Part shown: positions 1 to 64,000 of the stretch, one piece after another
Layout: the number at the start of each line of letters is the position of its first letter
How positions within the stretch are numbered: position 1 is the stretch's first letter
DNA from: Methanosarcina acetivorans C2A
GTDB lineage: Archaea > Halobacteriota > Methanosarcinia > Methanosarcinales > Methanosarcinaceae
Assembly: GCF_000007345.1 (NCBI RefSeq)
Contig: NC_003552.1
Span: 992,001-1,056,000 of the forward strand
DNA length: 64,000 bases
Direction: 5' to 3'
The notes under the pieces: model-generated
The model's database searches: none
The model's input: the letters and a program-made list of their open reading frames with translations, nothing else
Told to the model about the DNA's origin: nothing
Translations under genes and position numbers: made by a program

Positions 1-3000
1 GATACTTATTTCAGTAGATTCGTTTTCTGAAACTGAGGAACTTGCAGGGTCGAAATAGAGAGTAACAGTTGACCCGGAAGCTTTGGAAACTTCGATGTAA
101 TCCGATTTCAACTCAAAGTCTGTCCCGGCACCATTTTCCACAGTCAGATTTACGGTGTAACTTCCGGCTGAAGCATACGTGTGCACTGGATTCTGTTCCG
201 TTGAAGTAGCTCCGTCCCCGAAGTCCCAGAGCCACGAAGCCGGTGAACCTGTGGATTGGTCGGTGAAGTTAACTGTGAGAGGTACATCTCCATTCGTTAC
301 GTCAGCGGTGAAAGCAGCAACGGGTTCGGGTGTTGAGGGCTCCAATACAGTGATATAATCAGTCTTCACCTCGAAATCTGTCCCAGCTGAATTTTCTACA
401 GTCAGATTTACGGTATAGTTACCTGCTGCAGAATAAGTATGCATGGGGCTCGATTCATTGGAGGTCGCACCGTCGCCGAAGTCCCAGGACCATTCTGTCG
501 GAGAACCGGTGGAGTTATCGGTGAACTGGACCATCAGCGGGGCGGTGCCGGAGGTCGGCGATGCCGAGAACCCGGCGACAGGAACTGTAACGCCTGTGGT
601 TTCGGTATTCTCATAGCCATATGTAACTCCTGTAGATTCACCGATCATAAGATCATAATCGCCATCACCGTCAAGGTCGGCCAGAGCCGGTGAGGTTTTA
701 GCTCCTGCATCAGGGGCATTCCAGTTAGAGTACAAGGTCCACTCCGGGCTGCCCGAAGACCCGATGTTCTCATAACCATAGGTTACTCCACTCATACTAC
801 CTATCAGAAGGTCGTAGTCGCCGTCACCGTCAAGGTCGGCCAGAGCCGGGGAGGAATATGTATCTACAGCAGGCGCATTCCAGTTAGAGTTCAAAGTCCA
901 CTCAGGGCTGTCCGAAGACCCGGTATTCTCATAACCATAGGTAACTCCACTCTTACTACCTATCAGAAGGTCAAAGTCGCCGTCACCGTCAAGGTCAGTC
1001 AAAGCCGGTGATGCAGTAATAGAACCTATATAAGGCGCATTCCAGGAAGTGTTCGCAGTCCACACGGGACTACCTGAAGTCCCAGTATTCTCATAACCAT
1101 AGGTAACTGCATCATATGCACCGATCATAAGGTCATAGTCGCCGTCACCGTCAAGGTCGGCCAGAGCCGGGGAGGAAATAACAAAACCTACAGCAGGCGC
1201 ATTCCAGTTAGAGTTTAAAGTCCACTCAGGGCTGCCCGAAGACCCGGTATTCTCATAACAATATGTAACTCCGTCATATGCACCGATCATAAGGTCGTAG
1301 TCGCCGTCACTGTCAATATCGGCAAAAGCCGGAGAGGAATATTTACCTATATCAGGGGTATTCCAGTTAGAGTTCAAGGTCCACTCAGGTCCGCTGGCTG
1401 GAGGAGCTGTAACAGTTATATAATCACTCTTCACCTCTGAATCGCTGCCGTCCCCATTAGTCACGGTAAGGTTCACGGTGTAGGTACCGGCTACTGTATA
1501 GAGATAGGACGGACTCTGCTCCGTGCTGTCAACCGTACCGTTGCCGTTGAAGTCCCACGACCAAGAGGTCGGTGAATTGCTGGATTCGTCCGTGAACTGT
1601 ACTGTCAAAGGCGTGTGACCGGATGTGGGAGTTGCGCTGAACGCCGCGACCGGTGCGTTACTGCCGGATGAACTTATATTGGATGCGGTCAGGAGTGCAA
1701 CCTGGATCTTGTAATAACCGCCACCGGTATTGGCATATGTAAGTGTGCTGTCCTGTCCTGAATTGAAGTATTCAGTTACACCCCAGTCGTTGTATCCGAA
1801 GTATCCACCACTAATCGCCGGTCCCCCGGATGCAAGTGACTCCCCGTCGAATGTGTATACGCCGTCGACGCTCGCACAGTATATGGAGGAAAGGTTCACG
1901 GCATTGGGATCGTCAGAGAGTGCGGACGTGCCGAATTCGGTTGAGCCTATATAACTATCATAGTTGGCGGTATCGTGCCCCTGGTTCACCCAGTAATGAA
2001 TCTCGTCCTTATCCCCGTCGTCATATGCAACGACAAGGGTGACATGTTTGATCCTGCCGTCATCGCCACCGCCTGTAGCTTTGATATTCACTTCATTTCC
2101 CGTTATGTCATCGGTCAGGTCGTACCACATGAAGTAGTCGCTAGTCACCCTGTTCACGTGGTCGTTCACCCATACCGGAGTGCCGGAGTATCCGATGCTT
2201 GCGGCATCGTATTTTTGCAGTTCATAGGTCCCGTCACCGTCACCGTCGATGTCTATCGTCATCGAAAAGGATTTATTGCCATCCATTAGCCCGCAGTAGA
2301 CGTCAGCATAGAGTCTCGCCCATTTGATCGCCGTGTGGTCGGGCAGTGTGAATGTCTTTTCGGCATAAGTATCAAAACCGGGATATGAATCATACCACAG
2401 CCCGCCGGAGACATTGCCCTCCTGCACGGTGAGCAGCGGTGATCCTCCGTCATAGCTACCCGTGTTGAGCGGTGCGGCCACCTCCATCGTCTCGGTCGCC
2501 TTCGTGGTCCCGCCCGGCCCGGTGGCTGCAAGGGTGGCAGTGTGGGTTCCCTGAGTGACATATGTGTGGACTGGATTCTTCTCGGTTGAAGTTTCCCCGT
2601 CGCCGAAGTCCCATGATAAGCCGGTCACGTTGCCTGTCGAGGTGTTTGTGAACTGCACGATGAAGGGAACCCTGCCTGACGATGAGTTGGTGGTGAAGGA
2701 AGAGACGGGTGCATCTTCTCCCGGAACAAGGCTCTCAACGGTGATGTAGCCGGTCTTCTCCTCGGTGTCGTTGCCGGCATCGTTTGTCACGGTGAGGTTT
2801 ACGGTGTAGGTGCCGGACGCAATGTAGGTGTGTACAGGGTTCTGCATGGTTGCATTGGTATCGTCACCGTCGCCGAAGTCCCAGGACCATGAATCCGGGA
2901 AATTCTCCGAGAGGTCGGTGAACTGGGCGGTCAGGGGGACTTTCCCGGAGGTCGGTTCCCCGCTGAAGTTTGCTACGGGCGTAGTTACAACGGTGATGTA

Positions 3001-6000
3001 ACCGGTCTTCGACTCCGTACCATTGCCGGCAGTGTTTGTCGCGGTGAGGATCACGTTGTAGATGCCGATTTCGGCGTAGGTATGTACCGGATTCTGTAAG
3101 GTTGAGTTAGTATCGTCACCGTCGCCGAAGTCCCAGGACCATGAGGCCGGGAAATTTTCAGAGAGATCGGTGAACTGGACGGTCAGGGGGACTTCCCCGC
3201 AGGTCGGTTCGGCGCTGAAGTGTGCTATGGGCACAGTGTCTGCAACGGTGATATAGCCGGTCTTTGACTCCGTACCATTGCCGGCAGTGTTTGTCGCGGT
3301 GAGGGTCACGTTGTAGATGCCGATTTCGGCGTAGGTATGTACCGGATTCTGTAAGGTTGAGTTAGTATCGTCACCGTCGCCGAAGTCCCAGGACCATGAA
3401 GTCGGATTGTTGGCAGATTCATCGGTGAAATGAACGGTCAAGGGAACTTTCCCGGAGGTGGGTTCCGCGCTGAAGTCCGCTACGGGAGCAAAGCATGTAG
3501 TGGTAATGTAGCTGGTCTTCGACTCTGTATCATTGCCGACACTGTTTGTCGCGGTGAGGGTTACGGTGTATGTGCCGACTTCGGCGTAGGTATGTACCGG
3601 GTTCTGCACGGTTGCATTGGTATCGTCACCGTCGCCGAAGTCCCAGAACCATTCGGTCGGATAACCCGTCGATTCATCAGTGAACCGGACTGTCAGGGGG
3701 ATTTCACCGGAGGTGGGCTCTGCACTGAATTCCGCTACGGGAGGAACAGCGTCCGTAACGGTGATGTACCCGACCTTCGACTCCGTGCCTTTGCCGCCAC
3801 TGTTTATCGCAGTGAGGGTTACGGTGTAGGTGCCGGCTGCCGTGTAGGTATGTACCGGATTCTGTTTTGATGAGTTGGTGTCGTCTCCGTCACCAAAGTC
3901 CCAGGTCCACGCAAGTGGCGAATTTTCTGACAGATCGGTGAACTGGACGGTCAGAGGAGTGGTCCCGGATGTCAGATCTGCACTGAAGTCTGCGACGGAC
4001 GGTTCCGCTTCGGTATCCCTGAAGGCATAGAGTAATCGATTATCCATTACCACATAGAGGGTTCCGTCAGATCCTATCACCGACGGACTCTGAATAGTAC
4101 TACCTGTCAGATATTTCCATTTTTCAGTTCCGTCAGGGTTTATCGCATGGAAATAGTTACCTACCGAGTTTCTCACTCCCAAGTAAATGGTACCGTCAGA
4201 TCCTATCACTGGCGAACTGTAGGTTACACTATTAGATAGCAGATATTTCCATTTTTCAGTTCCGTCTGGGTTTAACGCATATAAGTTTTTGTCCTGACAT
4301 CCAATGTAGATGGTGCCGTCAGATCCTATTGCAGGAATGTTGAAAATATGCCCTCCAGTTGTGTAACTCCACTTGAGGGTACCGTCAGGATTTAATGCAT
4401 ATACATTATAATCATAACATCCTGCGAAGATAGTACCATCAGATCCTATTGCAGGACCGCTGAGTACATATCCTCCGGTTGTGTAACTCCACTTGAGGGT
4501 ACCGTCAGGATTCAGAGCATATACATTATTATCCATGTTACCAGCATAGACGGTGCCGTCAGGTCCTATTGCAGGCGATCCATATCTAAAGTCATTGCCG
4601 GCGGTATAATTCCATTTTTCAGTCCCGTCAGGATTTAATGCATATAATTTATCGTCATTACTTCCAATGTAGATCGTACCGTCAGATCCTATTGCAGGAG
4701 CCGCATATATTTCACCCCCGGTGGCAAAACTCCATTTAAGAGTTCCATCAGGATTTAACGCATACAGGTTAGAGTCCATACTGCCCACATAAATAGTCCC
4801 GTTCGACCCTATTGTCGGCGAACTGAAGTATGTGCTGCCTGAGTAACTCCATTTCTCAGTTCCGTCCGGGTATAGTGCATATAATTTGTGGTCAAACTGA
4901 CTTCCCACGTAGATGATCCCGTCTGCTCCTATCGACGGACTAACCGCACGGTAGGACCCTCCCACATCTAATGTCCAGATAACATTATTTGTCTGCGGCC
5001 CGGCATACGGGGACTGCCCGGTGTTGCTGAGATCATACCCGTATTTCGGCCACGCCGAATCGGCAAGTCCGCTGTTTGTCCCTCCTGAAGTTACGGTGAT
5101 GTAACCAGTCTTCGTCTCGGTGTCGCTGCCCTCATCGTTTGTCACAGTGAGGGTCACGTTGTAGATTCCGGATGATGTGTAAACATGGAATGGGTTCTGC
5201 ACGGTCGAGTTCGTGTCGTCCCCATCGCCGAAGTCCCAGAACCATGAAGTCGGAGACCCGGTTGATGTATCGGTAAAGTTTACTGCCAGCGGGGCATCTC
5301 CAGATGTCGGTGATGCTGTGAATGCAGCAACGGGGACAACAGGATCGCTACCGCCAAAGTAGTTTTCAAAAGGCTGCATCAGGGGGTAGTTATCGGCTTC
5401 TAAGCTGTCAGGTAAGACGTACGGATCGTCCCCTATTCCATCACCGTTGGCGTCTGTACCTGTGTAGTCGGACCAGTAGTTACCCATGTAGCCGGTGTAG
5501 GTCGTGCTGTTAAAGGTGTAGAGGATTTGATCTGGAGAAGACCAGTAGGTGATGGAAGGAACTGTCCCTGCAACCTTCACACTTTGTGAATTGTTGGATA
5601 AACTGTTTAAATATATTTTGTTTTCATTTCCTGCATTATTGAAATAAAAGCCAATATTATTTGATTCGATGTGGTTGTTCTTAACCGTGGTATTAGTTGC
5701 TTGATAAAAAACAATTGCATATGCATTTTTATTATTTTGAATTGAATTATTTGTAATGATGCATGAATCTCCTTTTGCAACTAAGGCATTATTTCCTGTA
5801 CAATTTGAGATCACATTATTTTCGAAAACAACGCGATTTGTTGACCTTAAATATACTGCAATCGACGAGCTTATTCCTTCAAATGTACAATCTCTTATAG
5901 TTATATCTGAAACAGTGCCAAGTGAACTATAACCAATCATCGGGGAAGCCGTTATTTTCATTTCTTGAAGTACAGTTCCAGTTGCATTCTGCCATGCACT

Positions 6001-6273
6001 AGATCCTTCAGGTAGATATATGCTACTACCCACTGTTACGACATCAGCCCCTTCTCCTATGATGCTTAAGTATGGTATATTTACATAAAAACCGCTATAT
6101 GTTCCGCTGTAAACAAAGATCGTATCTCCGGAAGAAGCGCTGTTGACAGCAGTTTGTATGTCTGTAAAATCTGCCTCGCCACTATCGTCTACATACCAGG
6201 TCTTTGCTTCTGCAGGTCCTATTAATACTATGCAGATAAGTGCAAAGAGAATTAGAAATATCCCTTTATTCAT
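1..6273 (-). CDS. giant mosaic surface protein (beta-helix, PKD, PQQ propeller, DUF3344, VCBS), 3' end outside window
   Basis: Uninterrupted minus-strand frame of 2091 codons, open at the left edge, so the C-terminus is missing. The ATG at 6273 opens a signal peptide (MNKGIFLILFALICIVLIG). Domains by approximate residue: right-handed beta-helix of NosD type (25-240), a PKD domain (311-394), a PQQ-like beta-propeller built on repeats such as DGTLKWSYTTGG (398-755), six tandem PKD domains (755-1270), a DUF3344-type domain (1265-1535), another PKD, five VCBS/FG-GAP calcium-binding repeats with DLDGDGDYDL (1625-1890), and two more PKDs. The last bases match the start of the cohesin-like module of the next gene (about 7840-7918), so a cohesin-like plus dockerin-like tail is expected beyond the edge. 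PKD and VCBS modules are typical of cell-surface adhesion proteins in Methanosarcina. The exact function is unknown. Confidence 0.9.
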   Translation of the reverse strand, partial: MNKGIFLILFALICIVLIGPAEAKTWYVDDSGEADFTDIQTAVNSASSGDTIFVYSGTYSGFYVNIPYLSIIGEGADVVTVGSSIYLPEGSSAWQNATGTVLQEMKITASPMIGYSSLGTVSDITIRDCTFEGISSSIAVYLRSTNRVVFENNVISNCTGNNALVAKGDSCIITNNSIQNNKNAYAIVFYQATNTTVKNNHIESNNIGFYFNNAGNENKIYLNSLSNNSQSVKVAGTVPSITYWSSPDQILYTFNSTTYTGYMGNYWSDYTGTDANGDGIGDDPYVLPDSLEADNYPLMQPFENYFGGSDPVVPVAAFTASPTSGDAPLAVNFTDTSTGSPTSWFWDFGDGDDTNSTVQNPFHVYTSSGIYNVTLTVTNDEGSDTETKTGYITVTSGGTNSGLADSAWPKYGYDLSNTGQSPYAGPQTNNVIWTLDVGGSYRAVSPSIGADGIIYVGSQFDHKLYALYPDGTEKWSYSGSTYFSSPTIGSNGTIYVGSMDSNLYALNPDGTLKWSFATGGEIYAAPAIGSDGTIYIGSNDDKLYALNPDGTEKWNYTAGNDFRYGSPAIGPDGTVYAGNMDNNVYALNPDGTLKWSYTTGGYVLSGPAIGSDGTIFAGCYDYNVYALNPDGTLKWSYTTGGHIFNIPAIGSDGTIYIGCQDKNLYALNPDGTEKWKYLLSNSVTYSSPVIGSDGTIYLGVRNSVGNYFHAINPDGTEKWKYLTGSTIQSPSVIGSDGTLYVVMDNRLLYAFRDTEAEPSVADFSADLTSGTTPLTVQFTDLSENSPLAWTWDFGDGDDTNSSKQNPVHTYTAAGTYTVTLTAINSGGKGTESKVGYITVTDAVPPVAEFSAEPTSGEIPLTVRFTDESTGYPTEWFWDFGDGDDTNATVQNPVHTYAEVGTYTVTLTATNSVGNDTESKTSYITTTCFAPVADFSAEPTSGKVPLTVHFTDESANNPTSWSWDFGDGDDTNSTLQNPVHTYAEIGIYNVTLTATNTAGNGTESKTGYITVADTVPIAHFSAEPTCGEVPLTVQFTDLSENFPASWSWDFGDGDDTNSTLQNPVHTYAEIGIYNVILTATNTAGNGTESKTGYITVVTTPVANFSGEPTSGKVPLTAQFTDLSENFPDSWSWDFGDGDDTNATMQNPVHTYIASGTYTVNLTVTNDAGNDTEEKTGYITVESLVPGEDAPVSSFTTNSSSGRVPFIVQFTNTSTGNVTGLSWDFGDGETSTEKNPVHTYVTQGTHTATLAATGPGGTTKATETMEVAAPLNTGSYDGGSPLLTVQEGNVSGGLWYDSYPGFDTYAEKTFTLPDHTAIKWARLYADVYCGLMDGNKSFSMTIDIDGDGDGTYELQKYDAASIGYSGTPVWVNDHVNRVTSDYFMWYDLTDDITGNEVNIKATGGGDDGRIKHVTLVVAYDDGDKDEIHYWVNQGHDTANYDSYIGSTEFGTSALSDDPNAVNLSSIYCASVDGVYTFDGESLASGGPAISGGYFGYNDWGVTEYFNSGQDSTLTYANTGGGYYKIQVALLTASNISSSGSNAPVAAFSATPTSGHTPLTVQFTDESSNSPTSWSWDFNGNGTVDSTEQSPSYLYTVAGTYTVNLTVTNGDGSDSEVKSDYITVTAPPASGPEWTLNSNWNTPDIGKYSSPAFADIDSDGDYDLMIGAYDGVTYCYENTGSSGSPEWTLNSNWNAPAVGFVISSPALADLDGDGDYDLMIGAYDAVTYGYENTGTSGSPVWTANTSWNAPYIGSITASPALTDLDGDGDFDLLIGSKSGVTYGYENTGSSDSPEWTLNSNWNAPAVDTYSSPALADLDGDGDYDLLIGSMSGVTYGYENIGSSGSPEWTLYSNWNAPDAGAKTSPALADLDGDGDYDLMIGESTGVTYGYENTETTGVTVPVAGFSASPTSGTAPLMVQFTDNSTGSPTEWSWDFGDGATSNESSPMHTYSAAGNYTVNLTVENSAGTDFEVKTDYITVLEPSTPEPVAAFTADVTNGDVPLTVNFTDQSTGSPASWLWDFGDGATSTEQNPVHTYASAGSYTVNLTVENGAGTDFELKSDYIEVSKASGSTVTLYFDPASSSVSENESTEISI
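2740..4005. repeat. tandem PKD-encoding repeats, period about 250 bp
   Basis: Five consecutive PKD-coding units with very similar DNA. The block around TCACCGTCGCCGAAGTCCC recurs near 2860, 3115, 3370 and 3625. The units at about 2990-3240 and 3245-3490 are nearly identical over most of their length, which suggests recent tandem duplication or gene conversion within the gene. Confidence 0.75.
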
Positions 6274-6284
6274 CTGTCATTCAC

Positions 6285-7120
6285 TCCTCATTTCTGAAAT
6301 TTTAGCCCGAAACTCCCTTGATTGTGGTCTTTTTCAGCAGGATCTGAGGGGATGTTCGGAATTGAATCACAATTATTTTGTAGCTTTTTTAGTCTGAAGG
6401 GGGAATCTCCCAATAATAATAAACAAAAAAATTTACTGTGTATATAAAAAACCTGGATCTGCGTTATATTGTGTTTTTCAGATCAGCCCAAATTATTGAG
6501 TTTAAGTCACTGTATATAATTTATTACTCATTTTGGAAGTCAAGAACGAAACTTTTCAAGTATCGCGGCTTTCTCTCATTCTTCCAACATTCGATTCAAT
6601 GTTGTGGAGTTGATCCGAATTCATGCGTCTTCGGTTAAGTGAGGAATCGTGATAAATTGCCTTCATTCTCACAACAGTTGTCAATAATTTTAATGTGTTG
6701 TGGACTGGAACTGGGTATCGATTTCATGTAATAAGGCCAAAATTTAAGGCAGCCTTTTGGTGCAAAATCGATAGCTTTCAGGCAAGAAAATTCCTTAACC
6801 GATGACCAATGGATCCGAATTTGGATTCCGAATTTCCTGGAGAAGATCACGTTTCAGACTTGGATAATTTAGTATGAAAAATGGTTACGATGTATATAAA
6901 TCAATCTAAAAAATAAGACTAGTATCTTTTTATATATGTATTAGGTAACAAAAATAAATCGATTTGTAATACTTATCTCGCTAATTATGAATTACGTGGT
7001 TGAACTGAAAATCAACTGCATTAAATCTTCAACTGTCTAAACTATATGCCTCTGAGAAATTCTACTGCCCTTGATTTTGAACCCCAAATTCATAAGTCCT
7101 AATAATAGAATAAATATTTT
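6285..7120. repeat. upstream region A, homologous to the region at 14992-15618
   Basis: This is the upstream region of the first surface-protein gene and contains no credible gene. It matches the upstream region of the second surface-protein gene block by block. Shared blocks include GTGGTCTTTTTCAGCAGGAT, CAGATCAGCCCAAATTATTG and AAGTCAAGAACGAAACTTTT, then an AT-rich block ending near 7120. Copy A is longer mainly because of an insertion at 6612-6821. Promoter and leader signals for the gene starting at 6273 must lie here, but I could not place a TATA box with confidence. The remaining bases to 7280 show nothing recognisable. Confidence 0.8.
6612..6821. mobile_element. MITE-like 190-bp insertion with terminal inverted repeats and 10-bp target duplication
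   Basis: The element at 6622-6811 is flanked by a 10-bp direct repeat GATCCGAATT (6612-6621 and 6812-6821). Its ends are imperfect inverted repeats: the left end begins CATGCGTCTTCGGTTAAG and the right end, read inward on the other strand, begins CATTGGTCATCGGTTAAG. The homologous upstream region B at about 15310-15330 has a single GATCCTAGTTT and no such insert, so it serves as a natural empty site. It has no coding capacity. It is probably a non-autonomous relative of a transposase-bearing IS elsewhere in the genome, family unknown. Confidence 0.7.
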
Positions 7121-7280
7121 TACCTGATTTACAGAAAACGCTCAACCGCGTAAGTCCCATCATTAAAAGTATTTTTCAAATAAATGAAAGAAAAAAAGTT
7201 GTGGGAAATTTGAGAAAGTTTATCTCAATTTCCCTTTCATTTTATCATTTTTCCCATGTTTTTCCTTCTTTTTTCCTCAC

Positions 7281-10200
7281 TCATATCATTGCAAACATAT
7301 CCACTACATCATCAAAGTCTATCCTTCCGTTCCCGTTGAAGTCGAAGTACTCCACCGGCATGTTTTCCTCTATCCAGTCCATATTGTGGAAGTACGCCAC
7401 TATGTCTACGAAACTGAACTCCCCGTTTCCGGTAAGATCTTCATAGAGCCCGTCTCCGTCAAGGTCCCTGGGGGTATATTCCTGATCCGGCAATGGAGAC
7501 AGGAGAGTCACTTCAATTGTCCCTGCCAGGAGAGCTGGCTCGATAGAGTCTCCGGAATCTTCCTCCAGACGTTTAACCCCGATCGAAAGGTTCGCAGATC
7601 CTTTCTCCTTTCCAGAAACAGTGAGAGTAGCAAGCACAACATCTGCTGCTCCTTCCTTAACGGAATCTTCCAGGTCAACGGTCTTCATGTAGATAGAAGT
7701 CCCAGGCAGGGTAGAGTTCTCAGTAATCAGAGCCCAGGAAGGATACTCGATGTCCACGATCTCGGCAACAGCCGGGTCGTCGATAGCAATGGTCAGGTTG
7801 TAGCCTGAAAGGCCTGCAGGGAAATTACTGGCAACGATATTTATTTCAATAGATTCGTTTTCTGAAACTGAGGAACTTTCAGGGTCGAAATAGAGAGTAA
7901 CAGTTGACCCGGAAGCTTCGGAAACTTTTATGTAATCCGATTTTAACTCAAAATCAGAACCAGCGGCATTTTCTACAGTCAGATTGACGGTGTAGTTACC
8001 TGCTGCAGAATAAGTATGCACAGGGTTCTGGTCGGTTGAATTAGCTCCGTCCCCGAAGTCCCAGAACCAGGAGGTTGGTGTGCCTGTGGACTGGTCCATG
8101 AAATTCACAGTGAGGGGAGCACTACCACTCGTTACATCTGCAGTGAAAGCAGCAACGGGTTCAGGCTCAGGTGTTGAGGACTCAGAGACAGTGATATAAC
8201 CAATCTTCACTTCGGAATCGCTTCCTCCAGCGTTTGTGACCGTGAGGTTCACGGTATAGTCACCTGCTGCAGAATAAGTATGCTCAGGGTTCTGTTCCGA
8301 TGATGTTTCGTTGTCCCCGAAATCCCATGCCCAGCTGGTCGGTGAGTTCGTAGATGCATCGGAAAATTCAACGGTTAGTGGAGCACTGCCGGATGTTGTA
8401 TTTGTACTGAAATCAGCCTCAGGTACTGGAGGCATGACTACCGTGATGTAATCGGTCTTGATCTCATCATCTGAGCCTGCATCGTTCGTTACCGTGAGGT
8501 TGACAGTGTAGTTGCCGGCTGCGTTATAGATATACGAGGGATTCTGCTCAGTACTGTCAACTACTCCATCGTTCTCAAAGTCCCAGGCCCAGGAAGTAAT
8601 TCCTTCGCCTGTAGATTCATCAGTGAACTGCACTGTTAGGGGAGCCTCACCCGAGGTGATGTTCGCCGAGAAAGCGGCTACTGGAGCTGGGGGAACGGAA
8701 GAAGCCACAGATACGGTTGCAGATCCTGTGACACCATCGGCGGTGGCGTTAACCGTGACAGTGCCGGCGGAGAGAGCGGTGAAAATTCCATCATTGTCGA
8801 CCGTACCAACCGATTCATCCGAAGAGGACCAGGTAAAGACGGTGTTGGTAAGCCTCTCACCATATTGGGTGCTTGCCTGGGCCGAGAAGGTGAGGTTGTC
8901 ACCAGCCTCTATTTCAGCCTCAGCCGGAGCAACTGTCACGGTACTGAGCACCTCTTCATCGGCAATAACCCAGATGTTGTCGATATAGAATCCAGCATTT
9001 CCCCACCAGTATTCCATATATGCCCCTATCTTGAAGGTGTGTTCACCAGGCTCTATTCCCGTGAGGTCAATCTCGTAATGTTTCCAGTCTTTGTTGTTCA
9101 GAATCACAGGAAGAGAAAGCTTCTCATTATCATCCAGGAAGACTTTTACCCAGTTGCTGTAGACATAGTTAGTAGATAAAGACAAGGCATCAAATCGAAG
9201 AGTCTTTGCTCCTTCTGGAATATAGATCGTCCTTTCAGCTGAGGTATATATATTGTATCCGGATAACTGACCTGGATCACAGCCTATGCTGTAGTTTCCT
9301 TCATAAACCGGTGTATCAAACAGACCACAGTTAGTGTAGGTCCAGCTGTCAAGAGATTCGCAGGGGTCCTGCCACGGGAGAGATGCACCCACACCGGTAA
9401 CTGTGATATAGTCCGTCTTAAGCTCGTCATCACTTCCGCTTGCATTGGTTACCGTCAGCTTTACACTGTAGTTCCCATCCGCAGTGTAGGTATGGGCAGG
9501 GTTCTTCTCCGTTGAGGTGCTGCCGTCCCCGAAGTCCCAGAGCCAGGAAGTTGGAGACTCAGTTGACTGGTCGGTGAAATTAACCGTTAGAGGAGCAGTC
9601 CCATTTGTTACATCAGCAGTAAAAGCGGCTTCAGGAAGCGCAGGTGAAGCTGACTGATTCCTTACACTCATAAGGGCAAGCGGGATCTTGTAGTACTTTT
9701 CTTCCTGTTTGTTGTAGGTAAAAGTACTGTCCTGCCCTGCTGAAAGCATGGAACTCACGTCCCAGGTGTTGTCCCCATAGTAGCTACCCTGAGGTGTTCC
9801 GGAGTTCAGTGTTGTCCCCTGGAAAGCATAGATTCCATCCACACTGGCAAGGTAGATTGCAGAAAGGCTGGCTGAATTCCACCCGCTTGCAAGCGCTGAA
9901 GTACCAAACGCAGTCGAACCGGTATATGTGTCATCCAGCGGATTGACAGTATCATGGCCCTGGTTTACCCAGTAATAAACCTGATCCGAATCGCCATCAT
10001 CGTACGCAACAACCAGTGTTATTGCCTTAACACGCCCGTCAAATGACGAATCTATCTTGGTTGTCGTTGCCTGCACATTTACAGTCTGCCCGTTGATTTC
10101 ATCGGTGAGGTCGTACCACATCAGGTAGTCACTTGTCACACGGTTCATGTGGTCGCTTAACCAGACAGGGCCGGTTCCACCCTCACCTGGGAAGGAGTAA

Positions 10201-13200
10201 GCGATATCGAATATCTCTTGCTTCTGGATTTCGTATGTGCTGTCGCCATCTGCATCTATGCCTATATCCACATTGCCACGGTAATTGTTTTGCATGTGGC
10301 CATCATAGACGTCAACGTAGAGCCTGGCCCACTTGATGTCGGTATAAGAAGGCAGAGTAAACGTTTTTTGAGCAGATGTCTCCATAGCGTAATATGAGTC
10401 GTACCAGAGTTCTCCTGAAACGGTTCCGCTCCGGACGGTTGTCAGCGGGATACCACCATTGTAACTTGGAGAGGTAAGCGGGGCACTGACAGTTATGGGC
10501 AAGGTTGCTGAATTACTGCCTCCAGGCCCGGTTGCAGTGAGATTGACGTTGTAACTACCCTCGGTCACGTAAGTGTGAATCGGGTTCTGTTCGGTAGAAG
10601 TGCTACCATTGCCAAAGTCCCAATTCCAGCTGCTCACACTTCCGGTCGAGGTGTCGGTAAAGTTCACCGTGAAAGGTACCTGGCCGGAGTCTGCATCGAT
10701 GGTAAAGTTGGCAACAGGCGCTGGAACATCAGAAGTCACGCTGATGTAGTCAGTCTTTGTTGTGGTGTTGCTGCCGCCATAGTTTGATGCTGTGAGTTTT
10801 ACTGTATACGTACCTAAGGTTTCGTAGGTGTGAGATGGGTTTTGTTCGGTAGAACTCTTGCCGTCTCCAAAGTCCCAGGACCAGGAAGTTGGAATATTTG
10901 TCGATTCGTCCGTGAACTGGACTGAGAGAGGAGCTGTACCGCTGGTTACATCCGAACTGAATTCGGCAATAGGAGCGAGAACGATGGAACCGACAGTGAT
11001 ATATCCTGTTTTTACTTCAGAATCACTTCCGAGAGAGTTAGATACCGTAAGTGTCACATTACAGGTTCCTTCGACCGTGTAAATGTGAGTTGGGTTCTGT
11101 TCAGTGGAGTTTTCACCATCACCGAAGTTCCATGCCCAAGAAGTTGGAGTGCCTGTTGAGATGTCGGTGAATTTCACTGTTAGAGGGGCATGTCCACTTG
11201 TGGCGTTTGCCGAGAAGTTGGCTTCAGAAGCAGTTTCCTTGGTGACTTCAAGAATAGCTGAGGCCAGGTTCATGTATCCGTCACAACTAACACCAAGCTC
11301 GTTGGTACCGTTTTGTAGAGTGTCAGTTACATCATACCATTTGTACGCTGGGTCTCCACTGCCGCTTCCTTTGATTGGGACGCTCTGCTTATTAAAAAGA
11401 ATAGTGCTCTGGCTGTTATCTGCACCTGACGGCAGGACCGTTGTCATTTTAGCGGAAACAAGGTTTTCGGTAGTGACGTTATTGAACATAGCATAGGCGA
11501 CGTAGGGATCAGTACTTATGCCGTCAGCGTTGTAGAGGCTGTCGCAGCCTTCATCAAGCCAGATCATCCGATACGGTTCGCTCGCATCCTCATAAATCAC
11601 TACCAGTACCGCACCATAAAGTCCACCAATACCTACTCCCGGGTTGGATGCGTTTATTATTGCTGTGTTGCTGTTTTTGTTGAAGTAGGGGGTCACATCA
11701 AAAATCCCCTGTCCGTTGAAGTTATCTGTTCCGTCACCGTAGAAAGCTGTCTGGTTAACAGTGTTGCCATTGAACCGCAAGATGAAATCGGGATTGCCGG
11801 GATTATTCCAGGTATATGACTGGTAGAGTCTGGCTTCTTTTACTGTTACATCCGCAGGAATGGGCAGATCTGTATTTGTCCAGTGTACGGTCGTAGAATA
11901 CCAGCCACCACCTGACTTATAACCGGAATCACCCTGGGAGTATTTTACTGCAATATTTCCTTCTTGGTAGGCTCCTGTTTCCAGGTCATTTCCTGTGTAA
12001 AATCTCCCGCCGGTGTAGTAATTGCCTGAGGAAACTACGGTTGCTGTCGTTGTATATTCATTGTTCGTTTCATTAGTTTCAGCAACCGTGTTCTCCGGGT
12101 CTGCCTTAACAGTGATGTTTACAACGTCGCCTAAATGCCGCTTTATATCAACAACACTAACCGTGGTGCTGCTTCCTCCAGCCAATCCCGCTGCTTCGGC
12201 AGTCATGTTTATCCCATCGATAAGGAAATTGACCGAAAAAGCAGGAGAATTTTCGGTACCTATATTGGTGACCGTTGCAGTGACTGTGTTATTGTTGCTC
12301 GGGTAAAGCGTCGGATTCGTAGAAACCGTGAGATCCACATTGGAAATTACATTGATATAATCTCTCTTGACTTCAGAGTCACTTCCACTTGGCCCGGTAA
12401 CAGTAAGATTCACAGTGTAAATGCCGTTAGTCTCAAATGTGTATACAGGATTCTGAAAAGTACTGTCAGTGATCCCGTCGTTGTTGAAGTCCCATGCAAC
12501 AGAATTGACACTCCCGGTCGATATGTCCGAAAAGTGCACAGTCAGCGGGGCTATACCGGTGGTCACGTCGGATGTGAAATCAGCAACTGGAGGAAGAACA
12601 GACCCGCTGACTGAGATGTAATCCGCTTTAACTTCAGAATCGCTGCCCTGGGAATTAGTTACGGTAAGATTGACAGTATAGTTTCCAGGTATAGTATACG
12701 TGTATCTGGGATTCTGTTCGATGCTGTCGATTGAACCGTCATTATTGAAGTCCCAGGCCCAGGAGATTGGAATACCACTTGTGGACTGGTCTGTGAATTG
12801 AACTATTAGAGGATTGTCACCTGAGGTTACATTAGCCGAAAAAGCAGCTACTGGGAGCTTAAGATCTAACTTTGAAACAAAAACATCGTAACTTCCAGAA
12901 CTTGCATTCTGGTAGGCATTGCTGTTTACCGGAAAATCCGTAGAGGCCGTGTATCCTACAATATAAATGTTTCCCTGACTATCAGCTGCAATACCAGAAC
13001 CGTAGTCGTTTCCGCTCCCTCCAAGATAAGTTGAATAGACCAGACCGGTTCCATCAGGGTTCAGCTCGGTCACGACAGGGTCATCACCACCTTGTTTAGC
13101 TGTCTGGTATGCTTCACTTGTTACAGGATATTCATAATAACTTTGAGCGGTTCCGGCGATGTAAGCGTTTCCTTCACTGTCAACGAGAATATTTCGATAG

Positions 13201-14981
13201 TAATATCCATTGGAGCCACCTGAAGCCCCCCATACAGCTCCTCCCAGGTAAGTGCTGTATTCCAAAATGGTTCCTTCAGGATTGAGCTTCGACACATAAA
13301 TATCAAAAAAGCCGGTTTTGCCTGTTTTGTAGGCACCTTGGCTGATTGGGAAATTAGTAGATTTGGCAGTGCCTGTTATATAGGCATTTCCTGCGTTGTC
13401 CAGTGCGATGCCATATCCATTGTCAGTATCGCTTCCTCCAAGGTAGGTACTATAAACAAGACCCGTACCATCTGAATTTAGTTTGGTCACAAAGGCATCA
13501 AAACTGCCAGAACTTTCTCCAGGGGAGGTCTGGAATGATCCACTAGTTACGGGAAAATTAGTAGACAATGTGGACCCTGTGACATAAGCATCTCCATTAT
13601 TATCCACTGCGATACCATATCCATAATCATAGAGACTTCCTCCAAGAAGCGTACTATAGACAAGACCTGTTCCATCAGTATTCAGCTTGGTTACAAATGT
13701 ATCCATTCCACTGTTACTTGTCTGGTAGGCGCTGGTAGTTGTAGGAAAATTTGCAGAATTTGTGTATCCGGTGATGTAAGCATTATTTGCACTGTCTATT
13801 GCAATACCGAATCCGTAGTCATAACTGCTGCCTCCGCCGAGGTAAGTGCTATAAACAAGGTCTGTTCCATCAGTGTTCAGCTTGGTAACGAAGACATCGT
13901 AAGTCCCCCCTCCATGGGCTGTCTGGTAGGCTCCGGTTGTGATTGGAAAATCCTGAGAGCTTGTGTATCCGGTGATGTAAGCATTATTTGCACTATCAGC
14001 TGCGATACTATATCCAAAATCATTAGAACTTCCTCCGATATAAGTGCTATAGACCTGATTTCCACTGGAATCGAATTTCGTCACGAAAACGTCATTACCG
14101 CCACTGCTGGATGTGTTATAAGCACCTACAGTATATGGAAAGTCAGTTGAGGTTGTGGTTCCGGTGATATATATATTGTCAGAGTTGTCCACTGCAATAC
14201 TGTATCCCCTGTCATCGGCGCTTCCTCCCACGTAGGTACTAAAGTTGAGGAATGGATCAATCAGAAGAGTCCGGCTCTGGTCATATTCACCTACTGAAAA
14301 ACCGTAAGTACCGTAATCCAGCACACGGTATGAAACCTTAACGCTCTCTCCGTCTTGGAACGCTTTCGGCGCAGCCATGGTCACATCTCCGTCACCAGTG
14401 GTAACGACAAGGCTCCCATCATCAGCAACGTGGATACTATCAGCACCAAGCACCTTAACCCGTATGTTATTCGGGTTAGCGCCGGGCGCAACGGAGAAAA
14501 GCTTCTCCACATTATTCCCGTGGGCCTTTGCACTCACGGTAATGCCGGGATACAGCTCACCGAGCGAGACAAGGTTGTAAGTCGGAAGCCCAGTCTGCCA
14601 TTTGCTGGAGTCGTTCCCTAAGAAATAAGAGACTTTTGTCTCTGCCGGGTCTTCTCCCTCCGGGATCAAAGAGATTACAGTACCTTCAACGGTGACGAAC
14701 TGCTCTTTCAAAGCGACACCAGAGGTCACATTATCCTTTGTAACTGCAACCGAATGGGTCAGGTCAGTATCGGTTATATAAGCCGTTCCGTAGAATGTGT
14801 CGGCATAAAACTTCACAGCTTCTGGATGTTGGCCCTGGTTCTGAATGAACGGAATATGTACGTTCATCAACTGGGCGTCAGAAGCTTGAGAGTCCGTATT
14901 GTTCCCTGCTAATACGGGGGCTGCAAGCGAAGTCATGCACATCAGTGCAGCTATACAGAGAATTAGAAATATTCGTTTCAT
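7281..14981 (-). CDS. giant secreted surface protein (SBBP propeller, PKD, CARDB, DUF3344, Big_2, cohesin-like, dockerin-like)
   Basis: 2566 residues with ATG at 14981 and a signal peptide (MKRIFLILCIAALMCMTSLA). Approximate modules: N-terminal domain often found before SBBP repeats (35-245); seven or more SBBP repeats of the type STYLGGSGNDYG...GNAYITGYT (247-703); two PKDs (704-877); a CARDB-like domain (877-987); a DUF3344-type domain (987-1247); three PKDs; a second DUF3344-type domain (1500-1777); a PKD; a galactose-binding-like region (1870-2015); a bacterial Ig-like Big_2 domain (2015-2093); three PKDs; a cohesin-like domain (2357-2497); and a dockerin/EF-hand-like tail with DLDGDGLYEDLTGNGEF and DFNGNGRIDFDD. 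The two calcium-loop halves of the tail are clear. It acts outside the cell, probably in adhesion or envelope assembly. It has no transmembrane anchor at the C-terminus. Confidence 0.92.
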   Translation of the reverse strand: MKRIFLILCIAALMCMTSLAAPVLAGNNTDSQASDAQLMNVHIPFIQNQGQHPEAVKFYADTFYGTAYITDTDLTHSVAVTKDNVTSGVALKEQFVTVEGTVISLIPEGEDPAETKVSYFLGNDSSKWQTGLPTYNLVSLGELYPGITVSAKAHGNNVEKLFSVAPGANPNNIRVKVLGADSIHVADDGSLVVTTGDGDVTMAAPKAFQDGESVKVSYRVLDYGTYGFSVGEYDQSRTLLIDPFLNFSTYVGGSADDRGYSIAVDNSDNIYITGTTTSTDFPYTVGAYNTSSSGGNDVFVTKFDSSGNQVYSTYIGGSSNDFGYSIAADSANNAYITGYTSSQDFPITTGAYQTAHGGGTYDVFVTKLNTDGTDLVYSTYLGGGSSYDYGFGIAIDSANNAYITGYTNSANFPTTTSAYQTSNSGMDTFVTKLNTDGTGLVYSTLLGGSLYDYGYGIAVDNNGDAYVTGSTLSTNFPVTSGSFQTSPGESSGSFDAFVTKLNSDGTGLVYSTYLGGSDTDNGYGIALDNAGNAYITGTAKSTNFPISQGAYKTGKTGFFDIYVSKLNPEGTILEYSTYLGGAVWGASGGSNGYYYRNILVDSEGNAYIAGTAQSYYEYPVTSEAYQTAKQGGDDPVVTELNPDGTGLVYSTYLGGSGNDYGSGIAADSQGNIYIVGYTASTDFPVNSNAYQNASSGSYDVFVSKLDLKLPVAAFSANVTSGDNPLIVQFTDQSTSGIPISWAWDFNNDGSIDSIEQNPRYTYTIPGNYTVNLTVTNSQGSDSEVKADYISVSGSVLPPVADFTSDVTTGIAPLTVHFSDISTGSVNSVAWDFNNDGITDSTFQNPVYTFETNGIYTVNLTVTGPSGSDSEVKRDYINVISNVDLTVSTNPTLYPSNNNTVTATVTNIGTENSPAFSVNFLIDGINMTAEAAGLAGGSSTTVSVVDIKRHLGDVVNITVKADPENTVAETNETNNEYTTTATVVSSGNYYTGGRFYTGNDLETGAYQEGNIAVKYSQGDSGYKSGGGWYSTTVHWTNTDLPIPADVTVKEARLYQSYTWNNPGNPDFILRFNGNTVNQTAFYGDGTDNFNGQGIFDVTPYFNKNSNTAIINASNPGVGIGGLYGAVLVVIYEDASEPYRMIWLDEGCDSLYNADGISTDPYVAYAMFNNVTTENLVSAKMTTVLPSGADNSQSTILFNKQSVPIKGSGSGDPAYKWYDVTDTLQNGTNELGVSCDGYMNLASAILEVTKETASEANFSANATSGHAPLTVKFTDISTGTPTSWAWNFGDGENSTEQNPTHIYTVEGTCNVTLTVSNSLGSDSEVKTGYITVGSIVLAPIAEFSSDVTSGTAPLSVQFTDESTNIPTSWSWDFGDGKSSTEQNPSHTYETLGTYTVKLTASNYGGSNTTTKTDYISVTSDVPAPVANFTIDADSGQVPFTVNFTDTSTGSVSSWNWDFGNGSTSTEQNPIHTYVTEGSYNVNLTATGPGGSNSATLPITVSAPLTSPSYNGGIPLTTVRSGTVSGELWYDSYYAMETSAQKTFTLPSYTDIKWARLYVDVYDGHMQNNYRGNVDIGIDADGDSTYEIQKQEIFDIAYSFPGEGGTGPVWLSDHMNRVTSDYLMWYDLTDEINGQTVNVQATTTKIDSSFDGRVKAITLVVAYDDGDSDQVYYWVNQGHDTVNPLDDTYTGSTAFGTSALASGWNSASLSAIYLASVDGIYAFQGTTLNSGTPQGSYYGDNTWDVSSMLSAGQDSTFTYNKQEEKYYKIPLALMSVRNQSASPALPEAAFTADVTNGTAPLTVNFTDQSTESPTSWLWDFGDGSTSTEKNPAHTYTADGNYSVKLTVTNASGSDDELKTDYITVTGVGASLPWQDPCESLDSWTYTNCGLFDTPVYEGNYSIGCDPGQLSGYNIYTSAERTIYIPEGAKTLRFDALSLSTNYVYSNWVKVFLDDNEKLSLPVILNNKDWKHYEIDLTGIEPGEHTFKIGAYMEYWWGNAGFYIDNIWVIADEEVLSTVTVAPAEAEIEAGDNLTFSAQASTQYGERLTNTVFTWSSSDESVGTVDNDGIFTALSAGTVTVNATADGVTGSATVSVASSVPPAPVAAFSANITSGEAPLTVQFTDESTGEGITSWAWDFENDGVVDSTEQNPSYIYNAAGNYTVNLTVTNDAGSDDEIKTDYITVVMPPVPEADFSTNTTSGSAPLTVEFSDASTNSPTSWAWDFGDNETSSEQNPEHTYSAAGDYTVNLTVTNAGGSDSEVKIGYITVSESSTPEPEPVAAFTADVTSGSAPLTVNFMDQSTGTPTSWFWDFGDGANSTDQNPVHTYSAAGNYTVNLTVENAAGSDFELKSDYIKVSEASGSTVTLYFDPESSSVSENESIEINIVASNFPAGLSGYNLTIAIDDPAVAEIVDIEYPSWALITENSTLPGTSIYMKTVDLEDSVKEGAADVVLATLTVSGKEKGSANLSIGVKRLEEDSGDSIEPALLAGTIEVTLLSPLPDQEYTPRDLDGDGLYEDLTGNGEFSFVDIVAYFHNMDWIEENMPVEYFDFNGNGRIDFDDVVDMFAMI

Positions 14982-14991
14982 TTTTCACTCA

Positions 14992-15618
14992 CTCCACATT
15001 TCTAAAATTTTCACCCTCAAATCCTGTGAATGTGGTCTTTTTCAGCAGGATCTGAGGGAGGTTGTTCGGGATTGAATCACAATTATTTTGTAGTTCTTTT
15101 AATCTGGGGGAAAACCCCCCATAAATAAAAATATTTAAGATGTATTTCCAAAACATGGACTGTGTTATGTGGTGTTTTTCAGATCAGCCCAAATTATTGA
15201 ATTTTAATTACTCTGTAAAATTTAGTTATCACTTTTGAAGTCAAGAACGAAACTTTTCAAGTATTGCTGCCTCCTCTCATCCTTCCAACATTTAATTCAA
15301 TATTATGGAGTTGATCCTAGTTTGGATTCTGAATCTTCTGGAGAGGATCAGTTTTCAGAACCTGGTTATTTAGTGTGAAAAAAGGTTACTATGTATATAA
15401 ATTAATCTAAAAAATAAGAATAGTATCATTTTATATATGTGATAAGTAATAAAAACAAATCTATTTGTAACACTCATATTGCTAATTAGAACATACGTGG
15501 TTGAACTGAAAACCAACTGCGTTAAACTTTCAAATGCCTAAAAATATATTTTTCAGCAATGCCTATTGCTTTTGATTTCGGACCTCAAGTGCGTAAGTCC
15601 GAAATAGAACAAAGATCA
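14992..15618. repeat. upstream region B, homologous to the region at 6285-7120
   Basis: Non-coding sequence upstream of the second surface-protein gene (start 14981), collinear with upstream region A but lacking the 190-bp insert. Conservation runs over about 600 bp of non-coding DNA, far beyond a core promoter. A shared promoter/leader or a recent segmental duplication would each explain it. 15619-15701 shows no gene. Confidence 0.8.
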
Positions 15619-15701
15619 AAAAAGAGTATGAGGAGAGGGAAACAAATCCTTACCATATGACTACTGTATTCGTTTTGTTTGCATCTTTCAGATTTTTAAT
15701 T

Positions 15702-16478
15702 TTATGTCTGGTCCGCGTAGCGCCACCATGCGAGTGTACCGAAAAACCCTATACTGCCCGTAATAAAAACAATTATCCAGCTTGTGGCGCTCAACTGTTC
15801 CTCCATTCCTTCTGTGGCATACAGCATTGCTATAGCCCATGGATAATATTGCCCATAACCAAGGGTCAACGCGAAATTGACTATCACCATGGCAAAAATT
15901 ATAAAACCAATAGCTGCCAGATACCCGCGGGTATAGCTTGCGATCAGCGCCACAGTCGTATCTAAAAATACTGCGAGAAAAGCAACTTCAAAAAGGACGA
16001 TAAATCTGTCAAAAGCATGTCCAAAGGACCAGCCCGAAAGCTGTATCACGTTTCCGACCGTGATGGCTAGCGCGAAAGCGAATAAATATAAAACAACGCA
16101 CCATATCAAAATCACGATGAATTTTGAAATAACTATGGACGTCCTTGATACAGGTAAAGCAAGCAGGTCTTTGGCAGTACGATCGGAATATTCCCTTCCA
16201 AAAACCCAGCTACTAACAAATCCGAATATGACCATTTCCATACCTGGCATGCTCTCGCTGAATATCGTAAAAAAAGATGGCCAATCAGCTGCTCCGAAGA
16301 GCTGGGCTTTCACACTGAGCAGGCCAAGGTCTTTTGCAAGGACCGGGTTTTTCAGTACAAACATCATTAGCCCCATCATCAGAATCATTATGGAGACAAC
16401 CGCAAATGTTGCCCATAAAGCGGTAGAACGCCTCATTTTCAGGAACTCTGCCCATATCGCACTTTCTATGCCTTTCAT
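15702..16478 (-). CDS. ABC-2 type transporter permease
   Basis: 258 residues, ATG at 16478, TAA stop. Six or so hydrophobic segments, starting with TALWATFAVVSIMILMMGLM and ending with WIIVFITGSIGFFGTLAWW, fit the ABC-2 permease fold. The conserved patch FGREYSDRTAKDLLALPVSR between the second and third segments is typical of the BcrB/NatB-like subfamily. The start overlaps the stop of the upstream ATPase gene by 4 nt (ATGA), so the two are translationally coupled. It is the membrane partner of that ATPase in an exporter of unknown substrate. Confidence 0.85.
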   Translation of the reverse strand: MKGIESAIWAEFLKMRRSTALWATFAVVSIMILMMGLMMFVLKNPVLAKDLGLLSVKAQLFGAADWPSFFTIFSESMPGMEMVIFGFVSSWVFGREYSDRTAKDLLALPVSRTSIVISKFIVILIWCVVLYLFAFALAITVGNVIQLSGWSFGHAFDRFIVLFEVAFLAVFLDTTVALIASYTRGYLAAIGFIIFAMVIVNFALTLGYGQYYPWAIAMLYATEGMEEQLSATSWIIVFITGSIGFFGTLAWWRYADQT

Positions 16479-17398
16479 TTTACGCTCACTTTCTCTCGTA
16501 TACTCCTCAGGAAATATGATTCAAGGTCTTCTTCTTCGACCATTAATAACACGGGCGGACATCCCGAGTAGACGAGAATTTCCGCTATTTTTTCAGGCTG
16601 ACCTATGACCCTTTCATCCGTTATAATCAGATTTCTATCCGGGGATAAAACAGCGTCATAACCTCCGGCGAAAAGTATTGTTTTTGCTTTTTCATTATCT
16701 ACGGTATTAACGACAAGCTTTTTTAATCGCAACTGTTCCAGTCTGTCTGCATTAATTTCCTGTATAAGCACGCCTTCGTGAATTATTCCTATTCTTGACG
16801 CTATCTTTGAAACTTCGCTTAAAATATGGCTGGAAATAAAAACCGTGACTCCTTTATTTAAAGCAAGGTCAAGGAGTAATTCTCTTATTTCCACAATACC
16901 AGCCGGGTCCAGGCCGTTTGAAGGCTCGTCAAGAATTAGAATCTCAGGGCTGTGAATCAGTGCTTTAGCAATCCCTAACCTCTGCCTGTTTCCCTGGGAG
17001 AGTTTTCCAGCCTTTCTGTCCGCGTATTTATTCAACTGCAATTTTCCCATTACCGCACTTATGGCATTCGTATCATCTATGCCTCTTAACCTGCGGATAA
17101 TCTCAAGTTTTTCCTTTACAGTCAGATCAGGATAGGAGTAAGGCAATTCGACTAAATACCCGACATTTTTCCATAATTCAGTTTCCCCTGCATTTACCAG
17201 TTTGCCGTTCAGGTAGGCTGCTCCTGATGTGGGCTTTATCATCCCGAGCAGCATGCGGATCGTCGTTGTTTTCCCAGCCCCGCTCAAACCGAGGAAACCG
17301 TATATTTCGCCTTTTCCCACACACAGAGAAATAGAATTTACAGCGTGTAAATCGCCAAAATCCTTTGATAATCTATCTGTTTTAATTACCTCATTCAT
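16475..17398 (-). CDS. ABC transporter ATP-binding protein (BcrA/NatA-like)
   Basis: 307 residues from the ATG at 17398, which has GAGG eight bases upstream. A longer frame from a TTG at 17419 would place that ribosome site inside the gene and is less likely. Walker A GLSGAGKTTT, Q-loop region, signature LSQGNRQR, Walker B ILILDEPSNGLDP and H-loop SSHILSEVS are all present. The domain is followed by about 90 C-terminal residues typical of this subfamily. It energises the permease encoded immediately downstream. The substrate is unknown; bacitracin-type and antimicrobial-peptide exporters are the usual relatives. Confidence 0.9.
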   Translation of the reverse strand: MNEVIKTDRLSKDFGDLHAVNSISLCVGKGEIYGFLGLSGAGKTTTIRMLLGMIKPTSGAAYLNGKLVNAGETELWKNVGYLVELPYSYPDLTVKEKLEIIRRLRGIDDTNAISAVMGKLQLNKYADRKAGKLSQGNRQRLGIAKALIHSPEILILDEPSNGLDPAGIVEIRELLLDLALNKGVTVFISSHILSEVSKIASRIGIIHEGVLIQEINADRLEQLRLKKLVVNTVDNEKAKTILFAGGYDAVLSPDRNLIITDERVIGQPEKIAEILVYSGCPPVLLMVEEEDLESYFLRSIREKVSVK

Positions 17399-17544
17399 CC
17401 ACTTTTCCTCGGTCTGCAAAGCCTTTTTGCTATTATTCCAATTAAGAAAAATACCGTTGTCTGACTATAAACTTGCTCCCCGCCCTCTTCAACAAGCTTC
17501 TCTTTTATCGTTTTTTACCGTTATTTTTCCGCGCTATTCTTTTT

Positions 17545-17600
17545 ACATTTTTCCGAAGACCACTATCCTGCGTTGAGAACGACAAGAAAAAATTAAAGCA
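17545..17600. repeat. short copy of an interspersed repeat (left part only)
   Basis: The sequence CGAAGACCACTATCCTGCGT followed by TGAGAACGACAAGAAA matches the left part of the longer repeats at 18825 and 31460 (GGGAAAGACCGCTCTCCTGC, then a GACAAGAAAGGTT block). Here it lies upstream of the acetyltransferase gene and is truncated. Confidence 0.5.
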
Positions 17601-17639
17601 GTGATACGGTTGCCAGGGTCAGAGGTATTTATTAATCGC

Positions 17640-18161
17640 ATGGTTGCAATAAGAAATATTATGGATAGTCAGAAGGACAAAGACGTTACGATACGCACGC
17701 AAAAACCTGGTGATGCCGGGTATATAGCTTATAGGCATTGTGTCCTTTACGAAAAAGAATATGGACTTGGCGGAACTTTTGAGCATTACGTGTTAGATAG
17801 CTTTGCAAAATATATTGAGCACCGGCCTGCGGGGGAAATCTGGGTGGCAGAGTGTAATGGCCAGATTGTTGGCTCTATAGGAATTGTCAGTACGGACAAA
17901 AGTACGGCACAGCTCAGGTGGTTTTTAATAGAGCCAGAATTTCGCGGAATAGGTTTGGGCAGACAGCTGATGATCAGAGCAGTCGACTACTGTAAGCAAA
18001 AAAAGTTCAGTCGGGTGTTCTTATGGACAATACAGAGTTTGAAGATTTCACATCATTTATACAGTAGCTTTGGATTTATTCCTGTAGAACAAGCCGTAAA
18101 TAATACATGGAAAAAAGGTGTGGTAGAAGAGCGATGGGAACTTTTATTAAAACCTGCGTAA
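17640..18161 (+). CDS. GNAT family N-acetyltransferase
   Basis: 173 residues if started at the ATG at 17640, with AGAGGT about 13 bases upstream. A GTG at 17601 and an ATG at 17661 are alternatives. The N-terminal block VTIRTQKPGDAGYIAYRHCV resembles the acetyltransferase half of MarR-GNAT fusion proteins, but no helix-turn-helix half is present. The acetyl-CoA pyrophosphate-binding loop is FRGIGLGRQL. The C-terminal part (SSFGFIPVEQ) completes the fold. It transfers acetyl from acetyl-CoA to an unknown amine. It stands alone on the plus strand and ends in TAA. Confidence 0.85.
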   Translation: MVAIRNIMDSQKDKDVTIRTQKPGDAGYIAYRHCVLYEKEYGLGGTFEHYVLDSFAKYIEHRPAGEIWVAECNGQIVGSIGIVSTDKSTAQLRWFLIEPEFRGIGLGRQLMIRAVDYCKQKKFSRVFLWTIQSLKISHHLYSSFGFIPVEQAVNNTWKKGVVEERWELLLKPA

Positions 18162-18824
18162 AATTGGACTGTCCTATCAACTCTTCTATGTGTTTCAAAT
18201 ACATTTTCTACATTTCATTTTATTTAACCGGCCAAGTAGCGCCTATTCCCATGTGTGATGTAACAAATGAGTGAACAATCAACTTCAATAAAACAGGTAA
18301 AATAATAACCATATTGTTAACCTGTACGAGTCGATTTTTATCTGGCTTTTGCCTTTTCCTTTCAAAAACTTTCAGAAAAACTATATTGTTTTTTGGATTG
18401 TGTGCTGTCTTTTAAGGTTTTAGTTTGAGCTAGTTTTCTGGACTGGATTGGGTTTAGGTTGGATTTATATACTGAAGTTAGACTGGCTTTTAAGGATTGG
18501 GGACAGTTTAAAGGTAGATTTTCGGACTTGCAAAGGCCTGGAATTCGAAGAAAATGAACTGGTTTGGGCTGGAGAAGGCTGGAAAAAAGGTAGTACCTGC
18601 TTGCAAGGGACCTGTCCGGATTGAAAAACGGGTCAGATTAGAGCTGCAGTAGCTATTTGCTAGCCTGCTATGACCAGTTTGAGCAGAAGATTATCGCCAA
18701 AACATCCACCATGGCTTTCTATTTTCCAGATTCTCCGGAAGTAGTTTAACGTTAGGTCTGCCATTCTCCTGGATCAAGCCTGGATCAAGGTTTGAATATT
18801 TGGCTTATTTGTTCTTTATTTCTT
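18162..18824. other. intergenic region, no feature recognised
   Basis: About 660 bp with no open frame of interest, no RNA gene and no clear hairpin. The stretch is T-rich at first, then purine-rich around 18480-18620. It separates the acetyltransferase from the repeat at 18825. Confidence 0.6.
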
Positions 18825-19045
18825 CTTCTTTGTGGGAAAGGTCGCTTTCCTTCGTTGAGCTTGACAGGAAAGGTTTCGCATAACGAATAAGGGTATGGGG
18901 CTAGAACTATCAGTTAATCCTCTTGAGTTCAGCTCATTGATAAAATCCATCAAGTAGTCCTCTTGAGCGAAGCGTAGAGTAGCGAAAAGGACCGCGTACT
19001 CCCGAGGCGCAATTCGGGTGGCGCAATTCGGGTGGCGCAATTATG
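18825..19045. repeat. interspersed repeat copy at the 3' end of the methyltransferase gene
   Basis: The left part (GGGAAAGGTCGCTTTCCTTC, then a GACAGGAAAGGTT block) and the right part (TCCTCTTGAGCGAAGCG ... AAAAGGACCGCGTACTCCCG, then repeated GGCGCAATTCGGGT) match copies at 31460-31680 and, inverted, at 37469-37630. The right part holds palindromic units of the CCCGA...TCGGG type that can form hairpins. The copy overlaps the last codons and the stop of the methyltransferase gene, so the final residues of that protein (about CASP) come from the repeat. Confidence 0.7.
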
Positions 19046-20105
19046 GCGAGGCGCAATCATGGTGGGTCCGAACTCTGATTTTTCCGGTCAGGTAATATTC
19101 ATCTCTCGCTTCAACCATCGCTCTTATATTTTTGATCGGGGTCTTCGGGGCAATTCCGCATCCGGGAGCTAGTATATCAATACCGTCTTCCAGGCACTTC
19201 TGCGCTTCCAGTTTTATCTCCTCGCAGGTCCCGTTGAGCATAATTCCCGAAGAGGAAAGGTTTCCTATCAGTTTTGTCTTGCTTCCGACAAGTTTTTTTG
19301 CAGTTTGCAGGTCAGTTACTTTTTCTTCGATGCTGATTCCCTGAAAACCGCACCTTGAAAGGGTTTTAAGGATCGGGGTTGAGTTTCCGCAGACGTGTAT
19401 GAGCTTTATTCCTTTTCCTGACTTGCAGAAGCTTTCATACTCCGGTCTTATGAGGGCTTCCAGATGTCTGGGGTCAAGCATGTCCGGACCTGCTATTCCA
19501 TCCACAATGCAGACAGCATCTGCCCCGGCTTCGGAGAGGATTTCCGCATACGCCGAGCAGGTGGCTCCTGTAACTTTAAGGCATTGGCTTAAAGTTTCAG
19601 GTCTTCTGATCATCCATGTAAGAAAATTGTAAGTCCCAAGCAGCCTTGAAGCAAGGGATGCCGGTCCTTCCATACCTGCTATGAGGGGGACTTCTTCTCC
19701 TGCTTTTTCCCTCAGGATCGAGGTTACGTCTTTAATAAGAGGAATTCTTCCCCGCTGTGCAAAGTCCGAGGGCAGTTCCATTTTTTCCGGTTCCTTTGCA
19801 AAAGGGTTAGAGCCTGGAGAAGGCTGAATATCCTATCTGCCCGGGTTGACCTTGCAGCCCAGAGCTTCGGATAGGACCGTGAGGCAGAAGGGGTAGCGTA
19901 CGGCTTCAAGGCCTGCAAAGGTATGGGCTGAAAGGGCAAGGTCTGCCATTTTTTTCGCATCAAAATGAGCATCGGGCCAGGCCGCTCCGCTCTCTCTCAT
20001 GAGTTCGACGGTTCCGGTCTGGGTTACTGCAAGAACGGGGACTTTATCCACGGCTTTCCCGTGTAGCGTGTTCAGGAAACGGTCTCTTAAATCTGGATCT
20101 GCCAT
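19041..20105 (-). CDS. methylcobamide:CoM methyltransferase (MtaA/MtbA type) with in-frame TAG, probable pyrrolysine
   Basis: UroD-fold methyltransferase that would move a methyl group from a corrinoid protein to coenzyme M. The frame starts at ATG 20105 and meets TAG at 19833-19835 (codon 91). It then continues in the same frame to TAA at 19041, giving 354 residues against about 340 for the family. Both halves are needed: the N-terminal part (LHGKAVDKVPVLAVTQTGTV) and the C-terminal part with the zinc ligands H237, C239 (LIHVCGN) and C315 (APGCGI). The TAG sits in the loop before DIQPSPGSNPF, where relatives have ordinary sense codons. Methanosarcina decodes UAG as pyrrolysine, so readthrough is more likely than a pseudogene, although a decayed gene cannot be excluded. 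Termination at TAG would remove all zinc ligands. MtaA versus MtbA specificity cannot be decided. Confidence 0.85.
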
Positions 20106-20527
20106 TAAAATCTGCCATTAAAGTTCTCTTTTTATAACGTTCAGCGCTACGGTAAGCTTCTGTAGCTTTTTTCTTCTGAGAAGTAATAAAAACAGCATCA
20201 CTTTTATATTTTTCATTTAAAATATCTGCGAACTCATTATATAAATTAATCCACATATGCGGTATTTTAATGGCCGATATTTTAACTGTTTATCTCCTCT
20301 TTATTCTATTTACTGGCTGGACGCGGTTAATAGGTTTATATTTTCCAGGGACGCGGTTAATAGGTTTATATTTTCCAGAGGTTGATATCATTTCCAGGTG
20401 CCCATAAATAAAGTCTTCCGGCTTTCTCCCCCGCAGGTCTAATTATATCTCTAAATCGGCACAGGATACCACATGACTTTTTGTATGTCTGGTTACGGCT
20501 TTTCGGAACCGGAAACACTCTCTTCCT
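20106..20527. other. intergenic region with a 30-bp direct duplication
   Basis: This is the upstream region of the TAG-containing methyltransferase gene. A 30-bp unit beginning GGACGCGGTTAATAGG is present twice in tandem at 20319-20348 and 20349-20378. Small frames here (for example one ending at 20256) have no supporting features. The CobW-type gene ends at 20528. Confidence 0.6.
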
Positions 20528-21631
20528 TCAGAAGTTCTCCTGTTTAAGGGAGCTAATCGGAGTCTGGCTGTAGCCGTGATTGCTTTTTTCCGCCTTTATA
20601 TATGAAAGCTGCCTGTCTTCCAGTTTCCCACTTGCCGTTGTGTCCACAGTTCTGATAAGTTCTTCTCTGGGCACGGATGCCACCGCAGAGATTATCTTCA
20701 GCCTTGAGCGGGAATTCTTTTCTTTTTTGAGGATTTCAATTTCGGGTTTTTCATGTGCTGAAGTCACACTACCTTTTACAAAATTCTCTTTGTGTGCAAA
20801 GGAAAGTTTGATATGCCCTGTGAATTCGGGGTTAAGCTGTGTTACTCTCTTTCTTATGCTGTCCAGGATCTGCCCCGAAACAGAGACTGCCGTTTCAAGA
20901 GATATTTCCTGCGAAGTAATCTCAAACTCGGTTGAGTAAGCCGAAACCCCGGACATTTCAACGGAGTTTCTTGCTTCAATTGAGTTTTTTGCTTTTACTG
21001 AATTTCTCATTTCACAGGCAGTTTTATCCTGGCTGCTTACCCCGGCCAGCCTGAAAAATTTGTCCAGACCTTCTCCTCCCTGCCTGGCTGAGAAATGAAC
21101 GATCCTTGCTCTCGGGTTCAATTTGCGAAGAAGCAGACAGGTCTCCAGAAGTTTTTCCTGCCCTATGAGGTCTACTTTGTTTATGCCCAGGATCTCGGCA
21201 TCCTCTTTCTGATTTCGAACAAAATTCTGCAGGTCTTCTACGTTCGGGCTCAGGCTGGAGGGGTCTACAAGATTTACGATCGGAGTAAAACTAATCTCCG
21301 GAAGACCCATGCTTTCGATATTGCTTTTTATCTGTCTTGGGAAGGCTATCCCCGTGGGCTCTACTATAATAGTATCCGGATGATAGGAAGCCATAAGGTT
21401 CCTCAGGGTATATTCCATACTGATCCTGAGAGTACAGCAAATGCACCCGCTTGTAATTTCTCTGGTTTCTACCCCCTCTCCTGAGATAGTTTCCCCATCG
21501 ATCCCTACTTCCCCTATTTCATTGACGATGATTGCCGTTCGCTGCCCCTGGGCTCCAAGGTACTCGACAAGTTTTCTTATTGTTGTCGTTTTTCCACTCC
21601 CGAGGAAGCCTCCGATTATCATGCATTTCAT
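20528..21631 (-). CDS. CobW/P47K-type GTPase, putative metallochaperone
   Basis: 367 residues, ATG at 21631, TGA stop. The G1 motif GGFLGSGKTTT lies at the N-terminus. The metal-binding motif GCICCTL (CxCC) is at about residue 82-88, followed by IVEPTGIA (switch II/G3 region) and the G4 motif NKVD. These mark the COG0523 family of zinc, cobalt or nickel metallochaperones. The linker after residue 200 contains a degenerate run NSVKAKNSIEARNSVEM, and the C-terminal domain is divergent. It lies between the TAG-bearing methyltransferase and the chaperonin, inside a corrinoid methyl-transfer locus, so delivery of metal to a zinc methyltransferase or corrinoid enzyme is a reasonable guess. The gene has its own upstream gap and may be transcribed separately. 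Confidence 0.88.
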   Translation of the reverse strand: MKCMIIGGFLGSGKTTTIRKLVEYLGAQGQRTAIIVNEIGEVGIDGETISGEGVETREITSGCICCTLRISMEYTLRNLMASYHPDTIIVEPTGIAFPRQIKSNIESMGLPEISFTPIVNLVDPSSLSPNVEDLQNFVRNQKEDAEILGINKVDLIGQEKLLETCLLLRKLNPRARIVHFSARQGGEGLDKFFRLAGVSSQDKTACEMRNSVKAKNSIEARNSVEMSGVSAYSTEFEITSQEISLETAVSVSGQILDSIRKRVTQLNPEFTGHIKLSFAHKENFVKGSVTSAHEKPEIEILKKEKNSRSRLKIISAVASVPREELIRTVDTTASGKLEDRQLSYIKAEKSNHGYSQTPISSLKQENF

Positions 21632-22320
21632 GGCTCTGCCCGCTTTTTCATGCCTTCAGGTAAAAATTTAATATCGATAAGAATTGAATATCGGTAAGAT
21701 TGAACGTCAAGTAAGGTTAAATCAAATATCAGGTAAGAACCGGACATTATTACCGGAATATCGTCTGCACTGTCAGCAGTATTATTATAGTGCTGATATT
21801 ATAGTGCTGATATTATAGTGCTGATAGCCTGCCTTACATATCGATAAGAGCAGGAATATTACCCCTTTCTTGCCTGGGGTTAGCAGTAAATGGGGCGTAC
21901 CTGTCCTATGCTTCAGGTTTCAAATTCTTTCCTTTAAACCCTAAAAAATGGCAAAAGGGTTTGAAAAGGACCTTTTATCTGTTTTTTTCTCTTTGATACT
22001 CTTTTTGCGAGGTGCTTAAGGTTTGGAGTATCAAGTCGTTTTTCCCGGCTTCTGGACGGCAATCTTCCGATAAATGGCAAAACCGGAGTATATCGCCCAT
22101 TCAGAGTTTTATTTAGTGTTTTTTCCGGGTACAGATACCCTCCCGGAAAGGCGTCTTTAAATGACAAATCCGTGCCTTTCCGGAAAAGAGTATTGCGGGT
22201 CTAACTTCCTTTTCGGTGCATATGACAACAATGCCCTTGGAGAGGGAGTGGCACTGTTATCAGCATGATATTTTTTAATTTTTCCGGTTTCCTTTCCGGA
22301 TTTATGCTTCCACGCCTGTT
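21632..22320. other. intergenic region with short tandem repeats
   Basis: No credible gene. A perfect 14-bp tandem repeat ATTATAGTGCTGAT occurs three times at 21784-21825, preceded by degenerate AATATCGGTAAG-like units at about 21670-21740. This is the upstream region of the CobW-type gene and the downstream region of the chaperonin gene. A small minus-strand frame at 21934-22167 is basic and low in information and was not accepted. Confidence 0.6.
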
Positions 22321-23928
22321 TCATCTCTTAGGCACTATCTCGTCTATCCTGAGTACTTTTTTTGCCGTTTCCGTACCCGCAATAATTGCGAGTTTCTTTA
22401 CCGTTGCCGAGTCGTAGACTTCAGGTCCCCTGTCCGTTACCTTTCTTGATAGGTCTATCCTTGCCTCCAGTCCTCTTGCATACGAATTCCTCATCTGCGC
22501 CATTGCATCTATTTCATTCATTCCCATATTTCTGGCAAGGATCACAGGAATTTTTTCAAGGGCCTCGGCATATGCCTGGACTGCCAGCTGTCTTTTCCCT
22601 GTCTGCGTTGTCGCAAAGAGCCTGACCATATGCGCAAGTTCAAACTCAATTGCCCCTCCTCCGTTTACGATTTCCCTGTTTTTCCGGAGGAACGCCGCAT
22701 TGTTCAGGGCATCATCAACAGCTTCTTCCACCTTGTCAAGCCCGTATTTCACAGGCTCCCGGATCAGGATGGTGGCTATTGCTTTCTCTTTCACGGTGAT
22801 GAAAACAAAATTTTCCCCGTTTTTCTTTTCAAGTTTTATACTGTCTGCCTTTCCGAGGTTGCAGGGGCGAATCTCGTCCGGCTGTGCCATCAGGGTCGTA
22901 CCTGTGGCTTCCGCAAGCTTTTCGAGGTCTTTCATCTTTAGCTTCTTGAAAGCCAGAATATTACTGTCCCTGAGCAGAGTTTCGATATAGGGGTCAATAT
23001 CTCCTTCGGAAAAGAGGACATTTGCTCCCGAATCAATAATCTTCCGGGCAATTTCCCCACAGAGCTGCTTTTTCCTCTCCTCAAAAAGGAGCGCAGTCTG
23101 CACGGAATCCATTTTGAGGTTATGCTGGGGGTTCAAATATCCGCTTTTTATCTTGAGGTCGTAATTCGTAATCAGGACCGCCGGGTTCTGGTAGCTTTTT
23201 GGCATATCCTCCCTTGCCGGGTTTTCGTCCATGATCAGGCCTTCTACTGCAACGATTTCCGGTCCGCCTTTCTTTTTGAGGATCTTGACGTTCCGATTCA
23301 GGTCAAGTCTCCGGTCCTGTTTTTCGGAAAGGTGGCTTATAACTCCCAGGACAATATCCGTAACAGCCTGTGCCTGCTGCCTTTCAATCCCCTTCCCTGT
23401 TGCCGAGCACATTATGGTTGTGCGGATATCCTCTTCTGAGGCCTGCCTTATGCTGTACTGCAGCATCTCATACGTTTTTTGCATGGCAAGTTCGTACCCT
23501 TCGATAATAATTGTCGGGTGTACCCCTGCCCTGATAAGCCTGACCGCGTTTTTAATCAGGTTGCTTGCAAAAATGACTGCCGTTTTTGTACCGTCTCCGC
23601 AGGCTTTGTCCATAGATTCCGCGAGCTTTTTGAGGGAGGTCACGATCGGGTGAAGTACATCTATTTCCTTTAAGATGACTTTCCCGTCGCTTGTAACGAA
23701 AATATCTCCCACCGGATTTACTATTATCTTATTCATCCCTTTCGGGCCGAGGGATGAGCCAAGAAGTTCGTCAATTTCTATCGCTGCCCTTTCAAGCTGG
23801 TCGATCAGCTCTTCTTCCTTTACCGGCTCGTCAATCAGGATCTTATCCCTTATCGTCCGCGCCAGTTTTGCCATTCCGTCCTGGCTTTCGGGATTAGTGC
23901 TGCCCGGTGTTTTTAGTTCGCTTGCCAT
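22321..23928 (-). CDS. divergent group II chaperonin (thermosome) subunit
   Basis: 535 residues, ATG at 23928 preceded by a strong GAGGAGAGG site. Group II features: LGPKGMNKIIV near residue 62, the ATP-site motif CGDGTKTAVIFASNL near 110 (GDGTT in most thermosomes), GGGAIEFELA, and the C-terminal ILRIDEIVP. Several normally invariant stretches are altered and the C-terminus lacks the usual glycine-rich tail. It therefore resembles the extra, species-restricted Hsp60 paralogues known in M. acetivorans rather than the core alpha/beta/gamma subunits. It probably forms or joins a folding ring. Its position next to the ASKHA ATPase and mts genes suggests a specialised client, which is inference. 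Confidence 0.9.
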   Translation of the reverse strand: MASELKTPGSTNPESQDGMAKLARTIRDKILIDEPVKEEELIDQLERAAIEIDELLGSSLGPKGMNKIIVNPVGDIFVTSDGKVILKEIDVLHPIVTSLKKLAESMDKACGDGTKTAVIFASNLIKNAVRLIRAGVHPTIIIEGYELAMQKTYEMLQYSIRQASEEDIRTTIMCSATGKGIERQQAQAVTDIVLGVISHLSEKQDRRLDLNRNVKILKKKGGPEIVAVEGLIMDENPAREDMPKSYQNPAVLITNYDLKIKSGYLNPQHNLKMDSVQTALLFEERKKQLCGEIARKIIDSGANVLFSEGDIDPYIETLLRDSNILAFKKLKMKDLEKLAEATGTTLMAQPDEIRPCNLGKADSIKLEKKNGENFVFITVKEKAIATILIREPVKYGLDKVEEAVDDALNNAAFLRKNREIVNGGGAIEFELAHMVRLFATTQTGKRQLAVQAYAEALEKIPVILARNMGMNEIDAMAQMRNSYARGLEARIDLSRKVTDRGPEVYDSATVKKLAIIAGTETAKKVLRIDEIVPKR

Positions 23929-24079
23929 GTCCTCTCCTCATTTGCTGCTTTTCTTGCTGTTTCTGACCTGCTGGAAGTTTTTATTTCTGGTCAATATTCT
24001 GCCTTTTTTCGAAATTTCATCCGAGTCTCGGATCTTTTTTCGGGTTTTTATCCGGGTATTTTTTGTTTGATTTTTGGTG

Positions 24080-24260
24080 GGTGTTTTTTTGAGGCCTTGC
24101 TGCTTTTGTTGGATCCTGGCAGGTGCCTTTTTGAGGTTTTGCTGTTTTTATTGGTTTTGGTGGGTTCAGTTTGGAGGTTTTGCTGTTTTTATTGGTCTTG
24201 GTGGGTTCAGTTTGGAGGTTTTGCTGTTTTTGTTGGATCCTGGTAGGTGCCTTTCTGGAG
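24080..24260. repeat. about 42-bp imperfect tandem repeat, four units
   Basis: Units start near 24091, 24133, 24174 and 24216, each carrying GAGGTTTTGCTGTTTTTATT or a close variant followed by TTGG. They lie between the chaperonin start and the end of the ASKHA ATPase gene, on a strongly T-rich plus strand. Open frames on the plus strand here are by-products of the repeat. Confidence 0.75.
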
Positions 24261-24346
24261 TTTTCTGCTGCTATTTTTTGCTGCTATGACCTGCTGAAGC
24301 CTGCCTTTTTTAGGTCCTGCTTCGTATTCTGTTTTTATATCCTGTC

Positions 24347-26281
24347 TTATGCCAGCTTTCCGGTCGTTCCTACGCCGACTCCGACCAGGCGGGTTTCCAG
24401 TGGGGCTTTTCCCCTGCTTCCCACATCGTTCTGTTTAAGGTCAAATTTCACATTGTCCATGTCAAGCCCGTATCCGTCCATGTACTCCGAAATCAGCCTG
24501 TGGCTGAGCTTGAGCCCGTAGTCCAGGGCTTCTCCATAGTCTTCAAAGACATCTTTTCCAAGCCTGGAGAATACCGAATACTCTGCATTTCCTGCTGCTG
24601 AAGGGCGGATAAGGATCTCTGTCCTGTGGACGATTTTTCCTGCAAGGGCACCCACAGCATTTCCCACCTCATGGAAAGCGGGGATCCTTATGTCTGCATC
24701 CACCGCCTCATTCAGTCCTTTCAGGTATGCCCTTACAGGGGCTCCTACCAGAACTACAGGGACTTTTATGCGGAATTTCATGACATCTTCTTTTGCCAGA
24801 AGCTTTCCGATGTCCTCTTTTTTCAGGTCTTCGGCAAAGAAGGAAACCAGTTCAAGAGTAAGTTTTCCCACGACTTCAGCCTTTATCCGGGCTGAAAACT
24901 CCTCTGCTCCCTGTTTGAGGGTTTTTCCAAGCATTTTTGCTCCTATAAAAGAAGCTCTTCCGTCCCACCTTGCATATTCTCCGAGCACGTGCAGGGCATC
25001 GGTTGGAGTAAACCCGATCTGGCTTAAGTGCCTTTTACGGATGAGGTTTTTAAGAATTCCTGCAAACAAGAGCGGGTGTTTTCCTGTCCTTTCCGAAATC
25101 TCGGATATCGAAAGAGGCTCTGTTCCGAGCTGTTCGATAATTGCCCTTTCGTCTTCTTCGAGTTCCCCGCTTAGAAGTTCGGGGGAGTTGATCCCGTTCC
25201 TTACGAAAAAAGAGGTCGGTTGTATGATCTCGTCCATTATGCGCTCGTTAGGGGTATCATTTTTCTCCAGTTTCTCCAGAATCTCCGGGAACTCCGAGGC
25301 GGCAAGACAGAGGGGAATTACTCTTGCAGGGCCAAGAAAGGGTTTTCTTCTGATCCAGACCAGGCTGTCCCCGCCAAGGGCCGAGGTCTCCATCCGGATC
25401 GCTTTTACCATTGTTTTCCAGCCCCCGACTCTTGCTCCGGAATCGCTGATCTCGGGGATGCCTCCGGTAATCATGGCAATGTCGGTACTGGTGCCTCCGA
25501 CGTCCACGGTTGCACAGGTATCCAGGCCTGTGAGGTGGGCAGCCCCTACAAGGCTTGCTGCGGGTCCGGAAAAGATTGATTCGACAGGTTTTTGCAAGGC
25601 TTCTTCAATGCGGACCAGGGACCCGTCGCACTTCATCATCATCAGGGTCGCCTTAATTTCTTTTTCTTCCATTACTGCCTGGACGGATTTGATAAACTGC
25701 TTGCTTACCGGGATCAGTTCGGCATTCAAAAGGGCGGTTACTGCCCTTTCGTAAGCTCCCAGGCTCAGGGAAAGCTCATGCCCGCAGACAACAGGCATAT
25801 CAGTTATTTCCTGAATTACTTCCTTGACTCTTAGTTCATGTTCCGGGTTCCGGACTCCGAAGTAGCCGGAAACGGCAAAAGCAGCCACTTTGTTCTTTAT
25901 CTGCCTGACAAATTCTTTTACGGTTTCCAGGTCTTCAAGGGGGGCAACTTCGTTTCCGTCGGAGTCGTGTCCTCCTCCTATTGAGATTACATAACGGCTG
26001 GCAAGTTTTTTCGGGATGGTGTGCCCTATAAGGATCAGCCCTGCGGGATAGCCTTTGCCTTCAAGAGTAGTATTGGTAGCAAGGGTTGTGGAAACAGAAG
26101 CGAATTTTATCCTTTTCAGGTAATCCGGGTTCAGTCCCTCAATTGAGTTCTTTATCCCCCTTATAAGGTCAGGATAAGTTGTAAGCGCTTTATTTGACTC
26201 GATCACGGTCCCGTTTGACATATCTATAACAGCGGCATCGGTATATGTCCCACCGGTATCAATGCCCAGTCCCAGATACAT
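24347..26281 (-). CDS. hydantoinase/oxoprolinase-family ASKHA ATPase
   Basis: 644 residues from the ATG at 26281, which has AGGAGG six bases upstream. A TTG at 26299 upstream of that site is unlikely to be used. Phosphate-1 motif GLGIDTGGTYTDAAVID at the N-terminus, then the HyuA N-terminal domain, SGPAASLVGAA and ATVDVGGTSTDIAMITGG (phosphate-2/adenosine region) typical of HyuA. The C-terminal third is unlike catalytic hydantoinases and includes a winged-helix-like patch (GTEPLSISEISERTGKHPLL). No HyuB partner is nearby. ASKHA ATPases also serve as reductive activators of corrinoid proteins. A gene next to a corrinoid methyltransferase fusion may do that, but it lacks the iron-sulfur cysteines of RamA. 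Confidence 0.85.
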   Translation of the reverse strand: MYLGLGIDTGGTYTDAAVIDMSNGTVIESNKALTTYPDLIRGIKNSIEGLNPDYLKRIKFASVSTTLATNTTLEGKGYPAGLILIGHTIPKKLASRYVISIGGGHDSDGNEVAPLEDLETVKEFVRQIKNKVAAFAVSGYFGVRNPEHELRVKEVIQEITDMPVVCGHELSLSLGAYERAVTALLNAELIPVSKQFIKSVQAVMEEKEIKATLMMMKCDGSLVRIEEALQKPVESIFSGPAASLVGAAHLTGLDTCATVDVGGTSTDIAMITGGIPEISDSGARVGGWKTMVKAIRMETSALGGDSLVWIRRKPFLGPARVIPLCLAASEFPEILEKLEKNDTPNERIMDEIIQPTSFFVRNGINSPELLSGELEEDERAIIEQLGTEPLSISEISERTGKHPLLFAGILKNLIRKRHLSQIGFTPTDALHVLGEYARWDGRASFIGAKMLGKTLKQGAEEFSARIKAEVVGKLTLELVSFFAEDLKKEDIGKLLAKEDVMKFRIKVPVVLVGAPVRAYLKGLNEAVDADIRIPAFHEVGNAVGALAGKIVHRTEILIRPSAAGNAEYSVFSRLGKDVFEDYGEALDYGLKLSHRLISEYMDGYGLDMDNVKFDLKQNDVGSRGKAPLETRLVGVGVGTTGKLA

Positions 26282-26656
26282 TACATTCCTCCTCTTCAAT
26301 TTCTATGGCTCTTCACCTTTTATTGCCGGTCTCCTCTCGCCTGCTTCAGTCCCGTCTTTAATGCTTTTGTCCCTGTCTCTAACATCTCTATAGCCAGCCT
26401 TCCCTCTGCTTTCTCACAACCCTTGAGGGCCAGGCGTAATTTCAAAGGCAAAAACCTTTTTCAAAAAAGATCTTACAGTTTTACTTTACGGCTTTTATAT
26501 GGGGAGAGGCGGAGAAGACAAATCAGTCTTAAATCCGCCGTTCCTGTTTTTTGGTGCCTTTATGGCGAGTCCAACCGTTTTTGTCTCTTTTTGACTTTCA
26601 GTCCCGTTTTTTTATCTTTACATGGACTGCTCGTTTTTCTTTCGTTTTTTAAATGG

Positions 26657-26725
26657 GGTCTGTTGCTTTTTTTAAACTAGGTCTGTTGCTTTTTTTAAAC
26701 TAGGTCTGTTGCTTTTTTTAAATGG
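26657..26725. repeat. 23-bp tandem repeat, three copies
   Basis: GGTCTGTTGCTTTTTTTAAA plus three bases, repeated at 26657-26679, 26680-26702 and 26703-26725. The last copy differs only at its end. The repeat lies in the upstream region of the ASKHA ATPase gene. Confidence 0.85.
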
Positions 26726-26973
26726 AGGTTTACCGCTTTTTGTCTAACATATGACTCCTGCGGTCTTCTATTGTCTTCTGCTTATATTCTGGAGCTCAGG
26801 AGTTAGACTAACTCCTGTATGGAGGTTAAAATGTCGTTTTTATTTGCCTGAGGGTGTTTTTCGTTTTTCCGAACTTTTACAGGCTCTATGAAGATACAGG
26901 CTCTGTGGAGATTTTCCGCTTTAGGGCTCTGAATACTATTCTTAAACATCCTGCCCCGATTTTAAATCAAAAT

Positions 26974-26992
26974 GGGGAGAGATGGTCTCCCC
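26974..26992 (-). terminator. hairpin terminator after mts
   Basis: A perfect 7-bp stem (GGGGAGA / TCTCCCC) with a 5-base loop begins about 14 bases after the mts stop at 27006. On the minus strand it is followed by ATTTTGATTT. Archaeal termination relies mainly on T-runs, so the hairpin may instead protect the 3' end of the transcript. Confidence 0.5.
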
Positions 26993-27005
26993 CGTCAGGG
27001 AGAGT

Positions 27006-28928
27006 TTACCCCATTATGTTTTTCTGTAGTTCCGGGCCAAGTTCTTTTACAACGTTCACCATTGCCTGCACGGTTGTCAGGGGACCACCTGGCGGGATCT
27101 CACAGCCGGAGGACAGGATATACTTGGACTGGAGGCCGTTCTCCTTGAGCACTGGCAGCACGTTTTCGAGCAGGTTCTTGGTGTCGTCCTTTACCTTCTG
27201 CACTCCGGCTGCCGATCCGTCCATGAACTCAACGGGGTTGACTTCTCCCATCATACAGCACATATCTCCGTATTTGGGGATGAGGTCTGCGTAGTTCTGG
27301 GACCCCTTGTCTCTGGACTTCTCGTAGTAGGCGTAGCTGTAGAGGGCTGTTCCGAACTTTCTGATCTGGGTCTCGAAGTGCACGGCGTCAGCACAGTTGT
27401 GGATGATGTACGGCTGGTTGTACTGCTTGAATATGGGGATCTGCTGGTCGTAGACAAACTTTCCGTCAAATTTCCAGTAGTCCTGCTCGCTCATGATCAC
27501 ATTATTGGACCAGAGGTTGTCGATACAGAGAGCATCACAGGCGTCTTCGTTAAAGAAGAGCTCTGAGAGCTGGCAGACATAGTCAGTACACTTCTGGACA
27601 GCTTCAAGGACAACATCCGGCTGGGTCTTCATGTCCATAAGGACGCGGTCTGCACCCATCAGCTGGGTAAGGGTGAGCAGGGGGCCCTCGTGGAAGCCGA
27701 CAAAGGGGGTGTTGAGTTCCTTGTTGAGTTTTTCCTTTGCTTTCTTTGAGGCCATGACCAGTTCATAGCCGCGGGTACCTTCCTTAAGTTCGGGGACTTC
27801 GATCTTCTCATAGTCCTTGATATGTCCTTCAGAGGATGGGGTGTCGTCTTCAGGGTATTTGATCTTACAGCCGAAGTCTGCAGATGTTGCGGAAAGGTCA
27901 ATCAGGCCTACAAACATGTCAAGGTCCAGGTATTTTGAGCCAAGGTATGCGCTCTGTACAAATGCATCTTCATTTGTGGCATACTCTTTGTAGGTTACAG
28001 GGACAAACTTCCTGAGGACACCGCAGGCGAGAGGGTAGACAGGCAGGTGGTCGACCTTCTTGTCGGACATGGCAGAAATAGTCCTGTCGATGTGGGTCAT
28101 TTCCTCCTTGCTCTTCACGCCAATGCTTTCGAACTCTTCTTTGATCTTGTTAGCAGTTTCAAGCCCGACATCCACTTTATCGGAAACTGTCTTCTTTGCA
28201 AGAATCTCCCTGTACTTGATCTTCCCGAGGTTGATCTTCTCTTCACTCCACCTTGCAGCCTTGGGCTCAAGTTCCTTTACGGCTTCGGACGCCCAGGCGC
28301 TTGCGTGCATTGCATCGGGGTGGGTTGAGTCTGCTCCGATTCCGGACGCATACTCTTCGGAAACGGGAGCTCCTCCAATCATGACTTTCATGGAGTCGCG
28401 GATGCCTTCTTCCTGAAGGATTTCAATGACTTTTTCCATATTGGTCATGGTTGTGGTCATCAGGGCACTCATGGAGATGATGTCGGCTTTGCGTTCCTTT
28501 GCGGTTTCGACAAATTTCTCGATAGGTACATCTGCCCCGAGGTCGATCATCTCAAATCCGCCTGCACTGAGCATGGTCTTTACAAGGTTCTTCCCTATGT
28601 CGTGCACATCTCCTTCAATCGTCCCGATGACTCCCACAGCCTGCATGGCTTCTCCTTCCTTTATCATCTCAGGGCTGAGGATGTCCATGCCTGCATACAT
28701 TGCACCTGAAGCCAGGAGCAGGTGGGGTACGAAGGCTTCTCCTTTTTCGTACTGGTCACTGACAATTGCCATCCCTCTTGCCAGCCCGTTGACAATAGCG
28801 TCGTAGGGGTCAACGCCTTCTTCCAGGGCTTTGTATGCCAGTTCTTCTGCGAGGTCATCGTCTCCGTCGACGACAGCTTCCGCTAATTGGTTCAAAATAT
28901 CTGCTGCCATAAAAAACGCTTCCAACAT
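27006..28928 (-). CDS. mtsF: corrinoid protein / methylcobamide:CoM methyltransferase fusion (methyl-sulfide type, MtsD/F/H family)
   Basis: 640 residues. Residues 1-230 form a B12-binding corrinoid domain: a helical cap, then GDVHDIGKNLV with H109 as the cobalt ligand, then SALMTTT and GGAPV. Residues about 290-640 form a UroD-like methyltransferase with zinc ligands H510 and C512 (IIHNCAD) and C609 (SSGCEIP). This one-polypeptide layout is that of MtsD, MtsF and MtsH, which M. acetivorans uses to transfer methyl groups from dimethylsulfide and methanethiol to coenzyme M. The neighbours (ASKHA ATPase, chaperonin, Msr regulator) resemble the mtsF locus as I recall it, so the symbol is tentative within the D/F/H set. 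Two ATGs are possible. 28928 is listed; 28910 has a better placed GGAAG site. Confidence 0.9.
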   Translation of the reverse strand: MLEAFFMAADILNQLAEAVVDGDDDLAEELAYKALEEGVDPYDAIVNGLARGMAIVSDQYEKGEAFVPHLLLASGAMYAGMDILSPEMIKEGEAMQAVGVIGTIEGDVHDIGKNLVKTMLSAGGFEMIDLGADVPIEKFVETAKERKADIISMSALMTTTMTNMEKVIEILQEEGIRDSMKVMIGGAPVSEEYASGIGADSTHPDAMHASAWASEAVKELEPKAARWSEEKINLGKIKYREILAKKTVSDKVDVGLETANKIKEEFESIGVKSKEEMTHIDRTISAMSDKKVDHLPVYPLACGVLRKFVPVTYKEYATNEDAFVQSAYLGSKYLDLDMFVGLIDLSATSADFGCKIKYPEDDTPSSEGHIKDYEKIEVPELKEGTRGYELVMASKKAKEKLNKELNTPFVGFHEGPLLTLTQLMGADRVLMDMKTQPDVVLEAVQKCTDYVCQLSELFFNEDACDALCIDNLWSNNVIMSEQDYWKFDGKFVYDQQIPIFKQYNQPYIIHNCADAVHFETQIRKFGTALYSYAYYEKSRDKGSQNYADLIPKYGDMCCMMGEVNPVEFMDGSAAGVQKVKDDTKNLLENVLPVLKENGLQSKYILSSGCEIPPGGPLTTVQAMVNVVKELGPELQKNIMG

Positions 28929-29408
28929 ATTTTTATGATTATTTCCTGGTTAACAGTAAGTAGCTCAATCAGGAACCTACTCCTCCTGTAAGTCCCTGTA
29001 TCACTGTTAACTTGAACGATGATACATTAACTGCAAAACATATAACATAAACGCAGAGATCTGATTAACGCAGTTAACCTCTCTCCTGATGCTTAATTCG
29101 GTGAATTGTCCTGATATTATAAATTTGCCTGATCCGGTAATATTTCCTGATTTTGTTAACTTTTCTGATCTCGTGTGGAACTCTCATTTGATCAGAGGCT
29201 TTCATCTGATCAAAGCCTTTGATCGGATAGTGGGTCTTACCAGCCGGGGCGGAAATCCGATCAGCTAGGATATTGGAAAAACAGTGAACTCTCTTAAATA
29301 TGAGTTCCTCTTCTCCAACTTATAAAGAATCATGCAGAACTAAAAAAGTACAAATAAAGGAACTCCTTTTTATTAAGAGTCAAATAAAGGTTCTAAGGAG
29401 GAGCCTTT
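28929..29408. promoter_or_regulatory. divergent intergenic region between mts and the small exported-protein genes
   Basis: 480 bp with promoters for both directions expected, and no gene. Long leaders are known for methyltransferase genes in Methanosarcina, so much of this may be the mts 5' untranslated region. Repeated CCTGAT/TTCTGATC-like words occur at 29110-29175, and a palindrome lies at 29208-29224. Confidence 0.6.
29208..29224. promoter_or_regulatory. perfect 17-bp palindrome GATCAAAGCCTTTGATC, candidate operator
   Basis: Two 8-bp arms separated by one base, with related half-sites nearby (TTTGATCAGAGG at about 29188-29200 and CCGATCAG at about 29254). It lies about 280 bp upstream of mts and 185 bp upstream of the plus-strand gene. 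An Msr-type winged-helix regulator is encoded 2.5 kb away. No binding is demonstrated. Confidence 0.4.
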
Positions 29409-29891
29409 TTGAATAAATGCATGAGTGTGTCCTTATTTCTGATCTCCATGTGTTGGGTTTTAAGTGCCGTTAGCGGTTGTGTGGCTTCCTATGGAGGCGA
29501 ACTTTCTTCTGTTTCTGTTGAAGATATTGAAGTGAAGTCCTTATCTGAAGAGTATTCGACACCTGTCAACGGAGAGAGGGGAAATATCCTGAATGTAACC
29601 GCTTGCATTGTAAATGCAGACAAGTCGGATAGTTCGGCTCTTCTGGTTCGGTTTAAGTTAGAGAAGACCGTCTCCTCTGAGCCGTCCTCCTCCCGCGAGG
29701 TGGCAATAAAAAATGTAGAGCTTGACTGCATGAAAGGCAGGTCCATGCTTTATCAGTCAGTACAAATAGCCGTTCCCGGTCCGGGAACATATGATGTTGA
29801 AGTCTCCGTTTTTGAAGAAGGAAAAGACCCTTCACCTACTGTCGGTACAACATTTGTCGTAGGAGAAGAAGGGGAGGTTGAAATGTTCTAA
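29409..29891 (+). CDS. small exported protein with lipobox-like signal, unknown function
   Basis: 160 residues from a TTG at 29409, chosen because a perfect AAGGAGGAG site (29395-29403) lies just upstream. The ATG at 29421 is too far from it. The N-terminus is hydrophobic and ends in AVSGCVAS, a plausible lipobox. The remainder is a compact beta-rich domain containing VAIKNVELDCMKGRSMLYQS and ending GTYDVEVSVFEEGKDP, reminiscent of CARDB/NEW3-type adhesion folds. I do not recognise the family. It is the first gene of a pair with the gene at 29908 and is divergent from mts. Confidence 0.7.
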   Translation: MNKCMSVSLFLISMCWVLSAVSGCVASYGGELSSVSVEDIEVKSLSEEYSTPVNGERGNILNVTACIVNADKSDSSALLVRFKLEKTVSSEPSSSREVAIKNVELDCMKGRSMLYQSVQIAVPGPGTYDVEVSVFEEGKDPSPTVGTTFVVGEEGEVEMF

Positions 29892-29907
29892 ACATGAAGG
29901 TGAGGCT

Positions 29908-30825
29908 ATGAACAAATATTTCAAAATACTGCTCATTCTTCTTCTGGTTGTACTGGTTCCGATAACAGTGCTCTACGGGAGCTTTATGTTCATGCTGATC
30001 TATTATGACCAGGCATACTATTATTCGGAGGGCACCAACCTTGGTTCTCCTGAATATTATGATAAAGTAGTCTACAATGCTGGAGAGGCCGGATATAAGA
30101 CAGAAATTTATTATGTGAATGCTAAGGAAAAAGAGATTCCGGGTCTTCGTCCCGGTACAATTGAAGGGCTTGATCCCAGGCTGGGTTCTGATTATCTGGT
30201 GAATTCCCTGGATATTTACTACTCCGATTCTTCCTGGATTTCAATCTCTTTTTTAGACGATCAGGAATCAAGTGTTTCTTTTTACAGTGATGATTCGCTT
30301 GCAAAATACAGGCCAGACGAACTTCCAGAAAGAGAATGGATAGTCCAGATATTCAAAATCATTTTTGGCATGAGTGGAGAGGAAGTCGAGGCTTATCTCC
30401 CTGCAGAGGACTGGGAGGTTAACGATGTCTTTTTTGATCAGGTAATTGTAACCGAAACTCCGGATTTTGCAGCAATTCATAAATACCTTGTAAAAGAAGC
30501 TACTGACTCCACTTTTGATGCTCAAACGTCTGGAGAGGGATGGTGTACGGAGACATTTTACAATGAGAGTCAGAAAATCGGAAGTATATATTATATTGTC
30601 CCAAACGTGGAAATAAGCCATAGAGAAGGCTGGAGTGTTTATACGGTCAAGATCGATAGGCTTGGAGGGCTGTATCTTAAGGTGTCTCTCGGGCCAGGTA
30701 GTTCAGGAAAAACCATCCCTGAAGACGAGTATAGAGCTGTGTTTAAAAGAATGTTTACAGATCTGGGACTCCCCCCTGAAAAAGTGGATGAGTTTGAGTT
30801 TAGATACAGCGGAGGTAACTGGTAA
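29908..30825 (+). CDS. membrane-anchored extracytoplasmic protein, unknown function
   Basis: 305 residues from the ATG at 29908, preceded by GGTGAGG. A TTG at 29878 inside the previous gene is less likely. One N-terminal transmembrane anchor (FKILLILLLVVLVPITVLYG) is followed by an acidic, tyrosine-rich exterior domain (AYYYSEGTNLGSPEYYDKVV) and ends at SGGNW. There are no catalytic motifs I can recognise. It starts 16 bp after the preceding stop, so the two form an operon. Location between mts and its regulator suggests an envelope role related to methyl-sulfide use, but this is only context. Confidence 0.7.
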   Translation: MNKYFKILLILLLVVLVPITVLYGSFMFMLIYYDQAYYYSEGTNLGSPEYYDKVVYNAGEAGYKTEIYYVNAKEKEIPGLRPGTIEGLDPRLGSDYLVNSLDIYYSDSSWISISFLDDQESSVSFYSDDSLAKYRPDELPEREWIVQIFKIIFGMSGEEVEAYLPAEDWEVNDVFFDQVIVTETPDFAAIHKYLVKEATDSTFDAQTSGEGWCTETFYNESQKIGSIYYIVPNVEISHREGWSVYTVKIDRLGGLYLKVSLGPGSSGKTIPEDEYRAVFKRMFTDLGLPPEKVDEFEFRYSGGNW

Positions 30826-31030
30826 CACGTATCCGCAGTTTTATTTTTTCTTTTTTTGTTTTCCCCGAGCAATACAGGGCTGAAGCCGTCTTACCAGCCA
30901 CGCAGGAATAGTAACAGCAGATGAATTCCTGTTGTTCTGAGAGAAGTTGAGTACAGAAATGTATTTCTTTTTAAAAGAATACTTTCCTGACCCTAGAAAC
31001 CGAAGTTTAATTCACATTCCTAGGGCGCCT

Positions 31031-31049
31031 CCGCCAGCTTGTCTGGCGG
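31031..31049. terminator. hairpin CCGCCAG-CTTGT-CTGGCGG
   Basis: A perfect 7-bp GC-rich stem with a 5-base loop about 205 bp downstream of the small exported-protein operon. It has no following T-run. It could be a transcript-end structure or part of a repeat element. Confidence 0.35.
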
Positions 31050-31089
31050 CCCTTCCCAAAAAGCAGAAAGAGTCGAAGGAAGAAGTCTC

Positions 31090-31155
31090 AAAGAGGTAGA
31101 GAGAAGATCGTGAAAGAGGTAGAAAGAAGATCGTGAAAGAAGTAGAAAGAAGAGC
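31090..31155. repeat. 23-bp purine-rich tandem repeat, nearly three copies
   Basis: Units starting AAAGAGGTAGA at 31090, 31113 and 31136, each ending GAAGATCGTG or a variant. Non-coding; the rest of 30826-31459 shows no gene. Confidence 0.7.
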
Positions 31156-31459
31156 CTAAATATACTGTAATAAGCATTAAAACCTATAGTCGGCAGGTCG
31201 ACATTAGATTTTAAGTATTTTTAATGATGGCGTTTTTCAAACATTATGTAATATATGTTGGGTTCAAAACTGGTTAACATATGACCCAAATCTCACGGCA
31301 TATATAAACAATGAGTCGTTTTTGCAATAATGTCTAGTATCAGGAATAATGTGTTTTCTAGCAAAAACGCTATCAGTAAAAATATTGCGAAAAAAACAAG
31401 TTACCTGCCGAAAGCAGGTTAAAAGCAAACGTAGATTATTTTTTGCGTATTTTTCTTTT

Positions 31460-31680
31460 TTCTTCATTTTTACGGGAAAGACCGCTCTCCTGCGTCGAGC
31501 GGGACAAGAAAGGTTCTGTATAGTGAATATGGTTGTACAGTTCAGAATTTTTCGTAATCTAATTCTTTTTAGTCCTCTTGAACGAGCGAAGCGAGTGAAA
31601 AGGACTGCGGGCTCCCGAATCGCAATTCGGGTGTCGAAGCGAAACTCAGGTGCTGCATCTACCGGGTCGTGTAGAGATTA
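31460..31680. repeat. interspersed repeat copy downstream of the Msr regulator gene
   Basis: Same family as 18825-19045: the left block GGGAAAGACCGCTCTCCTGC, a central block TAGTCCTCTTGAACGAGCGA, then GTGAAAAGGACTGCGGGCTC and the palindrome CCCGAATCGCAATTCGGG. The small plus-strand frame at 31349-31681 is a by-product of this sequence. Confidence 0.7.
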
Positions 31681-31721
31681 ATTTCCTAACTTTTACTGAT
31701 GGTATTTTTCCGATGGAACTT

Positions 31722-32522
31722 TCAGGTCTTCTCTAATTCGATTTCCCTTATTTCCTTTGAGTTTTTCATATAGTGCAAAAAGAGGTCTTCTCCCCATTTG
31801 AGGGCGGTTTTTTCCAGACTCATCATTGCATGGTTATGATAGATCCCGTTTTTGTAGAAGAGGGACAGGGCCATGAAGTGGTCCGTTACCAGGCTTGAAG
31901 CAAGCCTTATGGGGCAATCGCAGACGAAGATTTTTGCATTATCTCTGTCCAGGTATTCTTTGAGGGCTGTGCTGTATTCCTTTTTCAACCTTTCAAACAC
32001 AGGTTTTGTGATTATCAGGGATACGTCCGCTCCTTTTTTAATAAGCTCTACATAGGTTGAAGGGTAAGCAGGGTTGAAATAGGATGAGACTTCCATGACG
32101 TGGGCTGAGCGGGTCAGTTTTTCTTCGATTTTCTGGGGAATTTCATACATCCTGTCCAGGTCGGGTTCGATGAATTCACAGTGTCCGAGGTCATCGATCC
32201 GGTCCAGGAGGTGGACAGGGATAGCACTTATATTATGGTTTTCCCAGTAATCCATGTTCTCCGAAAATACTTCCAGGGTGTTCAGCAGAGGCCTCATTTT
32301 TTTAACGACCACTTTTCCGATATCTGATAGCTTGTACAGGTCGTCTTCATGGATGATAAGCCCCTGGCTGATGAGGATCTTGATCTGGGTCATGATCGCA
32401 CTTGAAGTCACGTTGAGGATGTTTTTAATGTCATCAATATTCCTGGGCTCCTCCATCAATAGCAGAAGAAGGTCTTTTCTTTTGTCCGAAAGAAAAAGGG
32501 TACCCAACAGTTCCAGTTTCAT
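31722..32522 (-). CDS. Msr-family transcriptional regulator (winged helix plus DUF1724)
   Basis: 266 residues, ATG at 32522 with GGAG about nine bases upstream, TGA stop. The N-terminal 75 residues form an ArsR-like winged helix (FLSDKRKDLLLLLMEEPRNI, then a recognition region at NVTSSAIMTQIKILISQGLI). The remainder is the DUF1724 sensor domain, with ADVSLIITKPVFERLKKEYS and a metal- or ligand-like CDCPIRLASSLVTDHFMAL patch. Msr proteins in M. acetivorans activate the adjacent methyltransferase genes; MsrC, MsrF and MsrG control mts genes. This gene should therefore regulate the mts fusion at 27-29 kb. It lies 119 bp downstream of the sensor kinase gene on the same strand, so the two may be co-transcribed. 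Confidence 0.9.
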   Translation of the reverse strand: MKLELLGTLFLSDKRKDLLLLLMEEPRNIDDIKNILNVTSSAIMTQIKILISQGLIIHEDDLYKLSDIGKVVVKKMRPLLNTLEVFSENMDYWENHNISAIPVHLLDRIDDLGHCEFIEPDLDRMYEIPQKIEEKLTRSAHVMEVSSYFNPAYPSTYVELIKKGADVSLIITKPVFERLKKEYSTALKEYLDRDNAKIFVCDCPIRLASSLVTDHFMALSLFYKNGIYHNHAMMSLEKTALKWGEDLFLHYMKNSKEIREIELEKT

Positions 32523-32641
32523 CTTAAATCTCCAGCCGCTTCATTTACACATTTTTTAATTGAAACTTTATTCAAGACTCTGACTCTGTTTCAGATTTTA
32601 TCCAGGATATTATCGAGGTCAAGACTCTATCCAGGATTCAT

Positions 32642-35569
32642 TCAAGACTCTATTTGATTCATGCGTCGGGTTTCAGGCTTCTTTTTAGGGAGCCTTACAT
32701 GCATGGTTGTGCCCGAACCTTCCTCGCTTTCTACCCAGATTTCCCCCTCATGGGCGTTGACAATGTTTTTGCAGATATAGAACCCCGATTCAAGGCCCTG
32801 ATACCTGCGGGTGAGGGAATCGTCCACCTGGTAGATCCTGTGGAAGAGGTGGGGGATAAGCCTTTTCTGGATGCCTGTTCCGCTGTCCTTTAACGTTATG
32901 TGGATAGTCTCTTCTTCCTCTTCAGCTTTCACTTCCAGGGTTCCGCCGTGGGGGGTAAACTTGATAGAGTTGCCCATCAGGGTCGTGAAAAGGTCTGTCA
33001 GTTTTTGCTTGTCCCCACGGATAGGCGGGAGGCTTGCAGGGAGTTCCTTTTCGACCTTCAGTTCTTTTTCATCAATCAGGAGGACAAGATTGAGGTAAAC
33101 ATCCGAGAGTATCTTCTTGATTTCTACCTCGCCAAAGGAATACTCTATCTTCCCTGCCTGTTCCAGGCTCAGGTAGAGCAGGGAATCAACCATGTGTTTC
33201 AGCCTTTCCGAGCTGTTGATAACGGTGTCGATTGCCTTCTGCTGCTGGTCTTCAATTGCCTCCCAGGTCTCAAAATCAATAAAATCGCCGTAGTCAACCC
33301 TCATAAGGGGCAGGCTTTCGGTCATAAATTCCGCTTTTATCCTGTTCAGGGACCTCAATTCGTCATTGGCTTTGGAAAGATCTTCCGAGTAAGCTTTCAG
33401 GGCGTCTTCAAGCTGCTTTCTCTGGATGAGCTGCCACATGCCCTGCATAAGCAGAGTGAGCTGGCGCAGGTCCGATTCGTCATAGGGCTCGTCTTTGTTT
33501 CCAACTCCCGCAACCGCAACGATCCTGTCCCCGTCAAACACTGGAACATTCATATGGCGGGTAAGGTGTACGTGGTCTTTAGGGTATCCTTTTTTCAGGG
33601 AACTCGGGGCTGTGTAGTCATTTGTGATTATAGGCTTACGCTGCCGGACGGCTTCTCCCCAGAGCCCTGTAGTCTTTACGGGATAAATGAAGCGCTTGTC
33701 TTCGATAGCACATTCTTCCATGGCGCTCTTTGACCAGGAGTGCATGATCAAGGAGGTTTCGTAGGCATCCATGAAGGCAAGGTACCCGAGTTTGCTGCCC
33801 GTAAGCCTTACCGCCTCTTCGCGGGCAAAGTCCGTGATCTCTTTTAAGGAGGCTCCCGTCATCTGGTTGAGTTTCACAAGGGCTTCGAGCCTGGCTTCGT
33901 TCAGTTTCTGGGCAGCTTCTGCTTTTTTGCGCTCTGTGATGTCCCTGGCAACCGAGAGGATAGTTTTCTTGCCTTCATAGTCAATGATCCTGGCGCTTAC
34001 TTCGAGGGGGACAACAGTGCCGTCCTTGCAGACCGCCCCGGCTTCATAGACCCTGGACCCCTCGCTCTGGATTTTCTTGAGGTTCTCCCGGACCGAGGCC
34101 CAGTACTCGGCAGGGATAATCTCTTCGGCTTCCATTTTCAGGATCTCTTCCTTGTCATATCCGAGCCTGCTTACCACCGCCTGGTTTACATCCATGTAAC
34201 TTTCTCCTTCGGGCTCGCGGATGTACAGCTGGTCATTGATGTTATTGAAGATGGTCCTGAACTTGTGTTCGGATTCTTTGAGGGTTTCTTCTGCCAGCTT
34301 ATGTTCAACTGCAATGGCTGCCAGCTGGGCGTTTGTTTTCATAAAGTCCAGGTCTTCTTTTTCAGGCCGGTGTACTTCGCCGTAGTACATGGAAAAGACT
34401 CCCAGGACTTCTCCTGAGGACGAAATGATTGGTTCGGACCAGCAGGCTTTAATCCCGGCTTCAGCCGCAAGGTCCCTGTATTCAGTCCAGTAGGGATGTT
34501 CCATCACGTTATCTGTGGTAACCCTTTTTTTCATGTAGGCAGCAGTTCCAAAAGACGCCGCCCCAAAACCGATCTCAATCCCGTCGGTCTTCTGAATGTA
34601 ATAAGCAGGAAGTTCGGGGGCAACGCAGTAAAAGAGGTGCTTTTTCTCCCGGTCAAGTAGCATTATCGAGCATCTCGAACCGGGCCGGATCTTTTCAACG
34701 TTCTGGACGAGGAGCAGGAGCATTTCTTCCAGGGGGGCTCCCGACGCTAGTTTTCCCAGTACCCGGTTTTGCCCTTTGATCATCTCTTCGGCAAGCTTAC
34801 GTTCGGTGATGTCCAGGACTATCCCCTGGTAATGAACTATTTCTCCTTTTTCATTCCTTTTGATAAGGGTCCTGTCATCTATATACCTCACTTTACCCGA
34901 CTTTGTCAGGACCCGGTACTCCTAGGTGCATTCTTCATACCCTTCCCTGGAAAACCTTGCCACTTCGGAACGGATTCTTTTCCGGTCTTCAGGGTGTATC
35001 AGGTCTTCAAACTTTATTTTTCCTGAGGTGAAATCTTCTGGGGTATATTCCAGCTTTGTAATATTTTCCGAGACAAATTCAACAGGCCATCTTTCTTCCG
35101 GCTTGCACAGAAACACAAACACGGGGCTGCTTTTGATGATGTTTTTGAGTTCGTTCTTCTTTTTCAGCGCCTTTTGTACCGATTCTTCGGCTTTTTTGCG
35201 CTGGGTAGCATCACAGAGAGTACCCTGGTAATGGCTCACGCGTCCATTTTCATCTCTCCGGATCAGAACCTTTACCTCAACCCAGCGCACTTCCCCCGAA
35301 GCTGTAAATATCCTGTACTCCTGGGTCAGCTCCGCACAGCCTTTTTCCGAACATCTGGCAACTTCCTCTTTTACCTTTTCCTTGTCTTCAGGGTGGACAA
35401 TATCAAGGTAACGTACGCCTCTCAATGTGAATTCTTCAACTTCATGGCCGAAATTCCTGACGTTTTCAGTGATGAGTTCGACAGGCCAGTTTTCAGTCGC
35501 CTTGCATAAAAAAATGACTATAGGGCTGCTGTTTATTAGTGATTCAAGATTTATATCGAACTTTTTCAT
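32642..35569 (-). CDS. PAS-PAS-GAF-PAS-GAF sensor kinase (MsmS/RdmS-like) with in-frame TAG
   Basis: 975 residues when the in-frame TAG at 34922-34924 (codon 216) is read through. Domains: PAS1 1-135, PAS2 136-250, GAF1 270-430, PAS3 435-550, GAF2 560-720, dimerisation region 735-800, HATPase 825-965. The TAG lies inside PAS2, where PAS1 has LTQEYRIFTASGEVRW and PAS2 has CT[TAG]EYRVLTKSGKVRY, so it replaces a glutamine (CAG to TAG). The second GAF holds C620, in the domain where MsmS carries its covalent heme. The usual H-box histidine is absent (EFMTESLPLMRV), while N-box NSIKFTP and G1 DSGTGI are intact. MsmS and RdmS are described redox sensors for Mts regulation. The kinase sits upstream of the Msr gene, which fits. 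Confidence 0.85.
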
Positions 35570-35618
35570 CGATTCATTTCCCGAATTTTATTTTTATTTA
35601 CCTGATTCGTGAATTACA

Positions 35619-35855
35619 TTTTGAGCTACTGTTAATGTTCAGGATCTAGGGAACAAACTTTTACGTAATCAACTCTTTTCAAGCTACTATATATATGGAA
35701 GGTAAGGGATAAACTTCAACAAAGTAACTGATTTTGAGCTAATGTAAATATTGAGGTTAAGGGAATATTTCTACGAAATAACTGATTTTGAGCAAATCTA
35801 ATATTGAGGTTCAGGGAATGGAATCACCAATTTTGAACTACTGTAAATGTTGAAA
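35619..35855. repeat. five degenerate direct repeats (45-57 bp) upstream of the sensor kinase
   Basis: Units begin with TTTTGAGCTACTGTTAATGT or close variants at 35619, 35676, 35732, 35786 and 35831. Each carries a conserved TTGAGCTA-like head and an AGGTTAAGGGAAT-like middle. They start only 50 bp upstream of the kinase start codon. They could be regulator-binding iterons or part of a leader. The remaining stretch to 36463 is AT-rich without a credible gene. Confidence 0.65.
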
Positions 35856-36463
35856 GCCGGGGGCATACCTGCAAAAATATTTAAAAGTGATTTTCCCTTC
35901 CATGGCCGAATACCTCTGGAATTTTCAGTTAAGTGGGCTCAGGATCTACCTGAGTTCAATAGAGCTTTATTCTTTCCAAATAAAATGGAAGTACTGGCTT
36001 ATTTATTTTTTTATTTTTTTTATTTTTCATTTATTCTTTTAACAATTTAAATTGCATTTCTGTTATATCTTTGAACTCAATCTATTTATTTATAATGATG
36101 CAGAATCTGGTCATTCGGTTGATGTAAAGACAGGAGATCTGATTTCTTTTCAGCAATTTTCTTTTCTGCATGGTTACCGGACGGCTTTATTTTTCCTGGA
36201 TGGTGATATTTTCAGTTTTCACCAGAGCCGTTTATGGAAAAAGGTATTTTTTTATAATCCTCTTTTTATACACAAATTGTATGTAATATCCTTAGCAATC
36301 CTATGTTTTTCTGTTATTTGTTCTCAATCCTATATACTATACTTAGACATCGAGATCATGGGTTATTTCTTCTTTTGATCCGCTACTTTCAGGATACCTT
36401 TATATATCAATATCGTCTATATAGATTCTTATATATTCATTAGTATCTTCAGGGGGCTTATTT

Positions 36464-37468
36464 ATTACCAAAGATAAAAGAAAAGTCCAGTTTACCGGAA
36501 ATTCTACCTATATTGTGTCTCTTCCTATAAAATGGGTCCGAGATATAGGGCTTGAGGCCGGAGACACACTGACCCTCACACCCATGCCGAACAAAACCCT
36601 GCTGGTTTCCTCCAGTGCGGTTTCTAAAGATCATTCTGCCCTTAAGGCAACTATAGATTACCTTCACTCCGATAGTGCGGAAAACAACCTGAGAATCCTT
36701 ATTTCTCATTATCTGGTAGGGTATGACGTGATCAGGCTGACCACCAAAAAAGGTTTCAGCGCTTATGATCGCAAATTCATAAAGGACTCTGTGCGCCAGA
36801 AACTCATAGGGCTCGAGCTTGTGGAAGAATCCCGAAATGAACTCGTCTTCCAATGTCTTCTCAACTACAACGACCTCCCTCTCAGTCGTGTAATCAAGAA
36901 CATGTACGGGCTTGTCCTTTCCATGCTTGAGGACTCCATGACCGCCCTTCGGGACCACAATGTGGAGATTGCAGAGGACGTCATCCAGAGGGACGACGAT
37001 GTTGACCGCTTCTACCTCCTTGCTGTCCGCCAGCTTAAGGCTTCAATTGAAGATATTGAGCTTTCAGAAAAAATCGGAATCAGACACCCACGAGAATGTC
37101 TTGGCTACAGGCTTATTACTAAGAGTATCGAGCGTGTAGGAGACCACGCAGTAAGGATTGCCAGGAACGTTCTTAAAATGGAGTCAGGAATCAGTCTTGA
37201 TGACCCGATTTTCAAGATGGCTGACCTCTCCACGAAAGTGTTTGAAAGCTCCATAGATTCCATGCAGCAAGAAGACCTACAGGCTATAAACCAGATCGTT
37301 GTTGAAGCCAAGAAAGTTTCACAGTTTGGAGTTTCTCTGGAACCAAGAAGTGGCGAAGGTTCAGGTAGCATCGAACTCAGCATGGTTCTTGAGAGCCTGA
37401 GAAGAGTATCCGAATACAGTGCTGATATCGCAGAAGTCTCAATTAATATGAACATAAAGCAGCTCTAA
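36464..37468 (+). CDS. AbrB-PhoU domain regulator, apparent ATT start
   Basis: Conserved AbrB/SpoVT-like N-terminus (RKVQFTGNSTYIVSLPIKWV) followed by a PhoU helical domain, with RDDDVDRFYLLAVRQL and ERVGDHAVRIARNVL carrying the acidic metal-binding motifs. The family start should lie before RKVQFTG. In this frame no ATG, GTG or TTG exists between the upstream stop at 36422 and a GTG at 36515, which would cut off half the AbrB domain. An ATT at 36464 lies seven bases after AGGGGG, a site of the same type as that of the first CobN gene, and is taken as start (334 residues). It probably links phosphate state or metal state to transcription or transport. No pst genes are adjacent. Confidence 0.8.
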   Translation: MTKDKRKVQFTGNSTYIVSLPIKWVRDIGLEAGDTLTLTPMPNKTLLVSSSAVSKDHSALKATIDYLHSDSAENNLRILISHYLVGYDVIRLTTKKGFSAYDRKFIKDSVRQKLIGLELVEESRNELVFQCLLNYNDLPLSRVIKNMYGLVLSMLEDSMTALRDHNVEIAEDVIQRDDDVDRFYLLAVRQLKASIEDIELSEKIGIRHPRECLGYRLITKSIERVGDHAVRIARNVLKMESGISLDDPIFKMADLSTKVFESSIDSMQQEDLQAINQIVVEAKKVSQFGVSLEPRSGEGSGSIELSMVLESLRRVSEYSADIAEVSINMNIKQL

Positions 37469-37630
37469 CTCCCGAGTTGCGCCACCCGAGTTGCGCCTCG
37501 GGAGTACGCGGTCCGTTTCACTCGCTTTGCTCGCTCAAGCAGACTACTTTATTGTAGGGTCAGGTGCTTCGCTCAAGCGGACTACTTTATTGTAGAGTCA
37601 GGTGCTTTGCTCAAGAGGATTAGATTAAAT
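37469..37630. repeat. interspersed repeat copy, inverted, directly after the PhoU-type gene
   Basis: Reverse-complement copy of the family at 18825 and 31460. It begins at the stop codon with ACTCCCGAGTTGCGCCACCC and contains GAGTACGCGGTCCGTTTCAC. It then has an internal duplication of a TCAAGC(A/G)GACTACTTTATTGTAG unit. The remaining bases to 37795 show no gene and are T-rich. Confidence 0.7.
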
Positions 37631-37795
37631 GAAGGATCTACAGACAGGCTGGCCGAGTCGCTAAATATGGTGGATTTGCCTCATTTTCCGGGGCCAATGG
37701 AAATATTTCCCGGGTTAAGGGGAAATTTTCCCTATTATTTTTCTCCAATTTTTCCCTATTTTTCCCTGATCATTTTTTCCTAATATTCACTTTTT

Positions 37796-38539
37796 TCACA
37801 CAACTGCCTTCCGGAACTGATATGTTCCGAGGAGTACCATTATTCCGGCTCCTATGGTAAGGCCTATGAGCCCGTGGATAGGGATTCCTCCTTCAAACAG
37901 CATTCTTGTGCTGTCTATGGCATAGCTGACAGGATTTAGTTTTGCCAGTGTTCTCAACCAGGTGGGCATGACGTCGTAGGGCATGAGGGCGCTGCTTGTG
38001 AAAAACAGGGGCATGCTGATCATGCTGTTCACGGCTGCATAGCTGTCATGGTCGCTTAAATGCAGTCCTATCATGGTTGAGAGGGCGGAGAAAAATACTG
38101 AGAACAGGAACAGGGTTAGATATATCAGGACCAGGTTTACAGGGTTTGATATTCTTACTCCGAGGACGGTGGCTATCAGGAGGATTACGGTTGCCTGCAG
38201 GAGGCCCCTTATGCTGATAAAGAGGATTTTTCCGTATAGCATGCTTTCCCGGGGGGAAGGCATGGCTAGAAATTTATTCAAAAAACCCAGGATTTTATCA
38301 AAAATCATGAGTGATCCTCCTTGAAGGGAGGAAAAGAGGATTGTCATGACAAGGATGCCGGGGGTGATAAACTCAAGATAATTATCGGTAAACTTTGTGG
38401 GGAGGGCAAGCCCGACAAATACAAGCCAGGCGGCAGGCATTACAAGGGAGGAAACAACGGTTACCCGGCCCCGGAGCCATTTTACGAGGTCCCTTTCGAA
38501 GTAGTAGAATACGGCTTTCAAGTAGAATCCTGTTTTCAT
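37796..38539 (-). CDS. ABC-2 type transporter permease
   Basis: 247 residues, ATG at 38539, TGA stop. Six hydrophobic segments and the family motif region GSLMIFDKILGFLNKFLAMP, followed by PRESMLYGKILFISIRGLLQ, typical of DrrB-like ABC-2 permeases. It overlaps the stop of the ATPase gene by one base (TAATG), so it is translated with it. It is the membrane half of a drug- or lipid-type exporter whose substrate is unknown. Confidence 0.87.
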   Translation of the reverse strand: MKTGFYLKAVFYYFERDLVKWLRGRVTVVSSLVMPAAWLVFVGLALPTKFTDNYLEFITPGILVMTILFSSLQGGSLMIFDKILGFLNKFLAMPSPRESMLYGKILFISIRGLLQATVILLIATVLGVRISNPVNLVLIYLTLFLFSVFFSALSTMIGLHLSDHDSYAAVNSMISMPLFFTSSALMPYDVMPTWLRTLAKLNPVSYAIDSTRMLFEGGIPIHGLIGLTIGAGIMVLLGTYQFRKAVV

Positions 38540-39306
38540 TATCTCCGCCTCAGAAGGTTTCTGAACTGGGTTGAATTAAACCCTGCCTGCTCTTCAGGGG
38601 TCTTGACTTTCTCGAGGAAGACGTCATTGAGAGAGGCATTTTCTCCGATGGAACTTATCAGGTTTTCAGGGGAACCGACAGCTGCTATTTGGCCCTTATC
38701 AATAATGGCAACTCTGTTGCAGTACTTTTCTGCCTCTTCAAGGTAGTGTGTGGTCATGAAAATGGTCATCCCTTCGGCTTTTAGCATCCTGATGTGTTCC
38801 CATATTTTCTTTCTGCCGCTTACGTCCAGGCCGAGGGTGGGCTCGTCCAGAAAAAGGACTTCAGGCTCGTGTACAAGGGCCTGGGCAAGTTCAAGTCGCC
38901 TTCTCATTCCTCCCGAGTATGTTTTGACAAGGTCGCCTGCCCGGTCCGAGAGGGCCATCATCTCAAGCACTTCGTCGACCTTTGAGTTTCGGTTCGGAAT
39001 CCCGTAGAGTTTTGCATAAAGCAGCACGTTTTCCCTGCCTGTGAGTTTTCGGTCCACTGCCATATCCTGGGGGACGTAGCTTATCTTTGCCCTCACTTTT
39101 TTTGATTCCCTTACAATATCATACCCGCAGACCTTTGCAGTTCCACTGCTGGGTTTTAGCAGGGTTGTGAGCATCATGACCGTCGTACTTTTGCCTGCCC
39201 CGTTGGGTCCCAGGAGGCCGAAGATCTCGTTTCCTACATCAAGGTCGAGCTTATCAACGGCAATCAGTTTTCCGAAGGATTTTGATAATTCTCTTATCTC
39301 TATCAC
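38539..39306 (-). CDS. ABC transporter ATP-binding protein (DrrA-like)
   Basis: 255 residues, ATG at 39306. Walker A GPNGAGKSTT, signature YSGGMRRRLELA, Walker B VLFLDEPTLGLDV, H-loop TTHYLEEAE. Shorter than DrrA (about 320 residues) because the C-terminal extension is reduced. The start overlaps the EcfT stop by 4 nt (ATGA), tying this exporter pair to the ECF importer and chelatase genes upstream in one minus-strand operon. Its partner is the permease downstream. Confidence 0.9.
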   Translation of the reverse strand: MIEIRELSKSFGKLIAVDKLDLDVGNEIFGLLGPNGAGKSTTVMMLTTLLKPSSGTAKVCGYDIVRESKKVRAKISYVPQDMAVDRKLTGRENVLLYAKLYGIPNRNSKVDEVLEMMALSDRAGDLVKTYSGGMRRRLELAQALVHEPEVLFLDEPTLGLDVSGRKKIWEHIRMLKAEGMTIFMTTHYLEEAEKYCNRVAIIDKGQIAAVGSPENLISSIGENASLNDVFLEKVKTPEEQAGFNSTQFRNLLRRR

Positions 39307-40196
39307 AGGTATCCCCTTGCAAGCGCATAAACAGGTCTTAAACCTGCACTATAATAAATTCCGCCTGTATACATATTGTAAAGCAGCTTTATGAGCACAA
39401 TACTTATTGCAGCAAAAATACAGACCGCAACCACTGCCTTATCAAATTCCGAAAACTTCAGTTTTTTGAGGTAGGTCCTGTCCGGGTTTGCCCGGAAAGC
39501 CCGGCTCTGGATCGAAACTGCAAGGGTGCCCGTTCTCCTTACGCAGTTTGAGAGTGTCGGGGTCAGGATATTAAGGGACGTTTTTACGATCCCTGACCCG
39601 AACCTTTTAGGGTTAAAACCCCTGAGCCTCTGGACCGTGACCACGGTCAGGACTTCGGTGATTATTATCGGTAGGAAACGGACTGCTGTAACCACCATAA
39701 AAGCTGCGCTGTAAGGGACTTTTAGCCCCACAAGCCCGTTTAACATATCCCTTGAGTCCGTGGTCCAGCACATCAGGAGCCCGAGAGACAGGATCGAAGC
39801 CGACCTTAAACCCTGAATTGCGCCGTGATGAAGCCCTTCTGCATATACGAACAGCCCTCCGCTTGTCAGCCAGCCAAGGACCGGAACATCAGGGCTGATT
39901 ATGGTAAAAATCACGGTCCTTGGAAGCTGGGAATAAAAAAGGGCCTGAGAGTAGATAGTTCCCCAGATCAAAAGCGTGAGTAATATTGCAAGGGTTTTGA
40001 GCTTTATTGCCGGCATTCTTGCAAGTGCAAATCCGGAAAGTATGATCAGAAACAGCAGAAGCATGGTTTCGGGATTGTCCAGGGTTACCGCTACAAAAAC
40101 CGTGGAGATAAGGATCAGGATTTTTGCCCGCGGGTCCATCCTGTGAATTATTGTGTCTTTAATCGTCGGTTCTGCAATTGATCTGGCACCTATCAT
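39303..40196 (-). CDS. ECF transporter T component (EcfT/CbiQ family)
   Basis: 297 residues, TGA stop overlapping the next gene. N-terminal HRMDPRAKILILISTVFVAV is the characteristic CbiQ/EcfT opening. The two coupling-helix motifs that contact the ATPases are present as TVQRLRGFN and SIQSRAFRAN. About five transmembrane segments. It is the scaffold that connects the fused ATPase encoded upstream to a substrate-binding S component. Confidence 0.9.
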   Translation of the reverse strand: MIGARSIAEPTIKDTIIHRMDPRAKILILISTVFVAVTLDNPETMLLLFLIILSGFALARMPAIKLKTLAILLTLLIWGTIYSQALFYSQLPRTVIFTIISPDVPVLGWLTSGGLFVYAEGLHHGAIQGLRSASILSLGLLMCWTTDSRDMLNGLVGLKVPYSAAFMVVTAVRFLPIIITEVLTVVTVQRLRGFNPKRFGSGIVKTSLNILTPTLSNCVRRTGTLAVSIQSRAFRANPDRTYLKKLKFSEFDKAVVAVCIFAAISIVLIKLLYNMYTGGIYYSAGLRPVYALARGYL

Positions 40197-40221
40197 ATTA
40201 TCACTTCAGGATCTCTACAGG

Positions 40222-42123
40222 TCAGCATTTTATCCCTTCGGAATTTACCACTCCGGAATCTGCCAGTTCGGAATTTACCACTCCGGAATCTGCCAGTTCG
40301 GAATTTGTCAATTCGGAACTCATTCTTTCATAATTTTCCCCATCATCTTTTTTCACTTCAGAACTTCTCCGGGTCAGCACTTCAACAAGTTCCGTAATTG
40401 AAATAGCGTCCACTCCCAGATAATTCGCAATCTCAACAACCGGGGGCTGGGTAAGGGAAGCTTGCTTCAGGATTTCGATGTTCTTTATGACCTCTCTTCC
40501 CTTCCCGTCTGCTATAATCCTGCCATCATCCATCACAAGGAGCCTTGTAGCATAGAGCATTGCAATCTCGATATCATGGGTACAGAAAACCAGTGTGGAG
40601 CAGTTATCTTTGAAATAATTCATCATATGTTCGATATTCACCCTGTCCTGCCCTGTTGTGGGCTCGTCAAGGAGAATGATCTCGGGATCTATGGAAAGCA
40701 CCGAGGCAACGGCTGTCCTGAGCCTCTGTCCCCGGCTCAGGGACTGTGGGAGGTCCTGCCTGAGATCCAGAATCGACATGGCTTCAAGGGAGGTCTTTGT
40801 CCTTTCCTCGATATCCTTGTACTTTAACTGGAATGGCCCGAATCTGGCCTCTTCATCAACCGAATCACAGAAGAGCATTAGGTCAGGGTTCTGGAATACG
40901 AATCCGACCCTCCCGGCAAAAGAATATGAGTTTCTTGGTTGGATGTCTCCCCCGAAGACCTTTACACTCCCTTTATACGGTTTAAGCATGGCTGCAAGGT
41001 TCAGAAGCAGGGTTGATTTGCCCGAGCCGTTTGTTCCCATGATTGCAACTCTTTCCCCTTTCCGGATTTCCAGGTTTATACCCTTGAGCACCATCCTGTT
41101 TTTTTCATATCCTGACCAAAGGTCCCGGATAGATATTATAGAATCTCTATTTTCAGAACCCTTATTCTCAGACCTATTGTCTCCATACTTTATATTTCCG
41201 GAACCGGTGTTTACAAATTCGTTCCTTTCTGCAGGGTCAGTTCGTCTGCCAGTTTCTTCTTCCGGGTTTGAAAAGTTTCGGGGAGTTTTTACTTTTTCTT
41301 TACAATTTCCAGCGCCCAGCACGGCAAGAGCCTCCTCCGCACTGAGGGGGCTGGCCTTTATCCCCAGGGTGTGGCAGAGTTCAACAGGTTCGGGAACCCG
41401 AAGCCCCAGCCTGTGGAAGACCTCAATATAATCAAAAGCTTTTGAGGTGGGCTGGTCAAGGACTATTTTTCCGCCGTCCATTATGACAACCCTGTCTGCA
41501 AAAGACATAAGTTCGTGCAGCCTGTGCTCAACCAGCAGGATGGTTATCTTCAGTTCCCTGTTGAGTTCTCTCACGGTGTTAAGGATTTCCCGGGTGCCCA
41601 GGGGGTCCATCTGGCTTACGGGCTCGTCCATGGCAAGGATTTCAGGCATCATCGCAAGCATGCTTGCAATGCAGATCCTCTGCTTCTGTCCTCCGGAAAG
41701 GGCATTCGTTGAATCCAGCCTGTGTTCTGCCATCCCGACCATCCGAAGGGCTTCTTCGACCTTCTTATCGATCTCTTCTCTATCCAGACAGAGGTTTTCG
41801 GGCCCGAAGGCTACCTCGTCCTCAACGCTTGTGGAAAAGATCTGGTCATCGGGGTTCTGAAAAACAAGGCCTACAGCGCTTGAGAGTTCCATCTGGTTTG
41901 AGTTTCTGGTTTCTATCCCGTTGACCCGGATGCTGCCTGAAAATACCCCACCGGATTCATGGGGAATTATGCCGTTAAGGGTTTTTAGCAAAGTGCTTTT
42001 CCCGCAGCCTGTAGGGCCTGTAAGGAGGACGAATTCCCCTTCCTCTATTTTCAGGTTGACCCCTTTTAACGTCGGTTCCGTTCTGCCGGGATAAGTGTAC
42101 CACAGATCTTTGATCTCTATCAT
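40222..42123 (-). CDS. ECF transporter fused double ATPase (EcfA-EcfA')
   Basis: 633 residues from the ATG at 42123, which has GGAAGGT upstream. A TTG at 42147 precedes that site and is unlikely. Two complete ABC domains: first Walker A GPTGCGKSTLL, signature LSGGQKQR, Walker B ILAMDEPVSQMDP; second Walker A GTNGSGKSTLL, signature LSRGQRLR, Walker B IILLDEPTTGQDR. The linker (about residues 275-330) is low-complexity (NRSENKGSENRDS). The C-terminal tail has a 10-residue duplication, NSELADSGVV, encoded by a 30-bp tandem repeat at about 40238-40300. It works with the EcfT downstream and the S-like protein upstream. Confidence 0.92.
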   Translation of the reverse strand: MIEIKDLWYTYPGRTEPTLKGVNLKIEEGEFVLLTGPTGCGKSTLLKTLNGIIPHESGGVFSGSIRVNGIETRNSNQMELSSAVGLVFQNPDDQIFSTSVEDEVAFGPENLCLDREEIDKKVEEALRMVGMAEHRLDSTNALSGGQKQRICIASMLAMMPEILAMDEPVSQMDPLGTREILNTVRELNRELKITILLVEHRLHELMSFADRVVIMDGGKIVLDQPTSKAFDYIEVFHRLGLRVPEPVELCHTLGIKASPLSAEEALAVLGAGNCKEKVKTPRNFSNPEEETGRRTDPAERNEFVNTGSGNIKYGDNRSENKGSENRDSIISIRDLWSGYEKNRMVLKGINLEIRKGERVAIMGTNGSGKSTLLLNLAAMLKPYKGSVKVFGGDIQPRNSYSFAGRVGFVFQNPDLMLFCDSVDEEARFGPFQLKYKDIEERTKTSLEAMSILDLRQDLPQSLSRGQRLRTAVASVLSIDPEIILLDEPTTGQDRVNIEHMMNYFKDNCSTLVFCTHDIEIAMLYATRLLVMDDGRIIADGKGREVIKNIEILKQASLTQPPVVEIANYLGVDAISITELVEVLTRRSSEVKKDDGENYERMSSELTNSELADSGVVNSELADSGVVNSEGIKC

Positions 42124-42156
42124 CGTCCTACCTTCCTTCTTTCGCAAAATACGACT

Positions 42157-43734
42157 TTATTCCGCCACCTTTTTCAGCCTGTTTCCGAGGCTGATTCCGA
42201 ACCAGGCCCCTATGAAAGTGTAGAGGAAACCGTCGATCAGGATATTTGCCATAATATACCAGTCGCTGTAAAACAGCCTGTAAAGCACCATCCAGACGCT
42301 GAAGGACGCATACCCGCTTGCCATGTCGGCAATTCCGCAGACAATTCCCATCCTGAACCTGTTTTCAGGGTTTGGGTTTTTGCCGGTTATCCCGGCAGCA
42401 TACATCAGGCCTTCCAGCAGTATCGCGCTCAAGGACATTGTTATGAAAGTAATCGGGGTGAAACTCCCGGTTATAAAGCCTCCGAGCAGGAACCTGACCA
42501 GCATAAAAAGGCTCACAACTCCGGGTTTGGGGATCAGGACAACAAGCGAGGCAATGAGCATGTAGAGGAGGACTTCATGGAAGAGCCCTGTAAAGAGGAA
42601 ACTGAAAGGCCCGAATATCGCATGGGAGAGCTCCCACAGGATAGTCATGGGCAGGTTTATGGCGGCAAAAGAAACGGTCCCGAAAAGGGCGATAAGCACA
42701 AGGTTTCGGGTTTTGAATCTGTCCATTATCTGCTCGGGTCTTGAGAAGAAAAAACCCGTGGCAGTCAGTCCGAGTAAAGTGGAAACAAGAGTGATAATTA
42801 TGGGTCCCCATTTCCTTGAGATTGCAGTTATCTTCTGGTCTTTTGTTACTGCAACCCAGTCGCTGCCTGTAAGTTTTACCTTAACCCTGAGCAGGTACTC
42901 TCCTCCCATCGCGTTTTCGGATATATAGAGGGGGAGGCTCACCAGCGAACTCGATTCCGGATCAAGTGTTAAGGTGGCATAGCAGAAGGTATCCGCATCC
43001 ATCCCCATAATGGCAGGCTTAAAAGCTTTTACCGGTTCTCCGGTTTTGATATCGAGGATATCATAGGTGATTACAACAGGGACCTTGCTATCTCCTCTGT
43101 TGCTGAGCTCCACTCCTATGTAGGTTGAAGTGAGTTCCTCCCTATCGATCTTAAGGTCTGTAACCTTGAGCAGTTTTTTGAGTGCAGGAGATGTTTCCCG
43201 GATAACCAGGGTGCTGGCAGGGTGGCTCGGGTCTCCGTACCCGTCTTCATCGGAGGGCACCGTGAGTCCCGATACTTCGATTTCTTCTGCAACTTCCTCT
43301 TTCGAAGCAACCTTAAGCCTGGTTTTGCGCACAATGGTATGCTGTTTTTCTCCAACCTCAACAAGCGCAGTTGCAGTTATATTGTAGGTTCCGGAGGGGA
43401 GGTCGGCAGGCACATAAAAATCCACGAGCCTGTACCAGTCATCGTACTCGGTCCGAAGCAAAAAAGAATGGACAGTTTTGTCCTGAAGCACAAAACCTTC
43501 AGGGAAGTCAAGTTCCACTGTCACATTCATGTTTCCTTCATAGTAACTCTCAAAGAAGACATATGCGGAAAGGTTGCTGCCTCCGACTGCAAGGCCGTTT
43601 CCTTCAACACCATGCGGGACCTGAATCAGGAACGTGGTCATATCTTCAGGTTCAAAGTCCTCCGCCTGCCCCAGGGCTGCTGCAGGCTGGATTGCGAGCC
43701 CAAGGACAAGGAGGAAAATAATTATGTTTTTCAT
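42157..43734 (-). CDS. putative ECF S component fused to an extracytoplasmic Ig-like domain
   Basis: 525 residues from the ATG at 43734 (signal peptide MKNIIIFLLVLGLAIQPAAA). The longer frame from 43809 adds a basic tail before the signal peptide and is rejected. Residues 20-330 are extracytoplasmic and beta-rich (NMNVTVELDFPEGFVL, ...GTYNITATALVEVG, NEW3-like). Residues 330-525 contain about six membrane segments after FKTRNLVLIALFGTVSFAAI, similar in layout to S components of the YkoE/thiamine-precursor type. It sits between a CobN gene and EcfA/EcfT, so it is probably their substrate-capture subunit. An S component with a large external domain is unusual. The substrate is not readable; cobalamin precursor, metal chelate or thiamine precursor are all open. 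Confidence 0.75.
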   Translation of the reverse strand: MKNIIIFLLVLGLAIQPAAALGQAEDFEPEDMTTFLIQVPHGVEGNGLAVGGSNLSAYVFFESYYEGNMNVTVELDFPEGFVLQDKTVHSFLLRTEYDDWYRLVDFYVPADLPSGTYNITATALVEVGEKQHTIVRKTRLKVASKEEVAEEIEVSGLTVPSDEDGYGDPSHPASTLVIRETSPALKKLLKVTDLKIDREELTSTYIGVELSNRGDSKVPVVITYDILDIKTGEPVKAFKPAIMGMDADTFCYATLTLDPESSSLVSLPLYISENAMGGEYLLRVKVKLTGSDWVAVTKDQKITAISRKWGPIIITLVSTLLGLTATGFFFSRPEQIMDRFKTRNLVLIALFGTVSFAAINLPMTILWELSHAIFGPFSFLFTGLFHEVLLYMLIASLVVLIPKPGVVSLFMLVRFLLGGFITGSFTPITFITMSLSAILLEGLMYAAGITGKNPNPENRFRMGIVCGIADMASGYASFSVWMVLYRLFYSDWYIMANILIDGFLYTFIGAWFGISLGNRLKKVAE

Positions 43735-43750
43735 TCTGCTGCCTTTTTCC

Positions 43751-46700
43751 TTATTTGAGAATTTTCCGGATTTCCTGCATCTTCTTCTCCCAGTCCGGGA
43801 CATCTTCAAAGCTCATGACCTCCACAGCCCCTCCCTGGAACTCTCCTTCGCCTGCCAGTTCTTCCATCCAGCTCTCGATTTCAAGGTAAGAGTTTTTCAG
43901 GGCTTCAAGCACCTGCGGGTCAGGGTTCCAGAGCCCTCTTGACTGCGCTTCAAGGAGCCTGCGGGACATTTCCTCAAGGGCGTAGGGGTTGTTCTCTTCA
44001 AAGAACCTGCGCATTTCTTCATCAAGCACGAATGCCTTTGTAATGTCATCAAAGATCCAGTCGTCCACTTCCTGAGTAGAAGCCTCCCAGCCGTAGACCC
44101 TTCCCACTCTCTTTGAAATGTCCTGTGCACCCTTGTACCCGTGCTGTTTCATGCCTTCGATCCATTTCGGGTTAAGGAGCCTTGTCCTTACAACCCTCCG
44201 CAGTTCGTCGGCCATGTCCCTGACTTCCACATGCTGCGGTTCTCTCGTATCTCCGAAATAAACCTTTACATCCCTGCCCGAAGCCTGCCTAGCTGCAGCC
44301 GTAAGCCCTCCGTGGACTCCAAAGTAACAGCAGCAGCCCAGGAGGTCGTACTCGTCACTGACTACTTTGTTAAAGGTAGCATCAACCGTCTTGAGGTTCG
44401 AAGCAAGCCGGGTGTGGGCTTCCCTGCCATTAACGTCTTTTCCGTAGGCATACCCGTTCCAGTAAAGGAAGATATCTGCCAGGTCCTTTTCATCTTTCCA
44501 GGCACTCGCATAGACTGCAAGCTGGACCCCTGCGGAATAGGTCCCGGGTTTGCTTGAAAAGATCCTTAAAGTAGCTTCTCTGGAATCCGCACCTTCCTCA
44601 AGCATCCCGAGAGAGTGTTTTCGCGGGTAGTTCATGTCTTCGGGTTCGTCAAGCGAAGCCACTGCCTGGATTGCCTCATCTATTACCTCCAGGCAGTTTG
44701 GAAAGTTGTCCCTGAGGATTCCGGAGATCCTGATCGTAACATCAATCCTGGGCCTGCCCAGCTCTTTTAAGGGGATTACGGAAAACCCTTTAAGGCGCCC
44801 GTTACCGAGCCAGAGAGGTTCGACCCCGAGCAGACTCATGATCTGGGCCATGCCTTCCCCATCAGCCCACATGATGTCGTTTGCCATCCAGTAAAATGCC
44901 ACGTTTTCGGGGTAACGGCCTTCATCCCGGAGGTGTTTGTCGATCAAAACCCCGGAGAGCTGCTGTCCCACCCTCCAGGCGGCTTTTGTCGGGACCCGTT
45001 TCGGGTCAAGCGAGTAAAAGTTCCTGCCAGTCGGCAGCACATCATCCCTTCCGCGCATGATCAGTCCCGAAGGTCCGGCAGGGATGTACCCCCCATCAAA
45101 ACCATGCAGAAGGGCTTCAATTTCCTGAGAGGCTTCTATTCTGGATTCAAGGTCCAGAATCCTGTCACAGAGTGCGGCAGCGCCCTGAGAAATTACAGGG
45201 TTCTGAGAAATTACAGTGTTCTGAGAAATTTCAGGGTTTATACTATTTCCTGTAAAATTCTGCTCTGTAATACTCTGATCTGTAAAATTCTGCCCCGAAA
45301 GAACCTCATTAATTATCGAGACCGGCTCTTTTTCCGGGTTAGCTATGAAGGTCCTGATGAAAGCTTTTGAAAGCGAATCGATTTCCTCAAGCCTCTGCCC
45401 GTTTGACTTCCCGTTTGCTGAAATCAGGCTCTGGTCCGAGATCAGTTCATCAAGGTCAAGCCCCAGAGGTCCTGCAATCAGCCTCCGGATCGAAACCCCT
45501 TTTCCTTCATTTTCCTGCTCATCATACCTTAAAATCGAGTTTATGAACTCGACTTTCTTCTCGCCTTCGGGGAGCTGGCCGAAGATGTGCATCCCGTTAT
45601 GGATCTGGCTGTTCCTGATCTTTCCGAGGACTTCGTGCGCTTTTCTTATTATCTCCTCAAAAGGAGTCTGGTGGTCGGCTTTTATCTCGGAGTCCAGGTT
45701 CGATTTTTTAATCTCGTCAAGGATCAGGTGTTTCAGGGCATGTGTCCTTCCCTTATCGTATTTTACCTGTTCGTATTCCCCGAGCAGCCTGTCGAGTTCT
45801 TCAAGGCTTCCGTAAAGCCCTCCCGAGGTCATGACCGTTTGCATGTGGTCAATCAGGCAGGCAAGGCTCCTGCGTTTGGCAATGGTGCCTTCCGGGGGGT
45901 TGTCGGAATTATATATGTACAGGTGAGGGATTGTTCCGATCGCGATATCAGGGTAACAGTCTTTTGAAAGCCCCACCCCTTTTCCGGGCAGGAACTCAAG
46001 GTTGCCGTGGGTCCCTACATGTACGAGCACATCGGCCCCAAAAGTGTTCTCAAGGTACCTGTAGGTTGCAAGGTACTGATGGGTTGGAGGAATATCGGGG
46101 TCATGCAGGATCTTGCAGACCTTTCCGTCACACCTGGCCCCTGCACAGCCGCGCTTCGGCTGCACACAGACCACAGCGTTTCCGTACCGGACCCCGGTCA
46201 CAACGATCTTGTTTTCATAGACCATTGCAGCAGGGATGCCGTTGACTTCTTCTCCCGGCGGGTTTCCCCACCCTTCGATCACCCGCTGCCTTACATTCGG
46301 GCTCAGGGTATTGAAAAATTCTTCATACTCTGCTTTTTCCACAAGAGCCAGAACCCCGCCGTTCTTTACTATTTCATTGATAGGGGTCCATCTGAACTCG
46401 GAAATTGCTTTTTTCCTGAGGATGGTCTCGATAAGCTCCTTTCCGTCCCGGGGAGGGTTAATGGCATAACCTGCTTCCTGCATCCGGTTTAATATCCCTG
46501 CCACGCTTTCAAGGGAATCGAGGTTTGCAGCATCCCCAACCGAACCTTCAACCCCCGTACAGGGCCTGTTGTGCAGGATAAAGGCGATTTTTCTCCGGTC
46601 TGCCGGCTTTTTCCGGAGCTCAATCCATTTAAGGACCCTTGATGTAAGTTTTGAACAGCGTTCCTGTATAGGGGTTCGTCCCATGTAGTTTTCTTTCTTT

Positions 46701-47659
46701 TTGCCTGCGCCTATAAGGATGGGCTCGATCACTCCCTCAAACTCGGGCATGGCTACTCCCCACCCGATCTCCGAGTCTAAACCATTCGACTCCTGCCACT
46801 GTTCTAAGGTAACGTGGTGGGAAACAACTGGCTGGAAAACAGGAACATCAAGGTTCTGTAACAGTTCGACGCCTTTCGCTGCACATGAGTTTTCATCTCC
46901 TTTCTTTTTGTTGCTCATTATGAAAAACGGGGAAAGTTTCACCAGGACGTCTATAACGGTTTTTCCGTCTTTCATGAAGTAATCTTCAATGACCTCATTC
47001 ATGCCCCTGCTCCCGAGTTCTTCATCTTTTAACGAATACGCAAAAACGGGAACAACAGAAATCCCCAGCTTTTCAAAATCCTTTATGAGGGTCTTTTCAA
47101 TCTCAAGGTCGTTATTTACCCAGTAAGTCCTGGAAATGAGCAGCCCCACGGTTTTGTCTTTAAGGGGGCCGTACCAGTCCAGGTAGTCCCGGAGGCTTGA
47201 AAATATTTCTTCGGAATCCGGGTGATAGAGCCCGTCCCATGGGATCTTTTCCGGGGGTTTTACTTCTATTTCGGTGCCAAAGACTTCTTTTAAGATGTAG
47301 CGCAGCATATTTGCAAAGTTTTCTTTCCCTCCGTAAATTAAGTAAGAAAAACATGTAGCTGCAATCTCAAGTTTCACGGAAGAAAGGGTTAAACTGGAAG
47401 GTTCGCTTCCAACACAGATTACGGGTATTCTTGTTTTTAAGGATTCGAGCCTTTCATAGAACTCTTCCCAGAACGGGTTGGCTAAATGGTAAATAAAGAT
47501 GGCATCGGCACTCTCACACGCAGCGAGTACCTCCTCAGCTTCTTCAGGGCTTTCTTCCAGGATTTTTGAGTAGTAAGCCTCAAGTTCTATTCCAAGTCCC
47601 TCTGCGGCTTCGAGAAGAGTGGGGATGTATGAATTCCAGGTCACTGAAACGATTTTCAT
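43751..47659 (-). CDS. CobN/BchH-type metal chelatase large subunit (copy 1)
   Basis: 1302 residues, ATG at 47659 preceded by GAGGGGG, TAA stop. CobN hallmarks: GCAGARCDGKVCKILHDPD, HVGTHGNLEFLPGKGVGLS near residue 548, GRNFYSLDPKRVPTKAAWRV, and the C-terminal FGVHGGLTAAARQASGRDV. It binds a tetrapyrrole and inserts or, as in HmuS-like relatives, removes a metal with an AAA+ ChlID partner. Residues about 785-828 are an in-frame low-complexity insert (NPEISQNTVISQNPVISQ) encoded by short direct repeats at 45175-45305. It lies 9 bp after a beta-propeller gene and 16 bp before the S-like gene. Methanosarcina is thought to make corrin by the anaerobic route with a small CbiX/CbiK chelatase, so the true substrate is uncertain. 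Confidence 0.92.
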   Translation of the reverse strand: MKIVSVTWNSYIPTLLEAAEGLGIELEAYYSKILEESPEEAEEVLAACESADAIFIYHLANPFWEEFYERLESLKTRIPVICVGSEPSSLTLSSVKLEIAATCFSYLIYGGKENFANMLRYILKEVFGTEIEVKPPEKIPWDGLYHPDSEEIFSSLRDYLDWYGPLKDKTVGLLISRTYWVNNDLEIEKTLIKDFEKLGISVVPVFAYSLKDEELGSRGMNEVIEDYFMKDGKTVIDVLVKLSPFFIMSNKKKGDENSCAAKGVELLQNLDVPVFQPVVSHHVTLEQWQESNGLDSEIGWGVAMPEFEGVIEPILIGAGKKKENYMGRTPIQERCSKLTSRVLKWIELRKKPADRRKIAFILHNRPCTGVEGSVGDAANLDSLESVAGILNRMQEAGYAINPPRDGKELIETILRKKAISEFRWTPINEIVKNGGVLALVEKAEYEEFFNTLSPNVRQRVIEGWGNPPGEEVNGIPAAMVYENKIVVTGVRYGNAVVCVQPKRGCAGARCDGKVCKILHDPDIPPTHQYLATYRYLENTFGADVLVHVGTHGNLEFLPGKGVGLSKDCYPDIAIGTIPHLYIYNSDNPPEGTIAKRRSLACLIDHMQTVMTSGGLYGSLEELDRLLGEYEQVKYDKGRTHALKHLILDEIKKSNLDSEIKADHQTPFEEIIRKAHEVLGKIRNSQIHNGMHIFGQLPEGEKKVEFINSILRYDEQENEGKGVSIRRLIAGPLGLDLDELISDQSLISANGKSNGQRLEEIDSLSKAFIRTFIANPEKEPVSIINEVLSGQNFTDQSITEQNFTGNSINPEISQNTVISQNPVISQGAAALCDRILDLESRIEASQEIEALLHGFDGGYIPAGPSGLIMRGRDDVLPTGRNFYSLDPKRVPTKAAWRVGQQLSGVLIDKHLRDEGRYPENVAFYWMANDIMWADGEGMAQIMSLLGVEPLWLGNGRLKGFSVIPLKELGRPRIDVTIRISGILRDNFPNCLEVIDEAIQAVASLDEPEDMNYPRKHSLGMLEEGADSREATLRIFSSKPGTYSAGVQLAVYASAWKDEKDLADIFLYWNGYAYGKDVNGREAHTRLASNLKTVDATFNKVVSDEYDLLGCCCYFGVHGGLTAAARQASGRDVKVYFGDTREPQHVEVRDMADELRRVVRTRLLNPKWIEGMKQHGYKGAQDISKRVGRVYGWEASTQEVDDWIFDDITKAFVLDEEMRRFFEENNPYALEEMSRRLLEAQSRGLWNPDPQVLEALKNSYLEIESWMEELAGEGEFQGGAVEVMSFEDVPDWEKKMQEIRKILK

Positions 47660-47668
47660 TTTTCCCCC

Positions 47669-49381
47669 TCAGGTCAGGATATGTACCCTATATTCTCCAA
47701 GTACCGTGCCGTCCTCAAGCCGTGCAGGGGCTTCCAGGGCTGCAATATACCTGCCGTCTGAAGAGACGTCCGCAGCAACCGTTATTCCTTCGGTGTTGTA
47801 GATCTGGCTGAGCCTGGAACTTGCTCCCCCGCTTTTTGAGACGTCAAATACATAGACTCCGTGCACGCTCCTGTCCTCGGTTACCAGGTTCTGGGCAATA
47901 GGGATCACGAGATAGCGGTCATTCCGTGCACATTCCCCGGCATAGCCATCCAGCCTCCATTTCCATAGCAGGTTTCCGTCATAATCGTAGGCAAAGAGGC
48001 TGTTTCCGCTGGGGTGTTCAAACGGAGCATCATTGTTCTTATCTTTGGAGAAAGTGCTCCCTATTGAAAAGATCAGGGTGTCGTTGACAATGTAAGCGTA
48101 ATTTGCACTGCCGTAGATAGGGACCCCGCTCACGACTATCGGGGTTGAGATGTTCTGCTGCCAGGCAATTTCCGGGGTCCCGGTCTCGATGATCCGGGAA
48201 TTATTGAATAAAAAGGCTCGCCCGTCGCTTGTCATTGTTATCAGCCGTTCCCCGTCCTGGGTGATCTGGGTGCTGTACCAGATTGCGGAATAATCAAAGA
48301 ACGGCTCAACCGGCGGGATCTTGTAGCTCCAGTGTTCTTCTCCCGTGTTCCCGTTAAGGACATGCACGGTCCCGTCTTTCCATTTGTCCGCCTTCGTAAA
48401 GCAGGTTGTGCCAAACGCTGCGTATTTCCCGTCGGGGGTGGCATCAATCCAGGTAACTCCCGAGTCCATAAGTTCGGATTCCGGGAATTTCCAGCGCAGG
48501 TTGCCTTCGGAGTCAAAGGAGTAGACCCTTCCCAGGTACTTGTATTTTTCACCTATGTAGCCGCAGGCCCTGCTGGCAGCGACGTAAATATTCCCTTCGG
48601 AATCAAGTTTTATCTTTTTCATGGCAGGCATGTACTTGAGGTCCGAACCCAGTTCTTCCCCTGCCCCGAATTTCCAGATCTCGGTGCCATTGAGGTCAAA
48701 ACAGTAGAGATAAGCATCAGGGCTATCTTCTCCTACAAAAAGACGTTTTCCGTCTTCGGAAAACTCTATGTCAGCTATTCTTGCATCCGCTATCCCCTCA
48801 ACAAGCTGCTTTTCCCAGACCTCTTCCCCTGTTTCAACTTCTATTAGTTTCAGGGAACCTCCGTGGGTCCCGATGGCAAGATAACTGCTGTCAGGAGAGA
48901 ATTTTGTTGCACCATCTATATTCGTGGAGGTCTTTTCGATGGGACCTGGCGTTACGTCCTCAAGCTCTATGGTGTACTCCTCTTTTAAGGCCGGTTTTTC
49001 CGGAGCATATACCTCAAGGGTACTGGAAGCTCCCGTACTCGTTATCACCTCAAACCTGTACAGGGTTTCAGGGTCCCAGTCAAAAGCAAAAAAAGCCTGA
49101 GCTTCGGTTTTTTCAATGTCAAGAGACTCTATCTGGCTGTCGCCTGAATAAATCCTGATCTCCGAGATCTCTGTTTCGTCTTTTAACGTCAGCAGGGCTC
49201 CTGTCCTTGAGAAGACTACCGAGTCTATTGGTACCCCGGCTTCGGAATTGCTGATTTCCTGTGTATCCTCTATCCCTGAAGCCTGAGCCGATGTGCTGCT
49301 GCCGGATTCCTGACTTTTTTCAGTACATCCAGCAGTCATTAAAACTATAATAAGTAGGGCTATCAAAAGTTTCCATTTCAT
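47669..49381 (-). CDS. PQQ-type beta-propeller lipoprotein
   Basis: 570 residues, ATG at 49381 with GGTGAGAG upstream. Signal with lipobox (LIIVLMTAGCTEK). The mature part has propeller blades of the kind LKLIEVETGEEVWEKQLVEG and GTEIWKFGAGEELG, with Trp-docking spacing similar to PQQ-like quinoprotein repeats but without evident cofactor residues. It starts 4 bp after the stop of a homologous propeller gene, so the two are tandem duplicates. It is probably anchored outside the membrane. Position before CobN suggests a binding or sensing role in cofactor acquisition, which is inference. Confidence 0.82.
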   Translation of the reverse strand: MKWKLLIALLIIVLMTAGCTEKSQESGSSTSAQASGIEDTQEISNSEAGVPIDSVVFSRTGALLTLKDETEISEIRIYSGDSQIESLDIEKTEAQAFFAFDWDPETLYRFEVITSTGASSTLEVYAPEKPALKEEYTIELEDVTPGPIEKTSTNIDGATKFSPDSSYLAIGTHGGSLKLIEVETGEEVWEKQLVEGIADARIADIEFSEDGKRLFVGEDSPDAYLYCFDLNGTEIWKFGAGEELGSDLKYMPAMKKIKLDSEGNIYVAASRACGYIGEKYKYLGRVYSFDSEGNLRWKFPESELMDSGVTWIDATPDGKYAAFGTTCFTKADKWKDGTVHVLNGNTGEEHWSYKIPPVEPFFDYSAIWYSTQITQDGERLITMTSDGRAFLFNNSRIIETGTPEIAWQQNISTPIVVSGVPIYGSANYAYIVNDTLIFSIGSTFSKDKNNDAPFEHPSGNSLFAYDYDGNLLWKWRLDGYAGECARNDRYLVIPIAQNLVTEDRSVHGVYVFDVSKSGGASSRLSQIYNTEGITVAADVSSDGRYIAALEAPARLEDGTVLGEYRVHILT

Positions 49382-49385
49382 TCTC

Positions 49386-50909
49386 TCACCTGACTATTAT
49401 TAACCTGTGTTTCCCGGTTACATCCCCATTTTCGAGTTGCAGGGGGACTTCAACTGCGGCTACGGTACAGTTAGAAGAAATCGCAGCGTTCTCAACAACT
49501 CCCTCGGTCCTGAAGGTCCAGAGCAGTTTTGAATTTCCGTTCCCGGATTTCCGGCTGTCAAAGACATAGACTCCATGCACCCGGGTGTCGCCTGTGGACG
49601 TATCCTTTCCGACTGGCAGGACAAAGTACCTCATATCCTGAGAGAAGAAGATCCCTGCACAGCGTCCCCCGAGGTTGTAAGTCCAGGAAGTTTCTCCTTT
49701 TTCCGCATCACAGGATATGAGGGAATTTTCAAGGGGGTGTGCCATCGGGATATTATCGGGATAATATGCAGGGAGGGTGGCTCCCGTAAGGTAGAGTATC
49801 TCATTGTCGGCAGCGATTTTTGCATTTTCTCCATATGTATAAATGGCACTCCCTTCAAGTTCTTCCGGAGTTGTCACGTTGGACTGATATTCTTCGGAGT
49901 ACCATTCGGATTTGCCGTCTCCCGGATCTTTCATCTCCGCGTCGTAAAAGAGGTATGTTCTCCCGTCCCCGGTATAGGCTGTTACAAGGGATCCGTCTTC
50001 CGAAACATCAAGCCCGTGCCAGATGGCTGCGGAAACAAAATAAGGCCTGAGAGCAGGAATTTCGTATTTCCAGCGGAGTTTTCCGCCTGCATCCACGGAG
50101 TAGACAACGGCATCCGATTCAAGGGAATTTGTCCAGTCCCCTATTGAATAAACGACATTTTTTCCGTCCTGGCTTGCATCAATCCAGTTTACACTCCGAG
50201 CATAATTTTCTGTTGCCGGGAGTTTCCAGGAGAATGTGCCATCGGGGCTGAACCCGTAAACTCTCGAAGCCAGCCCGTATTTGGAGTCTTTCCAGTATCT
50301 TCCGGCTGCAACGTACACCGAATCCTCGGCCGCTGTTATCTTATATATGCAGGGCTGGTATTTCGGATTGGAATCAGTTCCCAGGTCGTCAGAGGTCCTG
50401 TATGTCCGGATCTCCTCGCCTGTGTTTGCATCCAGGGAATATATACAGCCGTCAGCACTCTTTTCCCCTACAAGCAGGTACTTCCCGTCTTCCGAGAATG
50501 TGAGGTCTGAAATGTTTCCCGATAAGATCTTTGTCCAGAGCACGTTCTTTTCTGACACGCTAACGACAGTAAGGTTCGAGCCTGTCCCTGTAGCCACGGA
50601 TTTTCCGTCCGGAGCAAAACTTACACAGTCCTGGACGCTCGATCTTCCTCCCAGGGTGTTTTCCGGGGTTACGTCTCCGAGTTCATACTCCCAGTAGAGG
50701 TAGGGGGAGGATTTTCCATAAGGTGTTATATTTGCCTGGTCAGGCTCGCTGTCTGCACTCTTTCCCAGGGCTGAATTCTCTCCTGTGTTTCCGTCCGCTT
50801 CATCCGAAGACGTATTCGCGGAAGATATTACATCGGAAGATATGCATCCTGAACCGGCTGAAAAAATAATTAAAACGATGAGTACCAATACAACAATATT
50901 CTTTTTCAT
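49386..50909 (-). CDS. PQQ-type beta-propeller lipoprotein (paralogue of the next gene)
   Basis: 507 residues, ATG at 50909 with GAGGGGCC upstream. Lipobox in LIIFSAGSGCISSDV, then a Ser/Asn-rich linker and a propeller with blades such as VVSVSEKNVLWTKILSGNIS and YSLDANTGEEIRTYRTSDD. Similar to its neighbour over most of the length, including the closing region SRVYGFSPDGTFSWKLPATE. It is an external, probably ligand-binding domain. The function is unknown. Confidence 0.82.
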   Translation of the reverse strand: MKKNIVVLVLIVLIIFSAGSGCISSDVISSANTSSDEADGNTGENSALGKSADSEPDQANITPYGKSSPYLYWEYELGDVTPENTLGGRSSVQDCVSFAPDGKSVATGTGSNLTVVSVSEKNVLWTKILSGNISDLTFSEDGKYLLVGEKSADGCIYSLDANTGEEIRTYRTSDDLGTDSNPKYQPCIYKITAAEDSVYVAAGRYWKDSKYGLASRVYGFSPDGTFSWKLPATENYARSVNWIDASQDGKNVVYSIGDWTNSLESDAVVYSVDAGGKLRWKYEIPALRPYFVSAAIWHGLDVSEDGSLVTAYTGDGRTYLFYDAEMKDPGDGKSEWYSEEYQSNVTTPEELEGSAIYTYGENAKIAADNEILYLTGATLPAYYPDNIPMAHPLENSLISCDAEKGETSWTYNLGGRCAGIFFSQDMRYFVLPVGKDTSTGDTRVHGVYVFDSRKSGNGNSKLLWTFRTEGVVENAAISSNCTVAAVEVPLQLENGDVTGKHRLIIVR

Positions 50910-50948
50910 TTTCAGGCCCCTCTGGCTTTCAGGCTTCTTTGATTTCTT

Positions 50949-51542
50949 TTATGCTTGGGCGTAGATCTTCAGGTCTGATATTCTTAAATCGTTCCTGCAT
51001 CGGGTACTGTTATCTGCAAGCCCTGCACTCACGCTTACCACCTTGATATTTTCAGCAGGGCCGCAGTACTTAGTATAATCCTCAACAAGGTCCCTTTCAA
51101 CAGCACTCAGTGGGATCCCTGCAATCACAACGGAAGGAGAAAAGCGCCGCCTGCTTTCCTGATCCTTGTAATAGTCCCCTTCTGATTGCGGGTTCCTGCT
51201 CCCTGCAGCAACATAATAAATTGACTTATGGTTGCTGAATGTGACCTTTAACCAGAGGCTGAAGTTGTCCAGGTCTTCGCCCTTCCAGTTCCATGAAATT
51301 TTCCCCGGGGACAGGCTAACATCTTTATTCCATACTCCTTCTCCGGTCAGGGAGGAATTCTGGGTATCAAGATAGAGTTCGTTGCCTGAACATCTGAGAA
51401 AACTGCCTTCAAGGTTGCAGTCCTCCTCGAAATTTCCCTCATATACTATTTTTTCAGTAGACATTGCTTGAAAATACACTATTAACAGAACTGCAAAAAG
51501 CAGGAACGTGAATCCAAGCACTATTTTTCTTCCCGGAAGCAT
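50949..51542 (-). CDS. membrane-anchored protein of unknown function
   Basis: 197 residues, ATG at 51542 without a clear ribosome site, TAA stop. One N-terminal transmembrane anchor (KIVLGFTFLLFAVLLIVYFQ) and an external domain with six cysteines including CNLEGSFLRC. The remainder is beta-rich (VWNKDVSLSPGKISWNWKGE). No family recognised. It is the first gene of the long minus-strand operon that continues to 37796. Confidence 0.7.
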   Translation of the reverse strand: MLPGRKIVLGFTFLLFAVLLIVYFQAMSTEKIVYEGNFEEDCNLEGSFLRCSGNELYLDTQNSSLTGEGVWNKDVSLSPGKISWNWKGEDLDNFSLWLKVTFSNHKSIYYVAAGSRNPQSEGDYYKDQESRRRFSPSVVIAGIPLSAVERDLVEDYTKYCGPAENIKVVSVSAGLADNSTRCRNDLRISDLKIYAQA

Positions 51543-51904
51543 AAAAAATAATCAATGTCTGGACGTTAATAAACATTTCGAAATAAATTTATATTTTACA
51601 AATATAGTTATACTTCTTTACAAATTCTGAATACTTATCGGAACAAAATTTTACTTTATATCCTAAAAAATAATCTCTAAGTTTTCGTCGTAATCTTTCA
51701 GAAATCCAATTTTAAATTTGTTGGGTCTATTTTTTCAGAATCAAGAGATTCAGTAAAAATTTTTTTGCTTAAAATGAAAACTCTGATATGCTAGCACTTT
51801 ATCCTGTTTTAATGTTTTTTTCTAAGATCATTTCAAGACTCTATGTTATTTGAAGCCTGGAAAAAACGAAAGGGTTATTTAGTTTTATTATTGACTAAAT
51901 TCTT
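51543..51904. promoter_or_regulatory. divergent promoter region between the chelatase/ECF operon and the S-layer-like gene
   Basis: 362 bp, AT-rich, no gene. It must contain the promoters for the minus-strand operon starting at 51542 and the plus-strand operon starting at 51905. Several TTTATA/TTATAT-like words are present, but I cannot single out a TATA box. The plus-strand gene has no ribosome site before its ATG, so a leaderless transcript is possible. Confidence 0.5.
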
Positions 51905-53662
51905 ATGACTATTGTTGATCATAAATCATATACTTTACAAGCATCCAGTCTTCTTTTTTTTATATTTGTATTCTCATGTATTATTTCACCTGCAGAAGGT
52001 GCTATCGAACAACGCGGACAGATCATAAGTATTGCAGCAGGAGACCATCACATCCTCAATGCAGAAAACTGTCCCGGATTTTATTATTCGACAAGTTCCG
52101 GGACATACTACGAGTCCTTGGAACTTACTTTTTCAGATGACGGGTTTATCGAAACCGGAGATGCAATCTATACCTCCGGGATCAGCTACGGTTCAACTGC
52201 TTTTTTCGGAAAAAAATACAAGGTCCTTGAGGATGGTTTGCTCAGTGAAAGCCTGGTGAGCTATGGGAGCCGGGATCTCCAGAAGGGGAACGACTTTGAT
52301 CTCGGGAACGGGTATAAACTGGTGCTTCAGGGGATAAATGGGGACTATGCTCTGCTCGAGTTTCAGAAAAATTCCGCCCCGGTTACTACTGAATCCGTAG
52401 AACAGGGCTCAAAATTTAGCTTCAAAACCTGGATAGAAGGCACGGAATATGTGATACTTGAAGGGACTCTTGATAAGGTTCTTGATAGTAAGGACCCCGT
52501 TGTGCGCCTTAAAAGCGTAAACCGTTATTCGGATACACCTCTTAAGCTTGAAGTAGGGGATGAATTCGGCAAGTTCGAAGTCACTGCTATTACGAGCAAC
52601 GATATTGAGCTGAAAAACAGCGTGCCTATCAGGCTGCAGTTAGGGGATTATTCAACTATTCTTGATAATCTGATTGATTTCCAGGTTGCTGATAATGTTT
52701 ACAGGGCATGTTCTTACAACATGACCAAAGATACAATCAAATCGTATAAGATCAGGGGCACATCCCTGGCTGTAAACCGTTCGGATTCTTCTCCTGATTC
52801 CTGCAGCTGGACTGCTGATTCTTTTGGAATGCTGTTTTACGACCCTGAATACGATCTCAGTACTGAAAGTCTTAGCCTTTCTCTTGATGCCGGAAGTGAC
52901 TGGATTCCGGAAGGAGGACTGGTTTACGAGTCCCTGCCTGTTAAATTGGCATATAAAAACCCGGAAATGGCGGATTACGGGGAAGACTGGTTTAATGAAG
53001 GATATTCCGTGCTTGGCTGGAATGGTGAAGAATATGCATACCTCGGCAGTGACAGGGGAATTGTAAATATCCTCCTTGACGAGGACGAAAAACTCCTCCA
53101 TCCGAATGAAGAATATGACCTGAAAGAAGGGTATACCCTGAAGGTTACCGACCTTGATTCGGATAATGCCTGTCTGACTGTTTCAAGGAACAATCTCCCG
53201 GTTTATTCGAGCATCATCTCTCCCGGCAAATCGGCAGATTTTGGCACCCATACCCTCCTTTACACCGAGGAATTGAATGGGGTTGAAGTGCCTATCTTTT
53301 CGGTATATGTTGACAGTGTCATAGAGGGGGAAGAGCTCTCTGCGGTCAGTCTGAAGTATCTCCTGCATTTCTCTGACAGCCCGCTGGAAATGAGTTACGG
53401 GGAGGAGGTCGGGGAACTTACCGTTGTTGAGACTTATCCGAAACTCAGGCTTGAAAATAAGCATGAGGTCTGGTCCGGGTCAGACATCAATGTATTCGAA
53501 GATCTCTGGATCGGACGGTTTGAAAAGAAGATCTCCGGGAATCTCTACGTGACCTTTTACCCTTACATGAATAAGGTGGAAGATGTGGAGTCGATCCTCC
53601 CTTCAACCACTTCCGTGTCCGTACCTGTTATGAGTCTCGAAGAATACCTGATAGGAATCTGA
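51905..53662 (+). CDS. S-layer duplication-domain protein without a C-terminal anchor
   Basis: 585 residues with an N-terminal signal (SLLFFIFVFSCIISPAEGA). Two copies of the Methanosarcinales S-layer family duplication domain (PF07752/DUF1608 type): residues about 50-310 and 325-570. Each shows the FYYS/LFYDPE start and a KYKVLEDGLL / EEYAYLGSDRG core. Classical S-layer proteins of this family add a tether and a C-terminal transmembrane helix. Here the protein stops at EEYLIGI, so it would be secreted or held by other contacts. It is followed after 20 bp by the ChlID gene on the same strand. It may be a specialised envelope component for the adjacent uptake system. Confidence 0.85.
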   Translation: MTIVDHKSYTLQASSLLFFIFVFSCIISPAEGAIEQRGQIISIAAGDHHILNAENCPGFYYSTSSGTYYESLELTFSDDGFIETGDAIYTSGISYGSTAFFGKKYKVLEDGLLSESLVSYGSRDLQKGNDFDLGNGYKLVLQGINGDYALLEFQKNSAPVTTESVEQGSKFSFKTWIEGTEYVILEGTLDKVLDSKDPVVRLKSVNRYSDTPLKLEVGDEFGKFEVTAITSNDIELKNSVPIRLQLGDYSTILDNLIDFQVADNVYRACSYNMTKDTIKSYKIRGTSLAVNRSDSSPDSCSWTADSFGMLFYDPEYDLSTESLSLSLDAGSDWIPEGGLVYESLPVKLAYKNPEMADYGEDWFNEGYSVLGWNGEEYAYLGSDRGIVNILLDEDEKLLHPNEEYDLKEGYTLKVTDLDSDNACLTVSRNNLPVYSSIISPGKSADFGTHTLLYTEELNGVEVPIFSVYVDSVIEGEELSAVSLKYLLHFSDSPLEMSYGEEVGELTVVETYPKLRLENKHEVWSGSDINVFEDLWIGRFEKKISGNLYVTFYPYMNKVEDVESILPSTTSVSVPVMSLEEYLIGI

Positions 53663-53682
53663 AAATTTCTTGAGGTCAAACC

Positions 53683-55797
53683 ATGAAGAACCACAACATT
53701 ATAAACTACCCTTTTACCGCTATAGTCGGGCAGGAAAAAATGAAAAAAGCCCTGGTCTTAAATCTCATCAACCCTAAAGTGGGAGGGGTCCTGATCAGGG
53801 GGGAAAAAGGCACTGCCAAATCGACAGCCGTCCGGGCGCTTGCCAGCCTCCTGCCTGAAATCGAGGTGGTTGAGGGCTGCAAATTCAAATGCGATCCCAA
53901 CCATACAAACGAGTTTTGTGAGGAGTGCCTTGGAAAACTAAATGCAGGGACCCTGAGAGTTTCTCAGGTAAAAATGAAAGTTGTGGACCTGCCTGTGAGT
54001 GCTACCGAAGACCGGGTTGTAGGGACCCTTGATATCGAGTATGCTATCAAAACAGGGGAAAAGCGTTTTGAACCCGGGGTGCTGGCAATGGCTCACAGGG
54101 GCATCCTGTATGTGGACGAGATTAACCTTCTCGACGACCACCTTGTAGATGTACTCCTGGACTCTGCAGCAATGGGAGTAAACACTATTGAAAGAGAGGG
54201 GATCTCTTTTACTCATCCTGCAAATTTTGTGCTTGTAGGTACCATGAACCCGGAAGAAGGGGAACTGCGGCCTCAGTTGCTGGATCGTTTCGGGCTCTGT
54301 GTGGACATAAGGGGTATCAATGACCTGTCCCTGAGAGTTGAACTCATAAAATACAGGCTCAGTTATGAGGCAGACCCCGAGGCTTTTGCAGCAAAATGGA
54401 AGGCTGCCGAAACCGAGCTTTGCGAGCAGATCCTCAATGCAAAGCAATTACTTCCCGAGGTCCGGATCTCCGACGACATGCTTGAGCTGATAAGCCAGAT
54501 CTGTATTGATATGGGAGTGGACGGGCACAGGGCAGACCTCACCATGATGAAGACCTCAATTACGCTTGCAGCTTTTTACGGGAGGACCGAAGTGACCGAG
54601 GATGATGTCCGGGAGGCTGCAGAGCTTACTCTTTCTCACCGCATGCGCAGAAAGCCTTTTGATAATCAACCAGAAAAACAGGATAAACTGGACGAAAGTA
54701 TTGAGAAACAAAAAGAAAAGCAGAAGGAAAAAAAGAAGGAAAAACCCGAAAACAAGGAAGAAAAACCGAAAAACGAGGAAGAAAAAGAGAAAAAAAAAGA
54801 AAAACACGAGCATCAAAATAAGGAACAGCACGAAAGCCCGGATCAGCAGCAGAGACAGGCCGAAGGGAGTCCCCCTGAAGAGTCCGAATCCCAGAATGCA
54901 GAGCAACCGGATGCTTCTACGGAAACGACTTTTGAAATAGGGGAAATCTACCAGGTAAAACAATTATCTCCAGAATTTCGCAAGGAGCAGCGGAACGGTT
55001 CAGGCAGGCGAAGCAAAACCCTTACCCGGTCTAAAAAAGGCCGGTATATAAAAAGTTCAATTCCCCATGAAAAAACCACGGACCTTGCTTTTGATGCAAC
55101 CCTGAGGGCTGCTGCCCCCTTCCAGCTTACGCGGGAGAAGAAAGGCAATTCCGTAGCAATTCATGAGTCCGATTTCAGGGAAAAAATCCGGGAGAAAAAG
55201 ATCGGAAACCTTGTGCTTTTTGTGGTTGATGCAAGCGGTTCCATGGGAGCCCGGCAGCGTATGGTTGCGTCCAAAGGAGCAGTCCTTTCAATGCTTATGG
55301 ACGCTTACCAGAAACGCGACAAAGTGGGGCTTATCGCTTTTAAAGGAGAAAGTGCTGAACTGCTACTCCCTCCCACTTCCAGTGTAGAACTGGCTCAAAA
55401 GTATTTGCAGGAAATGCCCACAGGGGGGAAGACCCCTCTTTCCCGGGGTCTTGCGAAAGGTTACGAGGTCATAAAAAACGAACTTCGGCGCGATCCTGAC
55501 ACCTGCCCCTTTATGGTCCTGATTTCCGACGGCAGGGCGAACGTCAGTATGAACGGAGAACCTCCTCTTCAGGAAACAAAAACAATAGCCTCTTTGTTCA
55601 GGGATCGGGGCATACAATCTGCCGTAATCGACACGGAAAACAGCATGATAAAATTCGGGCTTGCTCAGGAAATTTCGAGTGCCCTTGGAGCCAATTATCT
55701 GGCCCTGGAAGATTTGAAAGCAGATTCAATAGTTGATGCCGTTCGAGTTTCAGCTCCGTTTGATTTTAAGCCGGAATTCAGCAGCTCTTCAATGTGA
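53683..55797 (+). CDS. fused ChlI-ChlD-type AAA+ / VWA chelatase subunit
   Basis: 704 residues, ATG at 53683 with GAGGT upstream. AAA+ domain (1-320): Walker [16 protein letters not shown] near 40, a four-cysteine patch [17 protein letters not shown] (65-82), Walker [18 protein letters not shown] near 143. A Lys/Glu-rich linker covers 320-412. The VWA domain (507-700) has the MIDAS elements [16 protein letters not shown] and ISDGRAN. This is the ATPase/scaffold partner of CobN-type large subunits, and it sits between the two CobN genes of the window, so it could serve both. Its end overlaps the convergent NikE-type gene by 20 bp. Confidence 0.93.
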
Positions 55798-56803
55798 GTT
55801 TTTGGAAATCTCCATGACTATGCATTTTTACAGGAAATATTTGACTCTTTAAAACCCCGGGTATCTCATCAGCTCTATGACATGCTACTTTGTGCCCTTC
55901 TCCGATCAGGAGAGGTTCTTCAATTTTGCATATCTCTTTTTTGTATTGGCATCTGGTGTGGAATCTACATCCTGAGGGTGGGTTTATGGGATTTGGGATC
56001 TCTCCTTGAAGGATAATTTTCTCCCTTTTCACTTCGGGGTCAACAACAGGTATTGCAGACAATAAGGCCTTTGTATAGGGGTGTTTTGCCTCCCTGAATA
56101 TTTCATCCGTTTTTCCGATCTCTACCAGTTTTCCAAGGTACATGACAGCTACCCTGTCGGTAATAAGTTTTATCACTTCCAGGTCGTGGGAGATGAATAA
56201 ACATGTCAGGCCAAATTTCTTATTCACATCTCTGAGCAGGTTCAGTATCTGTGCCTGCACATTCACGTCAAGGGACGAAGTCGGCTCGTCAGCTACGATA
56301 AATTCGGGGTTGATTGCAAGGATCCTTGCGAGCACGGCTCGCTGGTTCTGACCTCCGCTCAGTTCATGGGGATACCGGTTCAGGTGTTCGGAATTTAGTC
56401 CCACCATCTCTATCAGTTCCATGACTTTTTCATCTCTTTTTTCTCGGCTTACTGTACTATACAGTTTGAGGGGTTCCGCTATGGCCTCCCCGATAAGCAT
56501 TCTAGGATTCAGGGCTGCATAGGGGTTCTGAAATATAATCTGCAGCCTTGGCCTGAGTTTTTTAAGGTCTTTTTTATTCAGTTCAAATAAATCTACATTG
56601 TCAAATTTCACTTTTCCGAAACTAGGTTCAATAAGCCCTGCAATTAGCCTGCCTACAGTCGTTTTCCCGCACCCGCTTTCCCCCACAAGTCCGAAGGTCT
56701 CCCCTTTTTCAATTCTGAAATCGATTCCGTCAACGGCTTTTACGTACTTTTTACAAAACAGGCCTGATGAAAAGTGCTTTTTTAAGCCGTTAACCTCAAT
56801 CAT
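55778..56803 (-). CDS. nickel/oligopeptide ABC transporter ATPase (NikE/OppF type)
   Basis: 341 residues, ATG at 56803. Walker [12 protein letters not shown], signature [12 protein letters not shown], Walker [14 protein letters not shown]. The C-terminal oligopeptide/nickel extension contains [14 protein letters not shown], four cysteines that in related proteins may bind an iron-sulfur cluster or metal. It overlaps the NikD-type gene by 8 nt. It is the last gene of the importer operon, running tail-to-tail into the ChlID gene. Confidence 0.9.
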
Positions 56804-57737
56804 ACAAAAAGCACCTCACATGGTGTTTTTCTTCTACTTTCAGCATATCAGGTTTTTCTTTTTCACACCGGCTGCTTGCATGGGGACATCTCGGATGAAA
56901 CTTGCAGCCAGCCGGGAGGTTTATCATACTCGGGCATGTACCGGGCATGGGTTTTAACCCCCTGTTCGGAAGGGAATCAAAAAAGCCACGGGTGTAGGGG
57001 TGTCCGGGGTTTTTGAACAGGTCTATTACCCCGGCATATTCTATGATCTCCCCTGCATACATCACGGCGATGGAATTGCACAGCTCGGAAGCAACTCCAA
57101 GGTTGTGCGTGATCAGGAGCATGGAGGCTCCCGACTGCTCCAGTACTTCCTTTAGTAATTCAATTATCTGAGCCTGGATTGTAACGTCGAGCCCTGTGGT
57201 GGGCTCATCGGCGATGATAAGGGAAGGGGTGCAGGCCAATCCCATTGCAATCATTGCTCTTTGCCTCATTCCTCCGCTGAACTCATGGGGATACTCTACT
57301 GCCCTATCGGAAGGCGAGGGTATCTTTACGGCTTTTAACATCTCAATGACCCTTTGTTTTGCAGCCTGCTTTTTCATGTGCCGGTGCATTTCTACGGGTT
57401 CGGCAAGTTGCGTTCCCACAGTGAGCACAGGGTTCAGGGAAGAAAGGGAATTCTGAAATATCATGCTTATTTCTTTTCCCCTTATCTTTCGCATTTGAGC
57501 CTTGCTGAGCCGAATCAGGTCGGTTCCCCTGTAAAGGACCTGCCCCTCTACTTTTGTATTTTCAGAAAGCAAACGCAGTATTGATAACCCCAGCATGGTT
57601 TTTCCGCATCCGGTCTCTCCTATTATTCCGAGGGTTTCTCCTTCTTCAAGATCCAGGTCAATACCGTTTATCGCCCTGACCACGCCGTCTTCGGTATAAA
57701 AATAGGTTCTCAGATCCCGTATGCTCAACAATGTCAT
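56796..57737 (-). CDS. nickel/oligopeptide ABC transporter ATPase (NikD/OppD type)
   Basis: 313 residues, ATG at 57737. Walker A GETGCGKTMLG, signature FSGGMRQRAMIA, Walker B LIIADEPTTGLDV, and the OppD/NikD C-terminal domain with CKFHPRCPHASSRC. The start overlaps the NikC-type stop by 4 nt (ATGA). It pairs with the NikE-type ATPase to drive the NikB/NikC-type channel. Whether the cargo is nickel, a metallophore, a peptide or a tetrapyrrole precursor is not visible. The chelatase neighbours favour a metal or metal chelate. Confidence 0.9.
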   Translation of the reverse strand: MTLLSIRDLRTYFYTEDGVVRAINGIDLDLEEGETLGIIGETGCGKTMLGLSILRLLSENTKVEGQVLYRGTDLIRLSKAQMRKIRGKEISMIFQNSLSSLNPVLTVGTQLAEPVEMHRHMKKQAAKQRVIEMLKAVKIPSPSDRAVEYPHEFSGGMRQRAMIAMGLACTPSLIIADEPTTGLDVTIQAQIIELLKEVLEQSGASMLLITHNLGVASELCNSIAVMYAGEIIEYAGVIDLFKNPGHPYTRGFFDSLPNRGLKPMPGTCPSMINLPAGCKFHPRCPHASSRCEKEKPDMLKVEEKHHVRCFLYD

Positions 57738-58588
57738 TTCTTCAACTCCCTCTGCGGTCGGGGGTCCAGTGCATCTCTCAGCCCGTCGCCCAGGAAATTA
57801 AATGCCATAACTGCTGTCGTAATAGCTATGCCGGGAAAGATCGTCAGGAAGGGGGCAGTTCGCATGAAAACTCTTCCGTTGTTCAGCATGGATCCCCAAT
57901 CAGGGATCGGAGGCTGCGCTCCCAGTCCCAGGAAACTCAAGCTGGCCGCTGCCAGGATGATAAACCCCATGTCAAGTGTAGCCAGCACAAGCACAGGGGT
58001 TATCACATTTGGAAGGATATGGCGGGTCATGATATACAGGTCGTTGCAACCGAGGGCTCTTGCAGACTCTACAAACTCCTTTTCTTTTACAGCCATTACC
58101 GAGCTGCGAACAACCCTGGCAAAGCCGGTCCAGGACACCAGGGCTAGGGCAAGCATCACATTGAACAGCCCGGGCCCCAGGGCGCCTGCGACTGCCATAG
58201 CCAGTATAATCCCCGGAAATGCCAGGACGATATCTACAAATCTCATAATCAGTTCGTCCAGAGCCCCTCCGAAGTACCCGGAAATCAAACCCAGCGTTAC
58301 TCCGATAACGGTTATTATTCCAACCACAGTCATACTCACCTGCAGGGAGACTCTGGCACCGTATATGACCCTGCTCAGCACACACCTGCCAAGATCATCG
58401 GTTCCCATGGGATATTCTTTGCATGGGGATAGGAAACGCTTTCCTAAGTTTGGCTCTACCGGGTCATGGGGAGCAATCCAGGGTGCAAAGACTGCGAAAA
58501 ATAAAAGGAAGGTGATCATTGCAAGGCCGATCATTGCAATTTTATTCTTCTTTAGCCGCTGGAAGGTCAACTTTTTAGTTGATTTCAA
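57734..58588 (-). CDS. nickel/oligopeptide ABC transporter permease (NikC/DppC type)
   Basis: 284 residues. The only usable start is a TTG at 58588, with GAGG eight bases upstream. The frame is closed further upstream and has no ATG. The N-terminal leader LKKNKIAMIGLAMITFLLFF, then GTDDLGRCVLSRVIYGARVS and the EAA loop EFVESARALGCNDLYIMTRH, are the family hallmarks. Six membrane segments. It forms the channel with the TAG-containing NikB-type permease encoded 115 bp upstream. Confidence 0.88.
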   Translation of the reverse strand: MKSTKKLTFQRLKKNKIAMIGLAMITFLLFFAVFAPWIAPHDPVEPNLGKRFLSPCKEYPMGTDDLGRCVLSRVIYGARVSLQVSMTVVGIITVIGVTLGLISGYFGGALDELIMRFVDIVLAFPGIILAMAVAGALGPGLFNVMLALALVSWTGFARVVRSSVMAVKEKEFVESARALGCNDLYIMTRHILPNVITPVLVLATLDMGFIILAAASLSFLGLGAQPPIPDWGSMLNNGRVFMRTAPFLTIFPGIAITTAVMAFNFLGDGLRDALDPRPQRELKK

Positions 58589-58703
58589 ATTACTGGCCTC
58601 GTTCCTGTGTTTTTTGATTTTTTTTGAGTTCCGGACTTTTTAAATATGGGCTATCGAGTGCATGTTTTCAGGTTTTGTTACTTTCAGGCTTTGTTTACTT
58701 TGT

Positions 58704-59648
58704 TTATCTACTCTCCTCGTACCGTATCCTCGGGTCCAGGCAGGTATATGATATGTCCACAAAAAGATTGACGAGAACGAATATTACTGCCACAAACAAC
58801 ACGCCACCCTGGATCATTGCAAAATCGCGCGAATATATCGAATCCACAAGGAGTTTTCCTATTCCCGGCTAGGCAAAGATCGTTTCAACTATAACAGACC
58901 CTTCAAGAATCCTGCCGAATTGGATGCCTATAACTGTTATGACCGGAATAAGGGCATTTTTCAGGGCATGTTTTACGGTAATGAGCTTTTCTGTCAACCC
59001 TTTAGCTCTTGCGGTTCTTATATAATCCTGCCTGAGCGCATCAAGCATATTCGAGCGTGTAAATCTTGTAAGGACGGCTGCCATCCCGGTTCCGAGCGTC
59101 AGGGCAGGAAGTATCATATGCTCAAAGCTCCCGGACCCATAAACCGGAAACCATCCAAGGTGTAAGGCAAAGAGGTGGATAAGTAGTAAAGCAAACCAGA
59201 AACTCGGCATGGACACGCCGACCATTGCCCCCATCATGCTAAGATTGTCAAATAGAGAATATTGCTTGCTTGCAGTGATGATTCCGAGCGGGATTGCTAT
59301 TATCAGAGCTATAAACATACTGGCAAGTGCAAGCTTAAGCGTCGCCGGGAACCTGTCCAAAATCTCTGATAAGACCGGTTCTCCGTTTATCAGGCTGCAG
59401 CCCAGGTCCCCATGGAGTAAGTGCTGCAGCCACTTGATATACTGAATATGGACCGGGGCATCCAGGCCTTCTTCTACTCTTATCCGTTCGATATTTTCCG
59501 GGGTCAGGCTCTCTGCCCCGTGCCGGGCGAGGGCAATCATCTCGGCCGGGTCTCCGGGTGTAAAATGCATTATCAAAAAAGTCAGCATTGTCACACCAAG
59601 AATAACGATGAACATCAGAACCATTCTTTTCAAAATGAATTTCAGCAT
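58704..59648 (-). CDS. nickel/oligopeptide ABC transporter permease (NikB/DppB type) with in-frame TAG
   Basis: 314 residues with readthrough, the normal NikB length. ATG at 59648. The frame carries the family N-terminus (RMVLMFIVILGVTMLTFLIM, then FTPGDPAEM) and the EAA loop (DYIRTARAKGLTEKLITVKH). It runs to VETIFA, then TAG at 58869-58871 (codon 260), then continues in frame as PGIGKLLVDSIYSRDFAMIQ through a last transmembrane helix to DPRIRYEESR and TAA. In the family the residue before PG(I/L)G is nearly always tryptophan, so a TGG-to-TAG change explains the codon. Stopping at TAG would remove the final helix. Pyrrolysine insertion is the simplest way for the protein to work. A gene inactivated by mutation is the alternative. 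Confidence 0.88.
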
Positions 59649-59929
59649 CCTATCACTTCAGCGAATAAATCCTGAAAAGCGCCTGAATGCAGAAAAACCG
59701 GGAATGCAACAAGTCTCGTAATTAATCGGAAGCCGTGTATGTCATCCATTTTTGAAGCGAATATAAGGTCTATCCCTACAAAGGTGGCCGAAATCAGGAC
59801 CATAAATATCAGGGATGACAGCAGTCCGGAAACTCCTTTTATCTCAAATACTATCAGGGGCGCTACTTTCTGGATTGCCAAACCCGGGATAAGAGCGGTA
59901 ATCGTCTTCTCACCTCGCTCGACGCTCAT
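59642..59929 (-). CDS. small membrane protein of unknown function
   Basis: 95 residues. The ATG overlaps the CobN copy 2 stop by 4 nt (ATGA) and the TGA overlaps the NikB-type start by 7 nt, so it fits exactly into the operon. One clear membrane segment (SSLIFMVLISATFVGIDLIF) follows a moderately hydrophobic region. The family is not recognised. HmuS/CobN-type dechelatase operons of bacteria also include small membrane proteins, but I see no specific DUF2149 or DUF2162 signature. Confidence 0.6.
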   Translation of the reverse strand: MSVERGEKTITALIPGLAIQKVAPLIVFEIKGVSGLLSSLIFMVLISATFVGIDLIFASKMDDIHGFRLITRLVAFPVFLHSGAFQDLFAEVIGC

Positions 59930-62900
59930 ATCCTTTCATTTGCGTTAATTTTCAAGATACTGGTTGCACCTCCCTGGAATTCCCCTTCGATGTCGCTCAT
60001 TTTTTCTTCCATCCAGCTCTCGATTTCCAGGTATTTGCCTTTGAGCTCTTCGAGAGTTTCGGGGTCTGCATTCCAAAGCTTGCGGTGTTCAGCTTCGAGA
60101 AGTCTCCTTGCCAGGCTTTCGAGGGCATAGAGGTTGTTTTCCTCAAACCACTTTCTCATTTCGTCGTCAAGGACAAAGGTCTCGGCGATCTCGTCAAAGA
60201 CCCAGTCCCCAACAAGCTTTGTTGTAGCCTGCCAGCCGTACATATGGTAGACCCTGTCCGAGATAACCGTAGCTCCCTTGTACCCGTGACGTTTTTTCCC
60301 TTCGATCCATTTCGGGTTCAGGAGCCTGGTCCTCGCAACCCGTTCAAGTTCGTCCTTCATATCTCTTATCCGGGGCCTTTCAGGGTCGTGGGTATCTGCA
60401 AAATATACATCCACGTTGTTTTTGGAGAGCGTCCTGGCAGCTACGGTAAACCCGCCGTGGCTGCCGTAAATATGGCAGCACTCCAGGATGTCGTATTCAT
60501 CGGAATCCCATTTGTCATAGGTGACCGTGATCCGTTTCAGGTTTGATTCCAGCTCATTCCGGGCAGCCTGCCCGTAGATCCCCTTTCCATATGCATAACC
60601 GCAAAATTTTGTGAATATGCTTGCCAGGTCTTCGTCGGTTTCCCAGGCTGAAGCGGCAACTGTCGTATTTACCCCGTAGTCATAGGTTCCAGGTTGCGTG
60701 GTGAAGACCCTCAGGGTAGCAAGCCTTTCAGGGCTGAGTTTCTTATCCGTTCCCTCGGCTTCAAGCTCTTTCAGCCTCTCAAGGGCATGTTTTTTGACAA
60801 AGTTCATTTCATCGGGCTCGTCCAGGAAAGCAACCATACTCACGGCTTCATCCACTATTTCAAATGCCCTGGGCATCCCGTCTCTGAGCATGCTTGAGAG
60901 CTGTATGGTACAGTCAATCCTGGGCCGTTTAAGTTCGCTCAGGGGAATTACTTTTAAGCCTTTGACCCTTGCCCCGTCCCATTCCACACGTACCCCGAGG
61001 GTATAAAGGATCTGAGAGAGCAGTTCCCCATCTGCCCTGAAGGTATCAAAGAACCTGAAAACAAAACCCACATTTTCCGGGTAGCCCTCGTTTTCATGCA
61101 GGTACTTGCGGAAGAAGTTCTCTGCCAGTTTCACACCCACCTTCCAGGCGGCAGGGGTCGGGATTTTCCAGGGGTCAATGGCATAGAAATTCCTGCCTGT
61201 TGGCAAAATTTCTATTTTACCGCGAGCAAGGGCTCCCGAGGCGCCTGCTTCCACATGTTCGGCGTTAAACCCGCGCAGGAGGTTGTTAACCTCATCCGGG
61301 GTCCGGTTGATTTTCGGGAGAAGGTCTTCTGCCAGCCTGACCGATTTGACAATCTTTTCAAGACCGGAGGAATGGAACTCGAGGCTCTGCCCTGTAGCGA
61401 CAGACATTTCCCATTTTGAGATTCCTAAAATTTCTTCCTCGGAAATTAAGTCTCTTTCAAGGACTCCTGTCATAATTCCCCCGGCAATCTCCGTGCAGGT
61501 GTCAAGGAGTTTGCTCCCTGTCATGCCGAATTCCCGGATGAACGCAGTGGGGTCGTCCAGTATGCTGTCATAGTCAAGCCCTATGGCTTCCAGGATCCCC
61601 CTCCTGATAGACGGGACATTCCCCTGGTCAAACCGCAGGATTGAAACGAGCATGTCAACAAGGGCTTCTCCTTCCGGGGCCTGCCCCAGGATGTGGAGCC
61701 CGTCCCGTATCATGGTTTCCCTGACCATATCCATCTGGCCGTGCAGGTATTCCATATAGTCTTCAAAAGTTTCGAAATCACTGATCAACCTGGGGAAATT
61801 GGCTTCTGCAGCTTTTTCCGTGATTATCTCCTGCAGTACTTTTGCCCTCCCGAGGTCTTTTGTTAGCATTGCCCTTTTGTATTCCTCAAGGGGTTCTTCC
61901 AGTTCTTCCAGTACCCCATAGGTTTCTGCAGCGGCCATCACGGGGTGGAGGTGGTCCACAATTACCGCGAGCCCTCTCCTTTTGGCGATGGACCCTTCCA
62001 TGGGGTTGCTTGAAACGTATATGTACAGGTGGGGCATGCTCCCCACACATATCTGGGAGAAACAGGAGGATGACTGGGCTACCGTTTTTCCGGGAAGGAG
62101 CTCTATATTCCCGTGCGTGCCCACGTGAACCATGACGTCGGCTCCGAACTCCTTTTCTATCCATTTGTAGTAGGCAAGGTACTGGTGCGGAGGGGTGATG
62201 TCCGGGTCGTGCAGGATCTTGCAAACGGTCCCGTCACACCGGGCTCCTGCGCATCCCCTCTTGGGCTGCAGCCCGATAAAGACATTCCCGAGATCAAGGC
62301 CCGGGATTGTGATACTGTTCTTATGGAGGGCAAGACTCAGCTTATCTACCCTGTCGAGCTTTTCAATGCCCTGTTCAAAGGGGTTGCCCCAGCCTTCAAA
62401 GACTTTATTTCTTGCATCCTCGGGAAGTTCATAGAGCCACTCTTTATATGTTCCGAGGGGAACAAAGCCAGCAGCTCCTCCATGCTTGATTATTTCGCTC
62501 AGGGGAGTCCACCGGAATTCGCTTATGGCTTTTTTCTTAAGTATTGTATCGATAAGCTCTTTTCCATTTTCAGGGACCCAGTTGAGATAATATCCTTCCT
62601 CTTTGAGCCTTTTCAGAATAATTGAGATGCTTTCCAGGGTGTCAAGCCCAAACCCCGCTCCTACCGTCGCCTCCACTCCGCTCTTGCAAGGGGAATTGTG
62701 TAAGATTATTGCGACTTTTTTTTCGGAATTTGGTTTTCTCCCGAGTTCGATCCATTTCCCTACCCTGCGAATGAGGAAATCTATCTGGTCATCAATGGGT
62801 ACGGGGTCCTGAACCTCTGCTCCGGTCACAGGGTCCAGCGTTTTTTCGGCGGTGCCTATTATGATCGGTTCTGCAAGCCCGTCAAATTCGGGTAGTGCAA

Positions 62901-63828
62901 CACTGATTATAATCTGGGGGATACTAAGCCCTTCCGGGTTTGCTTTCCATTCTTCGGGGGTCTGGGAAGAATGAATCATTTTCAAGCACGGGACATTTAG
63001 TTCCTTGAGGATGTTTGTTTTTTCCTGGCCTATGCTTCTGCCCCTCCCGCCCGTGAGGTTGAGGAAAAATGCAGCATAAATGACCGCTGCATCAACCAGG
63101 ACTTTTCCGTCCTTCATAAAGTATTTCCTGATGATCTCGTCCGAGCTTCCTCCGGGAGACCATTTGTTCTGGATGGCGGCAATCACCCCAAAGTTTTTTT
63201 CTTCCAATTTTCGGATAAGGGCGTCAAAGACTCCCAGGGAGTCCTCCATATAGTAAAGGTTAGGGAAAAGAAGCCCTACGGTCTTGAACATGCTTTTTCT
63301 GTTTTCCGAATACCATTCAAGGTAACTTTCAAGGTCTGTGAAAATTTCTCCTGCATCCGGGTGGTATATGCCCGAGGAGGGGACCTCAACCGGAGGATTT
63401 ACCTCTTGATTGTTTTTCCCGGCCAGCTTTCCGGCGTAAAGGAGAAGATTCTCTATATTTTCCGGGCCGCCATAATTCTGGTAATCCCAGAAGACCTTCA
63501 AATGCCGGGGGGAGACCGTGCCAAGGGCGGCGCACATTGGGGAGAGAGGGATGATAGGTTTTGATGTGCGCTTTTTTAACTCCTCTATATCCGCAAAAAC
63601 CCCTTCATAATCAGGGGGGAAACTGACCAGGATCGCATCGGCTTCCTTTTCAAACCATTCCATTAGGGCCTGAGGTACCCCAGGGGGGGCATCCTCATCG
63701 AGAAAGTTTTCAAACCTTGCAGTGATCTCAAATCCCTTTTTATTCAGATTTTCAATCGCACTGCTGTATGTTTTAAGCATCAGGCCCCGGCTTGGGCCGT
63801 AAACTGCTAACATCCCTCCGATTTTCAT
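59926..63828 (-). CDS. CobN/BchH-type metal chelatase large subunit (copy 2)
   Basis: 1300 residues, ATG at 63828 with GAGGAG overlapping the end of the upstream gene. Hallmarks: GCAGARCDGTVCKILHDPDI, HVGTHGNIELLPGKTV, GRNFYAIDPWKIPTPAAWKV, IYGSHGGFTVAARTLSKNNV, and the C-terminal GEFQGGAT shared with copy 1. It has no low-complexity insert. It is inserted between the solute-binding protein and the permease genes of a Nik-type importer, which ties import and metal insertion or removal together. Copies 1 and 2 are clear paralogues but diverged, so they may treat different metals or tetrapyrroles. Confidence 0.92.
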   Translation of the reverse strand: MKIGGMLAVYGPSRGLMLKTYSSAIENLNKKGFEITARFENFLDEDAPPGVPQALMEWFEKEADAILVSFPPDYEGVFADIEELKKRTSKPIIPLSPMCAALGTVSPRHLKVFWDYQNYGGPENIENLLLYAGKLAGKNNQEVNPPVEVPSSGIYHPDAGEIFTDLESYLEWYSENRKSMFKTVGLLFPNLYYMEDSLGVFDALIRKLEEKNFGVIAAIQNKWSPGGSSDEIIRKYFMKDGKVLVDAAVIYAAFFLNLTGGRGRSIGQEKTNILKELNVPCLKMIHSSQTPEEWKANPEGLSIPQIIISVALPEFDGLAEPIIIGTAEKTLDPVTGAEVQDPVPIDDQIDFLIRRVGKWIELGRKPNSEKKVAIILHNSPCKSGVEATVGAGFGLDTLESISIILKRLKEEGYYLNWVPENGKELIDTILKKKAISEFRWTPLSEIIKHGGAAGFVPLGTYKEWLYELPEDARNKVFEGWGNPFEQGIEKLDRVDKLSLALHKNSITIPGLDLGNVFIGLQPKRGCAGARCDGTVCKILHDPDITPPHQYLAYYKWIEKEFGADVMVHVGTHGNIELLPGKTVAQSSSCFSQICVGSMPHLYIYVSSNPMEGSIAKRRGLAVIVDHLHPVMAAAETYGVLEELEEPLEEYKRAMLTKDLGRAKVLQEIITEKAAEANFPRLISDFETFEDYMEYLHGQMDMVRETMIRDGLHILGQAPEGEALVDMLVSILRFDQGNVPSIRRGILEAIGLDYDSILDDPTAFIREFGMTGSKLLDTCTEIAGGIMTGVLERDLISEEEILGISKWEMSVATGQSLEFHSSGLEKIVKSVRLAEDLLPKINRTPDEVNNLLRGFNAEHVEAGASGALARGKIEILPTGRNFYAIDPWKIPTPAAWKVGVKLAENFFRKYLHENEGYPENVGFVFRFFDTFRADGELLSQILYTLGVRVEWDGARVKGLKVIPLSELKRPRIDCTIQLSSMLRDGMPRAFEIVDEAVSMVAFLDEPDEMNFVKKHALERLKELEAEGTDKKLSPERLATLRVFTTQPGTYDYGVNTTVAASAWETDEDLASIFTKFCGYAYGKGIYGQAARNELESNLKRITVTYDKWDSDEYDILECCHIYGSHGGFTVAARTLSKNNVDVYFADTHDPERPRIRDMKDELERVARTRLLNPKWIEGKKRHGYKGATVISDRVYHMYGWQATTKLVGDWVFDEIAETFVLDDEMRKWFEENNLYALESLARRLLEAEHRKLWNADPETLEELKGKYLEIESWMEEKMSDIEGEFQGGATSILKINANERI

Positions 63829-63831
63829 GTT

Positions 63832-64000
63832 TTACTCCTCGCTGAAGTACGCTTTTTTGAAGGGGATGAATCCGTCAAAACCATGTCTTAACTCAAAATT
63901 CTTGAGTTCTTTCTTTGCAATGCCTACTTTCACAGGGTGCATCAGGAAAGCACAGACACACTCGTCCATGATTAGCTCCTGCATCTGGTCATAGAGAGCT
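63832..64000 (-). CDS. solute-binding protein of nickel/peptide ABC transporter, C-terminal end only
   Basis: The last 55 codons of a frame entering from the right edge, ending in TAA. The visible residues (ALYDQMQELIMDECVCAFLM, then KVGIAKKELKNFELRHGFDG) match the C-terminus of family 5 extracellular binding proteins (NikA/DppA). It is 3 bp upstream of the CobN copy 2 start and heads the importer operon. Confidence 0.7.
   Translation of the reverse strand, partial: ALYDQMQELIMDECVCAFLMHPVKVGIAKKELKNFELRHGFDGFIPFKKAYFSEE

Follow-up and report, generated by a model that had tools for sequence, protein, structure and literature searches.

A TAG codon shared by four Methanosarcina species in a predicted methylcobamide:coenzyme M methyltransferase gene of the mts locus

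Does the TAG at codon 91 of a methylcobamide:coenzyme M (CoM) methyltransferase gene in Methanosarcina acetivorans C2A end translation, or is it read as an amino acid; and if it is read, is the inserted residue selected or only tolerated? The gene lies within the window that we analyzed, a stretch of 64,000 nucleotides (NC_003552.1, positions 992,001 to 1,056,000; all positions below are those of the window), whose relevant features are collected in Table 1. The answer that we prefer, and consider quite probable, is that the gene encodes a functional enzyme of the mts locus, whose TAG was gained once, is decoded by tRNA-Pyl, and places a pyrrolysine that is tolerated at variable residue 91.

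We take PMC1914089, PMC1242214, and PMC3639795 to be the papers of Fujita et al. (2007), Chaudhuri and Yeates (2005), and Have et al. (2013), respectively. The first-pass annotation of this DNA implied that a CoM methylase gene with an internal amber codon was novel, but such a gene was already on record: the annotation of M. acetivorans includes a methylcobamide:CoM methylase with an amber codon, which was set aside as species-specific (PMC1914089), and a 2005 prediction table includes an M. acetivorans read-through open reading frame (ORF) homologous to the M. mazei methylcobalamin:CoM methyltransferase (PMC1242214), which is apparently our target gene. Five other annotated genes with in-frame UAG have been called "not conserved" (PMC3639795), and the only pyrrolysine proteins that a 2021 review (PMC8211752) mentions besides the methylamine methyltransferases are transposases and Thg1. 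In the literature searched, which mostly left out subscription papers, we found no report that the codon-91 TAG is conserved across species. What is new here is the survival of this TAG across species and the locus that it shares with a kinase whose pyrrolysine is invariant.

Table 1. Positions of the target gene, its neighbors, and other TAG-containing frames in the window
Feature	Position	Strand	Remarks
MtaA-family methylcobamide:CoM methyltransferase gene (target)	19041..20105	-	354 residues if UAG is taken as a sense codon
In-frame TAG, codon 91 of target	19833..19835	-	kept in 4/13 orthologs
Dispersed repeat overlapping 3' end of target gene	18930..19060	-	43 matches counted in own genome
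CobW-family GTPase gene	20528..21631	-	between chaperonin and TAG gene
Thermosome-like (Cpn60/TCP-1) chaperonin gene	22321..23928	-	mts locus
Hydantoinase/oxoprolinase-like gene	24347..26299	-	mts locus
Fused corrinoid/URO-D methyltransferase gene, taken as mtsD (MA0859)	27006..28928	-	named by PMC11267899 and position
FilR1-domain/ArsR-HTH transcription regulator gene	31722..32522	-	
PAS/GAF sensor kinase gene, evidently RdmS (MA0863)	32642..35569	-	TAG at codon 216
In-frame TAG, codon 216 of kinase	34922..34924	-	12/12 orthologs
Nickel/oligopeptide ABC permease gene	58704..59648	-	TAG at 58869-58871

The TAG gene and its surroundings

A single frame runs on the minus strand from the ATG at 20105 to the TAA at 19041, just as the first-pass annotation had it; it comprises 354 residues plus the stop, and the TAG at codon 91 is its sole internal stop. 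This TAG is not a sequencing error, because the same codon is TAG in three other genomes. The proposed fit to the MtaA/MtbA family also held up: the product scores 496.6 bits against the NCBIfam model MtaA_Meth (NF040654), whose curated cutoff is 400. Its only Pfam match is URO-D, and its sole PDB relative at an E value of 1e-10 is 4ay7, a methylcobalamin:CoM methyltransferase; we take 4ay7 and 4ay8 to come from M. mazei. Residues H237, C239, and C316 are present and aligned to 4ay7. The first two had been named correctly as zinc ligands, whereas the third had been placed one residue too early, at C315; a His and two Cys serve as zinc ligands in MtaA, and we assume that the same applies here. 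On these matches, the target is an MtaA-type methylcobamide:CoM methyltransferase gene, whose product is predicted to transfer methyl groups from methylcobamide to CoM. It resembles MtaA and MtbA (PDB 4ay7/4ay8) in exceeding the curated MtaA cutoff, in aligning over its full length, and in having the zinc-ligand residues, but differs from them in its in-frame TAG at codon 91 and in its position in the mts locus. An AlphaFold model of the target computed with three sequences had a mean pLDDT of 33, too low to place residue 91.

The dispersed repeat that overlaps the 3' end of the gene has 43 matches in the M. acetivorans genome and 47 and 25, respectively, in two others (G019 and G006). It apparently lengthens the reading frame in several orthologs and is probably the cause of the variable C-terminal tail of the target gene.

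The target lies downstream of, and on the same strand as, mtsD and the hydantoinase-like, thermosome-like, and CobW-like genes (mts gene names here come from the literature and from positions). A fused corrinoid methyltransferase gene of the mtsD or mtsF type occurs upstream on the same strand, within ~7 kb, in 11 of the 13 genomes that have the target gene; in the other two (G017 and G021), the contig ends before the upstream neighbor. The nearest such neighbor is mtsF-like in seven genomes (78 to 81% to the M. acetivorans mtsF) and mtsD in four, and the closest paralog of the target in its own genome (54%) is 787 bases from an mtsH-like gene. Placement in the mts locus suggests that the target enzyme works in methyl-sulfide methyl transfer. 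The regulator listed between mtsD and the kinase is presumably of the Msr type, and the CobW-family gene has no match in the other 12 regions examined. In one genome (G026), a fluoride riboswitch (L051, 7096-7169, minus strand) lies near mts/methyltransferase genes; the gene behind it resembles CrcB by eye.

Codon 91 among Methanosarcina orthologs

The codon-91 TAG is not species-specific. A search of 30 Methanosarcina genomes, including that of M. acetivorans itself (G000), yielded 13 close orthologs with 71 to 100% identity, and the alignment that the first-pass annotation had suggested for judging TAG conservation gave a divided answer: TAG is kept in four of the 13 (G000, G006, G019, and G026), whereas the other nine have a sense codon, namely, TAT (G017 and G024), TAC (G009 and G010), TTG (G007 and G022), CGC (G025), CGT (G012), or AAA (G021). 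Residue 91 in the sense orthologs is thus Y, L, R, or K. Sense orthologs combined with frameshifts or the loss of catalytic residues had been proposed as signs against a pyrrolysine enzyme; sense orthologs do exist, but frameshifts and lost ligands are absent, as is a conserved downstream start. None of the 13 orthologs has a further internal stop or frameshift, and the zinc ligands H237, C239, and C316 are retained among them. Among 111 genomes of the family, a search at an E value of 1e-125 added only three matches (54 to 56%), from two other genera, with no TAG within the match.

In an ortholog tree built with codon 91 left out, the four TAG carriers and G024, which has TAT, form one five-species clade (support 100/99). 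The fewest changes that explain codon 91 are two, one gain of TAG and one reversion to TAT in G024; independent gains of TAG would require at least three. A tree in which the four TAG sequences were grouped without G024 gave a worse fit (p-AU = 0.023, for a group that was named after the data had been seen). We propose that the ancestor of this clade gained the TAG once, at a site that varies among orthologs, and that one clade member would later have reverted to Tyr.

Silent divergence within the target gene differs sharply before and after codon 91 in two comparisons, 0.02 versus 0.14 for L019/L021 and 0.02 versus 0.34 for L024/L025; this contrast suggests gene conversion or recombination inside the gene.

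Translation past codon 91 and the decoding of UAG

The sequence beyond the TAG is under purifying selection. In all six pairs of carriers, dN/dS after the TAG is 0.087 to 0.124 (dS, 0.52 to 0.81); after codon 91 in 36 pairs of sense orthologs, it is 0.079 to 0.181. Were this part of the gene untranslated, about 4.8 to 5.1 stops would be expected per carrier lineage, and none is seen in any of the four. Simulations at the silent rate reached zero stops in 26 to 39 of 5,000 runs per carrier lineage, where each tip was assigned one-half of the silent distance between the closest pairs, a length that is possibly high for G019. Very probably, translation continues through the codon-91 TAG.

These results bear on two other accounts of the gene. 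TAG could be a true stop, leaving either a decaying pseudogene or a source of the 90-residue peptide alone; indeed, TAG does terminate translation in M. acetivorans, as indicated both by our scan of ORF ends and in print (PMC2933860). Against this, purifying selection past the TAG equals that in the sense copies, and four lineages have persisted with no further stop or frameshift, which makes a true stop very improbable; the pseudogene reading was rejected, as there are no added lesions and no relaxed selection. We give just as little credence to two polypeptides, residues 1 to 90 and the product of an internal start, that assemble together. The ATG at codon 109 in the window does open a frame of 246 residues, but the other three carriers have a Leu codon in its place, and the first start past the TAG falls at codon 109 in G000, 127 in G006 and G019, and 145 in G026. 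Internal restart is unlikely because these first downstream starts differ among the carriers.

The means to decode UAG are widespread in the genus. PylS was found in 26 of the 30 Methanosarcina genomes, including G000, G006, and G019, and tRNA-Pyl (CUA) in all four genomes in which a pyl region was examined (G000, G006, G019, and G024). Both pylS and tRNA-Pyl are present in three of the four TAG carriers, the three with near-complete genomes. The assembly of the fourth, G026, yielded no pylS, tRNA-Pyl, MtmB, or MttB, and its MtbB is only a fragment; these absences say little because the assembly is 60% complete. One in-frame TAG each is found in MtbB (seven of seven full copies) and MttB (three of three) of G006 and G019. 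G024 has two copies of tRNA-Pyl on one contig (L066, 3443-3514 and 3641-3712), beside a run of N; the pair is perhaps an assembly duplicate.

Codon UAG is ambiguous in M. acetivorans, and most TAGs elsewhere resemble real ends. In the first 400 kb of its genome, 11 of 319 ORFs of at least 100 residues end in TAG, and coding-like sequence continues past the TAG in only one of the 11; this ORF is located in the pyl/mtmB region, and we infer that it is mtmB. The scan, based on codon usage, is a weak detector of read-through because 6 of 157 TAA ends and 2 of 151 TGA ends also passed its threshold. Predicted base pairs after the codon-91 TAG showed no compensatory changes (0 of 27), in a set of nine sequences that are too alike to exclude a PYLIS-type structure.

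To our knowledge, pyrrolysine is the only residue known to be decoded from UAG in Methanosarcina cells. The best reading of residue 91 is, very likely, pyrrolysine inserted by UAG read-through: tRNA-Pyl would decode codon 91, giving a full-length enzyme with pyrrolysine at this residue. An amber codon introduced into a reporter showed 20 to 30% read-through (2010 review, PMC2933860), so part of the target product may stop at residue 90; some of it probably does end there.

The target would then share with MtmB, MtbB, and MttB an in-frame TAG that is decoded in the same cells. Unlike them, it is a URO-D protein, of an unrelated family, and while their pyrrolysine lies in the active site in all methanogen copies (PMC8211752), that of the target is absent from 9 of 13 orthologs. 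The possibility that the target is itself a methylamine methyltransferase with a catalytic pyrrolysine was ruled out by its Pfam match to URO-D only and by the presence of UAG in only 4 of 13 orthologs.

Pyrrolysine at residue 91 and in the RdmS kinase

The first-pass annotation had offered two roles for the pyrrolysine, neutral or regulatory. The neutral one fits best because codon 91 is a sense codon in nine of the 13 orthologs, including a member of the TAG clade; regulation found no direct support here. Only 14 of 338 alignment columns have at least four residues among the nine sense orthologs, and column 91 is among them; it is also among the three of those 14 variable columns that are codon-identical in the carriers. 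Since residue 91 varies (Tyr, Leu, Arg, and Lys), a pyrrolysine at this position is probably tolerated rather than catalytic. The chance that the TAG would remain unchanged in all four lineages is 0.035 at the rate of fourfold sites; its retention hints mildly at constraint and fits a tolerated residue that is under at most mild constraint.

That same retention in four lineages could instead mean that the pyrrolysine is selected, with output tied to pyrrolysine supply such that the enzyme is made mainly alongside the methylamine enzymes. The gene also belongs to the mts locus, and mtsD expression is reported to increase without pyrrolysine (PMC11267899); that report, however, concerns mtsD and not the target gene. 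Given also that nine of the 13 orthologs do without TAG, including one within the TAG clade, and that column 91 is variable, we regard selection for pyrrolysine as improbable, and return to a tolerated residue as the favored explanation. A parallel is Thg1 of M. acetivorans, a case of pyrrolysine acquired by neutral evolution: there, too, TAG occupies a dispensable site and relatives have sense codons (PMC2933860). The Thg1 TAG is reported for M. acetivorans only, whereas the target TAG is common to four species; on the other hand, the Thg1 pyrrolysine has been seen physically, whereas that of the target is predicted from sequence.

We also screened the whole window for frames broken by a TAG (at least 50 residues on each side); of the 16 candidates, two besides the target looked real. 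One is the PAS/GAF sensor kinase gene, whose codon 216 is TAG in all 12 Methanosarcina orthologs (82 to 100% identity), with a median dN/dS after the TAG of 0.058 over 66 pairs. Under neutrality, this TAG would have persisted with a chance of 5e-5, calculated for 11 of the 12 sequences; the kinase tree omits G014, which has a two-residue insertion. The paralog of the kinase in M. acetivorans, beside mtsH, has Lys at position 216. RdmS has been expressed as an O216K variant (PMC7542351), and because codon 216 matches this residue, the kinase is evidently RdmS and its pyrrolysine is already in print; the conservation of its TAG across orthologs is new, as far as the literature was searched. The RdmS TAG looks selected because 12 of 12 orthologs carry it, more than neutral drift would leave. 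Thus, the target and RdmS have the same kind of in-frame TAG in the same mts locus, but the RdmS TAG is invariant and that of the target is not (4 of 13).

MsmS and RdmS regulate methyl-sulfide genes (review, PMC6944256), and RdmS binds and hydrolyzes ATP but, according to a 2025 paper (PMC11784639), is not an autokinase. Together with the reported response of mtsD, this leads us to conjecture that RdmS, rather than the target methyltransferase, is the better candidate for control of the mts genes by pyrrolysine supply. A more speculative scheme, which we think rather unlikely, is that the mts locus as a whole is wired to pyrrolysine supply, with the UAGs of RdmS and the CoM methylase acting as a switch between methylamines and methyl sulfides. 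The second PAS domain of RdmS would retain a pyrrolysine in all the Methanosarcina orthologs found, and the CoM methylase of the locus would have gained a second pyrrolysine in one clade; when pyrrolysine is short, RdmS would be truncated, the mts genes would be derepressed, and less full-length CoM methylase would be made.

The target would add to the pyrrolysine proteins an enzyme whose TAG has outlasted speciation, with a sense reversion inside the clade, and the history of codon 91 offers a natural test of the ways in which proteins gain and lose pyrrolysine. One locus appears to hold two kinds of TAG, tolerated in an enzyme and invariant in a sensor kinase; this contrast makes regulatory decoding of UAG outside the methylamine enzymes testable in a genetically tractable organism.

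The other real-looking candidate, and the third TAG case in the window, is the nickel/oligopeptide ABC permease gene. Its TAG site is TGG (Trp) in all 16 other sequences examined, and an 89% ortholog in G023 is intact; because this TAG is found in a single species and is recent, it may be either tolerated or a sign of a broken gene.

Follow-up and report, generated by a model that had tools for sequence, protein, structure and literature searches.

An in-frame TAG codon, conserved and probably decoded as pyrrolysine, in the second PAS domain of the Methanosarcina acetivorans sensor kinase RdmS

The window, by which we mean the whole 64,000-nucleotide stretch of DNA analyzed here, lies in the 5,751,492-base genome of Methanosarcina acetivorans C2A and carries on its minus strand a sensor kinase gene together with genes for an MsrF-like regulator and an mtsD-like protein (Table 1). 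The kinase frame runs from the ATG at 35569 to the TGA ending at 32642 and specifies 975 residues with one internal stop. As the first-pass annotation had stated, and as translation bears out, this stop is a TAG at codon 216; under the standard code, the gene is read as two frames of 215 and 749 residues. Pfam places three PAS stretches, two GAF domains and one HATPase_c domain on the 975-residue product. The domain layout and the odd codon 216 match RdmS (MA0863) of M. acetivorans, an H-box-less cytosolic kinase (PMC11784639) for which ATP binding and hydrolysis have been reported (PMC11784639). The gene combines similarity to RdmS over its full length with an msrF and mtsD neighborhood and O (TAG) at position 216, and the order RdmS-MsrF-MtsD is preserved in 10 of 10 Methanosarcina/g5 loci. 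The earlier assignment of the gene to the MsmS/RdmS-type kinases of a methyl-sulfide (mts) locus is thereby supported.

Table 1. Features of the rdmS locus, with positions in the window.
Feature	Position	Strand	Basis
rdmS (MA0863-like) sensor kinase, PAS1-PAS2-GAF-PAS-GAF-HATPase_c	32642..35569	-	translation, Pfam, 16 full-length orthologs
PAS1, ~residues 8-124, Gln at matching place	35198..35548	-	Pfam, PAS1/PAS2 comparison
PAS2, ~residues 142-262, TAG in beta strand	34784..35146	-	AlphaFold model, Pfam PAS_3
Cys214 codon TGC, two residues before TAG	34928..34930	-	alignment of PAS domains
TAG codon 216, putative pyrrolysine (O216)	34922..34924	-	translation; invariant in 16/16 orthologs; published as O216
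GTG, proposed internal start, judged no start	34889..34891	-	not conserved among 16 orthologs
First GAF domain	34307..34732	-	Pfam
Third PAS domain	33911..34279	-	NCBIfam sensory_box stretch 431-553; Pfam
Second GAF domain	33422..33853	-	Pfam
HATPase_c kinase domain	32681..33016	-	Pfam
MsrF-like HTH/FilR1_middle regulator adjoining rdmS	31722..32522	-	Pfam, synteny
mtsD-like fused corrinoid/methyltransferase, B12-binding + URO-D	27006..28928	-	Pfam, NCBIfam, synteny

An open frame that continues past a stop codon is insufficient evidence of read-through on its own, since tandem genes elsewhere in the window also share one frame. The TAG within rdmS is nevertheless not there by chance, as the protein runs through it inside a single PAS fold. 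The correspondence between the tandem PAS domains pointed out in the first-pass annotation was confirmed, with PAS1 having glutamine (LTQEYR) at the place of the TAG in PAS2 (CT[TAG]EYR). An AlphaFold model of the two tandem PAS domains, with a mean pLDDT of 84.6, has residue 216 within a strand spanning residues 213-221, and in related PAS domains the positions of this strand equivalent to 214, 218 and 220 are mostly occupied by F, Y and I/V. Residues 214, 216, 218 and 220 would share one face of the strand, and because this face bears conserved hydrophobic residues, residue 216 probably faces the PAS core or a cavity, an orientation derived from the alternation of side chains along the modeled strand.

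The residue two positions before the TAG differs between domains with and without the codon. Among these related sequences, it is Cys in all 16 RdmS proteins and Tyr in 8 other TAG-PAS domains, and Cys or Tyr at this position accompanies 24 of 24 TAG domains as compared with 2 of 86 sense PAS domains; the sense domains have Phe or Leu in 82 of 86 cases, and Phe, Leu or Ile in 84. Given the shared ancestry of the sequences, the Fisher p-value of this contrast should not be taken as a probability. Since the residue at -2 changes together with the TAG, the alignment suggests that residue 216 itself matters. At the RNA level, the structure of the segment that starts at the TAG is unexceptional against the gene's background and Rfam gives no match around the rdmS TAG, leaving a conserved RNA element of the PYLIS type at the TAG unsupported.

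Full-length RdmS orthologs are present in 12 of the 31 Methanosarcina genomes and in four genomes of the sister genus, with identities of 82-90% within Methanosarcina. No full-length rdmS ortholog was found in the remaining 19 Methanosarcina genomes, several of 4.5-4.9 Mb included. Within Methanosarcina, the 12 genomes with rdmS are also precisely those with the MsrF-like regulator, a coincidence implying that the locus and the kinase were gained or lost together.

Codon 216 is TAG in all 16 full-length orthologs from the two genera, each of which starts at the same ATG and terminates with TAA or TGA. With TAG at the same codon in 15 other orthologs from separate genomes, a sequencing error was rejected, and its invariance in 16 of 16 likewise disposes of a recent change private to M. 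acetivorans. The first-pass annotation had attributed the codon to one CAG-to-TAG change. The direction of that change fits, with CAG at the equivalent place in 17 of 18 sense homologs read in Methanolobus and genus g12, but the change is neither private nor recent: TAG216 is older than the split between Methanosarcina and its sister genus and is no recent CAG-to-TAG accident. The alternative kinase start at GTG 34891 that had been raised as a challenge to read-through fared worse. This site is GTG in 9 of 16 orthologs and GTA, GTT, ATA or ACC in the others, and an internal start whose codon is lost in 7 of 16 orthologs was rejected.

The persistence of the TAG can be set against the neutral rate. 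Four-fold sites over the tree of the 16 orthologs give a length of 4.7-5.2 changes per site, and if all three bases of codon 216 are taken to evolve like four-fold sites and any sense codon is presumed equally good, about 11-12 sense-restoring changes are expected at codon 216. None is seen (P ~1e-5 in this rough calculation); the same calculation at half the neutral rate gives P = 0.002-0.004. Purifying selection acts on the rdmS sequence on both sides of the TAG, with dN/dS of 0.13 in PAS1, 0.09 in residues 121-215, 0.08 in residues 217-265 and 0.06 in the rest, and such low values before and after the TAG indicate that both parts of the protein are used.

The same TAG is also found outside these two genera. 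When a collection of 84,980 species was scanned with a DNA pattern for TAG in the PAS motif, 13 stretches matched, all assigned to Methanosarcinaceae through their titles or through matches to the genomes analyzed and including Methanococcoides alaskense and a Methanohalophilus; the pattern matched nothing in any shuffle of the window. Kinases with TAG at the matching PAS position are encoded in four Methanococcoides and three Methanohalophilus-genus genomes. The domain order of these kinases is unlike that of RdmS. In the intact loci examined, from three Methanococcoides and two Methanohalophilus genomes, the TAG kinase adjoins MsrF, MtsD, hydantoinase-like and chaperonin-like genes as rdmS does, and these shared neighbors identify it as the kinase of the rdmS locus despite its different domain order. 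Methanolobus (genus g11, named by its place in the family) has the same msrF-mtsD locus with the codon CAG, and its use of glutamine there means that pyrrolysine is not required for such kinases generally.

The TAG-PAS domains fall into two well-supported groups in the PAS tree, RdmS and Methanococcoides/Methanohalophilus, with deep nodes that are poorly resolved. Holding these domains as one clade gives a likelihood 8.67 lnL units better than that of the free quick tree (p-AU 0.786), and when a Methanococcoides TAG-PAS domain served as query against 112 genomes, the seven closest PAS matches and the best ten were all TAG. The TAG loci are not monophyletic in the MsrF tree, where they require 2 changes, and a single clade is not rejected (p-AU 0.277). 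The TAG-PAS domain is likely to have arisen once and to have been lost or exchanged later.

Further TAG codons were encountered in the same group of organisms. A multi-PAS protein (L191, G052:C106:13524-13552) has TAG at the RdmS PAS position with Tyr at -2, whereas its sister PAS has Phe at -2; since the sister PAS has Gln at the TAG position, this TAG is apparently independent, through a separate origin or recombination. One of the three Methanohalophilus-genus TAG-PAS kinases mentioned above (L194, G067:C9:261500-264500) is truncated after the start of its GAF domain, and no close MsrF homolog was found in that genome. Three Methanococcoides-genus genomes (G051, G048 and G050) have a second PAS-GAF kinase (L075, L076 and L077, respectively) with its own TAG in the GAF domain at the place of RdmS Trp612; shared by three species at 78-79% identity, this TAG is a candidate for a further conserved pyrrolysine site. 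L079 (G064) and L078 (G067) are two more kinases with one TAG each, aligned with RdmS residues 775 and 664.

With respect to decoding, pylS is found above the cut-off in the genome containing the window (G000:C1:186303-187019) and in 15 of the 16 RdmS genomes, the exception being a metagenome-assembled genome that is 60% complete. The gene thus has what is looked for in a pyrrolysine protein, namely an in-frame UAG flanked on either side by sequence with coding homology, and a host with pylS. Moreover, a variant in whose name O denotes pyrrolysine, RdmS_O216K, appears in a 2020 paper that refers to the RdmS study of 2019 (PMC7542351). Because pylS is present and the residue has been published as O216, pyrrolysine decoding is the natural explanation of the TAG as a read-through codon, in agreement with the first-pass annotation.

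We consider it probable that UAG216 is decoded as pyrrolysine by the organism's own pyl system to yield the 975-residue kinase, and that the codon has been kept by selection at the kinase gene of the msrF-mtsD locus since the ancestor of several Methanosarcinaceae genera. Pyl-tRNA would read UAG216 in vivo to give full-length RdmS, and the pyrrolysine side chain would act in the PAS2 sensor; the amount of full-length RdmS would also follow the supply of Pyl-tRNA as an automatic second effect. Heme binding by recombinant O216K protein (PMC7542351), together with the ATP binding and hydrolysis of RdmS, makes pyrrolysine probably dispensable for folding and for these activities. Lysine suffices for a heme-binding protein, so any role of residue 216 would lie in signal input or tuning. 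Some observations weigh against this interpretation. Deletion of pylT is reported to abolish methylamine use only, leaving cells unimpaired on methanol or acetate (PMC2933860), Methanolobus has glutamine at the site, and the MsrF tree does not group the TAG loci together.

An alternative mechanism by which selection could maintain the codon is regulated termination, where UAG is kept because it halts most ribosomes, the functional output that reports Pyl-tRNA supply is a PAS1-PAS2 fragment of 215 residues, or its proportion to full-length protein, and the inserted residue is irrelevant. A UAG introduced into an M. acetivorans reporter gives mainly truncated product, with read-through of 20-30% (PMC2933860), the invariance of the TAG fits a selected stop equally well as a selected residue, and CAG or AAG is tolerated at the site in homologs. 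The TAG lies inside the PAS2 fold, however, so that the fragment would be without the last PAS2 strands, and the same TAG occurs in kinases of other domain order, in which termination would yield a fragment of no more than about 85-90 residues. The RNA around the TAG is no more structured than the gene's background, and the concerted change at the -2 residue points to a role at the level of the protein. On balance, regulated termination, although the strongest of the competing explanations, seems unlikely.

Pyrrolysine at position 216 could also be neutral, a CAG-to-TAG change having been harmless once UAG was readable and merely never having reverted. M. acetivorans Thg1, which carries an in-frame UAG, is the precedent for neutral pyrrolysine (PMC2933860), the CAG of the homologs is one transition from TAG, and the O216K protein could be made and binds heme (PMC7542351). 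This account has to contend with the lack of a single reversion among the 16 orthologs over 4.7-5.2 neutral changes per site, or among seven close relatives of two further genera. Thg1 as a control behaves unlike rdmS, its frame being interrupted (144 aa) in the window's genome and uninterrupted (243-286 aa) in 26 of the 29 other Methanosarcina genomes with a match; absence of the UAG from the orthologs of related species, which characterizes a neutral case of the Thg1 type, is not what is found for rdmS, where the TAG is in 16 of 16. We regard neutrality as improbable. As for a disrupted gene or sequencing error, with GTG 34891 or another internal start as the sole source of the kinase, the split into two frames by the standard code would agree with it, yet the TAG recurs in 16 genomes, purifying selection acts before and after it, the GTG is unconserved and a full-length variant that binds heme has been produced (PMC7542351). 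The likelihood of this explanation is negligible.

If UAG216 is read as pyrrolysine and selected, an intriguing question is what the residue might do. A kinase that has been described as a redox/thiol sensor could be tuned through the pyrrolysine imine, either by its binding of an amine or by its reaction with Cys214 close by. In its most specific form, which we put forward as a speculative and rather doubtful proposal, pyrrolysine 216 would serve as a chemical sensor: next to Cys214, on the PAS2 face turned to the cavity, its imine would reversibly capture either an amine, namely methylamine or ammonia, or a thiol, and this binding would switch the kinase. Such a sensor would give pyrrolysine its first selected function apart from the methylamine methyltransferases and would tie methylamine supply directly to the control of methyl-sulfide genes. 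More broadly, the retention of UAG at one PAS position of a sensor kinase in four genera suggests a second selected use of pyrrolysine, in signaling. The matter is easily testable, as M. acetivorans is genetically tractable and the O216K protein and pylT mutants already exist.

Pyl216 of RdmS is already known, and what is added here is its conservation and the evidence for selection. The published RdmS and RdmS_O216K represent the same gene, with the letter O at position 216 (PMC7542351). A 2013 survey (PMC3639795) ranked among its pyrrolysine candidates a sensory histidine kinase with a TAG, from M. acetivorans, M. mahii and M. barkeri, and considered that in this case "less neutral selection is probable". 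Cluster 16 of that survey probably includes rdmS, since a Methanohalophilus-genus genome (G064) has TAG at the same PAS site. Apart from the methylamine methyltransferases, the pyrrolysine proteins listed in a 2021 review are limited to transposases and Thg1 (PMC8211752). The RdmS papers cited here by PMC number do not address the conservation of TAG216, its selection or its occurrence in further genera.

The closest known relative in the same genome is the paralog MsmS (MA4561), which has a PAS-PAS-GAF-PAS-GAF-kinase layout like that of RdmS, is about 60% identical to it and adjoins an MsrF-like regulator. MsmS differs from RdmS in that the three copies read all have Lys (AAG) where RdmS has the TAG, and in having Phe at -2. 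Like RdmS, Thg1 of M. acetivorans is a non-methyltransferase with an in-frame UAG read as pyrrolysine; its TAG is missing from nearly all relatives and has been judged neutral, whereas that of rdmS is common to all orthologs found. In the methyltransferases MtmB, MtbB and MttB, the UAG is conserved since the residue is needed, and while pyrrolysine is catalytic in those enzymes, in RdmS it would reside in a sensory PAS domain.
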